Positions 1-64,000 of a stretch of DNA of 64,000 bases are shown one piece after another. Position 1 is the first letter of the stretch, and each line of letters begins with the position of its first letter. Under the pieces are notes generated by a model. The model saw only the letters and a program-made list of their open reading frames with translations, searched no databases and was not told where the DNA came from. The position numbers were made by a program, and so were the translations under genes. The stretch is from Deltaproteobacteria bacterium (GTDB lineage: Bacteria; Desulfobacterota; DSM-4660; Desulfatiglandales; HGW-15), in the NCBI GenBank assembly GCA_019310485.1, contig JAFDEF010000012.1, positions 1 through 64,000 of the forward strand. Reading direction: 5' to 3'.

Positions 1-47
1 TTTTTGCTCACGCTGTAGGAAAAAATGGCCATCATATTTTCACATGA

Positions 48-100
48 GTCATCGATGTCTTGAACCTTTTAACCGTTAGACTTGGGTCATCGATGTCTTG
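48..100. repeat. short direct repeat, two copies
   Basis: The 15-base word GTCATCGATGTCTTG occurs at 48-62 and again at 86-100, 38 bases apart, in non-coding sequence. The remaining bases up to about 225 show no gene that I can support. The spacing of nearly four helical turns would suit a regulator site, but no gene start lies close by, so the role is unknown. Confidence 0.5.
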
Positions 101-229
101 GACTTTGACACCTACTGCATAAATGGGTGTAGAGATTCTTGGGCGCAGCGCAGGAGTCGAAAAAGTCTAGTGATTCTAAGCTCCAGGAGGGGGATAACTT
201 TTATTCACTGGATGATTGCCCTTTTGCCC

Positions 230-355
230 CGCCCGCAGAAAGCCACGGCTTTAGCCGTGGATGAATGCGGTTAAGGGCGGGATGTCGTACCACTAAGTCC
301 CGCCGATTGCGAAGCAATTCGGCGAGACTAAGTGGTGCCACGGGCTTGCCCGTGG
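230..355. repeat. cluster of three palindromes, IS200/IS605-end-like
   Basis: Three hairpins lie side by side: a perfect 7-bp stem at 243-260 (CCACGGC/GCCGTGG with TTTA loop), a long imperfect stem at 291-336 centred on GAA at about 311, and a perfect 8-bp stem at 338-355 (CCACGGGC/GCCCGTGG). An outer CCGCCC/GGGCGG pair flanks the first. The first hairpin followed by ATGAATG resembles the folded ends of IS200/IS605-type elements, but no transposase is present, so this is at most a remnant or a mobile palindromic repeat. The last codons of the neighbouring Cys-rich gene run into it. Confidence 0.55.
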
Positions 356-555
356 GGCTCCACCTGTTTTTCAAGGCGGTATCTTTTTTCACTTTTTCTA
401 CAAAGCTCCCAGATGATACACTGGGAACGGAACTTGCAGTAAGTGCAAGGATCGGTACACGCCTCGCATGTCTCAAGGCATTCTTGGCAATAGCCTATTT
501 CCATTTTCTGGCATTTTACATAAGCTTCACGATCTGGATGAAACCGACATTTCAT
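328..555 (-). CDS. small Cys-rich (zinc-ribbon/B-box-like) protein
   Basis: A 75-residue protein with paired cysteines and histidine spaced like a B-box or zinc ribbon: CRFHPDREAYVKC near the N-terminus, then CQEC, CEAC, CTYC and a final C within residues 3-46. This predicts one or two bound metal ions; no enzyme motif is visible. A ribosome site (AAGGA) lies in the last codons of the upstream decarboxylase-like gene, four bases away, so the two form an operon. The last about eleven codons fall in the palindromic repeat, so the C-terminus may be borrowed from the repeat. Exact function unknown. Confidence 0.7.
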   Translation of the reverse strand: MKCRFHPDREAYVKCQKMEIGYCQECLETCEACTDPCTYCKFRSQCIIWELCRKSEKRYRLEKQVEPHGQARGTT

Positions 556-559
556 CTTA

Positions 560-964
560 TTATTTTCCTTGCTTCATGGGCCACTGGACCCGTTCCACCA
601 ATACTTCGCGATATACTTCGAGCGCTTCGTTGACCGCTGGCATCCCGGTGTATGTTGCCATCTGGAAAAAGAGTTCTGCGATTTTTTCCGGTGCACAGCC
701 TACATTCAATGCTGCGTTCACATGGAGCTTCAATTCATCCCGCGCACGCAATGCTGCCAGCATAGCGCATGCCGCCATCTGCCTTTCTTTGAGGGTCAGC
801 ACTGTTCGCGAGTAAAGTTTCCCCGTGATAAACAAGGAAAAATCGTTGGCCAGCTCCCTGTCAAAAGCCTTCCAGGTTTTGTAAGGGGGATCCATTTTAA
901 TGCCCTTACCAAACAACTTCTTTGCAGTTTCCTGGGTTTTTTTCTTCAAGGCTTCATCGCCCAC
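560..964 (-). CDS. carboxymuconolactone decarboxylase family protein
   Basis: A 134-residue all-helical protein of the CMD/AhpD-like superfamily. The core from about residue 35 (KERQMAACAMLAALRARDE, then LKLHVNAALNVG and EKIAELFFQMATYTGMPA) matches the family pattern. The CxxC pair of true AhpD proteins is absent, so it is not expected to be a thiol peroxidase partner; a decarboxylase-like or structural role is possible. I chose the GTG at 964 because GGAGG stands a few bases before it; an ATG at 1021 would add 19 residues with no ribosome site. Followed closely by the small Cys-rich gene. Family sure, substrate unknown. Confidence 0.85.
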   Translation of the reverse strand: MGDEALKKKTQETAKKLFGKGIKMDPPYKTWKAFDRELANDFSLFITGKLYSRTVLTLKERQMAACAMLAALRARDELKLHVNAALNVGCAPEKIAELFFQMATYTGMPAVNEALEVYREVLVERVQWPMKQGK

Positions 965-1041
965 AGCTTTCTCCCTCCTTTCTTTGCTTCTTGACTCGAG
1001 GTCCACGATTTGAAATAACACCTAGTAGAAAGGATGGAGCA

Positions 1042-1386
1042 ATGCAAGTGAAAAAAGACTCACAGGGTTCAGAAGGTATAATCGGGACCATTTCAAACAA
1101 GAATAACCCTGCACAAACCATTGCCATTAAGTACTTAAGACAAGAAAATGCATTTGTCACCTCGGGCATCAAGAAGTACTTGGGCACAAAGGAGATCCTC
1201 GTGCCTGTGTATCTTGTAGCCTCCGATTTCGAACTAATCGGGACGATCATTTCGGCAATACTCGAGAAAATCTCTGTGGCGCGCGAGGCTGAAGCAACTT
1301 TTCGGTACGCTCAGAGATTTGAAGTGCTTGGGAAGTTGTACACTCTTAGCAATTACGCTGAATATGTTAAACTGGACAGGGGCTAG
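1042..1386 (+). CDS. hypothetical protein, 114 aa
   Basis: Start ATG at 1042 is taken from GGATGGAG just upstream; longer readings run back into the divergent gene. The product begins with a polar segment (to about residue 20) and then a mixed alpha/beta stretch with several short hydrophobic strands (ILVPVYLVASDFELIGTII) and no cysteine cluster, signal peptide or membrane span. I do not recognise a family. It is divergent from the decarboxylase-like gene, so the short space between them must hold both promoters. Confidence 0.5.
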   Translation: MQVKKDSQGSEGIIGTISNKNNPAQTIAIKYLRQENAFVTSGIKKYLGTKEILVPVYLVASDFELIGTIISAILEKISVAREAEATFRYAQRFEVLGKLYTLSNYAEYVKLDRG

Positions 1387-1425
1387 AGCCTTTGCAGGTC
1401 CCGGGCCTGTTGAAACGAGGGGTCG

Positions 1426-2079
1426 TTAGGTTTTGGGCTTAAGCGAAAAATTCTGTTCATAGGTGCCTTCACTTGATATTGTGACCTCCGCCTTTTGCTT
1501 CCTGTAGCCCTTAGCTTCAACCTTCAGTTTCCACTTGCCCTGCTTGAGATTGATCAATTCGTAGTAACCCGACCCATTGCTCTCGGTGTTATTCTTGGCA
1601 GGTCCCCTGGTGCTGATCCTCGCGTTTTTTAGAGGTTTTCCGGTGGCCTCGTCCTTTACAATCCCGTAGATTGCTGTAATGTTCGGGGGAGGGCCTCCAA
1701 CGTACTGATCAGAACCCACCACAGAGTTTTTCTTTTCTGCCGCATCTTTTGCCTGATACATGCGTGTGTTTCCTTCAAAGATAACTCCTTCGTCTATGAC
1801 AACCACAGGGGCCTGAATATTACCAAAAACTTTGCCGGGTGCATGAATGTCAACCCTCTGCTCCGCAATAATATTTCCATGCACTTCGCCGCTGATGGCC
1901 ACATAAGCAATATGCATATCAGCCTCAACAAGCCCTTCTTCGCCTATAATTAGGTTTCCTTTAGAAAAGATCTCGCCCTTGAAATGGCCGTCTATCCGGA
2001 TTGTGCCATCGAACTTCAGCTTGCCTTCAAATTCAGTCTCATTGCCGAGAAAGGTAATAACCTTGTCTGTTTTTTTCAT
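1426..2079 (-). CDS. bactofilin with C-terminal carboxypeptidase-regulatory-like domain
   Basis: 217 residues in two parts. Residues about 8-110 are a bactofilin beta-helix: VITFLGNETEFEGKLKFDG opens it and short turns such as GHFKGEIFSKGNLIIGEEG repeat at regular spacing. Residues about 132-217 form a CarboxypepD_reg-like beta-sandwich (GIVKDEATGKPLKNARIST, YYELINLKQGKWKLKVEAKG). Bactofilins polymerise without nucleotide on the inner face of the membrane and localise cell-wall or polarity proteins; the added domain is normally found outside the cell, so the fusion is odd. No signal peptide. Monocistronic by spacing. Confidence 0.85.
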   Translation of the reverse strand: MKKTDKVITFLGNETEFEGKLKFDGTIRIDGHFKGEIFSKGNLIIGEEGLVEADMHIAYVAISGEVHGNIIAEQRVDIHAPGKVFGNIQAPVVVIDEGVIFEGNTRMYQAKDAAEKKNSVVGSDQYVGGPPPNITAIYGIVKDEATGKPLKNARISTRGPAKNNTESNGSGYYELINLKQGKWKLKVEAKGYRKQKAEVTISSEGTYEQNFSLKPKT

Positions 2080-2269
2080 GTCTTTTCCCTCAGGTTGTTA
2101 GCAACAAATAAGCCCTAGCCTGCAAGGAGGCTTTTAGAGGGGATGGTCCAAATCCCTTTGCTCCAAGAACTCCTTGGCAGGTGTTGGTAAATGGCCAAGA
2201 GCCTATGTGCCCTTATACTACCTGGATCGGGTTTTTGCAATTGGAACTGTAAAGGGGAAGGATTTTTGT

Positions 2270-5200
2270 TTATCCCGGATTACCTCCTTTTCGAATCCTG
2301 CGTTCGTAGAGACTACGCTCCAAAGAGCAAAGCACTGGCACTACCACAAGGGTGAGCATCGTCGCGATGCCGAGGCCGAAAATTACAGCGACAGCCATTG
2401 GTCCCCACCACTGGGATGACTCTCCCCCTATGTCCCAGGCGAGCTTCTTAAAATCAAAGCTAATGCCTGTAGCCATTGGAAGGAGGCCGAGAATAGTTGT
2501 TATCGCTGTTAGCATAACAGGTCTAAACCGCACAAGCCCTGCCTGCATAAGGGCCTGCCTGGCCGATAGACCTCTTTCCATAAGTTGGTGATAGTAGTCA
2601 ATCAAAACGATGGCATTATTGACAACGACACCTGCTAGGCTGATTACTCCAATGCCCGTCATCATTACGCCGAAGGGCATTCCCATAACAAGAAGGCCAA
2701 TAAAAACGCCAATAAAGGAAAGAAGGACTGAGGTCAGAATAATGACGGGCGTAAAGAAAGAGTTAAACTGGGTGAGAAGGACAATGAATATAATGAAAAT
2801 GGCGGCCACAAAGGCTTTGCTGAGAAAGGCCTGGGCTTTTGCCTGTTCTTTCTGTTCGCCTGTGAACCGATAAGTATAGCCTCTGGGCCAATCGAAGTCG
2901 CGCGAAAGGATCCTGTCTATATCGCGGATGATGTCATTGGCAAGCCTGCCGTAGACATTGGCCGACACGGTGACGACTCTTTTCTGGTCAAGTCTCATGA
3001 TCGAGCCAATGCCACTTGTTAGCGAAACGCTGGCCACGCTGGTTAGAGGAATGGGTTCTCCGCGTGGTCCTGAAATGGTAATACGCTTGAGGCTTTCGAC
3101 CGAGTGCCTGTCTTTTTCAGGAAGCCTGGCAATGATATCATATTCATGCTTTCCCTCGCGAAACACGCCAACTTTTACCCCTTTGATAGCAGCCTTTACA
3201 GTGTATGCTATTGTATAGGTATCGAGCCCGAGCAGGGCCGCCTTCACTTTGTCCACACGAATCCGTATTTCGGGCTTGCCTTTGACAAAGTTGTCTCTCA
3301 GGTCAACCAGGCCGGGGATATCTCTAATTTTGTGCCTGATGCTGGCCGCCAGCTCGCCCAGCTTGTTAATGTCTTTCCCGGATATCTCTATGTTAACAGG
3401 TGGACCTGTTGGAGGACCGTGCTTTTCTTCCTCAACCTGGACCTCCGCCCCTCTGATTGAGGCCAGGAGTTTTTTTCTCACCTCTTCCACAATTTCGGAA
3501 GAGGGTCTTGAGCGATCGTGAAAGTCTTTAAAATCCAAAACCACGGTACTAAGGTTGGTGCCTGTACCTCCCCTCGAGAAGGGGTCTCCACCCACAGTTC
3601 CGATGTTCGATATCACATAGCGGACATCCTTGTAGTGGGAGACAATTTTTTCCACACTGGCTACCAGCTTATCGGAAGTTTCCAGGTTGGTGCCCTCCGG
3701 AGCCTTGAGATAAACGTATGCGCGTCGAGGCTCGGTTTTGGGAAAGAACTCAACGCCTTTACCAAATTTGGCAAAAGCTATGACAACAGCAAAGAGAAAG
3801 ATAAAGCCGATTATCACGACGATAATTCTGTGATCGAGCGACCAGTTCAGGAGCCGGAGGTAACCTCTCTTGATCAGGGATAACCCGGTAGCACTTTCAT
3901 TTTTCTTTGCGGCTGGCTTAACTTTCTTGACCCTCTGGTACCTAGCAGAAAGCACGGGGTTGATAACTAGTGCCACGAAAAGCGATGCGGAAAGCGCTAT
4001 CATCAATGTCCTGGGCAGGTATCCCATGAATTTTCCCATCATGCCCGTCCAAAAAAGAAGTGGGGCAAACGCCCCCAGGGTTGTCATCGTGGAAGTGATC
4101 ACAGGCCATGCCACCTCGTCGGTGCCGTTCAGCGCCGCCTGAGAGCGGGGCTCTCCCTGTTGCATGTGGCGGTAAATGTTTTCAACAATAACTATGCCGT
4201 TGTCCACCAGCATACCCAGAGCGAGAATCAGGGAGAAAAGAACCACCATGTTCAGGGAAATCCCAAATCCGGCCAGCACGCCGAATGTGATGAACATTGA
4301 GTAGGGAATAGCTAGGGACACAAAAATCGCGGATTGCCCTCCAATGAAAACGAATATTACGGCCAGAACAAGAATCAGGCCGGAAAGAATATTGTTTTCA
4401 AGATCGGTAACCATGAGCCTCACATCGTGGGACATGTCTGAAGTGAGGTCTATCTTAAGTGCGGGGGGAAGAAGCGGCTTCATTTCACGCACGGCCGCTT
4501 TAACCTGATCCGTAACAGCAAGGATATTCTCACCGCTTCGCTTTATAACAGCAAGAGTGACGCTTTTTTCTCCGTTAATCCTACTCCTGGTAAGTGGATC
4601 TTTGTAACTGTCACGAATGAAGGCTACGTCGCGCAAATACACCGGCTTTCCATTTCTTGTGAAAGCCACAATCGAGAAAATTTCAGAGGGGTGCTTGAAA
4701 TCTTCCGGCACACGTACAAGATATTTGGCCTTTCCAATGTCCATGCTCCCACCCGGCATATTCACATTGCTCCGTGTTACTGATCCGATCAGGCTCGAAA
4801 ACGGCACGTGATACGCTGCAACCCGGTCGAGGTCGAATTCAACATGGATTTCCCTTTGAAGGCCTCCTATTATGGTGGCATCCAAAACACCAGGGATTGA
4901 TTCAATCTTGTCCTGCAAGTCCTCGGCAAAGGTTTGCAGACGGCGCAAACTGAAAGGTCCTGAGAGCACAACCCGGATTACAGGAAAGTCGGAAAAGTTA
5001 ACTTCTTTGATAGCGGGATCATTGGGAAGGTCCGCTGGAAGGTCACCTTTTGCCTGGTCAACCTTATCCCTCACCTTTTGAAGTGCATCGTCAATATTTA
5101 CCTTGGGAAGAAATTTTACAGCAACAGTAGAAATGCCCTCCGCTGAGGTGGAGCGAATTTCTTCTACATCAGAGATCCCTTTTAGTTTTCGTTCTATTGG

Positions 5201-5395
5201 AATGGTAATGAGTTTTTCCATGTCTTCAGGAGCCACCCCCTCGTAGGTGGTGGTAACAAAGACATAGGGAATAGTGATGTCAGGGAATGATTCGCGCGGA
5301 AGGGTAACGTAGCAATATAACCCCACAATAACAATAACAACAAGGAGTGCCAGGACGGTAATCTGCCGTTTGAGGGCAAGCCTGTTTATTATCAT
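2270..5395 (-). CDS. RND efflux transporter, inner-membrane permease
   Basis: 1041 residues, the usual length of AcrB-type permeases, with TM1 at residues 10-30 and two large periplasmic loops (about 35-330 and 560-860), each followed by blocks of membrane helices. The TM4 motif reads LVDNGIVIVEN: of the two aspartates used for proton relay in AcrB the first is present and the second is Asn, a variant also seen in other RND branches. It follows the adaptor gene with an ATGA overlap, so they are translated together. It should pair with an outer-membrane TolC protein coded elsewhere. Drugs, solvents or fatty acids are likely substrates but cannot be read from the sequence. Confidence 0.95.
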   Translation of the reverse strand: MIINRLALKRQITVLALLVVIVIVGLYCYVTLPRESFPDITIPYVFVTTTYEGVAPEDMEKLITIPIERKLKGISDVEEIRSTSAEGISTVAVKFLPKVNIDDALQKVRDKVDQAKGDLPADLPNDPAIKEVNFSDFPVIRVVLSGPFSLRRLQTFAEDLQDKIESIPGVLDATIIGGLQREIHVEFDLDRVAAYHVPFSSLIGSVTRSNVNMPGGSMDIGKAKYLVRVPEDFKHPSEIFSIVAFTRNGKPVYLRDVAFIRDSYKDPLTRSRINGEKSVTLAVIKRSGENILAVTDQVKAAVREMKPLLPPALKIDLTSDMSHDVRLMVTDLENNILSGLILVLAVIFVFIGGQSAIFVSLAIPYSMFITFGVLAGFGISLNMVVLFSLILALGMLVDNGIVIVENIYRHMQQGEPRSQAALNGTDEVAWPVITSTMTTLGAFAPLLFWTGMMGKFMGYLPRTLMIALSASLFVALVINPVLSARYQRVKKVKPAAKKNESATGLSLIKRGYLRLLNWSLDHRIIVVIIGFIFLFAVVIAFAKFGKGVEFFPKTEPRRAYVYLKAPEGTNLETSDKLVASVEKIVSHYKDVRYVISNIGTVGGDPFSRGGTGTNLSTVVLDFKDFHDRSRPSSEIVEEVRKKLLASIRGAEVQVEEEKHGPPTGPPVNIEISGKDINKLGELAASIRHKIRDIPGLVDLRDNFVKGKPEIRIRVDKVKAALLGLDTYTIAYTVKAAIKGVKVGVFREGKHEYDIIARLPEKDRHSVESLKRITISGPRGEPIPLTSVASVSLTSGIGSIMRLDQKRVVTVSANVYGRLANDIIRDIDRILSRDFDWPRGYTYRFTGEQKEQAKAQAFLSKAFVAAIFIIFIVLLTQFNSFFTPVIILTSVLLSFIGVFIGLLVMGMPFGVMMTGIGVISLAGVVVNNAIVLIDYYHQLMERGLSARQALMQAGLVRFRPVMLTAITTILGLLPMATGISFDFKKLAWDIGGESSQWWGPMAVAVIFGLGIATMLTLVVVPVLCSLERSLYERRIRKGGNPG

Positions 5396-6453
5396 CTGAC
5401 TTTTACCCTCATACCTTCTTCAACTTTATTCTGTCCGGCTACAATGAGGTGGTCACCTGGGTTAAGCCCTTTTGTTATCTGGATCCTGTCTCCTTCTATG
5501 ACCCCCAGGGAGACTGTTCGGGCCTGAACTACTCCGTCTTTTTCTACGAAAACAAGGCGTTCCCCGCCCTTGTCAGCAAGGGCGAAAAGCGGTACGGAAA
5601 TTGCGTCCGGGATCACGCGTCGAAGAAAAGCCACTCTGGCAATCATTCCAGCCCGGACCTCATGATTTGGGTTATCGATAAGCACCCTCACAAGAAAAGT
5701 TTTGGTTGCGGGGTCCGCTTTGAAGGATACAAAGCTGATTGTTCCGAGCATATCACGGCCAGGGAAAGCGTCGACACGCACTCCGGCGATTTGCCCCACC
5801 TTGAGGTACTTTACGTCCAGCTCCGGCACATCCACGTTGACCTTGAGCTTGTCCACATTCACAAGATTAACCATTGCTTGGCCTCTGTTTACAAACTCGC
5901 CCCGGTCAACGTAGAGATGATTTACGAGACCGGTAATAGGCGCGCGCACAAAACCGCGCTGATACTCAACGCGGGCCTGCTTGAGGTTGCCGTAGGCGAC
6001 CGTCTTTTCGGTTTTGCTTCTATCCAGATTTTCCTGGGTTACAATCCTCCGCTCGAAAAGTTTCTTGCGTCTCCGATACACCTCCTCAGCCAATTTTGCG
6101 GATGCCTCTGCTTTATCAAGGGCTGCTTTCAGGGCAGATACTTCGATTTTGGCCATCAGCTCCCCTTTTTTGACAACGCTTCCTTCCTTGATGCCAACCC
6201 ATTCCACACGGCCGGCTATGTCGGCAGCTACCGTCACGTCCATCCAGGGCTCGGTCTCTCCGGGCAAGATGAGAATATCCCTGATGGGGCAAGGCTGCAC
6301 AGTCATCACAGAGACCTGAACCAGCTTGGGGCGATTCTTGCTTTCTTTCTTTTCCGCCTTGGCCGGAGTATCAGATCCTTTGCATGCGCCCAAAGCAGCA
6401 GTGAGAAGAAGAAAAAGCGCCGCATACTTTACAATACATCCAAAATGTCTCAT
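5392..6453 (-). CDS. RND efflux periplasmic adaptor (membrane fusion) lipoprotein
   Basis: 353 residues. The N-terminus is a lipoprotein signal (hydrophobic run ending in LGAC, Cys at about 24). It is followed by a barrel-sandwich/lipoyl half (VTVAADIAGRVEWVGIKEG), an alpha-helical hairpin at about residues 110-150 (EASAKLAEEVYRRRKKLFE), the second lipoyl half (VRAPITGLVNHLYVDRGEFV) and beta-barrel and membrane-proximal domains. This is the HlyD/AcrA architecture that joins the permease to an outer-membrane channel. The start ATG shares one base with the TetR stop (TAATG) and the end overlaps the permease start, so the three genes form one transcript. Confidence 0.95.
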   Translation of the reverse strand: MRHFGCIVKYAALFLLLTAALGACKGSDTPAKAEKKESKNRPKLVQVSVMTVQPCPIRDILILPGETEPWMDVTVAADIAGRVEWVGIKEGSVVKKGELMAKIEVSALKAALDKAEASAKLAEEVYRRRKKLFERRIVTQENLDRSKTEKTVAYGNLKQARVEYQRGFVRAPITGLVNHLYVDRGEFVNRGQAMVNLVNVDKLKVNVDVPELDVKYLKVGQIAGVRVDAFPGRDMLGTISFVSFKADPATKTFLVRVLIDNPNHEVRAGMIARVAFLRRVIPDAISVPLFALADKGGERLVFVEKDGVVQARTVSLGVIEGDRIQITKGLNPGDHLIVAGQNKVEEGMRVKVR

Positions 6454-7049
6454 TAGTCCTCGCTTTTCAACAATAATCCCTTAAAAGCCAGTCTGAGCAA
6501 TCGCTCAGGGAGGTTTGGGTCAAAGGAGCCCGGGTCAACATAGTACAGGTGAAAGCAGAAGTCAGTAAGCCCAGTGACCATTATTGCAACCTCATCCGGA
6601 TCGGCCCTTGCGAGTTCCCCTTTCATTACCCCTTTAACATATATCGCCTTTATAGCCTCAACCATACGCCGGTGATAGCTTTCAAGGTCGTAAGCCGGGG
6701 CTCCCTGCGGGGGACCAAAAACGAGGTTATGAATCAGCCTGAATAGATGTCGGTTTTGCTCCATGCCCTGGTAGATGAGATTGTAAAGGGTAATAATCCT
6801 TTCAAGGGCAGTGCCGGGAGCATTAACAATTTTTGCCAAAAGTGCTTCTTGCTGCTCAGCTGCTCCATCTAGAATTGCTCGGAAAAGCCCCTCTTTGTTT
6901 TTGAAATAGTAGTAAAGAACAGGCTTTGTCACGCCTGCAAGCTTGACAATCTCTCTCACCGAAGCACTGGCATAGCCCTTTTCTGCAAAAAGGTTAATCC
7001 CGGCTGCAATCAGCATGCTTCTGGCGCTTTGTTCTTCAGGTTTTCTCAT
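6453..7049 (-). CDS. TetR/AcrR family regulator of the efflux operon
   Basis: 198 residues. Residues about 8-55 are the TetR helix-turn-helix (INLFAEKGYASASVREIVK, then AGVTKPVLYYYFKNKEGLF), followed by an all-helical ligand and dimer domain. As first gene of the adaptor-permease operon it is expected to repress its own transcript and release it when an efflux substrate binds. A palindrome sits directly at the predicted transcription start (7133-7146), which supports autorepression. Family certain; ligand unknown. Confidence 0.93.
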   Translation of the reverse strand: MRKPEEQSARSMLIAAGINLFAEKGYASASVREIVKLAGVTKPVLYYYFKNKEGLFRAILDGAAEQQEALLAKIVNAPGTALERIITLYNLIYQGMEQNRHLFRLIHNLVFGPPQGAPAYDLESYHRRMVEAIKAIYVKGVMKGELARADPDEVAIMVTGLTDFCFHLYYVDPGSFDPNLPERLLRLAFKGLLLKSED

Positions 7050-7132
7050 CGGGGTCCGGCTTTTAGGCGCGATTCCAGCGCAAGGCCTCTTCTTTCAGCA
7101 TAGATGAGTCCAAGACGCTCGTTCAATGCTAC

Positions 7133-7146
7133 TTACCGGTAGGTAA
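7133..7146. promoter_or_regulatory. candidate TetR operator
   Basis: TTACCGGTAGGTAA contains a perfect inverted repeat, TTACC/GGTAA with four bases between, and an inner palindrome TACCGGTA. It touches the -10 hexamer of the efflux operon promoter and covers the expected transcription start, a classic place for a TetR-family repressor. Confidence 0.65.
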
Positions 7147-7174
7147 ATTATAGTTCGTTTTTGTAGAATGTCAA
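7147..7174 (-). promoter_or_regulatory. sigma70 promoter of the tetR-adaptor-RND operon
   Basis: On the minus strand TTGACA (7169-7174) and TATAAT (7147-7152) stand 16 bases apart, both perfect matches to the consensus hexamers. The start of transcription would fall about 7140, inside the palindrome, leaving a 5' leader of about 90 bases before the tetR start at 7049. A promoter this strong normally needs a repressor. Confidence 0.8.
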
Positions 7175-7256
7175 GCTTTCCAAATGCCATTTGCCAAATG
7201 GTTTTGCCCTGAACTTCGGGCTTCAGCCCGCACACTTCCAGAGGCTTAAAGGATTT

Positions 7257-9374
7257 TCAGAAATTATTTCGTTTTTCCCTGAAAGCATTCAGCTTGTAGT
7301 AGATTCCCTTCCGCATCATGAGTTCCTCGTGGGTCCCCTGCTCAGCAATTCGGCCTCTGTGCATGACAATTATCCGGTCCGCATTTTGAATAGTAGAGAG
7401 CCTGTGAGCAACCACAAGGGAAGTTCGCCTCTTGGTTATTGTGAAAATAGCCTTTTGTATAAGCCTCTCGGTTTCAGGATCGACGCTGGAGGTGGCTTCA
7501 TCGAGTATAAGAACCTTGGGGCTGCACGCCAGGGCTCTTGCAAAGGAGAGGAGCTGGCGCTCACCGGCCGAAAGGTTGGCCCCTTCCTCGCCGATTTCCT
7601 GGCTTATGCCTTTTGGAAATTTCCGAACCAGTGCGACTGCGTTTGCGTTTCTTAGAGAAGTTTCAACCACGGAGTCATCGATTTCGGGATTCCCCAATGT
7701 GATGTTTTCAAGCAGCGTGCCTGAAAAAATGAAAACATCCTGCATAACCAGGCCAAGGCTTTTTCTAAGCTCTTTGATGGGCCAGCAGCGGATGTCCACG
7801 CCATCGAGCAATACCTGACCCTTGTCTGGGTCATAAAACCTTTCAGCAAGGTTAACCAGCGTTGTTTTTCCTGCTCCCGTGACACCCACTATTGCCACCA
7901 TTTCCCCGGGTTTTACCTCGAGGGAAACGTCATAAAGTACCGGGCGGTCTTTTGAATATCCGAAAAATATATTTCTAAACTGAAGATGACCTTTTACAGT
8001 GGCGGGCTTCAGAGGAATGTCAGGTTCCGGCATTTCTTCCCTGTGATCCATGAATTCAAATATTCGCTCCATTGAAGCCATTGCCGACTGCATGATATTG
8101 TACTTTTCAGAGATATCTCGGATAGGTTTAAAAAACATTTGAATGTAGCTGATAAAGGCAACCAGGGCTCCCAGGGTTAATTGCTCACTGATCACCTTTC
8201 CGCCTCCGTACCACAGGAGCAGGGCCACGGCAAAAGCAGAGAAAAGCTCCATAACAGGCATGAAAACAGCGAAAACGCGTATTTGTTTCATTCCTGCCAG
8301 ATAATTTTCGTGATTTGTTTGTGCAAAGCTTTTTCTATGGTAATCTTCAGTGGCAAAAAGTTGAATGAGGTGCATGCCCTTTATGTGCTCCTGGAGCAAG
8401 GCATTTATCTTCGCAACCTTGGCCCGGAGTTCTCTGAAAGCTTCGCGTGCCAGAGAGCTGAAGATCAGGGTCAATGCAAAGATGAAGGGCAGGAGCGAAA
8501 AACAGACAAGAGCCAGCCGCCAGTTTAGATAAAGAAGAACAGCGATGATTCCGGTAAGGATAAAGAAATCCTTAAATACGGTGACAATCACAGACTTGAA
8601 CATTTCATTCAGGTTTTCAACATCATTTGTCACGCGCGTGAGAAGGCGACCCACAGGATGTCGGTCAAAGAAGCTCAATGCTTGAGACTGCATTCGGCTG
8701 AATAGCTCAAGACGAATATCCTTCATAATTCTCTGACCGGCAAGTTCAAGTAAATAGTACTGCCCGTACCCCAGCCAGAAGTTGAAAAGCAAGAAAACCA
8801 GTATAAGGATCCCAATCAATGCAAGCCCTCTAAAATCCTTTGCTCTTATCTGTAACAGGTCAGAGCGTCCCAGTTTTCTTAACTCATTGTAGGGAACCAT
8901 CAATGAGCCATCCTGTGTGCTCACCCATGGAACTTGAGGGTGTGTAGAGACAAATTGGTTTTGAGAGAATATCCTGTAAAACCGATCTCTTGATATTATT
9001 CCCCTTTTCTCATAGAGGCGTTGGTGGGACGGTTCGATCTTCTTTAAGTCTTTCTGATTTATGAATGCGGCACTTCCCTCAGGCGTTTCAATAAGGATGC
9101 GGCCATATCTCTGCAGGAAACCCTCTCTTTCCGCACTTTTCATTGAAGAGATGTCCACCCTGTACCATGAGGACAGAATGTAGCGATCAATAGCTACCTT
9201 GGAGAGATAGGGGAGAGCAAGCTCAAGCGAGGTAATCAAAATAGTAAGCAAAAGAGCCAGAAAGATTATCCTTTTGTGTGGCGCCGCATAGCCACTCATT
9301 CTTTTCAACAGCCTGAAATTATAAGGCTTGCCGAGCCTGCCTTTTTCCATGTAGCCATAGTCTCCCCACATCAC
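7257..9374 (-). CDS. ABC exporter half-transporter, active-site subunit with large extracytoplasmic insert
   Basis: 705 residues, about 100 more than the usual 580-600. TM1 is near residues 35-60; then about residues 70-180 form a polar, helical insert (containing KKIEPSHQRLYEKRG) before TM2, so this loop lies outside the cytoplasm. The nucleotide-binding domain has Walker A GVTGAGKTTL, signature LSAGERQLL and Walker B VLILDEATSSVD with the catalytic Glu. Together with the next gene it resembles heterodimeric exporters such as TM287/288 and BmrCD, in which one partner carries an extra extracellular domain and the Glu. The partner gene is 240 bases upstream. Substrate (drug or lipid) unknown. 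Confidence 0.9.
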   Translation of the reverse strand: MMWGDYGYMEKGRLGKPYNFRLLKRMSGYAAPHKRIIFLALLLTILITSLELALPYLSKVAIDRYILSSWYRVDISSMKSAEREGFLQRYGRILIETPEGSAAFINQKDLKKIEPSHQRLYEKRGIISRDRFYRIFSQNQFVSTHPQVPWVSTQDGSLMVPYNELRKLGRSDLLQIRAKDFRGLALIGILILVFLLFNFWLGYGQYYLLELAGQRIMKDIRLELFSRMQSQALSFFDRHPVGRLLTRVTNDVENLNEMFKSVIVTVFKDFFILTGIIAVLLYLNWRLALVCFSLLPFIFALTLIFSSLAREAFRELRAKVAKINALLQEHIKGMHLIQLFATEDYHRKSFAQTNHENYLAGMKQIRVFAVFMPVMELFSAFAVALLLWYGGGKVISEQLTLGALVAFISYIQMFFKPIRDISEKYNIMQSAMASMERIFEFMDHREEMPEPDIPLKPATVKGHLQFRNIFFGYSKDRPVLYDVSLEVKPGEMVAIVGVTGAGKTTLVNLAERFYDPDKGQVLLDGVDIRCWPIKELRKSLGLVMQDVFIFSGTLLENITLGNPEIDDSVVETSLRNANAVALVRKFPKGISQEIGEEGANLSAGERQLLSFARALACSPKVLILDEATSSVDPETERLIQKAIFTITKRRTSLVVAHRLSTIQNADRIIVMHRGRIAEQGTHEELMMRKGIYYKLNAFREKRNNF

Positions 9375-9614
9375 CTGGCTCCCCTGCTATCCCCGACCAC
9401 CATCAAGGCACCATCTGCAGAAGGGAGCTCCGAACGCTTTGGCCTCAGACCAAGCGCCTTAAGTGGTATGAGCCTCGCTTCTCGACGCCTAGCATCTAAT
9501 ACCCTGTGGGTGGTTAGATAAATTTCAAAAGTCCATAGTTTCATTAATGATACCTTGTTAGACGCGGGATTTTGAGCTGTGCAAAAGATACTCTGAATGA
9601 GGGCCTGCAATTGC

Positions 9615-11390
9615 CTACACTCCGATCTCCAGCTCCTGTGCCAGAGCCTGCTTTTCGTATAGCCTGGTATAAATACTGCCGGCTTTAATGAGGGTGTCAT
9701 GATTGCCGACCTCCACGACTTCGCCCCGGTCTAAAACAACAACCTCGTCCGCCCTGCTTGTTATAGAAAGCCTATGGGACACAATGATGTTCGTCTTCCC
9801 TGCTCTTTCCGCGAGGACTCCATCCAGAATGCGTTCCTCGGTATTTGTATCGACCATTGAGAGCGCATCATCCAGGATTAATATTTGAGGATCAGACAAA
9901 ATGGCACGTGCTATGCTAAGCCGTTGTCTTTGCCCCCCTGAAAGGGTAATGCCACGTTCCCCCAGCAGGGTTTCAAGCCCGTCTCTCAATGATATAGCCT
10001 CCTCGTAGATCTGAGCCAGTTTCAAGGACCTAACAAGCGTTTTCTCCGAAATCCCTTCTCTTCCAAAAATCACGTTGTTTCTCACGGTATCCGAGAAGAT
10101 AAAAGCCTCCTGGGTCGCAAACCCGATGCTCTGTCTCAGGATCTTTAGAGGAATTTCACGTACATCCCTGCCGTCAACGAAAAGCGTTCCTCGCGGTGGA
10201 TCAATAAGCCTTGGAACGGAGCGAAGAAGCGTGGTTTTTCCTGAAGCCACCCTTCCCACCAAGGCCACGGTTTTCCCCTGTGCTATGTCCAGACTGATAC
10301 CCTTTACTGCATAATTACTTTGGCCTGGGTACCTGAGACTTGCTTTTCTGAACTCTATGCTACCCTTGATAGAGAGCTCGACATCTGTCATAGGAGGCCC
10401 TGTAATTTCCGGAATTTCATCAATGATTCTATTTATTCTGCGCATGGACGCTGCCCCTCGCTGGACAAGATTCGTAACCCACCCAATCGCCATCATGGGC
10501 CATGTCAAAAGGTTAAGGTAGCTTATGAATGCCACGAAATCACCTGTGGTAATATGCCCCAGGATTGTAAAGCGTCCTCCCAGCCAGATCACGATGGCGA
10601 GCCCAAGGTTTGTAAATATTGCCATTACAGGGAAAAAGAAAGCCAGAGACCGTGCCAGCTCCATATTGTCTGATATGTACTTGTTGCTCTCTTCCTCAAC
10701 CCTGCGGTAGGTCCAGGGCTCCCGAGCGTAAGCCTTAATCACTCGAATCCCGGAAAATGTTTCCCTTACCCTTTCGGTAAGGTCGGAAAAGGTTGCCTGC
10801 ACTTTTTCATAGCCGGAAGACATGCGGCTGGTCAGAACTCGAGTGACATAAATGAGAAACGGCGCTGGAATTAATGATAGGAGGGTGAGGTGCGGATTAA
10901 TGTAAAGCATGAACCCAATGGCCGCTATTCCCAGCACTGTGCCGTCTGTCAGGGCCACGAGTCCCATGCCCGTTGCCATCCTGATTGCATTGATGTCATT
11001 TATGGCTTTGGCCATCACATCGCCTGTTTTTGTTTTTTGATAAAAAGAAAGGGAGAGGCTTTGAAGATGGTTGTAGAGCTTGTTTCTAAGGGCTTCTTCA
11101 ATTTTCCTTGAAAGGCCGAACAAAAGGTGGCGCCAAACGTAGCGGAGTATGGCCATGACAAAAGCAATGAGCATGATAAGGGTTCCGTAATGAAAAAGCA
11201 CACCAGGCGTAGCTACTCCTGTAGTCAGGGAGTCCACCCCTCGTTTTATAACCATTGGGATAAGGAGCTGGAGCAGGTCTACGGTCAAGAGGCTGGCAAG
11301 GCCTACAGCCAGGGACAACCTGTGCTTGAGGAAGTACTCTTTCAGGGGTTGAAAGCTCTTTATGCTGCTCTTAGATAGGTTCTTGATCAT
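9615..11390 (-). CDS. ABC exporter half-transporter, degenerate-site subunit
   Basis: 591 residues from the ATG at 11390; a GTG at 11420 would add ten residues. Neither has a good ribosome site. Six membrane helices fill residues about 25-310. The ATPase has Walker A GRVASGKTTL, signature LSGGQRQRL and Walker B ILILDDALSMVD, where the catalytic Glu is Asp. That substitution marks the degenerate ATP site of heterodimeric ABC exporters, and the next gene supplies the competent Glu. TTGACA at 11423-11428 on the minus strand, with a weak TATCAG 18 bases on, could be the promoter and would put transcription almost at the ATG. Confidence 0.9.
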   Translation of the reverse strand: MIKNLSKSSIKSFQPLKEYFLKHRLSLAVGLASLLTVDLLQLLIPMVIKRGVDSLTTGVATPGVLFHYGTLIMLIAFVMAILRYVWRHLLFGLSRKIEEALRNKLYNHLQSLSLSFYQKTKTGDVMAKAINDINAIRMATGMGLVALTDGTVLGIAAIGFMLYINPHLTLLSLIPAPFLIYVTRVLTSRMSSGYEKVQATFSDLTERVRETFSGIRVIKAYAREPWTYRRVEEESNKYISDNMELARSLAFFFPVMAIFTNLGLAIVIWLGGRFTILGHITTGDFVAFISYLNLLTWPMMAIGWVTNLVQRGAASMRRINRIIDEIPEITGPPMTDVELSIKGSIEFRKASLRYPGQSNYAVKGISLDIAQGKTVALVGRVASGKTTLLRSVPRLIDPPRGTLFVDGRDVREIPLKILRQSIGFATQEAFIFSDTVRNNVIFGREGISEKTLVRSLKLAQIYEEAISLRDGLETLLGERGITLSGGQRQRLSIARAILSDPQILILDDALSMVDTNTEERILDGVLAERAGKTNIIVSHRLSITSRADEVVVLDRGEVVEVGNHDTLIKAGSIYTRLYEKQALAQELEIGV

Positions 11391-11612
11391 GAGAGAAACT
11401 GATACTGGAAGTGAGGACACAGTGTCAACTGGTTATGCAAGAAGACCTAAAGGTTGAAGGAAAAAAATTGACTTTTTTCTGTTAATCTTTAAATATCCAT
11501 GGCAGCCGAGAGTCAATCCTAGGCTCAAATGGACTTAGGGCTGAGGCGTGAGAAGATTTTTCCGTGCATTTTAACAACACTTTAAGGCTATAGTAAAATC
11601 TGGGGGTTTCAG

Positions 11613-11810
11613 ATGCAACTGGCAAGAAGAATAGGAATTGGAATTGTTATGATAGTCCCCACTTTTGTGGGTGCGGGAGCGCTGTGGGCTCTATTTGAAA
11701 GCTGGATACCTATCGTCATATGGGTGCTAATAATGGCTGCACTTACAGGCGTTTTTATCTCGGGAAAATACATAAAGAGCTGGGAGTCAAGGAAATTTCG
11801 TCTCGGATAG
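11613..11810 (+). CDS. small two-helix membrane protein
   Basis: 65 residues with two hydrophobic segments, about 8-27 and 32-52, a short basic N-terminus (RR at 5-6) and a basic C-terminal tail (KSWESRKFRLG). A GGGGG run eight bases before the ATG could bind ribosomes. A weak promoter-like pair lies near 11473-11495 (TTGACT, 16 bases, TAAATA). No family recognised; it may be co-transcribed with the nicotinamidase gene that starts about 90 bases on. Confidence 0.5.
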   Translation: MQLARRIGIGIVMIVPTFVGAGALWALFESWIPIVIWVLIMAALTGVFISGKYIKSWESRKFRLG

Positions 11811-11900
11811 CAAGAACGCTTCCCTGTTGTTTATGCGTCTGTTTGATTTTAGCTCTTTTGAGTGGCCACAAGAAGAGTGCGAGTTATGAAGGATGAATTA

Positions 11901-12497
11901 ATGCCTGAGGCAATTGAGCTTGGTGGTCACGATGCCTTGGTCATCGTTGACGTTCAGAAGGACTTTCTTCCTGGGGGAAAGCTTGCTGTGGCACGCGGGG
12001 ACGAGGTAGTCCCTGTCCTGAACCGCTATATTGAGCTCGCGCTTTCAAAGGGCATGGCTGTTTATGCGACTCGCGATTGGCATCCTCCGAACCATATCTC
12101 CTTCAAAGAGCGCGGTGGGCCGTGGCCTCCACACTGTGTTGTTGACACGGAAGGAGCACAATTTGCCGATGATTTACTCCTGCCCTCTTCCGCGGTCATC
12201 ATTTCAAAGGGATGGAAAGAAAATGAGGATACCTACTCAGGGTTCCAGGGGACAGATTTAGACCAGAAACTGCGTTCAGCAGGAATACAGCGACTTTTGA
12301 TAGGAGGGTTGGCCACGGATTATTGTGTGCTGAACACAGTTAAAGATGCGCTCAGATTGGGCTTCGGGGTTTTCTTGCTTACCGATGCAATCAAGGCTGT
12401 GAATATTAACCCGGAAGATGGCAAAAAAGCTCAAGAAGAAATGATAAGCCTAGGGGCGATTCCTGTTAAGTGGGATGTGCTCAAGCGATCAAACTAG
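11901..12497 (+). CDS. pncA: nicotinamidase / isochorismatase family amidase
   Basis: 198 residues from the ATG at 11901, which has AAGGA seven bases before it; in-frame starts at 11862 and 11886 have weaker context. The cysteine-hydrolase triad is visible: Asp17 in IVDVQKDF, Lys in IISKGW, and the nucleophile Cys in ATDYCVLNT. Metal-ligand-like DWHPPNH also fits PncA. The enzyme turns nicotinamide into nicotinate for NAD salvage. Length and motifs match nicotinamidases better than isochorismatases. Stands alone between a small membrane protein and the cobalamin locus. Confidence 0.9.
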   Translation: MPEAIELGGHDALVIVDVQKDFLPGGKLAVARGDEVVPVLNRYIELALSKGMAVYATRDWHPPNHISFKERGGPWPPHCVVDTEGAQFADDLLLPSSAVIISKGWKENEDTYSGFQGTDLDQKLRSAGIQRLLIGGLATDYCVLNTVKDALRLGFGVFLLTDAIKAVNINPEDGKKAQEEMISLGAIPVKWDVLKRSN

Positions 12498-12565
12498 TAC
12501 TTCTCCTACCTGCCTCTATCATTTTTGTTGACTTACGCGCTTTTTTCTTCTATACGGAAAAATTG

Positions 12566-12865
12566 AGTTTAGGTGCTTTTTGAGAGCTTAATAGGGAACC
12601 TCGTTAAAGTCGAGGACGGGCCCGCCGCTGTAAGTGGGGACGAACACCGCTGGTTCGCTGGCAGCCAGTCGAGACCTGGTTGCACTGAGAGCGAATGAAA
12701 AGCCACTGCCCGGCACTCAACAGGCTGAGGGGAGAACTTGCAGTTGTAAAGGCCATCAAAGAGTTAAAAAAGCAAATCAAATTACCTTGAGCCTTTACAC
12801 AGAGTTGAGCGCTGGATGGGAAGGCGCGGTTAGTAGGAAGATCCGCGAGTCAGAAGACCTGCCTA
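12566..12865 (+). promoter_or_regulatory. cobalamin (B12) riboswitch with long variable insert
   Basis: The conserved blocks of the adenosylcobalamin aptamer appear in order: AGGTGC at 12571, GGGAA near 12594, the B12 box core GGCCCGCCGCTGTAAG near 12619, GCCACTG near 12702, GGGAAGGCGCG near 12818 and the 3' end AGTCAGAAGACCTGCCT near 12848. The stretch between GCCACTG and GGGAAGGC is about 110 bases, much longer than usual, and is probably an extended stem. An intrinsic terminator follows about 60 bases later, so control is by premature termination when cobalamin is bound. The genes downstream are a B12 uptake set. Confidence 0.93.
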
Positions 12866-12925
12866 ACCAATAGGGAGAAGCCTTCGCGGACTGAGGCATC
12901 CCGCAGATCTTGAGGATAAAAAGGG

Positions 12926-12966
12926 AAATCCCCGGATCGAGAGAGTCGGTCCGGGGATTTTTATTA
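12926..12966 (+). terminator. intrinsic terminator of the cobalamin riboswitch
   Basis: Perfect 11-bp stem AAATCCCCGGA (12926-12936) with TCCGGGGATTT (12950-12960), a 13-base loop, then a T-rich tail TTATTA. It stands between the aptamer and the first start codon at 12985, so it is the expression platform: it ends transcription unless the aptamer is unliganded. Confidence 0.85.
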
Positions 12967-12984
12967 GAAGAGGAGGATTTGACT

Positions 12985-13179
12985 ATGCATATCTACTGGC
13001 GGGTGAAAGAGGAGTTGAAGTACCTGGGGGAAATTCTCGTTTTTCATGATCCAGGCCTTCAAAGAGAATACAGGCGATGGCTTCAAAAAACGGGTGAAAA
13101 TATTGGGGTCGGCAATCATGTTGCTGTATCCATTCGTGAAAAGAGAGTGCTGTGGTCAATGGCCTTCTGCCTTAATTGA
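12985..13179 (+). CDS. 64-aa protein, first gene under B12 riboswitch control
   Basis: A strong GAGGAGG stands eight bases before the ATG at 12985, directly behind the riboswitch terminator. The product is small and soluble: an N-terminal helix (VKEELKYLGEILVFHD), a basic middle (LQREYRRWLQKTGEN), and a hydrophobic end containing one cysteine. No cysteine pairs, no signal peptide. I recognise no family. It is 46 bases upstream of the btuB-like gene. It could be a small B12-handling or regulatory protein or a leader whose translation helps the receptor gene; both are guesses. Confidence 0.6.
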   Translation: MHIYWRVKEELKYLGEILVFHDPGLQREYRRWLQKTGENIGVGNHVAVSIREKRVLWSMAFCLN

Positions 13180-13225
13180 GGGTTTAAGCAAAAGAGAAAA
13201 AGTCAAAAAAAAATGGAGGGTAAAG

Positions 13226-15322
13226 ATGAAAAAGTGGAAAGTCGTTTTGGTTATTCAAGTGCTGTTATTAGTATTTCCTTTTTGCAATATACTGGTGGCA
13301 GAAACGTCAACTAAAATGGGTAAGCAAGAGGAAATAGTCACCTTACCGGAAAAAGTTGTTGTCGCAACAAGAGAGGAAGAAGAAATCACCCGTATTCCAG
13401 GAAACGTAACAGTAATAACTTCCGATGATATTGAAAGATCCGTGGCTAAAGACATCCCTGAGCTTTTAAGAAGCGAATCTGGTATTATGGTGACAAACAC
13501 ATCAGGTTCTACCCCAACAGGCATTACGGTAGAAGCACGGGGGTTTAATAATGGTGGCGGGAATGGTGGAAGAACCCTTGTCCTTATTGACGGCTGGAAG
13601 GCTAACCGCGCAGATACAGGGAGCCCAGACTGGGCTTCGATTCCACTGAGCAACGTAGAAAGGATAGAGATCATCCGTGGTCCTGTAAGTGCTATTTACG
13701 GGGATTGCGCCATGGCCGGAGTAATAAATATTATTACCAAGAGTGGCATAGATGGCCCGGCTATTGATCTCGGTGCAGATGTCGGGAGTTGGCGAAAATT
13801 TGGTCAAAAGTTTGCTTTTCAAGGCACCACTGAAGCATTTAAATACTACGTCAATGGCAACCACTCCGCAGAAAAGGGGTACAGAGATAATTCAAATTTT
13901 AGAGTTAATGATTTGAGCAGCAAATTTTCTTACCAGTTGAATCCAGTCATCGAACTAAATGCGAAAATTAGCCTCCATGACGATGATAGAGAACTTCCCG
14001 GTTCTCTGACGGAGTCCGATCTATCGGTCGTGGGAAGAAGGGGGTCGGTTACACCAGCAGACAGTCTGGAAACTAACCAACATAACATCGGATTAGCCGG
14101 TATCTTTATACCTGATGAAAACAACGAATTTGCCATAAGATTTTACCGCAATAAGAGCGATCGTGATTCTCTTTCTTCAATCCCAGGAGCTGGTTATACT
14201 TCTATCAATGACGATGAGCACAACCATAGTCTTTCACTTCAGTATTCGTTAAGCCATTCCATTCGGGGAAGGGGGAATAAAGCTGTCATAGGCGTTGATA
14301 TATTGAAAGAGGAGGTTGAGTCCCAGAGTTTCTCCAACTTTCCGGATCCTCTTTTTCCATTTATCCAAAAACAAACAACAAACTACAAAAGAGAGTTGGT
14401 AGGCTTTTTTTTCCATGACAGTTTATCTTTGACTGATAAGCTAATCTTTGATGCAGGGATAAGGTACGACAGGGGGAGCTTCGATTATGATAATAGAACA
14501 GAAGACCTTGCATCCTCAACAACAACAAGTATGAACGGAGGGAAGGATTTTCACAAATATAGCCCTAAGGCTGCCATGATTTATTTGTTCACAGATGGTG
14601 TTAGCGGGTATTTGAGTTATGCGAGGACGTTTAGATTCCCTAACAGAGACGAACTAACAGGGTTTTGGGGGTCTACGCCTCAGCTTGATCCCGAGAAGGG
14701 AGAAAATTTTGAAATAGGAATGAAGGCCCACCTTGGCTCAAGATTCAAGGGTGGGATATCAGTTTACCACATGAAAGTAGAAGACGAGATCCTATATCGA
14801 CCTCCCGCTGTGGGCACATTTGCTTTTGGCCAGAATGAAAACTTCGATGAAGTCATCCACAAAGGGCTAGAGCTATCCATAGATGCAATCACCTTTCAAA
14901 GGGCTACTATCTTTGGAAGCTATACATTTGTAGATACAGAGATAGAAGAAGGGCCATTTGAGGGAGGGACTCTGCCAATTACGCCCCGGCACATGGGGAC
15001 TATTGGCGCAATTCTTGATCTGGGCTGGGGTTTTTCCTTTTGGAATCAAATAAGATTCGTCGGAAAAAGATACTTAGCAGATGACTTGTCAAATTCAAAA
15101 GATAAACTCCCGAAATTTCATGTTTGGGACTCAAAGCTGAACTATGAATACAAAGGGAATCGGGGAAAAATTTCAGCCTTCTTTGGTGTAAACAATGTGT
15201 TAAATAAGAAATACAATGAGTACGGCGGCGTGGGAGGATATCCATTTGGTTCAAGGATAGGCTTTTATCCCTCCCCCGAAAGAAATTTCACCGTTGGAGT
15301 TACTTTTAGAGGAAAGATTTAG
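13226..15322 (+). CDS. btuB: TonB-dependent outer-membrane receptor, probably for cobalamin
   Basis: 698 residues; start chosen at ATG 13226 with TGGAGGG before it and a signal peptide right after (KKWKVVLVIQVLLLVFPF, cleavage near AET). The TonB-box region (EKVVVATREEEE) and plug domain (ITRIPGNVTVITSDDIERS, then RIEIIRGPVSAIYGDCAMAG and VINIITKSG) precede a 22-strand barrel ending in an aromatic residue-rich strand (NFTVGVTFRGKI). Substrate is inferred from the riboswitch and the downstream B12 transporter genes. Receptors of this family also take iron chelators, so the sequence alone would not decide. Confidence 0.88.
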   Translation: MKKWKVVLVIQVLLLVFPFCNILVAETSTKMGKQEEIVTLPEKVVVATREEEEITRIPGNVTVITSDDIERSVAKDIPELLRSESGIMVTNTSGSTPTGITVEARGFNNGGGNGGRTLVLIDGWKANRADTGSPDWASIPLSNVERIEIIRGPVSAIYGDCAMAGVINIITKSGIDGPAIDLGADVGSWRKFGQKFAFQGTTEAFKYYVNGNHSAEKGYRDNSNFRVNDLSSKFSYQLNPVIELNAKISLHDDDRELPGSLTESDLSVVGRRGSVTPADSLETNQHNIGLAGIFIPDENNEFAIRFYRNKSDRDSLSSIPGAGYTSINDDEHNHSLSLQYSLSHSIRGRGNKAVIGVDILKEEVESQSFSNFPDPLFPFIQKQTTNYKRELVGFFFHDSLSLTDKLIFDAGIRYDRGSFDYDNRTEDLASSTTTSMNGGKDFHKYSPKAAMIYLFTDGVSGYLSYARTFRFPNRDELTGFWGSTPQLDPEKGENFEIGMKAHLGSRFKGGISVYHMKVEDEILYRPPAVGTFAFGQNENFDEVIHKGLELSIDAITFQRATIFGSYTFVDTEIEEGPFEGGTLPITPRHMGTIGAILDLGWGFSFWNQIRFVGKRYLADDLSNSKDKLPKFHVWDSKLNYEYKGNRGKISAFFGVNNVLNKKYNEYGGVGGYPFGSRIGFYPSPERNFTVGVTFRGKI

Positions 15323-15456
15323 AGAGTGAAGACCCATGGTGTGCACAGCTTGGGATGAGCTACAGTTTTATCTGATTGCCATCTTGACGGTGTGCATTGT
15401 ACATAAAACTGGCTAAGGGTGAATGGAGCGTAGTTTTCCGCCAGGAAGATACTAAG

Positions 15457-16359
15457 ATGGAACAAATGCGTTTTAGGCTCTTCATATTTTCCCTTTCCAT
15501 CATTATTGCTTTAAGTGCAGTCGAGGCTCCTGCGTCTGCGCGCTCGTTTGAAGATGCGCTTGGCAGGAAGATCACCCTGAGGAGTGCACCGAAAAGAATC
15601 ATCCCTCTTGCCCCCAACCTGACGGAAATCCTTTATGCCCTCGGCCTTGGGGACAGGGTAGTGGGGGTTACAAGGTTCAGCTCTTATCCACCCGAAGCGG
15701 CCTCCAAGCCGAAGGTGGGCAGTTACATAGACATTAACGTTGAAAGGATAATCAGCCTTTTGCCGGACCTTGTTATTGCGACAGTGGATGGTAATGCGCA
15801 GGGCACTGTAGAACTGCTGGAACAGGCAGGCATAAAGGTTTTTATCGTCAATCCGCGGACAATTACTCAGGTGATAGATACGATCAAGACAATGGGTAAG
15901 GTTTGTGGGATCCAGCAAGAAGCACTGTATGTGGCAAAGCGGTTGCAGGGAAGAGTGGAGCGCGTGGTTGAAAAAACAAGGGGAAGAGGAACCCCCGGTG
16001 TTTTCCTGGAAATAAACATTCGGCCTATTATGAGCGTGAACAAGAAAACATTTCATCATGATCTTATCAGGCTTGCCGGAGGCAGAAACATAACAGAAGA
16101 TGAGCCGATCACCTATCCGCGGATAAACATTGAAGAAGTTATTCGCAGAAGGCCGGATGTAATCATAATATCATCCATGGAAAGGGGAAGCCGTTTTGAG
16201 ATGGCAAGAAAGGAATGGCTCAAGTGGCCCTCTATCCCTGCTGTAAAAAATGGCAGGGTTTACTTGATTGACTCTGACCTGATAGATAGGCCCTCGCCAA
16301 GGCTTGTCCAGGGACTTGAAGAAATGGCAAAGTTAATTCATCCGGAAATCCAGTGGTGA
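15457..16359 (+). CDS. btuF: periplasmic cobalamin-binding protein of ABC transporter
   Basis: 300 residues with signal peptide (residues about 5-27 ending ASA-RS) and the two-lobed helical-backbone fold of class III binding proteins: RIIPLAPNLTEILYALGLGDRVVG opens the first lobe, followed by ISLLPDLVIAT, then a second lobe ending in RPSPRLVQGLEEMAKLIHP. Start ATG 15457 has AGGA upstream; an in-frame ATG at 15397 lacks a site and would bury the signal. Delivers the vitamin from the receptor to the permease. Position in a riboswitch-led operon supports BtuF rather than a siderophore-binding protein. Confidence 0.85.
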   Translation: MEQMRFRLFIFSLSIIIALSAVEAPASARSFEDALGRKITLRSAPKRIIPLAPNLTEILYALGLGDRVVGVTRFSSYPPEAASKPKVGSYIDINVERIISLLPDLVIATVDGNAQGTVELLEQAGIKVFIVNPRTITQVIDTIKTMGKVCGIQQEALYVAKRLQGRVERVVEKTRGRGTPGVFLEINIRPIMSVNKKTFHHDLIRLAGGRNITEDEPITYPRINIEEVIRRRPDVIIISSMERGSRFEMARKEWLKWPSIPAVKNGRVYLIDSDLIDRPSPRLVQGLEEMAKLIHPEIQW

Positions 16360-16468
16360 CGGGGGAGGCATAAGGCTCAGGGCCCAAGGCGCAAGGTATG
16401 ATGAGCTAAATCCTGATCATGATGGTTAAATACCGCCACATTTCCTGCTGAGAAATACAGAGAGCCCA

Positions 16469-17500
16469 ATGAACATGACGCCAATAAGACCATTGAGTGC
16501 CGGGAAAGTTATAACAATATCGGCTCTCATGTGTGCGTGCCTTTTCCTGGTGGTATTGCTTTCCCTGTTACTTGGCACAGCGGAGATTTCTTTTGACAGG
16601 TTGGTGGGGGCTTTTTCCGGCTCACTTCCAGCAGCGGACCCCTCAGCGCTCATCATATTCAAGATAAGGTTGCCAAGAATAATTCTTGCTGGCCTGGTGG
16701 GCTTTTCTCTTTCACTGGGGGGCGTGGTATTTCAGGCGCTTTTAAGGAACCCGCTTGCGGATCCTTTTATTCTGGGTATTTCCAGCGGATCCGCCTTAGG
16801 TGCAATCATGGGAATTGTGCTCGGTTTCAGTTTTGCCGTGGGGGTTCCTTTTATGTCGTTTGCAGGAGCTCTTTTAACCATATACCTGGTAGTGGCCCTG
16901 GGGACAAGAAAGATGGGGATGGAATCATCCACCATTCTGCTTACCGGGGTGATCCTGAATGCTTTTTTTACCGCGATTATTATGTTTTTCATTTCCACTG
17001 CCTCAAGCAGCAGACTTTATACCATGCTATTTTGGCTTTTCGGCGATCTATCCCAGAGCCACTATGGCCCTCTTGCAATTATTGCACCTGTGGTAGTTGC
17101 GGCCTCAATCGTGCTTTATGGCTTTTCAAAGCACCTTAATATAATTACGGCCGGCGAGGAAAGCGCAGTCCAACTAGGTGTTGAGATTAAGAAAGCAAAA
17201 ATGGCATGTCTGTTGGTAGTTTCCTTGATTATTGGACTGGTCGTATCTTTTTCGGGGCTTATCGGGTTTGTTGGTCTTATTGTTCCCCATCTTGCCAGGA
17301 TGGCTTTTGGTTCCGACCACCGCATGCTAATTCCAGTGGGTTCACTGGGAGGGGCGATATTCTTAATAGTTGCCGACACTCTGGCCAGGACTGTTATCTC
17401 GCCAAGCGAGTTGCCTGTGGGCGTGATAACGGCCTTCTTGGGGGCGCCTTTTTTCATATACTTGCTTATGAAGCGGGGGAGTCAGTGGAGCCGGTCCTGA
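16469..17500 (+). CDS. btuC: FecCD/BtuC-family ABC permease
   Basis: 343 residues with about ten membrane helices. Family landmarks: RLPRIILAGLVGFSLSLGG near residue 70, the NPLADPFILGISSGSALGA loop near 92-110, and GLIGFVGLIVPHLARM near 268, which contacts the ATPase. Forms the homodimeric channel of a vitamin B12 (or siderophore) importer. Its 3' end overlaps the ATPase gene by 16 bases. Confidence 0.9.
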   Translation: MNMTPIRPLSAGKVITISALMCACLFLVVLLSLLLGTAEISFDRLVGAFSGSLPAADPSALIIFKIRLPRIILAGLVGFSLSLGGVVFQALLRNPLADPFILGISSGSALGAIMGIVLGFSFAVGVPFMSFAGALLTIYLVVALGTRKMGMESSTILLTGVILNAFFTAIIMFFISTASSSRLYTMLFWLFGDLSQSHYGPLAIIAPVVVAASIVLYGFSKHLNIITAGEESAVQLGVEIKKAKMACLLVVSLIIGLVVSFSGLIGFVGLIVPHLARMAFGSDHRMLIPVGSLGGAIFLIVADTLARTVISPSELPVGVITAFLGAPFFIYLLMKRGSQWSRS

Positions 17501-18264
17501 CGCTGAAGAACGTTGGATTCAGGTACGGAATGGCCTGGGCGCTCAGAGGAATCGACCTTGAGGTCAATGAGGGCGAGCTTCTCGGGATTCTGGGCCCAAA
17601 TGGGTCGGGGAAGAGCACTCTGCTAAAGCTGATGGACGGAATCCTTGTTCCTGATGAGGGGAAAATCCTGGTCCGCGGCAAAGCGCTTTCAAGTCTGGGG
17701 AGAACAAGTGTGGCTCGTGAAATCGCCATGGTCTCCCAGGAAAACTATTTCAGATTTGAATTTTCGGTTCTCGAGGTGGTTCTCATGGGCAGGTTTCCTC
17801 ATCTGGGGAGATTCCAGTTTGAAGGACCAAAGGATCTTGATATTGCTCTTAATGCACTAAAAGCAACCCATGCCCTTGATCTGGCCGAACGCTCAATCCA
17901 CGGGCTTTCCGGGGGCGAAAAGCAGAGGGTGCTGATCGCAAGAGCTCTTGCGCAGGAGCCGGGCGTGGTTCTTCTCGATGAACCTACTTCTTTTCTGGAT
18001 CTAAAGTACAAAAGAGAAATCTTTGGCCTGGTTTCCTCCCTCAGCGCGGATAAGGGAATAAGTGTAGTGGTGGTTTCACATGATATTGACCTTGTGAGCC
18101 AGTACTGCAAGCGCATTGTGATGTTAAGAGGAGGGATTGTTCATGATTCCGGGGAACCGGCCGAGGTACTCACCCGCACGAATATTGAGGCAGTCTATGA
18201 TTGTCCGGTTTTGGTGGATAACAATCCTGTAACCGGAAAACCAAGAATTACTTTATTGGGATAA
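17485..18264 (+). CDS. btuD: ABC transporter ATPase of the cobalamin importer
   Basis: 259 residues from the GTG at 17485, which lies inside the end of the permease gene with GGGGGA before it; longer readings are only the permease in another frame. Walker A GPNGSGKSTLL, Q-loop VSQENYFRFEF, signature LSGGEKQRV, Walker B VVLLDEPTSFLD and H-loop VVSHD are all intact. Powers import through the adjacent permease. The FepC/BtuD/HmuV class assignment is clear; the vitamin as cargo is from context. Confidence 0.9.
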   Translation: MEPVLTLKNVGFRYGMAWALRGIDLEVNEGELLGILGPNGSGKSTLLKLMDGILVPDEGKILVRGKALSSLGRTSVAREIAMVSQENYFRFEFSVLEVVLMGRFPHLGRFQFEGPKDLDIALNALKATHALDLAERSIHGLSGGEKQRVLIARALAQEPGVVLLDEPTSFLDLKYKREIFGLVSSLSADKGISVVVVSHDIDLVSQYCKRIVMLRGGIVHDSGEPAEVLTRTNIEAVYDCPVLVDNNPVTGKPRITLLG

Positions 18265-18311
18265 AAACCCTGCATCACGTTTTGCCGGTTGTTGTAACAA
18301 GGGGGAGTCGT

Positions 18312-18950
18312 ATGGTTGATATTTTCATTAAAGGAGGGCCGATCATGTATCCGCTCCTGGGGTGTTCAATCCTGGCGCTCACGGTGATTCTGGAGCGGGC
18401 TTTTTTCTGGCTAAGAGAAGACATCCGGCGGGACCAATCCCTTGTAGACCAGGTTCTTGAGCTTTGCCGGCAGGGAGACTGGGCCAGGGTTAAGGAAAGG
18501 GTGGAAGGATCCAAGGATTTTGTCATCAGGATACTGGTCAGCGGGATTGTTCATAGGGAATTTTCAATGAGCAAGGCTATGGAAACCGCGGCATCTGATG
18601 AAATGAAAAGGATGAGGCGGTATCTGGGTGTCCTTGATACCATGATAACGGTTGCGCCTTTGCTTGGAATCTTCGGGACAGTGTTGGGAATCATTACTTC
18701 CTTTGAGCATCTCGGGACGAGCAGCATTGAGCACCCCCAAGCAGTCACAGGAGGTATAGCACAGGCATTGATCACGACCGCCGCCGGGTTGGGAATCGCG
18801 ATTCTATCGGTTTTCCCTTTTAATTACTTTAATTCAAGGGCTGAAAATGCAGCCCTTGCCATAGAGAAATATGCCACGAGTCTTGAAATCGTTTATGAGA
18901 AACTAACACAACGATCTCTTAAGGAGGGAGGCAGCAGACATGAGAGTTAG
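18312..18950 (+). CDS. exbB: ExbB/TolQ/MotA-family proton channel subunit
   Basis: 212 residues starting at ATG 18312, eight bases after GGGGGAG. One N-terminal membrane helix (IMYPLLGCSILALTVILERA) and two C-terminal helices (VAPLLGIFGTVLGIITSF and ALITTAAGLGIAILSVFPFNYF) with the conserved proline and threonine residues of the family. With ExbD it uses proton flow to drive TonB. The operon thus carries its own energising system for the receptor. Confidence 0.92.
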   Translation: MVDIFIKGGPIMYPLLGCSILALTVILERAFFWLREDIRRDQSLVDQVLELCRQGDWARVKERVEGSKDFVIRILVSGIVHREFSMSKAMETAASDEMKRMRRYLGVLDTMITVAPLLGIFGTVLGIITSFEHLGTSSIEHPQAVTGGIAQALITTAAGLGIAILSVFPFNYFNSRAENAALAIEKYATSLEIVYEKLTQRSLKEGGSRHES

Positions 18951-19344
18951 GGTCCACAATACCCGAAGGGCACGAATTGAGATGCTTCCACTGATTGATA
19001 TTGTTTTCTTGCTCCTTGTATTTTTCATCTACGCAATGCTCTCCATGGCAGTCCATCGAGGGCTGCCTGTCATATTGCCCACCTCCTCAACAGCCAAGGT
19101 TGGCAAGCATCTGGTACTTTCAGTCACCGTTCGATCAGACGGAGCAGTATACCTGGACAAACAACGTGTTCCTCCGGGAAGGCTGACGGAACTGCTGAGA
19201 AAAAGATCCGGGCAGCAAAAGGAAGCTGGAGTGCTTCTTTTCGCAGATAAGAGCCTTCCCTACCAGAAGCTTTTTCAGGTTTTGGATGAGATAAGAACAG
19301 CGGGCCTCAGCAGGGTTTCCCTTCAAGCACAGGCGGAGCAATAG
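18940..19344 (+). CDS. exbD: ExbD/TolR-family protein
   Basis: 134 residues: short basic N-terminus, one membrane helix at about 14-34 (LPLIDIVFLLLVFFIYAML) with the essential aspartate in PLIDIVF, and a periplasmic domain ending in VLDEIRTAGLSRVSLQAQ. Overlaps the exbB-like gene by 11 bases, so translation is coupled. Confidence 0.92.
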   Translation: MRVRVHNTRRARIEMLPLIDIVFLLLVFFIYAMLSMAVHRGLPVILPTSSTAKVGKHLVLSVTVRSDGAVYLDKQRVPPGRLTELLRKRSGQQKEAGVLLFADKSLPYQKLFQVLDEIRTAGLSRVSLQAQAEQ

Positions 19345-19346
19345 TT

Positions 19347-20207
19347 TTGAAACGCTTGATTGTTGCTGCAGGAGTGGCTCTTCTCATACATGCCCTTTTC
19401 TTTGGCTTGAAGGTCAAGTGGCCGGAGGAAGCAAACATTTCCTACACGAAGGCTCCCCTGCAACTGCTCCAGGTGGAGTACAAGAAAAAAGTCACACACC
19501 CCTCTCCTCCTTCATTTAAGGTCCCTTCTAAAGCAAAAAGGGCTCCTAGGGGAGATGGCAAGGACTCGAATAAGAAGAAAGTTAAGCAAAAGAATTACAA
19601 AAAAGTAAGTAAAGCCAGCCTGAAAGTGTTAAAAAAGGCCAGAGTTGCCAACAATCTGGAACAGAAAGAGACGAGACCTAGGGCAGCATTTGACGCCACG
19701 CATTTTTTACCAGACTCTCCGCCAACTCCCCTGGCAAAGTTCTATGCTTACGATGAACAACATATAAGAACTCGAAGTATCCAAAAAGTGAAACAAGCGC
19801 CTGCACCTCCAAAAGGGAAGGATATTCTGGGGGGGGTTCTGCAAAGCACCCCTTACGTTACGCCGGCAAAAAGCGAAATTTCAAATACACAGGAAAAAGG
19901 GCAGACTCCAGCCACTCCCCCGCTCACTGAGACTTCCCCTGCTTACCGAGAAAACCCTCCACCAGTGTACCCACTGATGGCCAGGCGAAGGGGTTATGAG
20001 GGGATGGTGGTCCTCAAAGTGCTAGTTAATCGTAGAGGTGGAGTTGACGAACTTCACCTGATCAAGTCAAGTGGATACAAGGTTCTTGACAGGGCTGCCA
20101 TGGATTGCGTCAGAGACTGGGTTTTCGAGCCCGGAACAAGGGGTGGAAAAAGCGTAAAAATGTGGGTTAGGGTGCCGATCCGCTTCTGTCTCAAAGGCAA
20201 ACACTAG
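19347..20207 (+). CDS. tonB: TonB family energy-transducing protein
   Basis: 286 residues from a TTG two bases after the exbD stop, with GGAG upstream. N-terminal membrane anchor (IVAAGVALLIHALFFGL), then a long basic, Lys-Pro-rich periplasmic linker (about residues 40-195), then a TonB C-terminal domain at about 205-286 (NPPPVYPLMARRRGYEG, LKVLVNRRGGVDELHL, DRAAMDCVRDWVFEPG). Contacts the TonB box of the receptor encoded in the same operon. Last gene of the B12 set. Confidence 0.92.
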   Translation: MKRLIVAAGVALLIHALFFGLKVKWPEEANISYTKAPLQLLQVEYKKKVTHPSPPSFKVPSKAKRAPRGDGKDSNKKKVKQKNYKKVSKASLKVLKKARVANNLEQKETRPRAAFDATHFLPDSPPTPLAKFYAYDEQHIRTRSIQKVKQAPAPPKGKDILGGVLQSTPYVTPAKSEISNTQEKGQTPATPPLTETSPAYRENPPPVYPLMARRRGYEGMVVLKVLVNRRGGVDELHLIKSSGYKVLDRAAMDCVRDWVFEPGTRGGKSVKMWVRVPIRFCLKGKH

Positions 20208-20264
20208 AAGGTTGTTGGGGAACTCCAGGGCCCGGAAAAACGGGATAAAGGCCAGGCAAGAGGC

Positions 20265-20993
20265 TCACAGGGGGCCAATCTCAGGTGTGCTTTTGTCGGG
20301 TGCTTTTCGCCATGGCCTTTCAGCTCCGAACTGCTCGTCACACCAGCGAGTTCCTTCATTTAGCTTTTTCTCCAGAAGCTGGCGGTACCTTTCCAGTTCA
20401 TCTCCCTTTGCTGTTGCAGGCACCCAGATAGGTTCTGCAACGAATATGGCAACCTTTGTAAAGGGCTTCGGCACCAGGTAACGGTCCCAGGAATCAAGAA
20501 CCCAGCATTTTTTTGCCCCCCAGAGAATTGGTATGAGAGGGGCTCCAGCATCCCTGGCAATAAAAACCGGCCCCAGCTTGGCAACGCGAGGGGGCCCCTG
20601 GGGCCCATCAGCAAGAACACCGCCTTTGTTACCTTCCCTGATTCTTTTGATCATTTCCCTGAGCACCTTTGTTCCGCCCCGCGTAGAAGAGCCCCTGACA
20701 AAGTTGAATCCAAGTAATGAAGCTACCCTTGCTGCGTATTCTCCGTCTCGACTCTGGCTGATCATCATGGTCAGATGGCGGGGGCCGGCAAAATGGAAAT
20801 GATAAGACATTCTTTGATGCCAGGTCACATACAGGGCCTTTCCTCCTGCGCGAAAAAGGGCGTCTTTCTCCCTGTCCAGGCCTTCGGTTCGGACCACCCT
20901 GCACGAGAGCATAAGCATCTTGATAAGGAGTGCGGCTAGAGGCGGTATAATTCTTAATAATATGGGATCATACCAGCGGAACTGATCTTTCAT
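20265..20993 (-). CDS. DUF374 / lysophospholipid acyltransferase-like protein
   Basis: 242 residues from the ATG at 20993; an earlier in-frame start at 21089 adds 32 unusual residues. A hydrophobic N-terminus (LLRIIPPLAALLIKMLML) precedes the DUF374 core: TWHQRM in place of the HX4D acyltransferase box, ISQSRDGEYAA, GSSTRGG, and ADGPQGPPRVAK. This family is related to LPLAT acyltransferases and often sits near lipid A genes in Desulfobacterota, where it probably acylates a lipid A or phospholipid precursor. Convergent with the tonB-like gene. Exact substrate not readable. Confidence 0.85.
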   Translation of the reverse strand: MKDQFRWYDPILLRIIPPLAALLIKMLMLSCRVVRTEGLDREKDALFRAGGKALYVTWHQRMSYHFHFAGPRHLTMMISQSRDGEYAARVASLLGFNFVRGSSTRGGTKVLREMIKRIREGNKGGVLADGPQGPPRVAKLGPVFIARDAGAPLIPILWGAKKCWVLDSWDRYLVPKPFTKVAIFVAEPIWVPATAKGDELERYRQLLEKKLNEGTRWCDEQFGAERPWRKAPDKSTPEIGPL

Positions 20994-21176
20994 CTTGTTT
21001 CCCCGGTCATGGAACCTCCGGTTAAGGCTCTTTGTCCACTCTCGTTTGCATGACCAAATTCGCGGCCCCTGCGAAAAAGATTCCGGCAAGAATGGAAACC
21101 TGCGGGACTAATTGTTTTGCGAATTCCTGCTTGGCTATAGTGGAGGCAGCTTTAAATGTAAAGGGGAAATTTTTTC

Positions 21177-21205
21177 TTGACTTTTAGTAAAGCTTACAGT
21201 ATTTT
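21177..21205 (+). promoter_or_regulatory. sigma70 promoter of lexA
   Basis: TTGACT (21177-21182) and TATTTT (21200-21205) stand exactly 17 bases apart. The first arm of a long inverted repeat fills the space between them, and the second arm starts about six bases after the expected transcription start, so the repeat can block polymerase. The leader to the lexA start at 21275 is about 60 bases. Confidence 0.7.
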
Positions 21206-21237
21206 CAAACTCAGATAACTGTAAGTTTCACTAAAAG
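21181..21237. promoter_or_regulatory. long inverted repeat, candidate LexA operator pair
   Basis: Left arm 21181-21200 (CTTTTAGTAAAGCTTACAGT) and right arm 21218-21237 are reverse complements at 18 of 20 bases, separated by 17 bases. Each arm therefore carries the same roughly 15-base word AGTRAARCTTACAGT, in opposite direction. One copy sits between -35 and -10 and the other just past the start site. This is the layout of a paired repressor site and the likely target of LexA itself. The word is unlike the E. coli or Bacillus SOS box. Confidence 0.6.
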
Positions 21238-21274
21238 CTAGAAAGAAAACCGTTCTTTTTTCAGGAGGGAAGGC

Positions 21275-21880
21275 ATGAAATTAACGGAGAAGCAGAAAAG
21301 GTTTTTGGAATATATTTCCCGGTATATGGAGGAATGGGGCCAGGCTCCCAGCTTTGAAGAAATATGCTCACATTTTGGGTTTGCCTCTTATAACACGGTC
21401 ACCACCTATTTAAAAATTCTGGAACGAAAAGGCTATATTCGCCTCCCCGGTAAAAAAAATCGAAAGCGGGCTATTGAGTTAATCAGCCCTGTTGAAACCA
21501 GGCGGTTTGAGTTTCCTCTCCTGGGCCGAGTGGCAGGAGGAAAGCCAATAGAGGCAATACAGGATGTGGGTGTCATTGAGGTGCCGCCTTCCATGATAGG
21601 GCACGGAGATCATTTTGTGCTTCAGGTCAAAGGGGATTCCATGAGAGAAGATGGAATCCTGGACGGGGACTTCATTGTGGTTCGAAAGCAGGTGACAGCA
21701 GAAAACGGGGAAACTGTGGTTGCCCTTATCGGCAATGAAGCGACCGTGAAAAAATACTACAAAAAGAAAGACTACGTGGAGCTCCGTCCTGCTCATAAGG
21801 AGATGGAACCTATTATTGTCAAAGAGGGGGATCTTCGAATTCAGGGAAGGGTGGTAGGGGTAATAAGGCACTACAAGTAG
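21275..21880 (+). CDS. lexA: SOS repressor LexA
   Basis: 201 residues. N-terminal winged helix (residues 1-60, APSFEEICSHFGFASYNTV as recognition region), a basic hinge (GKKNRKRAIE), and a C-terminal S24 self-cleavage domain with cleavage site Ala87-Gly88 in GRVAGGKP, Ser122 in GDSMREDG and Lys159 in NEATVKKYY. GGAGGG stands before the ATG. It heads a three-gene run with imuB- and dnaE2-like genes, the standard arrangement of a damage-inducible mutagenesis cassette, and probably represses it through the inverted repeat upstream. Confidence 0.96.
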   Translation: MKLTEKQKRFLEYISRYMEEWGQAPSFEEICSHFGFASYNTVTTYLKILERKGYIRLPGKKNRKRAIELISPVETRRFEFPLLGRVAGGKPIEAIQDVGVIEVPPSMIGHGDHFVLQVKGDSMREDGILDGDFIVVRKQVTAENGETVVALIGNEATVKKYYKKKDYVELRPAHKEMEPIIVKEGDLRIQGRVVGVIRHYK

Positions 21881-21897
21881 TTTCGGGGGGAGAGTTT

Positions 21898-23061
21898 TTG
21901 GAACGCCATATATTGCATATCCATATCCCTGCTTTTCCCATTGCAGTAGCGAGGGTATCCAATCCAGAACTAAGAGACCGCCCTGTGGCAGTGGTCCCTC
22001 CGCACTCAGAGCGAGCGCTTCTTCTTGCTGTCTCAGCAGAGGCCCGCAGGGAAGGGGTTTTTAAGGGTATGCCTCTTGGGAAAGCCATTGCACGCTGTCC
22101 TGATTTGATTACTTTGCCTCCAAATCCAGATCTCAACAAAAAGGCGGGCCGTGGTTTAGCCACACTGGCAGCCCGGTATACCCCCCTTTGGGAGCCGAGC
22201 AGGCCGGGTCATATATATTTGGATGTGACAGGCACGTCAAGGCTCTGGGGGAAAGCGAAAGATACAGCCGCTTCCATTAGAGCAGAGATTAAGTCTCGGT
22301 TGTCCCTGCCGGGGATAGTAGGTGCAGCCAGCAACAAGATGGTTTCAAGCATTGCCTCCAGAATTATACCCACAGAAGGAGTGCTGGACGTGGACCCCGG
22401 AAAGGAGTGCTCGTTTATAGCTCCCTTGAAGGTAGATTTTTTGCCCGGTATTGGCCGTGCACGTAAAAAGGCCCTTCTGGAGGAGCTAAACATTTCAGTG
22501 GTGAGGGAAATAGCGGCCCTGGGTATTGACACTTTGAAGCTTATTTTTGCGCACCAAGCCTACGTGATCCACCAGAGAGCCCTAGGTATTGACCCTACAC
22601 CCGTATATCCCCCGCACAGGGAACCCGTAGTAACTGAAGAGCTTTGCCTCCCGGAGGGTGAAAATGAGGACCAAAAACTTCTGGGAATCCTTTTCAAGTT
22701 AGTGGAAAGATGCGCTTACCGGCTTCGGACCAGGGCGCTTTTTCCGCGAAAAGCCGGCATCCTGATCAGGTACTGCGACCACGTGGAAAGCAGGCGGCAA
22801 CTGAAACTGGAGTATTTAAGTTTCTGGGATTTCGATCTCTACAGGCCTCTGCAGACTTTGTTTTTCAAGGCTTGCACCCGGCGGGTAGGCGTTTGCTTCA
22901 TCAGAGTCTGGTTCTGGGATTTTTCTCCATCAAGCGGTCAGCTCTGTCTTTTCCACACTCCATTATCCGATCAGAAAAGGAGCTACCGCATTTTCCAGGC
23001 TCTTGATCGGATTAGAGAAAAGCACGGAGAGGAAGCAATCAGGTATGGAAGGGTCACGTGA
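21898..23061 (+). CDS. imuB: ImuB-like, catalytically inactive Y-family polymerase
   Basis: 387 residues from a TTG with GGGGGGAGAG upstream, 17 bases after lexA. The fold is Y-family: palm start ILHIHIPAF, fingers, HhH thumb (VDFLPGIGRARKKAL) and little finger. The catalytic acidic residues are gone: the DxD at the start is His9 and Pro11, and the second SIDE motif reads RPGHIYLDVTG, as in ImuB proteins. A beta-clamp-binding pentapeptide QLCLF lies at about 348-352. ImuB acts as a scaffold that brings DnaE2 to the clamp. It is shorter than typical ImuB (about 480-500) and no imuA gene is adjacent. Confidence 0.85.
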   Translation: MERHILHIHIPAFPIAVARVSNPELRDRPVAVVPPHSERALLLAVSAEARREGVFKGMPLGKAIARCPDLITLPPNPDLNKKAGRGLATLAARYTPLWEPSRPGHIYLDVTGTSRLWGKAKDTAASIRAEIKSRLSLPGIVGAASNKMVSSIASRIIPTEGVLDVDPGKECSFIAPLKVDFLPGIGRARKKALLEELNISVVREIAALGIDTLKLIFAHQAYVIHQRALGIDPTPVYPPHREPVVTEELCLPEGENEDQKLLGILFKLVERCAYRLRTRALFPRKAGILIRYCDHVESRRQLKLEYLSFWDFDLYRPLQTLFFKACTRRVGVCFIRVWFWDFSPSSGQLCLFHTPLSDQKRSYRIFQALDRIREKHGEEAIRYGRVT

Positions 23062-26000
23062 TCCTTTTTCAAGATTCAAGATCATGAACGAGTTTGTACA
23101 CCTTAATGTGCGCTCCCATTATTCCAGGGGCTGGGGTGTGGGAACAATTGAAGAGCTGTGCCGGGCTGCAAAAAGGCACAACATGGATAAATTGGCCCTT
23201 ACTGATACCAATGGATTGTACGGGCTGATCTTCTTTATCCATGCGGCAAGGGAGGTAGGCATAAAGCCTATTGCAGGCAGCGAAATAGAGACCAACGAGC
23301 ACCGTGCCGTATTAGTGGTTCGAAACCATGAGGGGTATGCCAACCTTTGCCGCATTATCTCAGATCGTCATTGCGACCGGGATTTCGACCTTATAAGATC
23401 CCTGAGACAAAGACGCGAGGGACTTATTGTTTTTTCCGATGATTTTACACTCCTTAAGGCTCTTAAGAAGGAGGGCATAGAGGATCTTTTCGTGGAGATG
23501 TCCCCGGGTTATAATATGGCAAAATGCTACAGTTTTTCTCGCAAAAGCGGTATCCCACCTCTTTCCACCAACAGAGTCTGTCTGGTGAGGCCGGATCAGT
23601 TTAATCTTCACCGCATCCTTCGAGCCGTAGCACTGAATACAAAACTTTCTCGGCTGAGCCCGGCAGATACTTGCCGGGAACACAATTTCTTGAATGCCCC
23701 CCGCTCCATGATGGATCAATTTCCCCACGCTCCAATGGCAGTAAGAAATACCTTTGAAGTGGCTGAAAAATGTCTAACGAACTGGAATATTGGCCAACTC
23801 GTTTTCCCTCGATTTGAACGGATGACGGACAAGGAAGCTTACGATGCTCTTTACAGGGCCACAATGGAGGGCTGCAGAAAACGGTACGGAAAACTTACCC
23901 CGGAAGTAAGAAAGCGTATAGCGCATGAGATGAAAATCATCCGGGAGAAAAACTTTGCCCACTATTTTCTAGTAGTAGCCGATCTTACAAGAAACTCGCC
24001 CCGATCATGCGGAAGGGGAAGTGCCGCTGCATCAATTGTATCCTATGCTTTGGGTATTACCCATGTGGACCCTGTAAAACATAACCTTTTTTTTGAGCGC
24101 TTTTTAAACCCGGGGCGCATGGATCCCCCTGACATCGACGTGGATTTTCCGTGGGATGAGCGGGACAAGGTTATTGATTATGTATTTGCAAAATACGGAA
24201 ACCAGAGAACGGCAATGGTCGCCAATCACAATACTTACGGTGCCAGGGCGGCCATTAGGGAAGTAGCGAAGGTTTTCGGTCTGCCTGAAGCAGAAATTGG
24301 TCGTGTCACTTCTAGAATAGGTTTCGACTGGCAATTGCAAGAGATGTGCAAGGATTTACCCAACCATCCCAGGATGAGGGGTATTCAATTCAAAAAGCCC
24401 TGGGATGAGATAATGCGCGCAGCAACTTTTCTTGAAGGCCACTTCGCTCACCTTTCAACCCACTGTGGCGGTCTGGTGATTGTACCTGATGAGATTCGAC
24501 GCTACTGCCCTGTAGAGGTTTCTCCCAAAGGGGTTCAGGTGCTTCAGTGGGAAAAAGATTCGGTCGAAGAGTCAGGACTTGTCAAGATAGATGTTCTGGG
24601 AAACCGGAGTCTGGCTGTCATACGCGATACGCTTGAATTGGTGAAAAGAAATTATGGACGACATATTGATTACACAAGCTGGGATCCTGTTAATGATCCA
24701 AAGACGGTAGAAATTTTTTACCGGGGTGATACCTTCGGCGTTTTCTATTTTGAGAGCCCTGCCACCAGGCAGGTCTTGAAAAAGGTGACCTCAGGTTTCA
24801 GCTTTGAAGATTACCTGAAACTGGATCATTTCCACCTCAATGTTGTGGTGACTTCCATCATCAGGCCGGCCTCAAACAAGAGCATACATACGTGGTTGTC
24901 CAGGCTTCACGGGCAGCCCTGGCAGCCCCCTCATCCCCTTCTGGGCCCGGTCCTTGAGGAGACACTGGGGGTCATGGTTTTTCAGGAGCAGCTCAGCAGG
25001 GCAGCTATTTTTCTTGCAGGGTTTGATCCGATGGAGGCGGACACTCTGAGGAAAGTAGTGAGTAAAAAGCACAGGGAAAAGAAGCTCCGGCATTTTTACG
25101 CCCGTTTTATTCAGGGGGCAAGGGAACGCGGGGTCAGTCAGGAGGTGATCGAGGAGGTATGGCAGATGATGATGGGCTTTGACGGGTACAGCTTCTGCAA
25201 ACCCCACTCAGCCAGTTACACAATGGTCGCTTATAAATCGGCCTATCTCAGAGCCCATTATCCGGCTGAGTTCATGGCTTCGGTAATTTCTAATGGAGGG
25301 GGCTACTACTCCACGCTCGGATACCTCTCTGAGGTGAGAAGGATGGGGCTCAAAATCCTGCCTCCTAATATCAATGAGAGCGAGATACACTATATTGGCT
25401 GCGATCGAGAGGTCCGCGTGGGATTTATGCAGCTAAAAGACCTATCTCGCGATGGCATGGAGTTTATGGTATATGAGCGGTCCAGAAATGGTCCATTTCT
25501 ATCTCTGGAAGATTTTCTTCTGAGAACCGGCCGGCAGCTCCATTTTCAGGATGTAAGGGTTCTAATTAAAGCAGGGTGCTTTGACAGTATTGCCCGCGGA
25601 TTAAGCAGAGCTTCTTTAATGTACCAGGCATTGCGGTTTTTCCACGATTCCGCCGTTCAGAAGGGCGGGCAACGAGGCATCTTACATTCGGCCACTAGGC
25701 CGTTCCCCTTAAACCGGCCTTATTCTCCGGACTTAATGCTAAGGCAGGAATTGGATTCATTCGGAATTTTGATCTCGCTTCACCCTCTGGAAAAATACAG
25801 GGATATCCTGGAAGAGTTACACTATGTCCGCGCCCGGGACCTTGCCGCATATACAGGGCAAAGGGTGACCACTGTGGGTTGGATGGTGAGCAGTAAAACA
25901 GTTCAGAGCAAGAACGGGGATCCGATGAAATTCGTTTCTTTTGAGGATACCACCGGCCTTTATGAAACGGTATTTTTTCCGAAAACGTATCATTGCTTCT

Positions 26001-26212
26001 GCCACATGCTGAGTGAGGCCCGGCCTTTTATCCTTAAAGGAAAAGTAGAAGAAGATTTCGGTACAATAAATCTGATGGTAGACTGGATCGGATTCCTGGA
26101 CCAGCACAAAAAACAGAAGCCACGCAATACTAGCAGATCATCAGGAAAACACCTGCCTGGTGCAGGTATGGGTGGTTATCGCAGTTTTCCAAAGATATCA
26201 TCAGGCAAATAA
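23045..26212 (+). CDS. dnaE2: error-prone DNA polymerase III alpha subunit, DnaE2
   Basis: About 1055 residues; I start at ATG 23045 (GAGGAAG before it), overlapping the imuB end by 17 bases; 23003 and 23084 are other candidates. Order: degenerate PHP domain (HLNVRSHYSRG in place of the metal-binding HxHSxYS), palm with SCGRGSAAASIVSYALG and the catalytic DPPDIDVDFPWDE, fingers (ANHNTYGARAAIREVAKVFG), FCKPHSASYTMVAYKSAYLR, and a C-terminal OB fold without the tau-binding tail. DnaE2 makes the mutagenic bypass in the ImuAB-DnaE2 mutasome. Translationally coupled to imuB. Confidence 0.93.
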   Translation: MEGSRDPFSRFKIMNEFVHLNVRSHYSRGWGVGTIEELCRAAKRHNMDKLALTDTNGLYGLIFFIHAAREVGIKPIAGSEIETNEHRAVLVVRNHEGYANLCRIISDRHCDRDFDLIRSLRQRREGLIVFSDDFTLLKALKKEGIEDLFVEMSPGYNMAKCYSFSRKSGIPPLSTNRVCLVRPDQFNLHRILRAVALNTKLSRLSPADTCREHNFLNAPRSMMDQFPHAPMAVRNTFEVAEKCLTNWNIGQLVFPRFERMTDKEAYDALYRATMEGCRKRYGKLTPEVRKRIAHEMKIIREKNFAHYFLVVADLTRNSPRSCGRGSAAASIVSYALGITHVDPVKHNLFFERFLNPGRMDPPDIDVDFPWDERDKVIDYVFAKYGNQRTAMVANHNTYGARAAIREVAKVFGLPEAEIGRVTSRIGFDWQLQEMCKDLPNHPRMRGIQFKKPWDEIMRAATFLEGHFAHLSTHCGGLVIVPDEIRRYCPVEVSPKGVQVLQWEKDSVEESGLVKIDVLGNRSLAVIRDTLELVKRNYGRHIDYTSWDPVNDPKTVEIFYRGDTFGVFYFESPATRQVLKKVTSGFSFEDYLKLDHFHLNVVVTSIIRPASNKSIHTWLSRLHGQPWQPPHPLLGPVLEETLGVMVFQEQLSRAAIFLAGFDPMEADTLRKVVSKKHREKKLRHFYARFIQGARERGVSQEVIEEVWQMMMGFDGYSFCKPHSASYTMVAYKSAYLRAHYPAEFMASVISNGGGYYSTLGYLSEVRRMGLKILPPNINESEIHYIGCDREVRVGFMQLKDLSRDGMEFMVYERSRNGPFLSLEDFLLRTGRQLHFQDVRVLIKAGCFDSIARGLSRASLMYQALRFFHDSAVQKGGQRGILHSATRPFPLNRPYSPDLMLRQELDSFGILISLHPLEKYRDILEELHYVRARDLAAYTGQRVTTVGWMVSSKTVQSKNGDPMKFVSFEDTTGLYETVFFPKTYHCFCHMLSEARPFILKGKVEEDFGTINLMVDWIGFLDQHKKQKPRNTSRSSGKHLPGAGMGGYRSFPKISSGK

Positions 26213-26403
26213 TAATAGGGGAAAGAATCGTCTCTTCTATTGTGATTATCCTCACTCTCTTCCCGAGAAGATCTGTACTCGCATTCAGAGCAATCCCAGT
26301 AATCCCAGGATTTCTTGGCTGCCTCATCCAGGCAAATTCTGTAAAAGGGACAAAAGGAGTTCCTTTCTCCCTTTCTATGAATTGGATTTCTTTTCTTTTC
26401 CAT
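26176..26403 (-). CDS. small Cys-rich protein, conserved type
   Basis: 75 residues from the ATG at 26403 (a GTG nine bases earlier is also open). Four cysteines in a CPFYRIC...WDYWDCSEC arrangement at residues about 18-40 suggest one metal site; the rest is highly charged. The C-terminal codons overlap the end of dnaE2 by 37 bases on the other strand. Proteins with a CPxYxxC, W..W.C..C pattern are frequent as short unknown genes in this group of bacteria. Function unknown. Confidence 0.6.
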   Translation of the reverse strand: MEKKRNPIHRKGERNSFCPFYRICLDEAAKKSWDYWDCSECEYRSSREESEDNHNRRDDSFPYYYLPDDIFGKLR

Positions 26404-26543
26404 TATCCACACACCCCCGACACAATACTTCAGCCGGGCTCAAACAGCTCATTTTCCAGCCAAAAGGCCAGATTTAGACTCTCTTGGGGAATTATGACAG
26501 AATTCTCATATTTTAAAATTAATCCTGTTATGGCTTCAGTCAA

Positions 26544-26559
26544 TGGCATAAAAGTTGCT
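26544..26559 (+). promoter_or_regulatory. candidate sigma54 promoter
   Basis: TGGCATAAAAGTTGCT matches the -24/-12 pattern TGGCAC-N5-TTGCW at all but the sixth base, with exactly ten bases between the GG and GC. It is 88 bases upstream of the gene at 26647 and would need an activator protein. A separate sigma70 site lies closer to the gene. Confidence 0.45.
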
Positions 26560-26592
26560 TGAGAATTGAGAAGCTTCGAGAGTGGATACACG

Positions 26593-26621
26593 TTGCACCA
26601 CAATGGGCTTAAGTGTATAAT
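26593..26621 (+). promoter_or_regulatory. sigma70 promoter of the PAS kinase operon
   Basis: TTGCAC (26593-26598) and a perfect TATAAT (26616-26621) are 17 bases apart. The expected start near 26628 leaves about 19 bases to the ATG at 26647, with GGAGGAG in between. Confidence 0.7.
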
Positions 26622-26646
26622 GTAACAAAGAAAAAGCGGAGGAGCA

Positions 26647-27126
26647 ATGGAAACGAAAAGTGAGGAAATTGCCTCAGGAAACGAACAAAAAAGGATAGCC
26701 GGGGAAATTGAGAAGGTATTTAAAACATTTTACAGGGGGAAAAAGGCATATTCAAGGGGTCAATTTTACAAAGATGAGTTTTTCTTGCGCTCCGAGTATG
26801 CCCTGGTCGTCGTTAACAGGGAAAATGACATCTTGGTGAGTTTCGCAGATCATACCCGTCCCAGTTACGCGGCGCTGTTCACATTGCTCCTGGATGATAT
26901 TGACGGGGCGAACCTCTACATCTGTGAAGATTATAAGACAGACCAGGCCGGAAGCATGGTATGCGACGAATCTGACGGGGAGAGCACGGGTGCAATCATT
27001 TGGGACCAGAAAGAAAGGTATTACAGCATGCTTAAAGAAAAGGTGGGAAGGGTGGTAATTCGGAAATTGAAAAAAGCGAAGGGGCGGGAAAAAGCGAGAA
27101 AGGGCGGGAACCGGAGGAATTCCTAA
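26647..27126 (+). CDS. hypothetical protein upstream of hybrid kinase
   Basis: 159 residues, GGAGGAG before the ATG. Charged N-terminus, a central alpha/beta part (SEYALVVVNRENDILVSFADHT, AALFTLLLDDIDGANLYICED) and a strongly basic tail (KKAKGREKARKGG). No membrane segment or known motif. Its stop shares one base with the kinase start (TAATG), so both are made from one transcript and may work together, for instance as a cytoplasmic partner of the kinase. I do not recognise the family. Confidence 0.7.
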   Translation: METKSEEIASGNEQKRIAGEIEKVFKTFYRGKKAYSRGQFYKDEFFLRSEYALVVVNRENDILVSFADHTRPSYAALFTLLLDDIDGANLYICEDYKTDQAGSMVCDESDGESTGAIIWDQKERYYSMLKEKVGRVVIRKLKKAKGREKARKGGNRRNS

Positions 27127-30100
27127 TGGGCATAAAGAAACGCGACAGGAAACTCGAGCAAAGGATTGAGAACCTAGAAAAAGAGCTGGCCCGGTTACGT
27201 CAAGAAGAAGAGACACTGAGAGAAAGGGAGGAGAGGTGTCGAACGCTGTTCGATAAAGGGCCGGACTTAATCATAGTTATTGATACACAGGGAACAATAC
27301 TGGACCTCAACGAGACTTTTGAGAAAGAAACCGGTTACAGCCGAGATGAATTCATAGGGAAGAATGTCTTTGAGGCCAACCTGCTGACAAAGGAGTCTTT
27401 GGCCAAAACGCTCACTTATATGGAAAGCCTCCTGAAGGGCGAAACGTGGCCTATCTTTGAGATTGAAGGCATCAGCAACAATAACCGTATCATACCGTTT
27501 GAGCTTCGAGCGGTTCCAATTAGAAAAGACGGTGAAATTGTTGCTATTGAGGCCATCTTGAGAAATATTGCCGAGCGCAAGCGCGCTCAGGAGGCCTTCC
27601 GTAAAGAGAATGAAAAATTCCAGCTCCTTGTGGAAAAATCGCCGATGGCAGTGTCCATTATTGATAAGAATGGGGGGTACAAATACGTAAACCCCAGGTT
27701 CACTGAAATTCTTGGCTACACGCTTGAAGACATTCCCACGGGAAGGGAATGGTTTCTGAAGGCGTTTCCCGACGAAAAATTGAGAAAGGAGGCTATTTCA
27801 GTCTGGGTAAAAGATCTGGAAAAGTATGGCAAGGGCGAGTTCCGCCCCAGAATCTTTGAGGTGACCTGCAAAGATGGCTCTCGGAAAATAGTGGAATTTA
27901 AGTCCGTTACCATGGACTCAGGGGAGCAGCTGGTCATATACGGGGATGTGACGGAGCTGAAAAAGGCGGAGTGGGCTCTGGCGGAATCAGAGGAAAGGTA
28001 TAGAAGCGTATTTGAAAATACCGGTACTGCCATGGGAATTTTTGAAGAAGATATGACTATTGCCATGGCAAATGCGGAACTTGAAAAACTATCCGGCTAC
28101 TCTAAACAGGAGCTGGAAGGCAAGATGAAGTGGACGGAATTTGTTGCAGAAGAAGACCTTGAAAGAATGAAGCGATACCATGCTGAAAGGAGGGAAAAAG
28201 GCGGTAAGGCCCCGGATGAATACGAGTTTACTCTTGTTGACAAGTATGGAAAAAGAAAAACCATTTTTACCAAGGTGGCCATAATCCCGGGAACAGGCAG
28301 GAATGTATCTTCCCTGACTGATATTACTGCTCGAAAAAAAGCCGAGCAGGCACTTCAGGCAAGCGAAGAAAAGTACAGGACAATTCTGGAAAATATAGAA
28401 GAAGGCTACTTTGAGGTTGATCTTGGTGGAAATCTCACTTTTTTCAACGACTCTCTTTGCAAAATATCAGGATACCCCCCAGAGGAACTCCTAGGCATGA
28501 ACAACAGGGAGTACACATCCCCTGAGACCGCCAAGAAAATGTACCGCGTTTTTAATCGGGTCTATCGCACGGGCAAGCCTGCCAGGATTTTGGAATACGA
28601 AATCAAGCGTAAAGACGGAAGTTCATGCTATTTAGAAATGTCAACCACATTGATGAAAGATTCAAGTGGCACGCCGATAGGATTTCGCGGCATTGTGCGC
28701 GACATTACCGAGCGGAAGCGTGCTGAGCAAGCATTGCGGGAAAGCGAAGAAAGATACAGGCAACTCGTGGAACATGCTCCTGCAGGTATCTACGAAGTTG
28801 ACTTTACCACTCAGAAGTTTGTTTCAGTCAATGATGTAATGTGTGAATACACCGGTTACACTAAAGAAGAATTCCTTAACCTGAGTCCCCTGGACATTCT
28901 CCCACCGGAGAGCAAAAGGCGCTTTCTTGAAAGGTTGAGCAAAATTGTGGCCGGAGAAAAAGTCCCGGAAGTTGTGGAATACCAGATCAGGGGGAAAGGG
29001 GGCAGGGAGTTCTGGGTTATGCTCAACACCAGGTTAACATATGAAAACGGTATTCACAAAGGGGCGACAGTAGTTGTTTATGACATTACAGAAAGGAGAA
29101 AGGCAGAAGAAGCCCTGCGAAAATCCGAGGAAAGGTACCGCCTCCTGGTGGAGAATGCTACAGACGGGATCTTCATCACGCAAAAAGGCAGGATCAGGTT
29201 CCCCAATCCGAAGACCCTGGAAGTACTCGGTTACACGGCCGAGGAGCTGGCCAAGATGTGGTATGTTGACCTGATCCATCCCGAAGACAGATCCGGCTTC
29301 ATGGAAAGGTTAAAGAAAAGGCGAGGGAGTGAAAAAGGGCCAGATACCTATACAATCAGAATCATCAACAAGGCAGGTGAAGAGTTGTGGGCGCAAATCA
29401 ACAGCGTTCCAATTACCTGGGAGGGCCGGGCGGCAGCCCTTAATTTTGTAAGAGACATTACCCCACAAAAAAGATTGGAAGAGCAGCTCATGCATGCCCA
29501 GAAAATGGAGGCGATCGGCACGATAGCAAGCGGAGTGGCGCACAACTTCAGGAACATTCTTGCCGTGATTTCTATGAAAAGCCAGGTTATTGATATGAAG
29601 TACAGGGATCACGCAGAGCTGAGAAACATTGCCGAAGGAATTAATAATTATGTGGAACGAGGGGTAAAGCTTGTGGAAGGGCTGATGCAGTTCTGCCGCA
29701 AACAGGCGAGGAAGGAATTCCAGCCCTTAGATTTATGCAGTGTTATCCATGAGACTTATCAAATCATAAGCAAATCATTCGACAAGATGATAGACATTGG
29801 CCTGAGTATCCCGCCATCGCTCCCCATAATGGGAGATAGTGCGGCGCTGAGCCAGGTATTTATGAACCTTTTCTCAAATGCCCGTGATGCTATGCCTGAA
29901 GGCGGGCGCTTACAGATAGACGCAGAGAGAGAGGGAGACTACGCGGTGGTAAGTGTTTCAGATACAGGGCATGGGATGGCGAGATCTACGCTGGAAAAAT
30001 GCTTTGACCCTTTCTTTACAACAAAAGATATTGACAAGGGGACCGGGCTGGGCCTCTCGACTGCTTATGGGATCGTGAAAGAACACGGGGGAGAAATCAA

Positions 30101-30572
30101 GGTAACTTCAAAGCAGGGGAAAGGCACGACATTCAGGCTTCTGTTTCCACTGGATTCTTCCAAGGAATTATCAGAGGAAAAAACCCCCTTGAGGCCGGTG
30201 AGCGGAAGGGGCCAGCAGGTCCTCATCGTGGATGACGAAATTGAAATATGCAAAGTAATGAAGGAACTGCTCAAGGAATTCGGCTACAGAGCATCCTACG
30301 TAACCAGCGGAAAAGAAGGGATCGCCGCATATAAGACAAGCAAGCCGGATCTTTTGCTGGTAGATAGAAGCATGCCGGAAATGGATGGAATCTCATTTGC
30401 CAGGGAGATAATGGATTTGGATCCTGATGCCAAGATTGTGATCATTTCAGGCTACGACCAGGACGGTCCCTCGGGAATAGATGAGCAGGCAAGACACTTG
30501 ATAAAAGGCTACTTGACCAAGCCTGTCAATGTCAAAGAATTAAGCGGGATAATGGCAAAACTCCTTCAATAA
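27126..30572 (+). CDS. six-PAS hybrid sensor histidine kinase
   Basis: 1148 residues, cytoplasmic (no membrane helix). A short coiled coil (residues 1-35) leads to six PAS/PAC units, starting near 37, 155, 283, 410, 530 and 655, most ending in a DITERK-type linker. Then a HisKA dimerisation helix with the phospho-acceptor in VAHNFRN (family form is usually HDFNN; the Asp is Asn here), an HATPase domain (NLFSNARDAMPEGG, DTGHGMA, FFTTKDIDKGTGLGLS), and a C-terminal receiver with DDE, LLVDRSMPEMDG and K of LTKPVN. The partner or output is not encoded nearby. Signals could be redox or small ligands. Confidence 0.93.
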   Translation: MGIKKRDRKLEQRIENLEKELARLRQEEETLREREERCRTLFDKGPDLIIVIDTQGTILDLNETFEKETGYSRDEFIGKNVFEANLLTKESLAKTLTYMESLLKGETWPIFEIEGISNNNRIIPFELRAVPIRKDGEIVAIEAILRNIAERKRAQEAFRKENEKFQLLVEKSPMAVSIIDKNGGYKYVNPRFTEILGYTLEDIPTGREWFLKAFPDEKLRKEAISVWVKDLEKYGKGEFRPRIFEVTCKDGSRKIVEFKSVTMDSGEQLVIYGDVTELKKAEWALAESEERYRSVFENTGTAMGIFEEDMTIAMANAELEKLSGYSKQELEGKMKWTEFVAEEDLERMKRYHAERREKGGKAPDEYEFTLVDKYGKRKTIFTKVAIIPGTGRNVSSLTDITARKKAEQALQASEEKYRTILENIEEGYFEVDLGGNLTFFNDSLCKISGYPPEELLGMNNREYTSPETAKKMYRVFNRVYRTGKPARILEYEIKRKDGSSCYLEMSTTLMKDSSGTPIGFRGIVRDITERKRAEQALRESEERYRQLVEHAPAGIYEVDFTTQKFVSVNDVMCEYTGYTKEEFLNLSPLDILPPESKRRFLERLSKIVAGEKVPEVVEYQIRGKGGREFWVMLNTRLTYENGIHKGATVVVYDITERRKAEEALRKSEERYRLLVENATDGIFITQKGRIRFPNPKTLEVLGYTAEELAKMWYVDLIHPEDRSGFMERLKKRRGSEKGPDTYTIRIINKAGEELWAQINSVPITWEGRAAALNFVRDITPQKRLEEQLMHAQKMEAIGTIASGVAHNFRNILAVISMKSQVIDMKYRDHAELRNIAEGINNYVERGVKLVEGLMQFCRKQARKEFQPLDLCSVIHETYQIISKSFDKMIDIGLSIPPSLPIMGDSAALSQVFMNLFSNARDAMPEGGRLQIDAEREGDYAVVSVSDTGHGMARSTLEKCFDPFFTTKDIDKGTGLGLSTAYGIVKEHGGEIKVTSKQGKGTTFRLLFPLDSSKELSEEKTPLRPVSGRGQQVLIVDDEIEICKVMKELLKEFGYRASYVTSGKEGIAAYKTSKPDLLLVDRSMPEMDGISFAREIMDLDPDAKIVIISGYDQDGPSGIDEQARHLIKGYLTKPVNVKELSGIMAKLLQ

Positions 30573-30578
30573 GGCCCC

Positions 30579-30831
30579 TTACTGCCCTGTTTCCTGTTTT
30601 TGCCCCTTGATATATATGTCCCGCTTTGGATAGGGAATTTCTATCCCTTCTTTTTGGAAGACTTCTTTGACACGATCCGTAATATAGGAAAATGGTGTAG
30701 TGCCCTGCTTTTTTTAAGAAGCTGAATATCCACCACACAACGGCTGCACAAACCGCGGTGATTACAAGGTAGAGCAAAGCACTCACGGCAGGCCCCTGCT
30801 GTGATAGGAATCGCTCGAAAACATCTTTCAT
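30579..30831 (-). pseudogene. relic of a small mechanosensitive channel (MscS-type)
   Basis: On the minus strand an ATG at 30831 opens a segment with a membrane helix (ALLYLVITAVCAAVVWWIF) like the N-terminus of MscS channels. About 120 bases on, in a different frame, is an MscS-like C-terminal end: TPFSYITDRVKEVFQKEG then IEIPYPKRDIYIKGQKQ and a stop at 30579. The whole pore and vestibule (about 200 residues) are missing between the two. This is an internally deleted, frameshifted remnant just after the kinase gene. Confidence 0.65.
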
Positions 30832-30912
30832 AAAATGTGCCACTTTTCCTCCGTCAGCCCTATGCCAGGCTGAGATCATGTCGGCCGTGCCGCATCAAAG
30901 TATCCGTGTTTC

Positions 30913-33831
30913 TTAAAGGACATCGAAAACTTTGAGCCCCCAGCGCTTCTTCGCTGCAACTTCTTCTATCGCACTCTTTGGGCCGAGAATCTTCACGAGC
31001 GCTGATTCTGCCCCTTCTTCCAAAACAGCACCAAACGAGTTGAAATCCTGAACCGTGGTTCCCAGAACCTCTTCACGTATTCTTTGTCGCTCGGGCTCTG
31101 TTTCACCAGAGAGGTAACGTACCATGGAGGTATATCCTTTGGCATCGGGTAATTGATAGCGATCAATGTCGCCAATGGCTCCTACAATGGCCCTGGTGAG
31201 TTCTGTTGCACTGAGATCCAATCCTTTCAAAAACCCGGCCGCGCCCTCAAATGCCTCCAGGGTTTTGAAAATGTTGGGATCTCTGTATGAAACAAGCGTG
31301 AGTACGCCTGAAAGACGGTCAAAAAGACAAAAGGCACCGTAAGCTCCCCCTTCAACCCGTACCTTTTCCCAGAGCCACGAATTTCTCAGGTAACGGGTAA
31401 TGACATGCGCCGAACCATGGAAACGATACCCATGGGAGAAAAGGTTCATCCCTTCCCCTACGTAATTGACCTGGGCGGGAATAGTGAGTCCCTCAAAATC
31501 AGAGCTCTTGCGTGGCTTCCATGAGTGGAGGATGGGTTCAAAGTACGGAAGAGAATCAAGGAACGCCTCAACTTGAGCTTGTATTTGAAGCCATTTTTTT
31601 TCATCCACTGTGATGTTTAGCAGCAATGCATGCCTGTTAATTAAAAGCTCTCTAATTTTTTCAAGTGCACTGAGAACCTGGACCCAATCTTTTTCGACTC
31701 TTTCTTTAAGCTCTCTTAAGAATAGCAAGTAGCTTATTCCGCTCATCTGTTCCGCCACCCAGTCGGCTTCACTGAATGCAGTACGAAGCCGCAGGTCAAG
31801 TATATGGTGGCCGGATGGGATTATCGCGTGCTCAAGCCGGGCTTTCGATTCGAGCACCATTTGTCGAAACCGAACCTGATCGTCCAGCCTGGGAGCAAGC
31901 AGAATATCTTGCAATATGGCCAGGAGCTCCTCCACCTGCCTGACCATTGCTTTACCTCGAAGAAGCATCCAAGCCGTGGACTTCTCGGAGTTTTTAACCA
32001 CAGAGGTATGAAGAGCAGTGTGAATTCCCCCCGTTTTTCTGCTTATTCGCTGGGTCAGGGAGACATAATCTTCTTTTTCGGTTCCCATCTCAAGCAGGGC
32101 CCTGGCAAACATGGGAACATAGGAAATCAGCTCTTGTGGCAACAGGTGGAGGTCAAAGCCTAGGTCTACGTACACAATATCGCTAGTAAAAATATCATGA
32201 TAAAGCAGTCTGGCTCCCTTTTCCTGAAAGAGTTCAACCGGGATAACTTTGTTATGTCTGCTTAAATCCGAAACCTTAAGAGTGGGTATGGCAGCAAGGG
32301 CCTCCGGAGAGTCAGGGATTTGCTGCATTTTCCTCAGTTTTTCAACACTGAGCATGATTTTCTTTGAATCTTCAGGACTCAAAGAAGCCATCAGCTTTCC
32401 TAGGCGGTCTCTTTCCCTTTCTTCTTCTTTTCTGGCAAGATCTGGGTCAGGTTTCAAAAGAAGGCTCGTTCTGTGGGGATTTTTCAATAAGTAGTGCTTG
32501 ATCAAGCTCTCAAAAAAGAACCGTTCAGAGGCAATCCTTTGCTTCACGGACTCCAAAGGCTGTTCAAAGGCAATCATGGGAATCGGGTCCTCTTCATAAA
32601 GCCAGGCAGTTAGCGCCCTCAACATTAATGCCAGACCGCGGGGGTAATTTCCTGTATTGTTTTCTCTAAGAGCAAATTCGATGGTATTTATGGCCGCTTC
32701 AATTGTAAGGGGATCAAATCCTTTGTTTGCAAGTTTTTCCAGGGTCTTGAAGATCAGCGCCTCCACCTTGCCTGCATCATCGGGGTTGATGCCTTTAAGA
32801 CCGGCGGAGAAATACATCTGGCGTATGTCGCTGCCAAGTCCCTGGCCCGCAATATCTTCACCATAGCCAGAGTCGATAAGCGCTTTTCTCAATGGGGAAC
32901 CGGGCATCCCGAGAAGCACATATTCAAGCATGTGAAAGGCCATGTTGAGCTCTGTGCGGGGTGCTTCATCCAAAAGCCAGTTAGATGTGAACATCCCTTT
33001 CAGGTTCCGCGCATTTTGTTCACTAACAGGAAAGGGACGCACAATACGGCGGGGGCTCTTGAAACTTGGCTGGAGCGGAACAGCCGAGTCAACAGGAATC
33101 CTTTGGAAGTCTCTCAAGTAAGCATCCAGCACACGCAAACGCTCTTCGGGGTCATCGTCTCCATAGAAATAGACCCAGGCGTTGGAGGGATGGTAATATT
33201 TCTCGTGAAACGCTTTGAATTTATCAAAAGTCAGATTTGGGATTTCTTTAGGGTCCCCTCCTGAGTCAAGGCCGTAGGGAGTGTCGGGAAAAAGAGATTG
33301 TTGTGAATACTCAGCGAGCAGGTTATCAGGAGAGGAGTAAGCCCCCTTCATCTCGCTGAAAACAACTCCTTTATAAGTGAGGGCCCCTCTAGCTTCATCA
33401 AGTTCAAAATGCCAGCCCTCCTGCTCAAAGACTTCCTTTGTGAGGCGAGGATAAAAGACAGCATCCAGGTAGACGTCAATAAGGTTATAGAAATCCTTAG
33501 TGTTCTGACTTGCCACAGGATAGCAGGTTTTGTCGGGATACGTCATGGCATTGAGGAAACTCTGGAGTGAGCTTTTCAACAACTCCACGAAAGGTTCTTT
33601 TACTGGATACTTGCGTGAGCCGCACAACACAGAGTGTTCCAGTATATGAGGGAGCCCGGTGGAATCTTGAGGAGGTGTTCTGAAGGTAATGCCAAAGACC
33701 TTGTTTTCATCATCATTAATTAGCGAGAGCAATCTCGCCCCTGTCTTTACGTGCCTGAGAAGCCTCGCCTTGGTTCGGAGTTCAGGAATCTCTTGTTCCC
33801 GGGTAAGTTCAAAGCCATAGATTGCGCTCAT
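30913..33831 (-). CDS. M16 zinc metallopeptidase, presequence-protease (PreP) type
   Basis: 972 residues from the ATG at 33831 (GGAAAGG before it; 33906 is an in-frame alternative). The inverted zinc motif HILEH is at residues 62-66 with the third ligand Glu further on (about 140-145, VFSEMKGAYSS). Length, the SVLCGSRKYPVKEPF stretch and four repeated M16 half-domains match PreP/Cym1, which degrade short peptides in a closed chamber. Start and lack of signal place it in the cytoplasm. Monocistronic. Confidence 0.93.
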   Translation of the reverse strand: MSAIYGFELTREQEIPELRTKARLLRHVKTGARLLSLINDDENKVFGITFRTPPQDSTGLPHILEHSVLCGSRKYPVKEPFVELLKSSLQSFLNAMTYPDKTCYPVASQNTKDFYNLIDVYLDAVFYPRLTKEVFEQEGWHFELDEARGALTYKGVVFSEMKGAYSSPDNLLAEYSQQSLFPDTPYGLDSGGDPKEIPNLTFDKFKAFHEKYYHPSNAWVYFYGDDDPEERLRVLDAYLRDFQRIPVDSAVPLQPSFKSPRRIVRPFPVSEQNARNLKGMFTSNWLLDEAPRTELNMAFHMLEYVLLGMPGSPLRKALIDSGYGEDIAGQGLGSDIRQMYFSAGLKGINPDDAGKVEALIFKTLEKLANKGFDPLTIEAAINTIEFALRENNTGNYPRGLALMLRALTAWLYEEDPIPMIAFEQPLESVKQRIASERFFFESLIKHYLLKNPHRTSLLLKPDPDLARKEEERERDRLGKLMASLSPEDSKKIMLSVEKLRKMQQIPDSPEALAAIPTLKVSDLSRHNKVIPVELFQEKGARLLYHDIFTSDIVYVDLGFDLHLLPQELISYVPMFARALLEMGTEKEDYVSLTQRISRKTGGIHTALHTSVVKNSEKSTAWMLLRGKAMVRQVEELLAILQDILLAPRLDDQVRFRQMVLESKARLEHAIIPSGHHILDLRLRTAFSEADWVAEQMSGISYLLFLRELKERVEKDWVQVLSALEKIRELLINRHALLLNITVDEKKWLQIQAQVEAFLDSLPYFEPILHSWKPRKSSDFEGLTIPAQVNYVGEGMNLFSHGYRFHGSAHVITRYLRNSWLWEKVRVEGGAYGAFCLFDRLSGVLTLVSYRDPNIFKTLEAFEGAAGFLKGLDLSATELTRAIVGAIGDIDRYQLPDAKGYTSMVRYLSGETEPERQRIREEVLGTTVQDFNSFGAVLEEGAESALVKILGPKSAIEEVAAKKRWGLKVFDVL

Positions 33832-34023
33832 TGATTTTGCCTTTCCGTTAGAAAGTAACTGAAATTGTTTTTTTGAAGAATACTTCAAAAGGGTCAGGAA
33901 GGACAAGCCAAATCAGAGCAAACTAGACAATGTTACCCTGGATCGGGTTCTACCTCGAACTCTTCAACTTACTACCCATTGCCTTATACATCCCAAATAA
34001 GATTAGTCCGGATTCCAGAGCCC

Positions 34024-35907
34024 TCATTCAGCTTTTACAAACAGGGTTTGCCCGGGGAATATAGTGCTTCGCGGGGTGAGGTTGTTGAGCTCAAGGAATT
34101 CTGCAAGATTCATCTGATGCCGTTTGGCAATCAAGTAAGGGGAATCTCCCTTGTGGACAAGGTACACCCGCGTTTTGGCTTGCTCAGAACTCATACTTCG
34201 CGCGGGTACCTTGAGGACTTGGCCAACCCTGAGCTGAGAAGTACTCAGCTGATTAAGAGACTTTATGACGGAGGTAGTGGTCCTGAACCGGTTGGCAATC
34301 TTCCATAGGGAATCCCCTTCCCCCACAATATATGTAACCAACTTTTGTTTGACGCTTGCTGTTTGAACAGGAATTTTTTCCAGTCGGCGCGAGCTAATTC
34401 TCGTTGTTGGTATCCGGAGCTTCCAGCCGACCCGGAGATAGTTTCTCCTCCTTAACCCATTCATGGCCATGATTGCCCTTACAGATGTGCGATATTTTTG
34501 TGCTATAACCGACAGGGACTCTCCGTATCGGACCCGGTGGACACGGTAGGCTGGGACCGGAGGTCTCCAGACAGGCATGTCGTTCAACTTGGCCAGGAGA
34601 ATTTCTCCTTTCCCCACTGGTACTTTGAGTGAGTAAGGCTCTTTAGGAGTACAGTACTGTCTCAGTTCTGCGTTCATATCCCTCAATTGCTTGTAGTCCA
34701 TGTTAAGGCGCTTGGCAATGGTCTTTAGGTGTACCTGTTTGTTAATGGTGACTGTCTCTGTTTCGATGGGCTTCTCCACGGGAGGAAGCACAAAACCATA
34801 TACTTCGGGGTTGTTGATTATTTGAAGTACCGCCATGAATCTTGGAACATAGAAAGCTGTCTCCCTGGGGAGGCGCTCGTAGAGGTCCCAGAAGTGGTCA
34901 AGGTAATCGATCCTTTGGTGTCTGATTAGATTCAGAACCCTTCGCTCCCCACAGTTGTATGCAGCTAAAACGGTGGTCCAGTCACCAAATATCCTGTGCA
35001 GCTCTTTCAGGTAAGCAATTGCAGCTTGCGTGGACTTTTCCGGATTCATTCTTTCATCTACCCACCTGTCCCTTTTAAGACCGTACTTGTACCCGGTTGA
35101 CGCAATGAACTGCCACAGCCCAAGAGCCCTGGCCCTTGACATGGCCCTTATCTTGAAGCCGCTTTCAATCAGCGGTAGCCAGGAAAGCTCCTCAGGAAGT
35201 CCTGCTTCGCGCAAAGCCTTGAGTATCATGGGGCGATACCTGCCCGAACGCCTGTAAGCGTCAAGAAAAAACGCCCTTTCTCTACCCTTGTATAAGTCCA
35301 GAGCCCTCTGAACGTGCTTGTTCATGACCAGGGGAATAGCCTTATGAGACCCGTTGGCCACCGTGAACCTTGATGCATAAATTTCTATGATTCGTTTTGA
35401 GATCGTGAATCTGAGGTCTTCTTTTTGTTGCAAAAGCTCGGGGTCATCATCTGTGTTTACCTTAAGAATGAGGGAGTATGCTTTGTCTAGAGCATCAAGC
35501 GCATCATCAAGGTTCCCGTGCTCCCAGAAATCATTGGAAGCCTGGCAAAACTCAAGCGCAGAATCAAGAAGCTCTTGATTGGTGGGGGTTGAAGGTTCGG
35601 GTGGTGGAGGTTGTTTCTCTTCTTCATTAGGAGAAGGTATGCTTTCCTCAAGGGTGGTCTGTGTTTCCCCTAAAGGAGCTATGGGTACTTCTTCAATGTC
35701 AGTACAATCATCAATACAAGAATCTTCGGGTTCCTCAACCTTCGAGACCTTTTCTTTTACATCCTGTGGCGGTTTAACTTCTTGAACTTTTTTTACTTCG
35801 TGAGAGCTCTTCTTATCAGGAAACGTCAAAGGTGAAATAGAGCTGCAACCTGAGAGAAGAAAGAAGCACAAAACCAACACCGCCCGTATGTTCCGGGCTG
35901 ACAGCAT
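34024..35907 (-). CDS. mltD: LysM lytic transglycosylase lipoprotein, MltD type
   Basis: 627 residues. Lipoprotein signal with lipobox LLSGC (Cys21); a Pro/Glu-rich spacer to about residue 110; a helical lead; an SLT domain near 215-340 with the catalytic Glu in LPLIESGF and the motifs ARALGLWQFI and LAAYNCGERRV; then four LysM-type repeats from about 395 to the end (HRVRYGESLSVIAQKY, YIVGEGDSLWKIANRF, YLVHKGDSPYLIAKRH). Cuts peptidoglycan glycan strands from the outer membrane. A strong AAGGAGG precedes the ATG. Confidence 0.95.
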   Translation of the reverse strand: MLSARNIRAVLVLCFFLLSGCSSISPLTFPDKKSSHEVKKVQEVKPPQDVKEKVSKVEEPEDSCIDDCTDIEEVPIAPLGETQTTLEESIPSPNEEEKQPPPPEPSTPTNQELLDSALEFCQASNDFWEHGNLDDALDALDKAYSLILKVNTDDDPELLQQKEDLRFTISKRIIEIYASRFTVANGSHKAIPLVMNKHVQRALDLYKGRERAFFLDAYRRSGRYRPMILKALREAGLPEELSWLPLIESGFKIRAMSRARALGLWQFIASTGYKYGLKRDRWVDERMNPEKSTQAAIAYLKELHRIFGDWTTVLAAYNCGERRVLNLIRHQRIDYLDHFWDLYERLPRETAFYVPRFMAVLQIINNPEVYGFVLPPVEKPIETETVTINKQVHLKTIAKRLNMDYKQLRDMNAELRQYCTPKEPYSLKVPVGKGEILLAKLNDMPVWRPPVPAYRVHRVRYGESLSVIAQKYRTSVRAIMAMNGLRRRNYLRVGWKLRIPTTRISSRRLEKIPVQTASVKQKLVTYIVGEGDSLWKIANRFRTTTSVIKSLNQLSTSQLRVGQVLKVPARSMSSEQAKTRVYLVHKGDSPYLIAKRHQMNLAEFLELNNLTPRSTIFPGQTLFVKAE

Positions 35908-36359
35908 AAAGATACCTCCTTACTTTCCTTTTGCATGACCGGTTCAGGGTTCGATAAAAGCACCATATCCTGCGCCTCGTACTACACAGCCCAAGCATCA
36001 CGTTTCATTAATACTACAAGAAAGTGTAGATGAAAGCAACCCATCCTTGCTCCCCCGATTCACCATCAAACGCCAGCTGCCGTTCGACAGGCTCACGGCC
36101 CTGAGCATAGCCGAAGGGCTGCGTTAAGCTTATCCCTCGTTCCTGCGGCGTATGTGAATGTACACCTCGCTTCTCGGGATTTCGCAGGACTTGCATCTGA
36201 TGCTTGCTGGTGAACAGGGTTACCCCCAAAGCATGTATTTTGGGTAGACAAACCAAAAGCTGACGGTGGATTTAGGGCGCCTGCTTGATACATGCTAAAC
36301 AAGAGGTGAAGTAAAAGGTTTGGCTTGAGTCGGTCTTTTTCATAGTATTTGTTTGGAAG
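35908..36359. other. 450-base intergenic region with a repeat
   Basis: No gene is supported here. Open frames in it are low in codon character and cross the repeat at 36081-36123. It holds the mltD promoter region at its left end and otherwise repeat-like sequence, including CCTCGCTTCTCG at 36166, a word also found near 9475. Confidence 0.5.
36081..36123. repeat. dispersed palindromic repeat unit
   Basis: CGTTCGACAGGCTCACGGCC at 36081-36100 runs into CTGAGCATAGCCGAAGGGCT. GCTCA and TGAGC form a small stem, and the block is of the kind found as dispersed intergenic repeats (a TTCGACAGGCTCA core) in many bacterial chromosomes. Only one copy is in the window, so the repeat status rests on recognition, not on a second copy. 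Confidence 0.45.
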
Positions 36360-36923
36360 TCAGAGCATTGGGATCCTCCCAGGCAGGTATTCCAAATAGT
36401 AACGATAGAAAGCAGCAAGTACGAGTGCATGCGTTATTTGCCCTTCTTTTATAAGTCTGGGAATCTCTTTCAAAGGAAGCGCAAGCACCTCAATATCTTC
36501 CTTCTCATCCTGGGCTTGTGATCCTACCCTGTAAACATCTTTTGCCAGAAATGTGTAGCAGCGGTTGTTTAAAAAAGCGGGGTTAGGGTGGACAAACCCC
36601 AATGGGATCATGGAGGATTCCTTATAACCTGTTTCTTCAAGAAGTTCTCTGCTTGCAGCTTTACGGGGGGAGTCGTTGTTTTCAACTATTCCTCCAGGGA
36701 TTTCAAGTGTGATCTCACGAGTGCCGTGTCGAAACTGCCGGATCAGAATCACCTCTTGCTGGGCCGTCAGGGGGATTACATTAACCCAGTCTTTTGACTC
36801 CAGGATGTAAAATTCATAGGCTTTGTTGGTTCTGGGAGATATGGATTTGTCAATGCGAAAGCCGAAAATCCTGAATGATTGGTTTTTCTTGCTGGAAACC
36901 AGTTTCCATGGCTTCACTGGCAT
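36360..36923 (-). CDS. Nudix hydrolase, ADP-ribose pyrophosphatase-like
   Basis: 187 residues. N-terminal beta-sheet domain, then the Nudix box beginning GGIVENNDSPRKAASRELLE at about residues 82-101 and ending ETGY. The REL-EE core is intact; the first Glu of the G-X5-E part is Asp here. The upstream VILIRQFRHGTREITLEIPGG is typical for ADP-ribose/GDP-mannose pyrophosphatases, which clean up toxic nucleotide sugars. ATG at 36923. Convergent neighbours are far; it is probably transcribed alone. Confidence 0.9.
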   Translation of the reverse strand: MPVKPWKLVSSKKNQSFRIFGFRIDKSISPRTNKAYEFYILESKDWVNVIPLTAQQEVILIRQFRHGTREITLEIPGGIVENNDSPRKAASRELLEETGYKESSMIPLGFVHPNPAFLNNRCYTFLAKDVYRVGSQAQDEKEDIEVLALPLKEIPRLIKEGQITHALVLAAFYRYYLEYLPGRIPML

Positions 36924-37052
36924 GAGCAGATCCCTCTAATACGCACATACTTTGGCAGGCAAGAGCTCACTCAATTAAGAGCCCCTGGGAATATAAGGCA
37001 GAAATGAGATGAAACTCAAGTGAAAAAGTGATTGTTTCGAATCAATTCAAGG

Positions 37053-38972
37053 TCAACTTTCAAAAAAGCGCGCAATATCATCGAGATTGTGAGTTAAGGG
37101 GATGACGGGAAGGCTATCCAGAAAGAAGCGTCCATACCTGCTGGTACGAATTCTAACATCCAAGACTGAAATAATTCCACGATCAGAGCTGCTCCTTATG
37201 AGCCTGCCAAGTCCCTGCTTCAGCGCAAGGATAGCCGAGGGAAGCTGATAGTCCATGAAGGGATTGCCGCCCCTTTCTCGAATGAGCCTGATGCGCGCCC
37301 CCACCAGCGGATCAGCGGGTGAGTCAAAAGGTAACTTGTCAATGATCAAGCAACTGAGTGCCTCACCTGGAACATCTACTCCCTGCCAAAAGGAGCCTGT
37401 AGCAAAGAGTACTGAGTGGGTTTGCTCCCTGAACCGTGACAAGAGACTTGATCTGGGAGCCTCTCCTTGCCTGTAGGCAGGAAAAGGTATTTTGCCCTCC
37501 AGTAGCTGGCTTACGGTATTCATGTTGTGGTGACTCGTAAAAAGTACCAGGGCCCGGCCCTTGCTTATTTTCAATAGTTCGGCAATCCTTTCTGCTGCTT
37601 TTTGCACAAAGAGCTGATCGTTGGGATCAGGAAGGTCTGTGGGCACATACATCAACGATTGTTTGCCAAAGTCAAAGTGAGAGGGGTAGATTTGTTGCAA
37701 GGAGGTGGAGGAAAGCCCCATCCGAGTGCGGAAATAATCAAACGTTCTCCCTGCTGAGAGAGTCGCAGAGGTGAAAACAATGCTTTTTACTTTCTGGTAG
37801 AGGAGCCTATCCATGCTCCCGGATATGTCAAGTGGCGACATATGCAGGACAACTGCCTTTTTGCGTTTTTCATACCACTTAAGGCAGTTCGGATCATTTG
37901 AGGTGAGGAGTCTGTCGAGACGATTTTCCAGATCAGCGGCTTTTATGGCAAGGGATTGAAGAAAGGGGTTTTTCATCTCCCTGAATCGCGAACTGTGGCA
38001 AATAAAGCCCAGAGCGCGCTTGATGGCGTGAGCGGGGCCTTTTGCGATTATCTCAATATAGTTTTTGCTAAGCTCTCCTTTTTCTTCTCCTTGCTCAAAG
38101 ATCTGGCGCAACTCCGCACCGGCCGTTTTTATCGCTTCAAGGTGACCCATCAACTCCTTTTCTCGTCTCAGTGTTTTTTCCCTCTCAATGTCGCTCACGA
38201 GCTCCATTAGTTGATTGGTGCTCAGGCTTTCCCCAAAATAGGTGGTGGCTATATCCTCTAATGCATGGGCTTCATCGAACACCAGCGCCTGGAAGCGGGG
38301 AATGATTTCTCCAAAACCGCCCTCTTTCACCACCAGGTCTGCAAAAAGAAGATGATGATTGACGACAATTATACGCGCCTGTGCTGCTTTTCTTCGCAAG
38401 CGATTCAGGTAGCAATCGTCCCAGGAGGGACACTCCGTGCCCAGGCATTGCTCAGATGAAGCTGAAAGGAGGTTCCAGATAGGATCATCCTCACGCATCC
38501 ACGAGAGCTCAGAGCGGTCTGCAAATTCAGTCTTTTCCAACCACTCCTCGAATCTCTCTCTTGTCTTGCCTAGTTCTATCCCTGGAAGGAAAGGGCGGGA
38601 AAAGTTCTGAAAGTAACGATGCAGGCACAGATAGTTTTTCCTGCCTTTCATCATCAACGCATTAACTTGTTCTCCTGTCGCCTTTTCGAGCAGGGGTATG
38701 TCTTTTAAAAAGATTTGTTCTTGGAGGTTTTTTGTGGCCGTAGATATTACGGTTTTTTTGTCGGAAAGTAAAACCGGCACCAGATAGCCAAGAGTCTTAC
38801 CTGTTCCGGTGCCCGCTTCAATTATTGCATAATGCTTTTCCCTCAATGCTTTGTAAACCAGCTCGGCATATTGGAGCTGGGAGGGACGAAATTCGAAATT
38901 CCCGACACAAGATGCAATCGAACCGTTTGGGCCAAGGATTTGATTGATCATTTCTGAAAAATGTTTACCCAT
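37053..38972 (-). CDS. dinG: DinG/XPD-type Fe-S ATP-dependent DNA helicase
   Basis: 639 residues from ATG 38972 (AGGG before it; eight residues longer from 38996). Superfamily 2 motifs: Walker A EAGTGTGKTLGYL, motif II VFDEAHALED, and at the end QGLGRLIRSSSDRG. Four cysteines between motifs Ia and II (YLCLHRYF, then EQCLGTECPSWDDC) form the Fe-S site of DinG, YoaA and XPD. Unwinds 5' to 3' and removes R-loops or branched DNA. The family is sure; DinG versus YoaA is not decided, so the symbol is tentative. Confidence 0.88.
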   Translation of the reverse strand: MGKHFSEMINQILGPNGSIASCVGNFEFRPSQLQYAELVYKALREKHYAIIEAGTGTGKTLGYLVPVLLSDKKTVISTATKNLQEQIFLKDIPLLEKATGEQVNALMMKGRKNYLCLHRYFQNFSRPFLPGIELGKTRERFEEWLEKTEFADRSELSWMREDDPIWNLLSASSEQCLGTECPSWDDCYLNRLRRKAAQARIIVVNHHLLFADLVVKEGGFGEIIPRFQALVFDEAHALEDIATTYFGESLSTNQLMELVSDIEREKTLRREKELMGHLEAIKTAGAELRQIFEQGEEKGELSKNYIEIIAKGPAHAIKRALGFICHSSRFREMKNPFLQSLAIKAADLENRLDRLLTSNDPNCLKWYEKRKKAVVLHMSPLDISGSMDRLLYQKVKSIVFTSATLSAGRTFDYFRTRMGLSSTSLQQIYPSHFDFGKQSLMYVPTDLPDPNDQLFVQKAAERIAELLKISKGRALVLFTSHHNMNTVSQLLEGKIPFPAYRQGEAPRSSLLSRFREQTHSVLFATGSFWQGVDVPGEALSCLIIDKLPFDSPADPLVGARIRLIRERGGNPFMDYQLPSAILALKQGLGRLIRSSSDRGIISVLDVRIRTSRYGRFFLDSLPVIPLTHNLDDIARFFES

Positions 38973-39467
38973 AGTAAACCCTGTGGAATTTCGCATGGGG
39001 CATTGAACCCCGTGCGAAAAAGCGGAAAAAAACTTTATTTACCATCCCCGTACTCCCGCACGGGGCATTCCTGCGGGGTAAAATCATAGTGACACTCACC
39101 AGGCACCTAGGTTTTGGGACTGAGAATGTCTTCAATTGCTTTTCCGCGAAGTGAAAGGAAAGGGAATTTCCCATCCCCTCACACGGGAGAGAACATATAA
39201 GCAGATTCTTATGCCAACAACCTTCTAACCAGAACACTTAAAATATAGTTTCCGGATAAAAGGGCGTCAATCGGAAAGGGAATGCACGATGTCTCCACGG
39301 TTTCCAATTGTCATTTACCTTGCAAGAGGGCGCAGGATTTAAATATGCAACGAAGAAGTCCAACAGGGTTTACTTTAAAATCCCAGAAATGGTAAAGAGA
39401 ACCTCATGCGTTGCAAATGGAGTGCCTGGCCGGCATGTTGGCGATTTTCAGGCAGGAGAACTTTGAA
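38973..39467. other. 495-base gap with hairpin repeats
   Basis: No gene supported. The left part carries two GC-rich hairpin blocks (38992-39077); the remainder to 39467 is AT-richer and should contain the promoter for the TGA-interrupted gene that starts at 39468. No clear promoter pair was found. Confidence 0.45.
38992..39077. repeat. two GC-rich palindromes
   Basis: First, CGCATGGGG (38992-39000) pairs with CCCCGTGCG (39008-39016), one G-T pair, 7-base loop. Second, CCCCGT (39046-39051) can pair with ACGGGG (39060-39065), or CCCGCA (39055-39060) with TGCGGG (39072-39077): two mutually exclusive stems. The CGGGGTA ends recall the block near 49292-49312. Likely mobile palindromic repeats behind the helicase gene start. 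Confidence 0.5.
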
Positions 39468-39914
39468 ATGGCACTTCTATCAAAGAGGCGGGAGGTGTAC
39501 GTTCATAAGCTGGTTGTGCTACTACTGATATGGCTTTTTCTTCCCCTTGGCTTTGCATGACTACCAGAGCTTTCCTTTAAGTGGAAAGCAACAATAAGGG
39601 ATGATACCCTTGTTGACCTTTTTCCTGTAAAGATCGATCACGAGCAACAGGGGGGTGCAACCCACACAAACCTGAGCTCACAACAATCCGGCAAAGAGGC
39701 CGTGGTCTACTTTAAAAACGGCAAGAAACTCACGTGCGATATTGTATGGAGAAAGGAGAATATGGTTTTTGTCGTTGTTCACGGCAAAGATTTTGCGCTT
39801 GGATATAATAAGAATTTGATCGATTTTGGGAAATCCTCACCGCTCAATTTCCTCAAAAAAAGCGGGAGTAAGGGCACCAGTTTTCTTAATGACACTTTGA
39901 GGCTCAAACGATAG
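39468..39914 (+). pseudogene. secreted-protein gene with in-frame TGA after the signal peptide
   Basis: An ATG at 39468 with GGAG upstream opens a clean signal peptide (HKLVVLLLIWLFLPLGFA). It ends in TGA at 39558-39560, directly where mature protein should begin, and the same frame then stays open for another 117 codons to 39914. The downstream part contains VYFKNGKKLTCDIVWRKENM, like a domain of small secreted proteins in this group. So it is either a single nonsense change (dead gene), a sequencing error, or TGA read as an amino acid. A six-pair hairpin, CTTTCC/GGAAAG with a 7-base loop, starts nine bases after the TGA. Internal GTG at 39702 has no good ribosome site. Confidence 0.6.
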
Positions 39915-39927
39915 GAGGTGAGCCCTC

Positions 39928-41331
39928 ATGCCAATGACAAAAATAGTGTGCACGATAGGGCCTGCAAGCGACTCCCCTGCCGTAATAAAAGACATGATAA
40001 GGGCCGGGATGAATGTTGCGCGACTCAATTTTTCCCATGGAACCAGAGAGGGCCATAAGGAAAAAATCGCACTTATTCGAAGTGCTTCAGCAGAGCTCGA
40101 CAAGCCGGTTGCCATCTTGCAAGATCTTGCCGGGCCCAAGATACGCGTAGGCCGACTCCCGGAGGGGGGCATAAGGTTAGCGACCGGGGAGACCTTTGTT
40201 TTAACCGGCCGCGATATTCAGGGAAATAAGAAAAGGGTCTCGGTCTCATACTCTTCTCTTCCAAAGGAGGTGCGGGAAGGCGACAGAATTCTTCTTGCAG
40301 ACGGAACCATGGAGCTCAGGGTGGAGGCCATAGATGGCTCTGATATCATTTGTAAAGTTATCACTGGAGGGGTACTAACCTCTCACAAGGGCATAAATCT
40401 CCCCACAAGCAGTATAGGAGCTCCAGCCCTGACAGAAAAAGATAAAGATGATCTTTCCTTTGGTCTTGAAAACGACGTGGACTATGTTGCGCTCTCTTTT
40501 GTAAGAAAAGCCGATGATATTTTGAGTGCTAGAGAAGCTGTTTCAAAAAAAAACAAGAACACCCCCATTATAGCTAAAATAGAAAAGCACGAGGCCATCA
40601 AGCATATTGACGAGATTATGGAAGCTTCTGACGGCATCATGGTAGCAAGAGGCGATCTTGGCGTAGAAATTCCACTTGAAAACATTCCATCCGTACAAAA
40701 GATGTTGATACGTAAAGCCAATGAAGCAGGAAAGCCAGTCATCACCGCAACCCAGATGCTTCGCTCCATGATCGCTTCACCCCGGCCGACTCGAGCCGAG
40801 GCAACAGACGTAGCCAATGCAGTGCTTGATGGAACTGACGCGGTCATGCTTTCAGAGGAGACCGCAATAGGTGCCTATCCGATAGAAGCGGTTCGTTTTA
40901 TGGCACGGATAGCTCAAAGCACGGAGAAGAATTTCTCGCATGAGAGGTATCTTCAATTAACCCCGAAAAAAGATATCTCGGAGTCTGTGGCACATGCATC
41001 GTGCGTTCTGGGAAAGCACCTGGAGGCGAAAGCGATAGTAGCATTGACTCAATCAGGGCTGACTGCAAGGCACATTTCTCGGTTTAGGCCGCAAAGGCCC
41101 ATTCTCGCCCTTTCACCCAGTCCCGAAAGCGTGCGCATGCTTTGCCTTTTCTGGGGGTGCATGCCCTGTCTTTTTCCCAGGCCCAAAGACACCGATGATA
41201 TGATTGACAGGGCAAGCAGTTTTGTTATTGATACAGGCCTGGTTTCTTCCGGGGATGTTGTGATAATCACCTCGGGTCATCCTCTGTGGCGTGCGGGGAC
41301 CACCAACATGGTACGGGTAAAAAAGCTTTGA
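39928..41331 (+). CDS. pyk: pyruvate kinase
   Basis: 467 residues, ATG at 39928 with AGGAGGTGAG. Family landmarks in order: KIVCTIGPASDSP at the start, MNVARLNFSHGT, the B domain (about 70-170), ILSAREAVSKKNKNTPIIAKIEKHEA with the substrate-binding Lys, GIMVARGDLGVEIP (metal Glu/Asp), TATQMLRSMI and the allosteric C domain. Transfers phosphate from phosphoenolpyruvate to ADP, the last step of glycolysis. Starts 13 bases after the TGA-interrupted gene. Confidence 0.96.
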   Translation: MPMTKIVCTIGPASDSPAVIKDMIRAGMNVARLNFSHGTREGHKEKIALIRSASAELDKPVAILQDLAGPKIRVGRLPEGGIRLATGETFVLTGRDIQGNKKRVSVSYSSLPKEVREGDRILLADGTMELRVEAIDGSDIICKVITGGVLTSHKGINLPTSSIGAPALTEKDKDDLSFGLENDVDYVALSFVRKADDILSAREAVSKKNKNTPIIAKIEKHEAIKHIDEIMEASDGIMVARGDLGVEIPLENIPSVQKMLIRKANEAGKPVITATQMLRSMIASPRPTRAEATDVANAVLDGTDAVMLSEETAIGAYPIEAVRFMARIAQSTEKNFSHERYLQLTPKKDISESVAHASCVLGKHLEAKAIVALTQSGLTARHISRFRPQRPILALSPSPESVRMLCLFWGCMPCLFPRPKDTDDMIDRASSFVIDTGLVSSGDVVIITSGHPLWRAGTTNMVRVKKL

Positions 41332-41420
41332 GCATGTAACTGGGTTAAGAGTACAGCCGAGCTATCCCGTGGTGGTTGACATTTCTGGGGGCGTGGAATT
41401 TTTCTAAGCGCTGAGCCGGG

Positions 41421-42740
41421 TTGAATTTTGCAATCTTGAGTCAGAAAGAGGAGGAAACTGCTATTCCAGTTTTTGCGAAGATTCTAATAATATTTGGGTT
41501 GATTTTGGTTCTAAGCCGATTTCGGTTTCCATTGAGCCTCTGTCTTTTTCTAGGATCCATTCTCTTGGGCATATGGGTGAGGCTCGGCATTTCACCTTGG
41601 GTCCATTATGCATTAATAAGTGTTACGAGGATCAGGACCATCAGTCTGGGGTTGATAGTCGCGTTTATCCTTGTTATGAGCAAGCTGATGGAGGAGGCCG
41701 GTCATATGCGCAGGCTGATGGAGCGTTTTTCCCTTCTTTCAAATGACGCACGTACGGTCGGCTCTTTCATGGCCGCCTTGATAGGCCTTCTTCCCATGCC
41801 CGGAGGTGCGCTTTTTTCAGCGCCAATGGTTGAAGCTTCCATAGGGGAGCATTCTGTCACGAGTGAACAGAAAACAGCTGTGAATTATTGGTTCCGGCAT
41901 GTATGGGAGTACTGGTGGCCCCTTTATCCGGGAGTCGTACTTGCGGTAGCTCTTTTGAAAGTTGACACTTTGCGTTACATAACTTTCATGGCACCTATGA
42001 GCGCGATTTCTATTCTGGCCGGCATATTTTTCATTCTCCGCCCTATTGGGAAGGTGACAAGGAGTAAGCGCTCAACCTTTCGGTGGAACAATCTAGGGGC
42101 TTTTTTGTGGGAGATAATGCCTATTCTGATTGTGATACTGGTTATTATGGGAGTAGCTGCTCTAGCAGGGATTCTTGGTTTTCTCGGGGTAAGGCTAAGA
42201 ATATCGGGGGGTTTTTCCATTCTTCCCGGGCTTCTTGCTTCCACAATCTGGATTTGTAAGGTGAATCATATTCGGCTTAAGATCCTGCTCTCTGCAATTT
42301 TCAATCAAAGGGTTCTTTCAATGCTGCTATTGTTATTTTCAATAATGATCTTTCAGGGAGTCTTAGTCCACAGCAACGCTGTCATCCAGATTCGGAATGA
42401 CTTGCTACACTACCAAATCCCTCTTGTTTTGATTGTGCTCAGCTTACCTTTTGTTTCCGGTCTGATCACAGGAATAGCTCTTGGATTCGTTGGCACTTCT
42501 TTTCCGCTACTCGTTCCTATTTTTCCCACTGAGCATTTTATTGAATACCTCTCATTCGCGGGTCTTGCTTACACCTTCGGCTACATGGGAATGATGCTCT
42601 CCCCGATCCACCTCTGCTTGCTGGTAAGCAAGGATTATTACCATGCAAACCTATTGAAGAGTTATCGCTATATCATATTACCGGTCCTCACTGTAATGAG
42701 TTCTGCTATTTTACTGTTTTTCCTGGTAAGGGCGTTTTAG
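41421..42740 (+). CDS. DUF401 family integral membrane protein
   Basis: 439 residues, about ten membrane helices, of the TIGR00529/DUF401 group of putative permeases related to citrate/gluconate-type carriers. Conserved-looking stretches are AALIGLLPMPGGALFSAPMV at about 132-151 and the second-half counterpart SGLITGIALGFVGTSFPLLV, an inverted duplication of the transport fold. The start is unclear: TTG 41421 and TTG 41436 lack ribosome sites, while a perfect AGGAGG (41449-41454) is eight bases before an in-frame ATT at 41463. Substrate unknown. Confidence 0.85.
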   Translation: MNFAILSQKEEETAIPVFAKILIIFGLILVLSRFRFPLSLCLFLGSILLGIWVRLGISPWVHYALISVTRIRTISLGLIVAFILVMSKLMEEAGHMRRLMERFSLLSNDARTVGSFMAALIGLLPMPGGALFSAPMVEASIGEHSVTSEQKTAVNYWFRHVWEYWWPLYPGVVLAVALLKVDTLRYITFMAPMSAISILAGIFFILRPIGKVTRSKRSTFRWNNLGAFLWEIMPILIVILVIMGVAALAGILGFLGVRLRISGGFSILPGLLASTIWICKVNHIRLKILLSAIFNQRVLSMLLLLFSIMIFQGVLVHSNAVIQIRNDLLHYQIPLVLIVLSLPFVSGLITGIALGFVGTSFPLLVPIFPTEHFIEYLSFAGLAYTFGYMGMMLSPIHLCLLVSKDYYHANLLKSYRYIILPVLTVMSSAILLFFLVRAF

Positions 42741-42866
42741 CCGGGCTGAAAAGAGAAGCTCGGTGCGCCCTCGGAACAAAGTGATTGAAAAGCAGACTTC
42801 TTTAGTGTAATTGAACTTGTGCCGAAAGAAACGAGGGTTTTTCGGATCAAAAGCACTTTAGATAGT

Positions 42867-42896
42867 TTGAATGCACGGTTTCAATTTTGGTAGAAT
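42867..42896 (+). promoter_or_regulatory. candidate promoter of citrate synthase gene
   Basis: TTGAAT (42867-42872) and TAGAAT (42891-42896) are 18 bases apart; start near 42903, then AGGAGGTGA and the ATG at 42950. Both hexamers match at four to five positions. Confidence 0.5.
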
Positions 42897-42949
42897 GTGG
42901 ACCCAGCTTCGGTGTCCAAAACAGTACAGGAGGTGAAATAAAAAGGAAA

Positions 42950-44239
42950 ATGGGCTCTACAGCACAGTTGATTTTTGAAGGAAAAACCGTTGAGTTGCCG
43001 GTGGTGACAGGAACGGAGGGCGAAAAAGCGCTTGATATTTCAAAGCTGCGACAGGAGACAGGGCTGATTACCTACGATCCAGGCTTTGCCAATACCGGAA
43101 GCTGCAAGAGCAAGATCACTTTTATGGATGGCGAGAAAGGAATTCTTCGCTACAGGGGAATTCCCATTGAACAACTTGCGGAGCACTCCACATTTGTTGA
43201 GACAGCCTATTTGTTGATCAACGGCGAACTTCCAACCAGAAAGCAGTTGAACCGCTTCTCCATGCTCTTAAATGACCATTCCCTTGTACATGAGGACATG
43301 CGGCAGTTTTTCGAGAATTTTCCGAGGCGGGCGCATCCCATGGGTATCCTTTCTTCCATGGTTAACGCGCTCCAGGCATTCTATCCTGAGCTGCCGGAAA
43401 GGCCTGAAGAAGAGGAAATAAATGTCACATTCGCCAGGATTATTTCAAAGGTGAGGACAATGGCGGCCATGTCTTACAAAATATCAAGAGGACATACCGT
43501 CATATACCCAAGGCACGATCTTACATATGCTGCAAATTTTCTGAACATGATGTTTCACACCCCTGTTCGACCCTATCGCATTGACGATGACCTGGTAGAT
43601 GCCTTGAATCTTTTCTGGATTCTCCATGCGGACCATGAACAGAACTGCTCTACGGCTGCGGTCCGACTCGTGGGGAGCGCGAGGGTTAACCTCTATGCTG
43701 CGATATCAGCGGGCATTTGTGCCCTGTGGGGTCCTTTGCACGGCGGGGCAAACCAGGCTGTTATTGAGATGCTTACAGCTATCCAGAAAAGCGGGGGAGA
43801 TATAGCCCCTTTTATTGCAAGAGCCAGAGATAAGAATGACCCCTTTAGGCTCATGGGCTTTGGACACAGGGTGTACAAGACCTATGACCCACGGGCGCGC
43901 ATTATGAAAAAGACCTGTGACAAGGTTCTTGCTAAACTGAAGCTGCATGACCCTTTGCTGGATATTGCCAAAAGGCTCGAAGAGGTCGCTCTCAAAGATT
44001 CATACTTTATTGAGCATAACCTTTACCCCAATGTGGATTTTTACAGTGGAGTGCTGCTAAGAGTTCTTGGGATTCCTCTTAACATGTTTACAGTTATGTT
44101 TGCCATAGGTCGCTTGCCCGGATGGATCAGCCAGTGGAAGGAAAGTGTGGACGATCCTGACTGGAAGCTTCACAGACCCAGGCAGGTTTATATCGGGCCT
44201 GAGAAGAGGGATTACGTGCCCATTGAGAAAAGAAGGTAA
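42950..44239 (+). CDS. gltA: citrate synthase
   Basis: 429 residues, the length of the Gram-negative hexameric type. Start ATG 42950: AAGG lies four bases before it and AGGAGGTGA about 16 bases before. Motifs include GILRYRGIPIEQLAEHS, LHADHEQNCSTAAVRLVGS (catalytic His), GPLHGGANQAVIEML, the second catalytic His in MGFGHRVYKTYDPRA and the catalytic Asp in NVDFYSGVLLRVLGIP. Condenses acetyl-CoA with oxaloacetate in the TCA cycle. Single gene, with a likely own promoter. Confidence 0.97.
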   Translation: MGSTAQLIFEGKTVELPVVTGTEGEKALDISKLRQETGLITYDPGFANTGSCKSKITFMDGEKGILRYRGIPIEQLAEHSTFVETAYLLINGELPTRKQLNRFSMLLNDHSLVHEDMRQFFENFPRRAHPMGILSSMVNALQAFYPELPERPEEEEINVTFARIISKVRTMAAMSYKISRGHTVIYPRHDLTYAANFLNMMFHTPVRPYRIDDDLVDALNLFWILHADHEQNCSTAAVRLVGSARVNLYAAISAGICALWGPLHGGANQAVIEMLTAIQKSGGDIAPFIARARDKNDPFRLMGFGHRVYKTYDPRARIMKKTCDKVLAKLKLHDPLLDIAKRLEEVALKDSYFIEHNLYPNVDFYSGVLLRVLGIPLNMFTVMFAIGRLPGWISQWKESVDDPDWKLHRPRQVYIGPEKRDYVPIEKRR

Positions 44240-44288
44240 GGGTGGCCTGAGTTCATGACTATTCAGTAGCAAAGGAAAGGAGCAGGCA

Positions 44289-44828
44289 GTGGACCTAGAG
44301 ATTTTTGAGAGTATGGATGGAGCAGAGCTTCGCAAATATATCCAATTTCTGTTATGGCACTACAGAGTCGTGGATGCGTTCTGGTTTATCTACGTTGGAG
44401 AGCGTTTCGACCAAGCTACGGCAGAGAGGATAAATGAAAAAGTCTGGAGCCGTGTAGCGGGAATGGCGGCCAAAGATCTGGTTTCCAGATTTGAGATTAA
44501 GGAAAAGGGACTAAGAGGCTTTGTAGATGCTCTCAAACTTTTCCCCTGGCATATTCTAGTTGGTTACAAGATAGAGGAGGCAGATGATGAAGTCGTGATC
44601 TCTGTATCATCATGTCCTACGCAAGAGGCTCGACTGAGACGTGGCCTGGGCGAATTCGTGTGCAAGGAAATGCACAGAGGAGAATTTGACAGCTTTGCCA
44701 AGGCAATAGACGAGCGAATCCAGGTAGAATGCCTTTTTGCCCCACCTGATCCCCACCCAGATGATCTGTTTTGCAAATGGCGCTTTCGTCTTAGTGCTGG
44801 CAAAGAGCAGGAGGGAGCTACGAGGTAG
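44289..44828 (+). CDS. DUF6125 family protein
   Basis: 179 residues from a GTG with GGAGCAGG before it. Helical N-terminus ([20 protein letters not shown]) and a C-terminal half with three cysteines ([22 protein letters not shown]) and the motif [15 protein letters not shown]. This matches a family common in Desulfobacterota and other anaerobes, DUF6125, of unknown biochemical role. The cysteine, Glu and His residues could hold a metal or act in catalysis. Spaced 49 bases after citrate synthase. Confidence 0.8.
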
Positions 44829-44837
44829 CGGGAAACA

Positions 44838-45668
44838 TTGGCAGCAGGAAGTGATAGGCCTTACCTGATAGACTCGAAAAAGCTTGAGGAGCTTTACCAG
44901 GCTTACAACAGTAGGAATTTTGTCCATCCAGATCCGCTTGAATTCCTCTATGGTTTCCCCGAGCTTCGAGACCGGGAAGTAGTAGCACTAGTGGCCTCTT
45001 CACTTGCCTATGGGAAGGTGAAGCAGATTCTTAGAAGCATATCTCTTGTTCTTGAGAGGATGAACCCCTCACCATTTGACTTCCTTATGAAGACGACCAG
45101 GGCTTCTCTTTTTTCCAGTTTTGCCGATTTCAAACATCGATTCACATCCGGCAAAGACCTTTCATGGATGTTGTGGGGTGCTAGGCGTGCCATTGAAAAA
45201 CATGGTTCACTTTATCAGTGTTTTCTCTCCGGCTATTTCCCTGATCAGACCACGGTTATTCCTGCCCTTTCAAACTTTGTCCGCGAACTGCGCTCAGGGC
45301 CCTCTGCGTGCCGTGATGGGTTCCTCCCCTCACCGGGGAAAGGCAGTGCATGTAAAAGGCTAAACCTGTTCCTCAGATGGATGGTCAGGCATGATGATGT
45401 GGATCCTGGTGGATGGCCCGTGGTTCCCCCCTCCAAGCTGGTCGTACCTCTTGATACTCATATGCACAGATTTGGACTGACATGTAATTTAACAAAACGC
45501 AAGCAGGCTGACATGCGCACTGCCTTGGAGATTACGGATGCCTTCCGCAAAATGGTGCCGGAGGATCCCGTGCGCTATGATTTTGTTCTGACCCGTTTTG
45601 GAATTCGCGCTGACATGGGTGGGGCATGTGTCTCAGAAAAATTTGTTCCATTCGCTAGGAGCCTCTAG
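44838..45668 (+). CDS. TIGR02757 (DUF2400) family protein
   Basis: 276 residues from a TTG eight bases after the previous stop. Conserved pieces: DPLEFLYGFPELRDREVVALVASSLAYGKVKQI in the N-terminal third, KRLNLFLRWMVRHDDVDPGGW near 175-195, and PLDTHMHRFGLTCNLTKRKQ. These resemble HhH-GPD base-excision glycosylase-like proteins, and the family is often described as distantly related to them; activity has not been shown as far as I know. Probably co-transcribed with the DUF6125 and TIGR01777 genes. Confidence 0.82.
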   Translation: MAAGSDRPYLIDSKKLEELYQAYNSRNFVHPDPLEFLYGFPELRDREVVALVASSLAYGKVKQILRSISLVLERMNPSPFDFLMKTTRASLFSSFADFKHRFTSGKDLSWMLWGARRAIEKHGSLYQCFLSGYFPDQTTVIPALSNFVRELRSGPSACRDGFLPSPGKGSACKRLNLFLRWMVRHDDVDPGGWPVVPPSKLVVPLDTHMHRFGLTCNLTKRKQADMRTALEITDAFRKMVPEDPVRYDFVLTRFGIRADMGGACVSEKFVPFARSL

Positions 45669-45689
45669 TAATGCCTTTTGGAGGAGAAA

Positions 45690-46598
45690 ATGAAAATTTT
45701 TATGACCGGTGGAACTGGCTTTGTCGGAAGAAAACTGGCTGGAAAGCTGGGCCAGGAAGGTAACGCGGTCACTGTGGTAACACGCGGTGCGAGTAAGAAG
45801 GCGTCTTTGGCGGAAGGGATTTCATACATCCAGGCAGACCCCACGCGGCCGGGCAAGTGGCAGGAGAAAATTGCCGAGCACGATGTTGTGATTAATCTGG
45901 CCGGTTCCTCTATTTTCAGGCGGTGGTCCAAGGCTGCGAGAGAGGAGATAAGGCAAAGCCGCATTGCCACGACTGAAAACCTGGTGCAGGCCCTGGAAGC
46001 GAGGAAAGGTAAAGAAACATCTTTTCTGAGTACTTCAGCAGTTGGTTATTACGGATTTCAAGGGGACAGGGCGCTTGATGAAAGTGACTCCCCAGGGCAG
46101 GGTTTCCTTGCAGATGTTTGCAAGGAGTGGGAGTCTAAAGCACTTGGAGCCGCGAGCCACGGGGCGAGGGTCGCTATCTGTAGATTCGGGGTTGTGCTAG
46201 GTAGAGGCGGTGGGGCTTTGCAAAAGCTGGTTTCTGTCTTTAGGTGGCACCTGGGGACTCAGCTTGGCAGCGGAGAGCAATGGCTCTCCTGGATTCATGA
46301 AGAGGATTTGGCTCAGATCTATCTCTATGTGCTCAAGCACAGGGAGATAACCGGAGCTCTCAACTGCACTTCACCCCGTCCTGTAAAAAATCGGGAACTG
46401 ACAAAAATTCTTGGGGAAGTTCTGGGTAGGGGCACATTCTTGCCTCCGGCACCAGGCTTCATTGTTCGCCTGGTTCTGGGGGAATTTGGAGATCTCTTCC
46501 TGAAAGGCCAGAAAGCCTTGCCTGCAAAACTCCTCCAGTCAGGTTTCACCTTCAAATTCCCTGACCTCAGGGAGGCACTGCAAAACTTGCTTTCCTGA
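45690..46598 (+). CDS. TIGR01777 family NAD-dependent epimerase/dehydratase-like protein
   Basis: 302 residues from ATG 45690, preceded by GGAGGAG; the in-frame TTG at 45678 overlaps that site. Extended SDR fold: nucleotide loop TGGTGFVGRKLAGKL at residues 7-21, ISYIQADP, NLAGSSIF, the STSAVGYYG segment holding the catalytic Ser and Tyr, and a C-terminal DUF1731 domain. Family member YfcH and the plastid SulA homolog belong here. Substrate unknown. Confidence 0.9.
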   Translation: MKIFMTGGTGFVGRKLAGKLGQEGNAVTVVTRGASKKASLAEGISYIQADPTRPGKWQEKIAEHDVVINLAGSSIFRRWSKAAREEIRQSRIATTENLVQALEARKGKETSFLSTSAVGYYGFQGDRALDESDSPGQGFLADVCKEWESKALGAASHGARVAICRFGVVLGRGGGALQKLVSVFRWHLGTQLGSGEQWLSWIHEEDLAQIYLYVLKHREITGALNCTSPRPVKNRELTKILGEVLGRGTFLPPAPGFIVRLVLGEFGDLFLKGQKALPAKLLQSGFTFKFPDLREALQNLLS

Positions 46599-46612
46599 AT
46601 TTTGAATTCGGT

Positions 46613-46660
46613 CTGCAAAAAGGGATTCCATGCTGAACAAATGAAATACCCTTTTCGCAG
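46613..46660. terminator. hairpin between convergent genes
   Basis: CTGCAAAAAGGG (46613-46624) pairs with CCCTTTTCGCAG (46649-46660) with one mismatch and a 24-base loop. It lies between the convergent epimerase-like gene and the cold-shock gene and could terminate in both directions, although no T-run is strong. Confidence 0.4.
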
Positions 46661-46674
46661 TGAGCGACCACCAG

Positions 46675-46875
46675 CTAAACTACAGTGACATTCACCGCAG
46701 CAGGGCCCTTTCTGCCCTGTTCGATGTCAAAGGTCACCCTGTCTCCTTCTTTGAGCGATTTGAATCCCGAACCATTGATCCCTGAATGATGGACAAATAC
46801 ATCGGGTCCTTCTTCCTGCTCAATGAAGCCGTAACCTTTCCTGTCGTCAAACCATTTTACGATTCCATTCGCCAT
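46675..46875 (-). CDS. cold-shock domain protein
   Basis: 66 residues, one beta-barrel cold-shock domain. RNP-1 KGYGFIEQ and RNP-2 DVFVHHSGI are present, with [20 protein letters not shown] at the start. Binds single-stranded RNA/DNA and melts structure. GGAGGAGG stands before the ATG. The leader from the promoter at 47003-47030 is about 120 bases, long enough for the folded control region common in csp mRNAs. Confidence 0.95.
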
Positions 46876-47002
46876 TGCGACAACCTCCTCCTTTCAAATA
46901 GTTTCTAACGGTTCCAAACTTCAGGTTGCCACTCTTGACAAATGGATGCTTACCTGAAACGAAACCCCGGCACAGCAAGCTGCGCGCCTTGTGCTTGAGA
47001 TA

Positions 47003-47030
47003 GGGATGATAGCAAATTCTTGCTCAAAAT
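47003..47030 (-). promoter_or_regulatory. promoter of the cold-shock gene
   Basis: On the minus strand TTGATT (47025-47030), 16 bases, TATCAT (47003-47008). Transcription would start near 46996, giving a 120-base leader to the ATG at 46875. Part of a 370-base divergent gap shared with mreB; the rest of the gap shows nothing else. Confidence 0.6.
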
Positions 47031-47128
47031 CAAGCCAATAATTAACAAATCTCCATTTTGCTACTATGGGGACAAACCTCCCATGTTTCCAGCTATTTCT
47101 TGTATTGTAATTCAAACTGAGTGATTTC

Positions 47129-47157
47129 TTGACCTAACATAGCTTTTTCTCTATACT
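47129..47157 (+). promoter_or_regulatory. promoter of mreB
   Basis: TTGACC (47129-47134) and TATACT (47152-47157), exactly 17 bases apart, five of six matches each. Start near 47164, leader about 83 bases to the ATG at 47247. Confidence 0.7.
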
Positions 47158-47246
47158 TTTAGTTGAGAGGCTTCCAGGGCTGAAGTTTTTCTCGCTATTT
47201 TTTTGGCAATACTTGAGCCACTCTAAAACCAGGAACAGGAAAAGTA

Positions 47247-48281
47247 ATGTTTATTGACAATATCCTGGGCAATTTTTCAAACGACCTCGCTATAGATCTT
47301 GGAACATCCAACACTTTGATTTTTGCAAAAGGCAAGGGAATCATTCTGAATGAACCATCGGTTGTGGCTATCAGAAAAGATGAGGTTGGGGCCGGCAATG
47401 TACTGACGGTTGGGAAGGAAGCCAAGATGATGCTTGGTAGAACTCCTGACAGAATTGAAGTGATTCGGCCAATGAAAGACGGGGTTATAGCCGATTTCGA
47501 AGTTACAGAGGAAATGCTGAGATATTTTCTCAAGAAATGCTATCGCAAGAGGACTCTTGTAAGACCCAGGATCGTCGTCTGTGTCCCGGTTGGAATAACA
47601 TCGGTCGAGAAAAAGGCTATTCTGGAGTGTGCAAAATCAGCCGGTGCCAGCGAAGTGTATCTTATCCAGGAGCCCATGGCAGCGGCAATAGGGGCCGGAA
47701 TGCCTATTCATGAGCCTACGGGTAACATGATTATTGATATTGGAGGGGGAACCACCGAGGTCACGGTCATTTCTCTTGGAGGTATTGTTTACAGTGAGTC
47801 CGTGCGGGTTGCAGGCGACAAGATGGACGAAGCTATTGTCCAATATATCAACAGGAACTATAATTTCCTCATAGGCGCGGGAACTGCCGAGATGATGAAG
47901 ATCAGTATAGGTAACGCTTTTCTGGGAGAGAAGGTTGAAACGGTAGAGATAAAAGGCCGTGACCTTGTCACAGGGATTCCAAAAATTCTGGCTGTTGACT
48001 CAGAGGAAATAAGGCAAATGATCTCCGAAGAGGTGAATACAATTATCCAGACTGTTCTGAGCGCCCTCGAACAGATGCCGCCGGAGCTTTCATCCGACAT
48101 TTTGGACAGGGGAATGGTCTTGACAGGAGGGGGTTCTCTTCTGAAGAACCTCGACATCCTCCTCCGAGAAGAAACAAATGTTCCCGTTACAGTTGCCGAA
48201 GAGCCCCTCTACACCGTGGCCTTGGGTGCGGGTAAGATTCTCGATAACTTTTCACTTCTGAAAGAGGTTATGATAGAGTAA
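47247..48281 (+). CDS. mreB: rod-shape actin homolog MreB
   Basis: 344 residues. Actin-fold nucleotide motifs: DLGTSNTLIFAKGKGI (phosphate 1), IDIGGGTTEVTVISLGGIV (phosphate 2), and MVLTGGGSLLKNLDILLREE (adenosine). Near the N-terminus FIDNILGNFSNDLAI can bind the membrane. Polymerises along the inner membrane and guides lateral wall synthesis. mreC and mreD do not follow, which is usual for a second MreB copy or a separated operon; the next gene is an unknown protein. Confidence 0.97.
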   Translation: MFIDNILGNFSNDLAIDLGTSNTLIFAKGKGIILNEPSVVAIRKDEVGAGNVLTVGKEAKMMLGRTPDRIEVIRPMKDGVIADFEVTEEMLRYFLKKCYRKRTLVRPRIVVCVPVGITSVEKKAILECAKSAGASEVYLIQEPMAAAIGAGMPIHEPTGNMIIDIGGGTTEVTVISLGGIVYSESVRVAGDKMDEAIVQYINRNYNFLIGAGTAEMMKISIGNAFLGEKVETVEIKGRDLVTGIPKILAVDSEEIRQMISEEVNTIIQTVLSALEQMPPELSSDILDRGMVLTGGGSLLKNLDILLREETNVPVTVAEEPLYTVALGAGKILDNFSLLKEVMIE

Positions 48282-48301
48282 AAAATAGGGAGTCCACCTG
48301 G

Positions 48302-48339
48302 GGGCTTTTCGCAGAACATTAACCCCATTAGAAAAGCCC
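48302..48339. terminator. inverted repeat after mreB
   Basis: GGGCTTTTC (48302-48310) and GAAAAGCCC (48331-48339) form a perfect 9-bp stem with a 20-base loop, 20 bases after the mreB stop. No T-run follows, so it may be a transcript-end stabiliser rather than an efficient terminator. Confidence 0.4.
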
Positions 48340-48388
48340 TCGTAGCCGCGAGTGGCAATATAGACCAGAAAGGAGCAGGAGGTTTGCT

Positions 48389-49207
48389 TTGAATACGATA
48401 GGGATTGGCTTTTCAGAAAGAGATCTTGATTTTCTAGTAGAGACAGTCCATCCGGGAGTCTCAGATAAGGCCAGGCTAAAAGAGATCATTAGAGAAGATG
48501 AAGATTTTCGGAACAAAATAATCGCTGATGACAAGGTCTTCAGAAAAATCATGGATGACGAGGAAATATTGGTGAAGATCTCTCCTCTTCTGTTCTTTGA
48601 TATTTTGCTCAGAAGGGCTGCAAGCGACCTTGCAAAGCAGAGCTACACGGTAGAAAAGACGAGTTCAATGAGGATACCGGTATTTGACGCGAAAGATGTT
48701 GCAAAACTTTTGACCAATGAATCGCTTGTCTTATACCTTGCCGACATGCTCTCCTCTTTCACCAGGGTGGAAAGCTATGTCATTTCCTTCAGGGTGAGAA
48801 AGGGAATCTGGAAGAAAATACGTTTTAGCGACCTGGACATCCATAGCCTCATCAGCTTTTCTGAGGCGGTAGGAGACGAGTACAGACTCGGCCTGTACAA
48901 GAGAATTGCCGATATTTGTCTTTTTGTTCTGGGCTTGTTCCCTGACTTTGCAGAACGGGAGTACCGGTATCCCTATTCAGGTGAGCTGAGGCCGAAGATT
49001 CCCGGCAAGCTGAGGATCAGCCCTGAGGACTATGAGAAGGAAGGGCGGAAATTCTACAAACTGGCAGCAGAACATAAATCCGCCAACGAGCTTGAGCTAT
49101 CGGAAATTTTCTGGGCTCTTCACGAAAACTTCGAAAAGGCGAAAAAGCCCCTAAATTTTATAGCTGAACACTATCTCCATTACAGGAGAGACCAACTTTT
49201 TGGATAG
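48389..49207 (+). CDS. hypothetical protein, 272 aa
   Basis: TTG start with GCAGGAGG seven bases before it. Mostly helical, acidic and soluble, with an N-terminal segment (VSDKARLKEIIREDEDFRNK) of charged helices, a middle resembling a membrane-associated or regulatory helical bundle (ISPLLFFDILLRRAASDLAK), and a C-terminus EIFWALHENFEKAKKPLNFI. No catalytic motif. I recognise no named family, but the regular codon use and clean start suggest a real gene. Separated from mreB by a hairpin. Confidence 0.7.
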   Translation: MNTIGIGFSERDLDFLVETVHPGVSDKARLKEIIREDEDFRNKIIADDKVFRKIMDDEEILVKISPLLFFDILLRRAASDLAKQSYTVEKTSSMRIPVFDAKDVAKLLTNESLVLYLADMLSSFTRVESYVISFRVRKGIWKKIRFSDLDIHSLISFSEAVGDEYRLGLYKRIADICLFVLGLFPDFAEREYRYPYSGELRPKIPGKLRISPEDYEKEGRKFYKLAAEHKSANELELSEIFWALHENFEKAKKPLNFIAEHYLHYRRDQLFG

Positions 49208-49291
49208 ACCGAGCACCTTCGAATAGAAAGAGCGGAAAAGTGATGCCCGTGTTGTTTTGTGTCGGCATGCCATAGGGCTTTTAATGAACTT

Positions 49292-49397
49292 CCCCGCCGC
49301 AAGCAGCGGGGTATCAATCGGAAACCATCTTAACCGCCCCAAGGGGCGGAGAATCAAACGCTTGTCCGCCTCTGGCGGGCTTGTCCGCCTCTGGCGG
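49292..49397. repeat. cluster of palindromes and a tandem hairpin repeat
   Basis: CCCCGC/GCGGGG at 49292-49311, a perfect CCGCCCC-AA-GGGGCGG at 49334-49349, then an 18-base tandem direct repeat CTTGTCCGCCTCTGGCGG at 49361-49378 and 49380-49397, each itself a hairpin (CCGCC TCT GGCGG). The cluster abuts a PAS fragment (49399) and so seems to have inserted at a gene edge. Confidence 0.7.
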
Positions 49398-49398
49398 A

Positions 49399-49782
49399 TT
49401 GAACCAAGGGCTGACCAGGGATGGCCGCATCCTGGACATTCTCATGCGCGGAGAGGTGTACTCGGATCGAGAGGGCGGTGAAGAAGGCCAATTGCTGATA
49501 CTGAGAGATATTACTCAGGAAAAAAAGGAGGTCTTCTTCAAGGGAGCAGCTTATGACGATATATCAACGGAAGAACAGGTGAAAGAAGAGCGATTCCCTG
49601 CGGACAAGGGCATTTCCGGAAGGGTCCTGAAAACAGGGCAGCCGGCCTTGGTGGAAGATGTCAGGAAAGACCCTGATTTCTATCCTATCGTAGACGAGCA
49701 ACTCCAGTTCCATACCCATGACATTCTGAGTGTTCCTTTAAGAGGAAAGGGGATAACATGGAAGAGCAAGCTGGGAAAGTGA
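49399..49782 (+). pseudogene. PAS-GAF sensor fragment
   Basis: After the palindrome cluster the frame reads as the end of a PAS/PAC unit (RILDILMRGEVYSDREGGEE, then LLILRDITQEKK), followed by the middle of a GAF domain (FPADKGISGRVLKTGQPALV, EDVRKDPDF, HDILSVPLRGKG). Both domains are cut: no PAS start, no GAF end, no kinase. The GAF breaks off in ITWKSKLGK and stops, six bases before a peroxidase fragment. A decayed piece of a larger sensor gene. Confidence 0.7.
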
Positions 49783-49788
49783 CAATGA

Positions 49789-50082
49789 ATGGGAAACCTG
49801 GGCTCTGACGTCCAGGTGCTTGTAATAAGTATGGATCTACCATTTGCCCAGAAACGATGGTGTGGTGCGGCAGGGGTGGACAGGGTGATGACCCTATCCG
49901 GTCATAAGAGCGCGTCCTTCGGTAATGCGTACGGGGTGTTGATCCAGGAACTGCGGTTACTGGCTAGAGCGGTCTTTGTACTCGATCGCGAGGGAGTCAT
50001 CCGCTACATTCAAATAGTAAAAGAGATTACGGAAGAACCTGATTACGGAGCACGGCTGAAAGCGGTGAATAGATTGGTGTGA
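49789..50082 (+). pseudogene. C-terminal fragment of thiol peroxidase (Tpx)
   Basis: 97 residues matching the C-terminal half of Tpx: VLVISMDLPFAQKRWCGAAG carries the resolving Cys, followed by SASFGNAYGVLIQELRLLARA, VFVLDREG and EITEEPDYGA. The N-terminal half with the peroxidatic Cys is missing, so it cannot act as a peroxidase. Directly after the PAS-GAF fragment; the join suggests a deletion. Confidence 0.8.
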
Positions 50083-50156
50083 GGTCGAGCTCGTAATATG
50101 GTTAAGTGTCTGAATTGAACCGCACCGCGTATCGCTAAAGATAGGAGGGGATAGTC

Positions 50157-50249
50157 GTGCAAAAGAAAGCAAAAGAACCTCAGGTTGCTGAGGAGCTGGA
50201 AAAAGAAAAAAAGCGAAGAAGAGCTCCCATACTGTACAACAGCTCCTAG
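50157..50249 (+). CDS. possible 30-aa peptide
   Basis: A GTG start six bases after AGGAGGGG opens a short frame of 30 residues, very charged (KEPQVAEELEKEKKRRRA) and ending in a TAG. It may be a small peptide or the surviving N-terminus of a lost gene, as it sits in the decayed region after the peroxidase fragment. No further gene is supported up to 50352. Confidence 0.3.
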   Translation: MQKKAKEPQVAEELEKEKKRRRAPILYNSS

Positions 50250-50352
50250 TGCCGAACATCACCGAGCCCACGGCGAGGATGAACCGTGTGACGATGCTAC
50301 CAGCGGTACAGAGGAATGAAATGAGGCGGGTTGGTCCTAGGATTGGAGACAC

Positions 50353-51477
50353 TCACCTCATGACCACAGTTGTCTTTATTCCCTTTGAGCCGAGTTCGGC
50401 AACCAGGCTCTTGGCTCCTTCCTGGGTATAAAAGGCGCCTGTAAAAAGCTTTACCCTTCCGTCCTGTGCTGGAATGGCATAGGGACAGTAACCCAGTCTG
50501 AGGAGCTCAAGGGATAATCTCTTGAGTTCTTCTTTGTCGGAATAAATGCCAATGAGGTTTGTATATTTCGTTGCCTTGACCTCGGCATCCCTCAGCTGCC
50601 TTTTCTGGATGAAAGCTTCCGCTTTTTCTTTGCTTGGGAAGTGCCCTTCGAAAACCCTGTACCAAGTCCCTTTCTGGCCGAGATCCACCTTTACCCAGTA
50701 AGGGTTCAACCCTCTTTTCTGGTAAAGGGCGACGGCCCTCTTGGCACGAGCAAGAGTTTTGAAAGCTCCGAGGTAAATGGAGTAAGGGTAAAGGAGAGCA
50801 TTGGCTTCGCGAACAGGAGGGCTTTTTGGAGGTTCTTGTTTGGCTAAGGTCACTTTTGGGTGAGAAGACTTTGCTAACTCGCCGGTCTGCGGAGTAGGAA
50901 GGGGGAGTGTCTTTTTTTGCCGGGTCACTTGTGACGATTTTACTTCTTTGACCTGTCGTGGTGGTGGAGGAGAGGGCTTTTTTGCAAGTTTTGGTGGAGG
51001 TAGCGTGTGGGACTCACCCCGGGAAGACGGCGGCCTCTTGACAGCCACCCCTCCAGACGCTTTACCAGGTTTGGTCACACGACTTTTCGTCGGTACTGAC
51101 TTTTGTTTTGGAATTACAAGGTTGGGGAATTTCTCCCCTTTGAAATAGAAAGTATAGGCAGCTGCCAAAACAACCAACAAAACAAACAAGAGGGCGGCTC
51201 TTGAGGCAGTCTTACTCCCGGGTTTTTTCTTTGTGGAAGGCTGTTTCTTTTCTTTGCGCCTGGTTTCTTTTTTGACTTTTGGCTTCTTAGCCTGCTTGCT
51301 TTCCGGTGCCGGTTTTATTGATTCTCCTTTTACTCCCTCCCCGCTTTTTTTTAGCTTGTTTTCTTCGCCCTTTCTTTTTTCTTCTGCAATCGCTTCTCTG
51401 AAGACATTTTCGAATATCTCGCCGCTATCAGAAAGAGAGTCTTTTTGATTATCGTGGCTGTTCTTTTTGTCAGTCAT
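50353..51477 (-). CDS. SPOR-domain membrane protein
   Basis: 374 residues. Acidic/basic cytoplasmic N-terminus (about 95 residues, very Lys/Glu-rich), a membrane helix (RAALLFVLLVVLAAAYTFYF), a Pro/Lys-rich periplasmic linker, and two SPOR-type repeats at the C-terminus (YPYSIYLGAFKTLARAKRAV and VKLFTGAFYTQEGAKSLV). SPOR domains bind denuded peptidoglycan at the division site. The protein resembles FtsN/DedD-like proteins in layout but no gene name is warranted. Confidence 0.85.
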   Translation of the reverse strand: MTDKKNSHDNQKDSLSDSGEIFENVFREAIAEEKRKGEENKLKKSGEGVKGESIKPAPESKQAKKPKVKKETRRKEKKQPSTKKKPGSKTASRAALLFVLLVVLAAAYTFYFKGEKFPNLVIPKQKSVPTKSRVTKPGKASGGVAVKRPPSSRGESHTLPPPKLAKKPSPPPPRQVKEVKSSQVTRQKKTLPLPTPQTGELAKSSHPKVTLAKQEPPKSPPVREANALLYPYSIYLGAFKTLARAKRAVALYQKRGLNPYWVKVDLGQKGTWYRVFEGHFPSKEKAEAFIQKRQLRDAEVKATKYTNLIGIYSDKEELKRLSLELLRLGYCPYAIPAQDGRVKLFTGAFYTQEGAKSLVAELGSKGIKTTVVMR

Positions 51478-51637
51478 ACCTTTTCTGCGCTACCGCGGGT
51501 CGCAGATCCAATAACAAAGAAGAGGGTCAGAGCTTCTATCCGCGCTATTTTGTGGGTATTATACCGTTTGAGGTAACTTATTGCAAGCCTTGCCTTTTCC
51601 TGGCCTAGGTCATAGGAAAACACTCAAAATGTCTCTA

Positions 51638-52654
51638 TTAGCCGAATATCTTGGAGAGTTCATCCTGGTGGTAGACAGGAAGTGGGAAAGACCCTTCTTC
51701 CTTTTTGATCGCCATGCCTTTTTCCTTGTCAACAAAGGTGCCGATACGTGCCGCCGGGATTCTTTCTGATGACAGGGCGTCAATCACATTCTGGGTCGCT
51801 TCCGGGGACACAGCTATTAGCAAGGAACCGGATGCAAATGTTCCCAGAGGGTTAACACCAAAATGCCTGCAAAGTTTAAGGGTTTCCTCTGTGACCGGTA
51901 TTCGGTCAACATATACTTCAACCCCGAGGTTGCTTGCAATTGCAAGTTCAAAAATACCTGTGGCTATGCCACCTTCAGTTGGATCATGGAGAGCATGGAC
52001 TCCACTGAGAGGTGTTACGATCATTGCCTCTTTGACCACGCTAATACCTGGATCGTGCAGATAGTTCTTTGTCTTCTTAACCAGGGCCTCCGGGAAGTAA
52101 GTTTTGAGTTCTTCCTCTTTTTCAAGGGCCATTATAGCGGTTGCTTCGATAGCAGCACACTTTGTCATCAAAAGCTCATCCCCAGGGAGAGCACCTGAAC
52201 TGGGTTTCAGGTCTCCACTTCTTACTTCCCCCAGCATTTGTCCCGCAACTACCGGGTTGTTGACGCTTCCCGTTATTTCCGTGTGCCCGCCACAATAACT
52301 TACACCCAGTGCCTTGCAGGCTTGGGATATCTGGGAAAAGACTGTCTCTATGTCTCCTGCACGGCTTCCCTCTGGCATAAGAACGGTGGCAAGGAACCAC
52401 AGCGGTCTTCCACCCATTACAGCGATGTCGTTTGCATTGATATTTACCACGTAGTGTCCAACGTGCGCGGTAGCATGGGTTATGGGATCTGTTTTTGCCA
52501 CTATGAGAGTTGAACCCATGTCAATGACGGTGGCATCTTCACCGATATGGGCCCCTACAAGAATCCGGCCCCCCCTCTGTGTGTAGTTCTTTATGAATGA
52601 AGCCAGAATTTGAGGGTCTATTTTTCCCTTAGGAAGCGTAGAATTCATAGTCAT
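51638..52654 (-). CDS. AIR synthase-related protein, HypE-like
   Basis: 338 residues from ATG 52654. PurM/HypE/SelD superfamily: an N-terminal ATP-binding half (GEDATVIDMGSTLIVAKTDPIT) with the Gly-rich NINANDIAVMGGRPLWF and a C-terminal half (DPTEGGIATGIFELA). The C-terminal Cys of true HypE (the carbamoyl and cyano carrier) is absent, as the protein ends SKIFG, so it should not make the hydrogenase cyanide ligand by that route. No other hyp genes are nearby. Substrate unknown. Confidence 0.85.
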   Translation of the reverse strand: MTMNSTLPKGKIDPQILASFIKNYTQRGGRILVGAHIGEDATVIDMGSTLIVAKTDPITHATAHVGHYVVNINANDIAVMGGRPLWFLATVLMPEGSRAGDIETVFSQISQACKALGVSYCGGHTEITGSVNNPVVAGQMLGEVRSGDLKPSSGALPGDELLMTKCAAIEATAIMALEKEEELKTYFPEALVKKTKNYLHDPGISVVKEAMIVTPLSGVHALHDPTEGGIATGIFELAIASNLGVEVYVDRIPVTEETLKLCRHFGVNPLGTFASGSLLIAVSPEATQNVIDALSSERIPAARIGTFVDKEKGMAIKKEEGSFPLPVYHQDELSKIFG

Positions 52655-52706
52655 AAACCCTGTTTCTTGGTAAAGGGTAGGAGTGAGCCTCCGATCTATG
52701 GTTTGC

Positions 52707-52734
52707 AAAATATCCCATTATTCTAATAAGTCAA
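52707..52734 (-). promoter_or_regulatory. promoter of the HypE-like gene
   Basis: On the minus strand TTGACT (52729-52734), 16 bases, TATTTT (52707-52712); start near 52700, about 46 bases before the ATG at 52654. Confidence 0.55.
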
Positions 52735-52979
52735 GCTCTGCTTGCTAGCCAGGCACTCAGGAAACACTACGGTTCAGCTAAGAGATTTATAAGTATTCAA
52801 ATTAAAACTTTTTTAAAGATAATTTAACTAAAGATACTTTGAAATACCCTATGTCTTTAGCCCCCCACGCTTCGACAAGAAGATTTTCCTTGCATAATTC
52901 AGAAAAACTCCTATAGTAGAGGCAATACTAACAGCTTTTCCCACACTTTTTGCCCCCTTTTAAGAATAGGACATTAATG

Positions 52980-53053
52980 GTTTCTCGCGTGGTTAGGGCG
53001 ATCGGCTCATAGCAGCGTTGGCGCTATAAAGTCGTTCCCAAGGCCGGAGAAAC
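52980..53053 (+). ncRNA. candidate structured leader RNA
   Basis: Three nested helices can form in 74 bases: GTTTCTC (52980-52986) with GAGAAAC (53047-53053); GGG and CGA (52996-53001) with TCG and CCC (53032-53034 and 53037-53039, two-base bulge); and ATAGC (53009-53013) with GCTAT (53023-53027) plus an inner GC/GC pair. It ends 29 bases before the ATG at 53083, just before a GGGGGGAGGGAG ribosome site, so it lies in the leader of the transglycosylase gene. I do not recognise a known riboswitch class. Confidence 0.45.
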
Positions 53054-53082
53054 TTTGCACTTATGGGGGGAGGGAGCTTTCT

Positions 53083-54039
53083 ATGCACTTGAGAAAATTT
53101 ACCTTAGTGCTTCTGCCGGAAGAAAAAGGCCGGTTGAAAAAGCTGAGGCTTTCTTACCTAGCAGTTTACGCTTTTGTTTCTATGCTGCTCGCTGGAGCGG
53201 GCATCTGCACATGGACAATCCTTGATTACCGGTCCATGAAGGCAAAGGTGCGCCTGCTTGAAGAATATCAACAAGCAAGTGCTCAGCATGAGCAGGAACT
53301 TGTCTTCATGGCAGAGAGAATAGGTCGCATGAAGATGGAGGCCGATGAACTAAAGGCCCACTATGAAGATATAGATGCCATGCTGAAAAGGGTAGCGGGC
53401 AGTAGTCCCAGTGTTTTGCTTGGAGTGGGGGGCTCTGAAAGTTACCAGGAGCCAAGTTTACGGTTTGATTACCCTTCCCGGAGGTCACTCATTTGCCTCA
53501 TGCATGACTCCCTTGAGGATTTGGATCAGGAGATGAATGAGATCAGGCTTACTGCTTTCGAAGTGGGCCGATTTTTGAAGCATGATACCCAGGAGGATGC
53601 AGGAGAGCCCAAATCCATTGCAGAGCTCTTGCCTGAACAGGATAGAGAACACATACGAAAACAGCTCAAGGCTGTTGCTATCGAGCTGGGCCTGGAACCC
53701 AGCCTCGCTTTTGGGATTGCGAAGGTGGAGTCGCAATATGATCCTGCCCGGGTTTCTCCCCGGGGTGCGGTTGGTGTGCTGCAAGTGATGCCCCAGTTGG
53801 CATGGCACAAATTCAATGTACCACGCGAATGGCTTTTCAATCCCCAGGTCAATATACGTGTGGGGCTCACCTGGATGAAAACGCTACTAAATAGGTTTGA
53901 TCATAACCTTGATCTCGCTCTGGCTGCGTACAATGCAGGAACCCGAAGAGTGGTTAAGGCCGGGTATGACATCCCGGCTATTAAGGAAACCCGGGATTAT
54001 GTGAAAAAAGTCAAAGAGGCCATGAAAACAGAAGGCTAG
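53083..54039 (+). CDS. membrane-anchored lytic transglycosylase
   Basis: 318 residues. Short cytoplasmic lead (KFTLVLLPEEKGRLKKL), a membrane helix (about 26-46), a coiled coil (47-100) as in membrane-anchored M23 peptidases, a linker, and a C-terminal SLT domain from about 205 with the catalytic Glu in IAKVESQYDPARVSPRGAVG, VLQVMP and LAAYNAGTRRV. Cleaves peptidoglycan in the periplasm. GGGAGG precedes the ATG. The combination of coiled coil and SLT suggests that it is held near a divisome or elongation partner. Confidence 0.9.
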   Translation: MHLRKFTLVLLPEEKGRLKKLRLSYLAVYAFVSMLLAGAGICTWTILDYRSMKAKVRLLEEYQQASAQHEQELVFMAERIGRMKMEADELKAHYEDIDAMLKRVAGSSPSVLLGVGGSESYQEPSLRFDYPSRRSLICLMHDSLEDLDQEMNEIRLTAFEVGRFLKHDTQEDAGEPKSIAELLPEQDREHIRKQLKAVAIELGLEPSLAFGIAKVESQYDPARVSPRGAVGVLQVMPQLAWHKFNVPREWLFNPQVNIRVGLTWMKTLLNRFDHNLDLALAAYNAGTRRVVKAGYDIPAIKETRDYVKKVKEAMKTEG

Positions 54040-54401
54040 CTATTCCCCTTTCCGCTGGTACTCTCCCCCATGCCATCACTCAAGGAGCCCCAGCCTGAAT
54101 CAAGAAATTTCTTTTTTGCCCCTGCCTTTGCAATGTTGCTCCAAACCCAGATCTTCTGCCGTTATGGTATCATGGATCAAAACGCTGTGTTTTGAGAGTT
54201 CTCAGATTGCCGGTAAGGTGCGAGATGCAAGGTGGCAAGGAGCGGTTGAAGGCTTCGTCTTGAGCTCAGCCGCAACGCAGCGCTACAGTGGAAACTTTGA
54301 CAGCGGGCCAGGGTTGCTTCTATTTAAAACAGCGGTTATGATTGCAAAAGGCTCAAAACGATAGAAGTATCTTGGCGGCGCCGCACATCTAACTGGGGCT
54401 T
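54040..54401. other. 360-base gap before cas6
   Basis: No gene supported; an open frame at 54116-54364 lacks ribosome site and protein-like composition. Contains the promoter candidate at 54297-54326. No CRISPR repeat units are visible. Confidence 0.5.
54297..54326 (+). promoter_or_regulatory. candidate promoter of cas6 and ring-nuclease genes
   Basis: A perfect TTGACA (54297-54302), 18 bases, TATTTA (54321-54326), start near 54333, 70 bases before the cas6 start codon. Confidence 0.5.
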
Positions 54402-55349
54402 ATGAATATGCTCTACGGCCGGTACAGATTTTCCTGCCGACTTGAAACCCGCGCAATTCTTCCGCCTTATAAAGGTTCAACCTTCCGAGGTGTACTTGGG
54501 CGTTCTCTTAAGAGGGTGGTTTGCGCCTTGAAAAGGCAGCCGTGTGAAGATTGTCTTCTTAAAGAACGCTGCCTTTATACCAGGGTTTTCGAGACCGCGT
54601 TATCTGTTGAAAAACACAAAGGCGGGCGATCCGGGGAACCGCCGCATCCTTTTGTAATAGAACCTCCCCTTACAACGAGGACTGAGTTCAGTGCCGGAGA
54701 GGCCTTTGAGTTTCATTTGCTCCTGTTTGGCGAGGTAAATTCGAGTCTTCCCTATTTTGTTTACGCATTTGAACAAATGGGGAAAAAGGGGATAGGCAGA
54801 AAAGTAAACGGTGAAAGAGGGCGCTTCTGCCTTGAAGAAGTAGGCAGCCAGGGTGAAACAGTATTCAATGCTGAGGAGCGCACTATAAGGCGGTTGGAGA
54901 ATTTTGAAGATCTCCGTATACTGCCCCCTTCCAAGGAAACTGACGAAGCGGTAGCCATTAAGGTCCATCTGGAGACTCCCCTGAGGCTGAAGTTTAACAA
55001 CCGCTTGGCCCGGGAACTGCCTTTTCACGTGTTGGTACGCGGCGCGCTCAGGAGAGTATCATCCCTTATGGATTACTATGATAATGAAGAGCCTCTGCTC
55101 GACTACAGGGGCATGGTGCAAAGAGCCTCGCTGGTCAGTATTGTTGACCGCCGGGTTCAGTGGCACGACTGGCGGCGCTATTCTTTTCGGCAGGACCAGG
55201 CCATGCTGCTGGGCGGGATGTTGGGGTCTGTCACTTATGAGGGAAAACTTGGCGAGTTCATACCCCTTATTGAGCTTTGTAGCAAGATTCACCTGGGAAA
55301 ACAAACCTCCTTTGGCCTCGGAAAAATCAGGGTGGAGATCTTGAAATGA
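54402..55349 (+). CDS. cas6: CRISPR pre-crRNA endoribonuclease Cas6
   Basis: 315 residues, a RAMP protein with two ferredoxin-like parts. N-terminal start YGRYRFSCRLETRA and Cys cluster PCEDCLLKERC (about 47-57) occur in the type III Cas6 variety; the C-terminal Cas6 domain has LPFHVLVRGALRRVSSL and the Gly-rich RNA-binding loop HLGKQTSFGLGKIRVE at the end. Cuts the repeat transcript to give crRNAs for the Cmr complex downstream. Overlaps the next gene by four bases (ATGA). Confidence 0.9.
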   Translation: MNMLYGRYRFSCRLETRAILPPYKGSTFRGVLGRSLKRVVCALKRQPCEDCLLKERCLYTRVFETALSVEKHKGGRSGEPPHPFVIEPPLTTRTEFSAGEAFEFHLLLFGEVNSSLPYFVYAFEQMGKKGIGRKVNGERGRFCLEEVGSQGETVFNAEERTIRRLENFEDLRILPPSKETDEAVAIKVHLETPLRLKFNNRLARELPFHVLVRGALRRVSSLMDYYDNEEPLLDYRGMVQRASLVSIVDRRVQWHDWRRYSFRQDQAMLLGGMLGSVTYEGKLGEFIPLIELCSKIHLGKQTSFGLGKIRVEILK

Positions 55350-56284
55350 AGAACATCCTGCTGGCCGTATGTGGACTGAGCCCACAGGTAATCACAGAGA
55401 CGTTGTACGCTTTGCATCAAAGTCTCCGCCCGGTTGATGCAATTCATGTTATCACAACAAGAGAGGGCAAGGAAAAGATCTTCGCGCAGCTCTTGGCCGG
55501 CGGGAGTGGCCATTATTTCAAGTATCTTGAGGAGTACGGCATTCCCTCTTCCTCAATTGATTTTGGCCCGCAGAACGTGCATGTCGTTACCGACCAGCAC
55601 GGGGTCGAAATACCTGACATCGGGGATGAAACGGATAATGAGCGCCTGCTTAGCATGTGCCTGGACCTGGCCTTCCGTTTCACAGCGGATCCAGATACGG
55701 CTGTATTTTTCTCTGTGGCCGGTGGAAGGAAAACCATGAGTTCCTGTCTTGCCGTGGCAGCCCAGATGTACGGCCGCAAACAAGACCGATTGTTTCATGT
55801 GCTGGTCTCTCCAGAGTTCGAAAGCAACCGGGATTTCTTCTATCCACCTAAGGCATCCAGAACCATAGAACTTCACGACAACAGTGGTCAGCCTTTTTAC
55901 AAGGAAACAAGGTACGCGAAAGTGAACCTGATACCCATACCCTTTGTCTCCATAAGGGAAAGGCTGTCAGATACTCTCTTAAAGACGCCAAAAGATCCCT
56001 CCACCTTGATGCTCTCCCTTGTAAAAGAGGCGCCAGTTCGGCTCACTGTAAACCTCTTGGAAAGAAAACTCGTTTATAAAGGCCTCGAGCTGGATCTTAT
56101 GCCGGCCAGGATAGCACTTTATGCCTTTTTCGCTCTTCAGAAAAAGGATTGCCCTTCTGCCGCTTCTTCTTTCATGCCAAGTGCCTCCCTCATCTTTGCG
56201 ACCGGCTCCTTTTGCTGGAGTCGCAGACAAAGGTGTTTCTTGTGTGAAGAATTTCATGTAGTTGACTTGATTTCAGTTTTGTAA
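55346..56284 (+). CDS. CARF-domain CRISPR protein, TIGR02584 (NE0113) ring-nuclease family, C-terminally truncated
   Basis: 312 residues. The N-terminal CARF part is well kept: VCGLSPQVITETLYALHQ at 8-25 and FFSVAGGRKTMSSC at 121-134 with Ser123 and Lys129, which bind cyclic oligoadenylate. Family members are normally about 380-420 residues, with a wing-helix part. Here the family pattern follows to about residue 269 (LYAFFALQKKDC) and then becomes unrelated to the end, as after a frameshift or deletion. Made with Cas6 by overlapping codons. It is expected to bind or cut the cOA messenger made by Cas10, ending the response. Confidence 0.8.
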   Translation: MKNILLAVCGLSPQVITETLYALHQSLRPVDAIHVITTREGKEKIFAQLLAGGSGHYFKYLEEYGIPSSSIDFGPQNVHVVTDQHGVEIPDIGDETDNERLLSMCLDLAFRFTADPDTAVFFSVAGGRKTMSSCLAVAAQMYGRKQDRLFHVLVSPEFESNRDFFYPPKASRTIELHDNSGQPFYKETRYAKVNLIPIPFVSIRERLSDTLLKTPKDPSTLMLSLVKEAPVRLTVNLLERKLVYKGLELDLMPARIALYAFFALQKKDCPSAASSFMPSASLIFATGSFCWSRRQRCFLCEEFHVVDLISVL

Positions 56285-56369
56285 TATGAAACTCAGAGGA
56301 ACTCGGCCTTGCTTTTTGTAACCCTAACATAGGACAACAAGTGGGCTATCATAACTCGAAGACTATACG

Positions 56370-56412
56370 CCCCCGTTCCTTCACCCGGCTGAAGGATGGG
56401 GTTTTTTATTTT
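56370..56412 (+). terminator. intrinsic terminator after the ring-nuclease gene
   Basis: CCCC, one base, TTCCTTCA, loop, TGAAGGA, one base, GGGG at about 56371-56401, followed by GTTTTTTATTTT. A strong stem and T-run. It separates the cas6 pair from the cmr genes, so the latter need their own promoter. Confidence 0.8.
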
Positions 56413-56515
56413 GTAGCCATTGCAGCAACGTTGCAATACTGGGAAACAGGACTAGCTCTGACTTAGAATAACCAAAGATCATCAGTGATGGGAAAGACGA
56501 CCATGAAGTTAGATC

Positions 56516-56671
56516 TTGTTACAACCACCATATATAGAATACGAGCGCAATGCTGCCTTGGCGGATTTATTGGAACTCCTCGAAGGATGGCATCTGAATG
56601 TATATCAGATCCATAACGGTCATGTGGGGGACCTGGCAAACTCACTGTGCTCAGAAGAGAGGGGGCTTTAG
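56516..56671 (+). CDS. possible 51-aa protein or remnant
   Basis: A TTG-started frame with protein-like composition: YIEYERNAALADLLELLEG, then WHLNVYQIHNGHVGDLANSL and a stop. There is no ribosome site. It looks like a fragment of a lost gene in the gap before cmr1. I do not recognise it. Confidence 0.25.
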   Translation: MLQPPYIEYERNAALADLLELLEGWHLNVYQIHNGHVGDLANSLCSEERGL

Positions 56672-56742
56672 CACTTTTTAACTACCAAAGACGTCAACAA
56701 ATGGTTATTGCAGTTTAGCAGAATATATAGCGGGAGGAATAG

Positions 56743-57693
56743 ATGTCCTTTTATATTTCACGATTTAAAAATAGGGAGTCAATAGAATTTGACGTTGAAG
56801 TCGTTACACCTATGTTTCTCGGAGGCGCCGAAAAAAGTAACGCCGAGCTTAGGGTCCCTTCGATCAAAGGAATGCTCAGATTCTGGTGGCGGGCGATGTG
56901 TGGAATTGATGACTTAAATACAATGCGCAATGAAGAAGCAAAAATTTTCGGTTCGATAGACAAAAAATCGACTTTTGCGATGAGGATTGGGAAGACAAAT
57001 CATTTAAGGTCTGTCATGAAAAATTTACCTCAGGGGAAAAAGTTTGAAGTCAGGAGCAGAAGCAGGAATAGATCATTTAAATTGGGAATAATCGATTACC
57101 TTGCTTTTGGAATAAGGGATCACAAAAAAGGCTATACAAGAATGCATATACCTGCTGGCAGTAAATTCCAACTTTGTTTTGACTTTTATACTGACGAGCA
57201 TAAAAAGAGCGTTCTAAGGGCATTTCATGCTCTTATCAAATACGGTGGCCTAGGGGCAAAGTCGAGAAACGGATTCGGATCAATTACTGTAAGTAGCAAG
57301 GGAACTGGAGGTTTCGAATTTAGAGGTCAAATGAAGGAGTTTACGGCTGTAAATGACAAGTCAAAACTATTCGATCAATTCGGCGTGCATGATGGATGGG
57401 AAGACGCTTTGTCAGAGATAGGCATGGCTTACAAAGATGCAAGATTAAACCTCGAAAAAAAACATCAATATGACAAAAGATTGTTGATTGCAAAGCCCAT
57501 AGTGCAAACTGGAAGCGGAAATGAACGTCATGCCAAGCCCTATTTTCTCCATGTCAACAAGCTGGATAACGGGAGATACCAGGGCCAAATTCTTTTTATG
57601 CCGTACCAATATTATCAAAGAAACAAGCGGGAAAAATATCTGCGAATTTGCGAGAAAATGAACAAGAAGATCGCCGAAGCGGCTAGGGGGTAG
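56743..57693 (+). CDS. cmr1: type III-B RAMP protein Cmr1
   Basis: 316 residues, ATG after GGGAGGAATAG. Cmr1 start (IEFDVEVVTPMFLGGAEKSNA), then the RAMP-type SIKGMLRFWWRAMCG at about 45-60 and a second domain with GGLGAKSRNGFGSITV, a Gly-rich loop near 165-180. Sits at the base of the Cmr complex near the crRNA 3' end. First of six genes spaced by only a few bases. Confidence 0.9.
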   Translation: MSFYISRFKNRESIEFDVEVVTPMFLGGAEKSNAELRVPSIKGMLRFWWRAMCGIDDLNTMRNEEAKIFGSIDKKSTFAMRIGKTNHLRSVMKNLPQGKKFEVRSRSRNRSFKLGIIDYLAFGIRDHKKGYTRMHIPAGSKFQLCFDFYTDEHKKSVLRAFHALIKYGGLGAKSRNGFGSITVSSKGTGGFEFRGQMKEFTAVNDKSKLFDQFGVHDGWEDALSEIGMAYKDARLNLEKKHQYDKRLLIAKPIVQTGSGNERHAKPYFLHVNKLDNGRYQGQILFMPYQYYQRNKREKYLRICEKMNKKIAEAARG

Positions 57694-57696
57694 GAT

Positions 57697-60399
57697 ATGG
57701 GGTTTGAAAAACCGGACACTCGTTACTGGGACGATAAATTCGCAGCCTATCTGCATGATCCTTTTGACAAAGTATTTCAAATTAAAGGCCATGGAGAAAG
57801 AGCGGCCGATTTACTCGAAATATTCGGGCTTCAAAAACCTAACGAAGAATTCTGGAAAAAGGCGGACAGCATAGCGGCGGGTTTTGAACGGGGTCAGGTA
57901 CCGTCCCACAGCTCTGATCCCCAAAAGAATGGGGCCGTGGATTTTCAGAAGAGGCCTGTATTGACCCATCCCACCTCAAGGAAAGCCCGGTTGGAAATGA
58001 ATTTCAGTGATATGACCGCCCAGAATATTGAAAAGATTCACGGGGAGTTGGCCGCTTTTTTGAAGGAAAATATCGGAATAAAAGCTGGTGCAGGTGGCTA
58101 CTCAGACGAATTTAAAGGTGACCACAAAAGATTTGCGATAGCCCGTTTTCTATATACCCATCTTGTCTTACGCTTCAGGCTGGCGCATAAAAATGTAGGC
58201 GGCATCGGAGCACTTTGGCACCGGCTGCCAGCCGACTCCAGATTTCCTGACCATTCTATCTGGCAGCATAACTCCCTTGTCTCTGCCCTGTACTCCTGCA
58301 TGAGCCTGGCCAAGGATGAAAGCCAGGTCGGCATGATGGTCTTCAGTATAACTCCGGTGCAGGGGTTTATCGCCAGGGCAAGGAAACTTAGAGACTACTG
58401 GACCGGCTCTATCCTCCTTTCCTGGCTGGCTTTTGAGGGAATCCGGTGGATTATCGAGAACCTAGGCCCAGACCACATCTTGTATCCATCACTTGTGGAT
58501 CAACCGTTGATCAATGCATACCTGGCAAGAGAATGGAAAACCGATCCGGTATCGTCCTATAATACTGTGAAGGGAATTGCCTCTTTCCCGAACAAATTTC
58601 TTTTTCTGCTTCCATTAAATCAGACCAAGGCGATCGGGGTGGCCATAACCGATCATATCAGGGATGCGTGGTCTGTTGTTTGGCGTGAGGTAGCAGAAAA
58701 AATCATTTCTGGAACCGATAATAAAAACGGGCACATCAAAGAGATGTTCGAGCGGCAGAATGAAAACTTCTGGGACATGCAATGGGCCACAGTCAAGTTG
58801 CTCGACAGGGATGACAGGGCAGAATTCGCGGAACTTCTTCCTCTAAACAAGTTTAAAAAACAGTGGGATATCCTGGAAATTTTCAATGAACTAATAAGGG
58901 ACAAGCCTTTTTATGAAAGCAGTGGCCGCGGTATCCTTTATTCTGTTTCACACTCACTCGTGCAGGCCGCACTCGCGGCCCAGAAGGCCCAAAAAAAGAT
59001 TACGAGAGCGCCAGAGCCCGGTGAAAAGTGCCATCTTTGTGGCGAGTTTGAGGTCTTGCACGCGAAAAAGCACAAGGAAGGAGCCCCCGTCACCGAGTAT
59101 AAAGCCGACATTGACCAATTCTGGGAGAGGTTCAAACAAGGTTGGAAAGCCGAGTTTGACTTTGAGGCCAATGAAAGGCTCTGCTCGGTCTGTCTTGTCA
59201 AAAGGATCGCTTACAGGGTCTTTGGGGAAAAAACCCACCACATTCTTTCGGAAAGCTTTCGCGACATGGAATTTTACCCCTCCACAACGCAGATAGCCCT
59301 CTACAACCGTTTCAAAAGAGAAAGGATAACAGATAAAAAGGACCAGTATAGAATAGCGCAAGAATACCACCAAAAGCCCAACGAGCAGGCCGAGAACCGC
59401 GACAGCTATTACGCCATACTGCTGATGGATGGTGACCACATGGGCAAGCTCGTCAACGGCGAGACCCTCGCATCGACCTGGGATTCGGCCATGCATCCAG
59501 ACATCGTCAAAAGACTTAATGGCCCTAGTTTCAGCAAAAAATACCAAAAAGCATGGGAGACCATATTTGCCGATCACCCTAAGAGACTCCTGACCCCTTC
59601 GATCCACGCGGCCATATCCGAGGCCCTTGGTGATTTTTCCATCTACGGGGTTGCCAAAATCGTCAAGCAAAATGAGGGAAGGCTTATCTATGCCGGTGGT
59701 GATGATGTCTGCGCTGTACTTCCAGTGGATACAGTCCTGGAGGCCGCCAGGGAGATCAAGAATTATTACAATTCCGCCTTCAGATTACTAACGGACAATG
59801 GGAGTAATGATGTCTCTTCAGGCTGGCGTCCTGAGCCTGGCAAACTGTCAGTCTGCCTGGGCGATGAGGAACAGAACGGGATATCGATATCGGCCGGAAT
59901 TCTGATCTGCCATCACAAAGAAAACCTGACCATGATGATAAGGGAAGCGCATGACCTCCTTGATCAAAAAGCCAAGAATGAAACCGGTAGAAACGCATAC
60001 GCCATAGAATTGAGGAAGCGTGCGGGGGGTTCAAGGTTCTTTGCCAGGAAATGGAACGATCCAGCCTGGAAGGCTTTTAATGAAATCGGGGGACTGATAA
60101 GCAGTAAGAATAAGCAGAAAATTTCGAAATCACTCGTTTATCGGCTTGAGAGATTCCGGCCTGGAATTGAAGCGATTCTGGAAAAGGACAATTATTCTGA
60201 TTTGCTGGCAAAATTCATTTCAAAACAGCTTGACCGTTCTATATTGGCTAATCCAGGAGAAAGTGACGAAAAAAGATTGAAAGACTTCGCGAAAAAAATG
60301 GTCGAGATTGTGGTTGAAAAAAATAAGGAACAAAAGCGGGTGTATCAGCCCGAGGGCCTGATTGTGGCAGCATTCATCGCAGACAAGGGGGGTAAATGA
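57697..60399 (+). CDS. cas10: type III-B Cas10 (Cmr2)
   Basis: 900 residues. An HD-type start (YLHDPFDKVFQIKGHGERA at 19-37), a first palm-like domain (IITPVQGFIARARKL-type stretch near 225), a zinc site from CHLCGEF (about 445) and CSVC (about 496), and a second palm with LLMDGDHMGKL near 577 and the cyclase motif YAGGDDVCAVLP near 665-676. The GGDD motif is intact, so it should make cyclic oligoadenylates when the complex meets target RNA; HD could cut single-stranded DNA. The end overlaps cmr3 by four bases. Confidence 0.94.
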   Translation: MGFEKPDTRYWDDKFAAYLHDPFDKVFQIKGHGERAADLLEIFGLQKPNEEFWKKADSIAAGFERGQVPSHSSDPQKNGAVDFQKRPVLTHPTSRKARLEMNFSDMTAQNIEKIHGELAAFLKENIGIKAGAGGYSDEFKGDHKRFAIARFLYTHLVLRFRLAHKNVGGIGALWHRLPADSRFPDHSIWQHNSLVSALYSCMSLAKDESQVGMMVFSITPVQGFIARARKLRDYWTGSILLSWLAFEGIRWIIENLGPDHILYPSLVDQPLINAYLAREWKTDPVSSYNTVKGIASFPNKFLFLLPLNQTKAIGVAITDHIRDAWSVVWREVAEKIISGTDNKNGHIKEMFERQNENFWDMQWATVKLLDRDDRAEFAELLPLNKFKKQWDILEIFNELIRDKPFYESSGRGILYSVSHSLVQAALAAQKAQKKITRAPEPGEKCHLCGEFEVLHAKKHKEGAPVTEYKADIDQFWERFKQGWKAEFDFEANERLCSVCLVKRIAYRVFGEKTHHILSESFRDMEFYPSTTQIALYNRFKRERITDKKDQYRIAQEYHQKPNEQAENRDSYYAILLMDGDHMGKLVNGETLASTWDSAMHPDIVKRLNGPSFSKKYQKAWETIFADHPKRLLTPSIHAAISEALGDFSIYGVAKIVKQNEGRLIYAGGDDVCAVLPVDTVLEAAREIKNYYNSAFRLLTDNGSNDVSSGWRPEPGKLSVCLGDEEQNGISISAGILICHHKENLTMMIREAHDLLDQKAKNETGRNAYAIELRKRAGGSRFFARKWNDPAWKAFNEIGGLISSKNKQKISKSLVYRLERFRPGIEAILEKDNYSDLLAKFISKQLDRSILANPGESDEKRLKDFAKKMVEIVVEKNKEQKRVYQPEGLIVAAFIADKGGK

Positions 60400-61328
60400 T
60401 GAACTGGTACAGCTTTGAACCGGCCGATACCCTGTTTTTCAGGGGTGCCCAACCCATGAACATCGGCGAAAACCACACTGCCGCGGCCGAGTTTCCGCCA
60501 CCGGCTCAGACGATTGCAGGTGCGTTGAGAACCGCTGTTTTAAGGCAGAACAACGTCTCAATAGGCGACTATTATTTGACCCCGGTAAATGAAAGGATAA
60601 TGAGCTTGATAGGCTCGGCAGATAGAGCCGCAGGATTTCTCGTTATCGGTCCCTTGTTCAGACTGGGTGACGCGGTGTTCACACCCGCTCCCTATTCTTG
60701 GTTCACAGACAAAAGAGATACTCCCAAAGGAAATGTCAGGGTATACCGGTCTCGCCCTATAAACAACGGTCTGGTCGTGAATTCAACGGGGTCTCTTTAT
60801 TGGGTCAAAGGTGAAGAAGGGGAATTGGAAACCCTCGGTGGCCGGTGGATTTTGCTCTCAGATCTACATTCACAAAAAAAAGAGGTCCATGTGAAGCACC
60901 TTCATGATTTTTTTGTAGATGAACCAAGAACCGGGATAGCCCTTGAGAAAAACAGGAGGGTAAGACAGCACCACATATACTCTTTCACCCATGCTAGATT
61001 GAGAACGGGGGTAAGTATTGTTTTCGGTGTGGATAAAGACTTGCCGCTTGCCGAGGAAGGGATCCTGAAGCTGGGAGCCGAACAACGGTTCGGCATCTAC
61101 CGAAAAATTTCTGCCATCCAAACAAAGCACAGCAATACCGGACTTTACTTGTCCCTTTCTCTGGTGGAGGGGACTAAGGAAGCAAACAATGCTGTTGTGG
61201 CCACGGGCAAGGTCAAATATCTCGGCGGTTGGGACATGAAAAAGGGTTTTCACAAGCCGATGAAAGGCTATTTTCCACCAGGTTCAGTATTCGACAAGAA
61301 ATTGAATGGGAATTTCATCGAATTATAA
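60396..61328 (+). CDS. cmr3: type III-B RAMP protein Cmr3
   Basis: 310 residues. The N-terminus WYSFEPADTLFFRGAQPMNI followed by EFPPPAQTIAGALRTAVLRQ is typical of Cmr3. A Gly-rich end (KYLGGWDMKKGFHKPMKGYF, PGSVF) completes the RAMP fold. It binds the 5' tag of the crRNA next to Cas10. Starts inside the last codons of cas10. Confidence 0.93.
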   Translation: MMNWYSFEPADTLFFRGAQPMNIGENHTAAAEFPPPAQTIAGALRTAVLRQNNVSIGDYYLTPVNERIMSLIGSADRAAGFLVIGPLFRLGDAVFTPAPYSWFTDKRDTPKGNVRVYRSRPINNGLVVNSTGSLYWVKGEEGELETLGGRWILLSDLHSQKKEVHVKHLHDFFVDEPRTGIALEKNRRVRQHHIYSFTHARLRTGVSIVFGVDKDLPLAEEGILKLGAEQRFGIYRKISAIQTKHSNTGLYLSLSLVEGTKEANNAVVATGKVKYLGGWDMKKGFHKPMKGYFPPGSVFDKKLNGNFIEL

Positions 61329-61339
61329 GGGGGTAGGTT

Positions 61340-62263
61340 ATGCTGAAAAAAGAGCTTTGTTCCATTTGTAAATTTTACGCGGTTTCGCCAATTCATGCCG
61401 GGAGCGGCGCTTCAACCTCGGCCGTTGACCTGCCAATACAAAGAGAGCGACACACGAACTGGCCTCATATCCAGGCCTCTGCGATGAAAGGGGCCTTCAG
61501 GGCGCACTATAGGGAATTTCACGACAAATCAAATAATAAGCAGGTTATCAATCTCATCTTTGGCTCTGATGAGCAAGATGGCTGGGACAGGGACAAAGAC
61601 AACCTGCCCGGCGCTGTCTCGATTTCTGACGCCAGACTTTTGGCGTTTCCTGTTCGTTCCAATGTGGCCCCATTTGTGTGGATCACTTGCCCGTCGGTTC
61701 TAAAAAGGCTCAAAACTGACCTGGAATATATCAGCATCGATTCGGAAATAAATATCGAGGAAAGGGAAGTGCAAGGCTACGATGCCCTCTGGATCGGAGA
61801 TGAAGCACCAGAAAAACAAATCGTGCTGGAAGATGCTGTTGTCAACATAGCCGGCAAGATAAAATTAAGGTTTTTGGCTGAAAAATTTTCCGAACTAACG
61901 CGGCTGATATTGGTTTCAGACGAGATATTCGACTATGCCGTATCATGCTGTACGGAGATCCAGACGCATATCAAAATCGATTCCAAAACCGGGACCGCCG
62001 ATGATGGAGCATTAAGGTATCAGGAGTATTTGCCCTCTGACTCCGTGCTTTATTCCATTTTTCATTACAGCGGCCGGGATCTATGCGAAATAAACAATAA
62101 AGATAATGACGGTGAACTTGCAAAATTGATCCAGGACATGCAGGCCGAACAGATAAAAAAGCATGTGCAAGAGACCGCAAGAGATTTTATCCAGATCGGC
62201 GGTGATGAGACCCTCGGCAAGGGGATATGCAAATTGGAATGGATTGACGGAGGTGCGGCATGA
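61340..62263 (+). CDS. cmr4: type III-B backbone RNase Cmr4
   Basis: 307 residues. The start has the backbone motif SPIHAGSGASTSAVDLPIQR with Asp30, which cuts target RNA in the Cmr complex, then HIQASAMKGAFRAHYRE, the RAMP Gly-rich loop region and a C-terminal palm with IQIGGDETLGKGICKLEW. Several copies coat the crRNA and cut the target at six-base steps. AAGGGGG stands before the ATG. Confidence 0.94.
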   Translation: MLKKELCSICKFYAVSPIHAGSGASTSAVDLPIQRERHTNWPHIQASAMKGAFRAHYREFHDKSNNKQVINLIFGSDEQDGWDRDKDNLPGAVSISDARLLAFPVRSNVAPFVWITCPSVLKRLKTDLEYISIDSEINIEEREVQGYDALWIGDEAPEKQIVLEDAVVNIAGKIKLRFLAEKFSELTRLILVSDEIFDYAVSCCTEIQTHIKIDSKTGTADDGALRYQEYLPSDSVLYSIFHYSGRDLCEINNKDNDGELAKLIQDMQAEQIKKHVQETARDFIQIGGDETLGKGICKLEWIDGGAA

Positions 62264-62670
62264 AAACGAGAACACTCGGACAAAAAAGGGCCAACTACGC
62301 CTTGGAGAAGGTGCTTGCCATACCGGAAAACACAAAAAAGGATTTCAAGTCTTTTTCAGCCGGAGCGCCTTCAACCATCCTGCAAAACGGTTTTGGCCAG
62401 GCAATGGCCTATTGGTTGTCTAAAGGCACTGACAAAAACCTAAAAATAAAGAAGGATGATAAGCATATCGTTATATTTAACATGATTCGTGAATGGCTGT
62501 CCTATAAAAACAGCGATGTAAATAACAACTTTATCAAAAAAACCAGTTCCGAAACGGAATTCGTAAAAGAACTCTCAGATCTGGACCAGCGGAGGTATCT
62601 GGCAGCCCAGAGGGAGGCCTTGGCACTGCTGGAATGGGTAAAACGATATGCAAATGCTGGGCTAGAATAA
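62260..62670 (+). CDS. cmr5: type III-B small subunit Cmr5
   Basis: 136 residues, all helical, basic N-terminus. TLGQKRANYALEKVLAIPEN and STILQNGFGQAMAYWLSKGT match Cmr5. It forms the minor filament beside Cmr4. Overlaps cmr4 by four bases (ATGA). Confidence 0.9.
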   Translation: MKTRTLGQKRANYALEKVLAIPENTKKDFKSFSAGAPSTILQNGFGQAMAYWLSKGTDKNLKIKKDDKHIVIFNMIREWLSYKNSDVNNNFIKKTSSETEFVKELSDLDQRRYLAAQREALALLEWVKRYANAGLE

Positions 62671-62683
62671 GGAGGGCTTTCAG

Positions 62684-63901
62684 ATGTTTTATCCTTTCGG
62701 CAGTAAGCAGCTTCAAGAGGCGGCAGGATCGTTTGAAAAGGGGAATTTCGGACTCTGGTTCAACAAGCTGATACCGCTTAACACCCCGGATATGTGTAAG
62801 CCTTGTAACCATAATGGAGACATGAACGAAGCGGTTCATTATCACAAGGCTAAATACGACTCGATGAAAAAGAATCGAAAGCTTGCAGAGCTTCTCGAAC
62901 AGAAGCACAAAGACCAGAATAGGTTTTGTAAATCATTTGAAAAAGCTGGGTATGCGACAATATATTTCACAGCCGAATTGAAGTCGCCACTTGTAACCGG
63001 CATCGGCCAGACTCATCCGAACGAGGTGGGGATGGTGTTCGATCACACGTTGGGAATTCCATATATTCCGGCATCCGGCGTTAAAGGGATCGTCCGATTT
63101 GCCCACACCCTAGGATTAATTGATAAAGGCGATCCTTCATTTATTGCGCAGGACAATAACGGGGAATACATTGATGAAACAAATGCAAACACACTGATAC
63201 CTGATATCTTCGGCGGCGATGAAAAAACAGAAAAAAAAGAGAAAAAGGAAACAACAAAATTAAGGGGCAAGGTTGTCTTTCTCGATGCCTACCCTGTAAA
63301 TGTGCCCAAGCTGCATGTCGATATCATGGATCCCCATTATAGCAAGTATTACAACGAGGGGGAACCTCCTGCCGACTACCTTTCACCCAATCCCATAAAG
63401 TTCCTGACCGTTAAACCCGGCACCAGGTTCATCTTCAGGGCGATTGTCCCTAAAGATTCTGATTGTAATTTAGAGAATCAGGTTAGGGTCGCTTTCAAAA
63501 ACGCCCTGGAGATCGAGGGCATGGGCGCCAAAACAGCAGTTGGCTATGGCCGTTTTAAAGTCCTTTCGGGCGCTTCAAGTGACAAACAAGGAAAGCAGAT
63601 CGGAAAGCCCCACAGTGAAGGGCATGAAGAAGGCACAGCGCCATCTTATTCAGAGCAACTTGAGGTATGGGAGAAAGCGTACCTGTCCTGGAATCCCGGA
63701 AACCAGACTTTGACTGCAATATGGCAGGAGAAAAATAAGAGAGCCTTTATTATGGGGAAAGAAAAGGTGCACGAATTCGTTCCAGCCTTACTTCATAAGA
63801 GACTTTTTGGAAAAAAGAAACGAAAAACCCCTATCGCTAGGGTTATGGTGGAGCCTGCGGGCAATGCCTTCAGGATTGTGAAGGTGGAGGAGGTTGAATA
63901 G
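62684..63901 (+). CDS. cmr6: type III-B RAMP protein Cmr6 with C-terminal extension
   Basis: 405 residues, longer than the usual 240-340. The RAMP core starts near residue 90 (YFTAELKSPLVTGIGQTHPN, YIPASGVKGIVRFAHTLG) and ends with the Gly-rich MGAKTAVGYGRFKV near 285. About 110 residues follow, including a charged tract and a basic segment (KRLFGKKKRKTPIARVMVEP). The N-terminal 85 residues have CKPCNHNG, a possible metal site. Caps the Cmr backbone at the crRNA 3' end. RBS AAGGAGG precedes ATG. Confidence 0.88.
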   Translation: MFYPFGSKQLQEAAGSFEKGNFGLWFNKLIPLNTPDMCKPCNHNGDMNEAVHYHKAKYDSMKKNRKLAELLEQKHKDQNRFCKSFEKAGYATIYFTAELKSPLVTGIGQTHPNEVGMVFDHTLGIPYIPASGVKGIVRFAHTLGLIDKGDPSFIAQDNNGEYIDETNANTLIPDIFGGDEKTEKKEKKETTKLRGKVVFLDAYPVNVPKLHVDIMDPHYSKYYNEGEPPADYLSPNPIKFLTVKPGTRFIFRAIVPKDSDCNLENQVRVAFKNALEIEGMGAKTAVGYGRFKVLSGASSDKQGKQIGKPHSEGHEEGTAPSYSEQLEVWEKAYLSWNPGNQTLTAIWQEKNKRAFIMGKEKVHEFVPALLHKRLFGKKKRKTPIARVMVEPAGNAFRIVKVEEVE

Positions 63902-63904
63902 ATA

Positions 63905-64000
63905 GTGAACATCTCTCCATTCCCCCTTCATGGATTTTCCGATATTGTCATGGCTGGCACCAAGAAGAAAGGTGGTTTGGTTGGCATGCCCGTTTTTCTG
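63905..64000 (+). CDS. partial gene at window edge, same strand as cmr6
   Basis: A GTG four bases after the cmr6 stop opens 32 codons to the end of the window (NISPFPLHGFSDIVMAGTKK...). A ribosome site GGAGGAGG stands near 63885. Another frame, from ATG at 63931, is also open. Being cut, it cannot be identified. By position it probably belongs to the CRISPR locus (an accessory gene or the adaptation genes). Confidence 0.35.
   Translation, partial: MNISPFPLHGFSDIVMAGTKKKGGLVGMPVFL

Follow-up and report, generated by a model that had tools for sequence, protein, structure and literature searches.

The vitamin B12 regulon is among the best-mapped of the cofactor regulons. In delta-proteobacteria, cobalamin riboswitches (B12-elements) control cbiK-cbiL, btuCDF and B12 transport loci, as described in a regulon survey of six genomes (PMC545781). 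In M. tuberculosis, metE and ppe2 are reported to be preceded by short translated ORFs that lie under B12 riboswitches and modulate the next gene in cis (PMC11260477).

Here we describe a short ORF that invites comparison with both systems. It is like the M. tuberculosis ORFs in being short, under a B12 riboswitch and ahead of a regulated gene (PMC11260477), and it is like the delta-proteobacterial regulons in that a riboswitch controls uptake and synthesis loci (PMC545781). It differs from the M. tuberculosis ORFs described there, which act in cis: its product is a conserved small protein (43–68 aa across the family) whose gene occupies many operon positions and often has no next gene called on the same strand. 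The accessible part of the six-genome survey names no small protein of this kind (PMC545781). No such protein was found in the literature that we covered, which included parts of PMC3766115 and PMC545781 and had most subscription papers and supplements outside its reach; the protein may be in print elsewhere.

The riboswitch, the small gene and the uptake operon

The window, a stretch of 64,000 nucleotides, carries the locus on its forward strand. A cobalamin riboswitch aptamer lies at positions 12554–12880 (RF00174; Rfam covariance model, 74.8 bits against a gathering threshold of 31.5, E = 1.3e-16). The stretch given in the preliminary description begins 12 nt within this match. The match is 327 nt long, compared with 189 positions in the model; long aptamers also head the small gene at L034:940–1277 (338 nt) and L035:1832–2135 (304 nt), most others being 169–237 nt. 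In a whole-genome Rfam search with stricter filters, the aptamer at 12554–12880 was the only RF00174 match in the window's genome (94% complete).

The aptamer is followed by a 17-bp hairpin and then U (12924–12962), which by RNA folding is the probable intrinsic terminator of the riboswitch. The fold of positions 12920–12966 has an energy of -28.8 kcal/mol (z = -5.37), and none of 200 shuffled sequences folded equally well; a simple consensus terminator scan listed no plus-strand terminator at this hairpin. The region about 80 to 20 nt upstream of the ORF is similar in other riboswitch-headed copies of the gene.

A GAGGAGG ribosome-binding site (12970–12976) ends 8 nt before the ATG of the small ORF, which runs from 12985 to the end of its stop codon at 13179 and has 64 codons. 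The preliminary description had pointed out the strong GAGGAGG, which we confirm, and had placed the start 25 bases past the terminator, where we measure 22 nt. We disfavour a longer frame that starts at a TTG (12910–13179), because relatives of the protein share the same M-x-x-Y-W start, and we therefore prefer the ATG at 12985.

In the window, the small ORF sits between the riboswitch and a TonB-dependent receptor gene (13226–15322; Pfam Plug and TonB_dep_Rec), 46 nt before the receptor ATG. The receptor is followed by genes for a BtuF-like periplasmic binding protein (15457–16359; PF01497, Peripla_BP_2), a BtuC-like permease (16469–17500; Pfam FecCD) and a BtuD-like ABC ATPase with a provisional start codon (17488–18264; Pfam ABC_tran), and then by exbB, exbD and tonB (18282–20207; PF01618, PF02472 and PF03544). 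When the first three of these downstream genes were searched against NCBIfam, the best models were a siderophore receptor for the receptor (the B12 receptor model came third), BtuF (PRK03379) and BtuC (PRK09535), none of which reached its curated cut-off; B12 as the cargo of uptake, including that of the receptor, thus rests mainly on the riboswitch. Since RF00174 lies 5' of the ORF, a cobalamin riboswitch heads the unit in which the small gene is transcribed, and the riboswitch score together with the downstream Pfam matches bears out the initial view that it leads a B12 uptake set. Upstream, on the opposite strand, the window has a 601-aa ABC-exporter-like ORF (9615–11420). A similar opposite-strand gene lies upstream in locus L025, so synteny reaches past the B12 set.

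A conserved small protein family

A first search of 99 genomes, the window's included, gave some match at E ≤ 1 in 62. Apart from the match of the window to itself, those listed included 33 with E-values no higher than 1.1e-6. Profiles A2 and A3, built from these first-round homologues, were used for the tallies. Profile searches found the small protein in 33 of the 85 genomes from the order to which the window belongs (a class-level search returned the same 85) and in 36 of 241 genomes drawn from a second class of the same phylum; carriers are a minority in each. A sample of the phylum gave 19 of 395 genomes with a match. One of these, in G182, was weak (E = 0.006, 24 residues, internal stop) and was dropped before copies were counted. 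There is usually one copy per carrier, with two in G037, G469 and G489 and three in G608. Our analysed set consists of 74 different sequences, 34 from the order (window included) and 40 from the second class; 22 loci from a pattern scan of named genomes correspond to contigs already found and were not counted a second time. Beyond the phylum, coverage consisted of narrow pattern scans and of plasmid and phage searches, and many genomes are incomplete. The window protein alone retrieved three plasmid records, at E ≥ 1, and a narrow peptide pattern made from it had no match in genome contigs; a divergent member gave E ≥ 2 only in plasmids and phages, and narrow patterns found no relative in viral contigs.

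The N-terminal region is well kept across residues 1–37 (YWR..EEL..LGE...F.DP.L.R.Y..W). All 74 sequences have Leu11 and Trp32; Glu16 and Pro23 occur in 73 of them, and Tyr4 and Trp5 in 71. The middle of the protein is variable and the C-terminal end is constant again: Asn is the last residue in 61 of 74, preceded by Leu in 44 and by Ser-Leu in 29, the window's version being Cys-Leu-Asn (13168–13176). The terminal Asn is encoded by AAT in 39 cases and AAC in 22, and the Leu of Leu-Asn uses five codons. Thus, the end is conserved as protein and not as DNA.

The preliminary description had agreed to give up its proposal if synonymous substitutions did not exceed non-synonymous ones. We found dN below dS in all 14 of the closest pairs (drawn from pairs with at least 40 common codons; some sequences occur in several pairs, which are therefore not all independent), with ratios of about 0.07 to 0.76. 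The highest ratio belongs to L158/L173, both copies from one genome. On these sequence comparisons, the small ORF is a real gene under protein-level selection.

The same description had recognised no known family in the protein, and the libraries agree: no member passed a curated cut-off, and no match recurred, in Pfam, NCBIfam or PHROGs. In Pfam (29 members), nothing was credible; the lowest E-value was 0.0033, in one member, and one family appeared in two members at E = 0.054. In NCBIfam (34 members), nothing rose above cut-off (lowest E = 0.039), and in PHROGs (34 members) the lowest E was 0.012; in both, each family appeared in one member. A PDB sequence search gave E ≥ 0.3 only. The lack of library matches is probably caused by the shortness of the protein. 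Family f4 also matched, weakly, a protein with an open frame of 268–288 aa, which we take to be LpxI. We do not consider it a relative: only an IFHDDDIL-like stretch is alike, a short chance likeness, and Pro23, Arg27 and Trp32 of the small protein core are unmatched.

AlphaFold2, given 23 sequences, predicted helices at residues 3–13 and 23–40 (block pLDDT 71–84) and a tail mostly under 50, so that the conserved core (residues 1–40, encoded at 12985–13104) would form a helical hairpin. The model is modest (mean pLDDT 65.5, pTM 0.45), and Foldseek against the PDB gave a single unconvincing match at E = 9.1.

Genomic context of the 74 copies

The surroundings of all 74 copies were searched for riboswitches with Rfam, and 20 loci were searched permissively in addition; neighbouring genes were taken from a longest-ORF heuristic with BLAST to seed proteins, in which unlabelled ORFs under 110 aa were ignored. 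By this approach, 49 of the 74 copies are in a B12 context: 23 directly follow RF00174, one has a partial riboswitch, and 25 are near B12 genes or a further riboswitch. The conserved tiny protein tied to B12 genes that had been envisaged at the outset is therefore borne out. At a contig edge, the 125 bases upstream of copy L055 match the 3' part of the riboswitch leaders of other copies. Within the order, 13 of 34 copies stand directly under a riboswitch (within 600 nt, same strand), whereas about 0.007 would be expected from a random-placement estimate for the order's riboswitches, which served as our chance control. The motif GCCACTG occurs within 800 nt upstream of 19 of the 23 riboswitch-headed copies compared with 1 of the 51 others.

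For 21 copies, the gene immediately before is a same-strand B12 gene: CobO in seven, the TonB receptor in six, CbiK in three, BtuC and TonB in two each, and CbiA in one. The spacing is within 124 nt in 18 of these, and 690 nt at the farthest. In three copies it is the following gene that belongs to B12 metabolism or transport (CobO in one, CbiC in another, and CbiM beyond a riboswitch in the third), and in L036 the small gene is followed by a riboswitch and a receptor. Locus L118 has tandem cobalamin riboswitches (955–1145 and 1411–1602) 5' of one TonB receptor and the small gene.

The remaining 25 copies have no B12 gene or riboswitch nearby; in four of them the contig starts less than 500 nt upstream. 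We looked for hidden riboswitches with the permissive Rfam search of 20 loci, 15 of them unlinked copies, which added no sub-gathering RF00174 match. On a rough tree, made from few columns and with a bootstrap that had not settled, 22 changes are required to account for the three kinds of context, which is below all 200 shuffles (mean 35.3) and far above the possible minimum of 2; the riboswitch label needs 14, at least five of them forced by supported branches. Since the contexts cluster yet need many changes, the B12 link has persisted or been re-established across rearrangements, and has also disappeared.

Several other neighbours recur. Transporters that form a single cluster (the one in L162 is MFS by Pfam) adjoin the small gene in four loci. 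In L114 and L116, where a riboswitch is present, they are divergent and lie upstream; L162 and L172 have no riboswitch, and there the transporter is directly upstream on the same strand. This transporter cluster could be corrinoid-linked. A protein of 366–375 aa, whose members likewise form a single cluster (Pfam assigns that of L178 to radical SAM), lies at +233 in L160, -3281 in L173 and +106 in L178 relative to the small gene, and these loci also have B12 genes. In L037 and L041, from related genomes, the small gene begins 11 nt after the end of a gene for a protein of 172 aa, which Pfam assigns to DUF6125 in L037; there is no riboswitch there.

Proposed role and alternatives

We conclude that the small ORF is very probably a riboswitch-controlled gene whose product is a new trans-acting protein of the B12 regulon, and not a leader peptide or a chance ORF; this reading is drawn from comparative sequence analysis. 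The gene recurs with genes for uptake (TonB receptor, BtuCDF), corrin assembly (CbiK, CbiA, CbiC, CobQ, CobD, CbiB) and adenosylation (CobO), and some copies stand alone under a cobalamin riboswitch. Because the neighbours serve steps that range from uptake and cobalt insertion through amidation and adenosylation to late assembly, we favour a role in corrinoid handling generally over a role with one enzyme. Most likely, the protein would be a small adaptor in this handling.

We propose that corrinoid bound to the riboswitch would cause the terminator to form, and that the small protein would be made under corrinoid scarcity. It may then act as a cytosolic adaptor with a helical hairpin and a flexible tail, the conserved end of which would dock on a partner. 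The predicted hairpin and the loose tail with its fixed last residues suggest such a docking adaptor.

If a single step is to be named, the likeliest is that corrinoid, whether imported or newly made, is handed over towards CobO, and we name it tentatively. Among the 21 copies that directly follow a B12 gene, this gene is most often CobO (7 copies, against 6 for the receptor). This corrinoid adenosyltransferase (CobO/BtuR; TIGR00708, PF02572) is an enzyme of about 170 aa from a different family, and we regard it as a candidate partner and not as a relative. A CobO-family gene is present in 30 of the 33 carriers of the order and in 46 of the 52 non-carriers. As it is common in non-carriers too, the link to CobO is only positional, and it is position that guides our choice of this step.

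The protein does not appear to be tied to de novo corrin synthesis, because 21 of the 33 carriers in the order, the window's genome included, lack a CbiC match (the genomes vary in completeness). CbiC was found in 12 of 33 carriers and 19 of 52 non-carriers (Fisher p = 1), and this equal frequency disfavours the idea that the small protein substitutes for a missing enzyme of corrin synthesis. By this single marker, the small protein serves corrinoid salvagers as well as makers.

The main rival to a handling adaptor is a B12-sparing regulator that would be made at low B12 and would restrain a B12-consuming enzyme or a competing pathway, by analogy with small proteins that take part in iron-sparing responses. 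Control by a riboswitch, and copies that stand alone, would suit such a starvation response, and a predicted helical hairpin with a conserved tail end would suit a binder. A MetF-like gene lies near 5 of the 74 copies, but on the opposite strand in four of the five, and we read it as lineage synteny and not as a functional link. The frequent linkage to uptake and assembly genes points to handling instead, and we consider a sparing regulator possible but improbable.

We think it somewhat less probable still that the protein is an accessory subunit of the membrane uptake machine only, as a partner of the TonB receptor or of BtuCD. Receptor or Btu genes do adjoin many copies, the window's among them. 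However, the copies L028, L054, L156 and L161 adjoin cobQ, cobD, cobO, cbiA or cbiC and have no receptor neighbour, and the model consists of two helices of 11 and 18 residues, with no hydrophobic span by eye.

The preliminary description had also considered a leader peptide, that is, a cis-acting upstream ORF whose translation would tune the next gene, the receptor. The window suits this idea: the ORF lies on the same strand between the riboswitch and the receptor, just before the gene that would be regulated, and the published ORFs under B12 riboswitches introduced above offer a precedent. The family does not keep to this arrangement. Whether the order riboswitch, small gene, receptor is constant had been put forward as a check; this order occurs in only 4 of the 74 copies (the window, L025, L030 and L033). 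A cis-acting leader needs a downstream gene to act on. Among the 23 riboswitch-headed copies, 15 have a next gene called on the same strand, which is a B12 gene in 11 of them and carries no B12 label in four (those of L159 and L177 had no Pfam match), and in eight the next gene is called on the opposite strand (L029, L040, L047, L114, L116, L153, L163 and L179). For the first five of these eight, it is also on the opposite strand in an ORF list that goes down to 70 aa. Copies of the small gene are found on their own under a riboswitch or behind genes for a receptor, cobO, cbiK, btuC or cbiA; 21 follow a B12 gene, and in the alignments the residues are conserved although the genes downstream are unrelated. 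A leader peptide is therefore very unlikely. That a chance ORF arose in the leader of a riboswitch operon would fit its shortness and lack of a family match, but with 73 further homologues, purifying selection and a conserved C-terminus we give this almost no weight.

For the adaptor in corrinoid handling that we prefer, one extension can be put forward as a speculation. The protein could be an adaptor dedicated to corrinoid handling in the cytosol, the first of its kind from anaerobic bacteria: a helical-hairpin protein, induced by corrinoid scarcity, with a conserved C-terminal Leu-Asn tail that docks corrinoid-carrying partners and links BtuCD import and Cbi/Cob assembly to adenosylation by CobO. 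Although 33 of the order's 85 genomes carry the family, nothing matched it in the libraries searched. If our proposal is true, a dedicated small protein for corrinoid uptake or hand-over would be relevant to the way in which anaerobes deal with a scarce and reactive cofactor.
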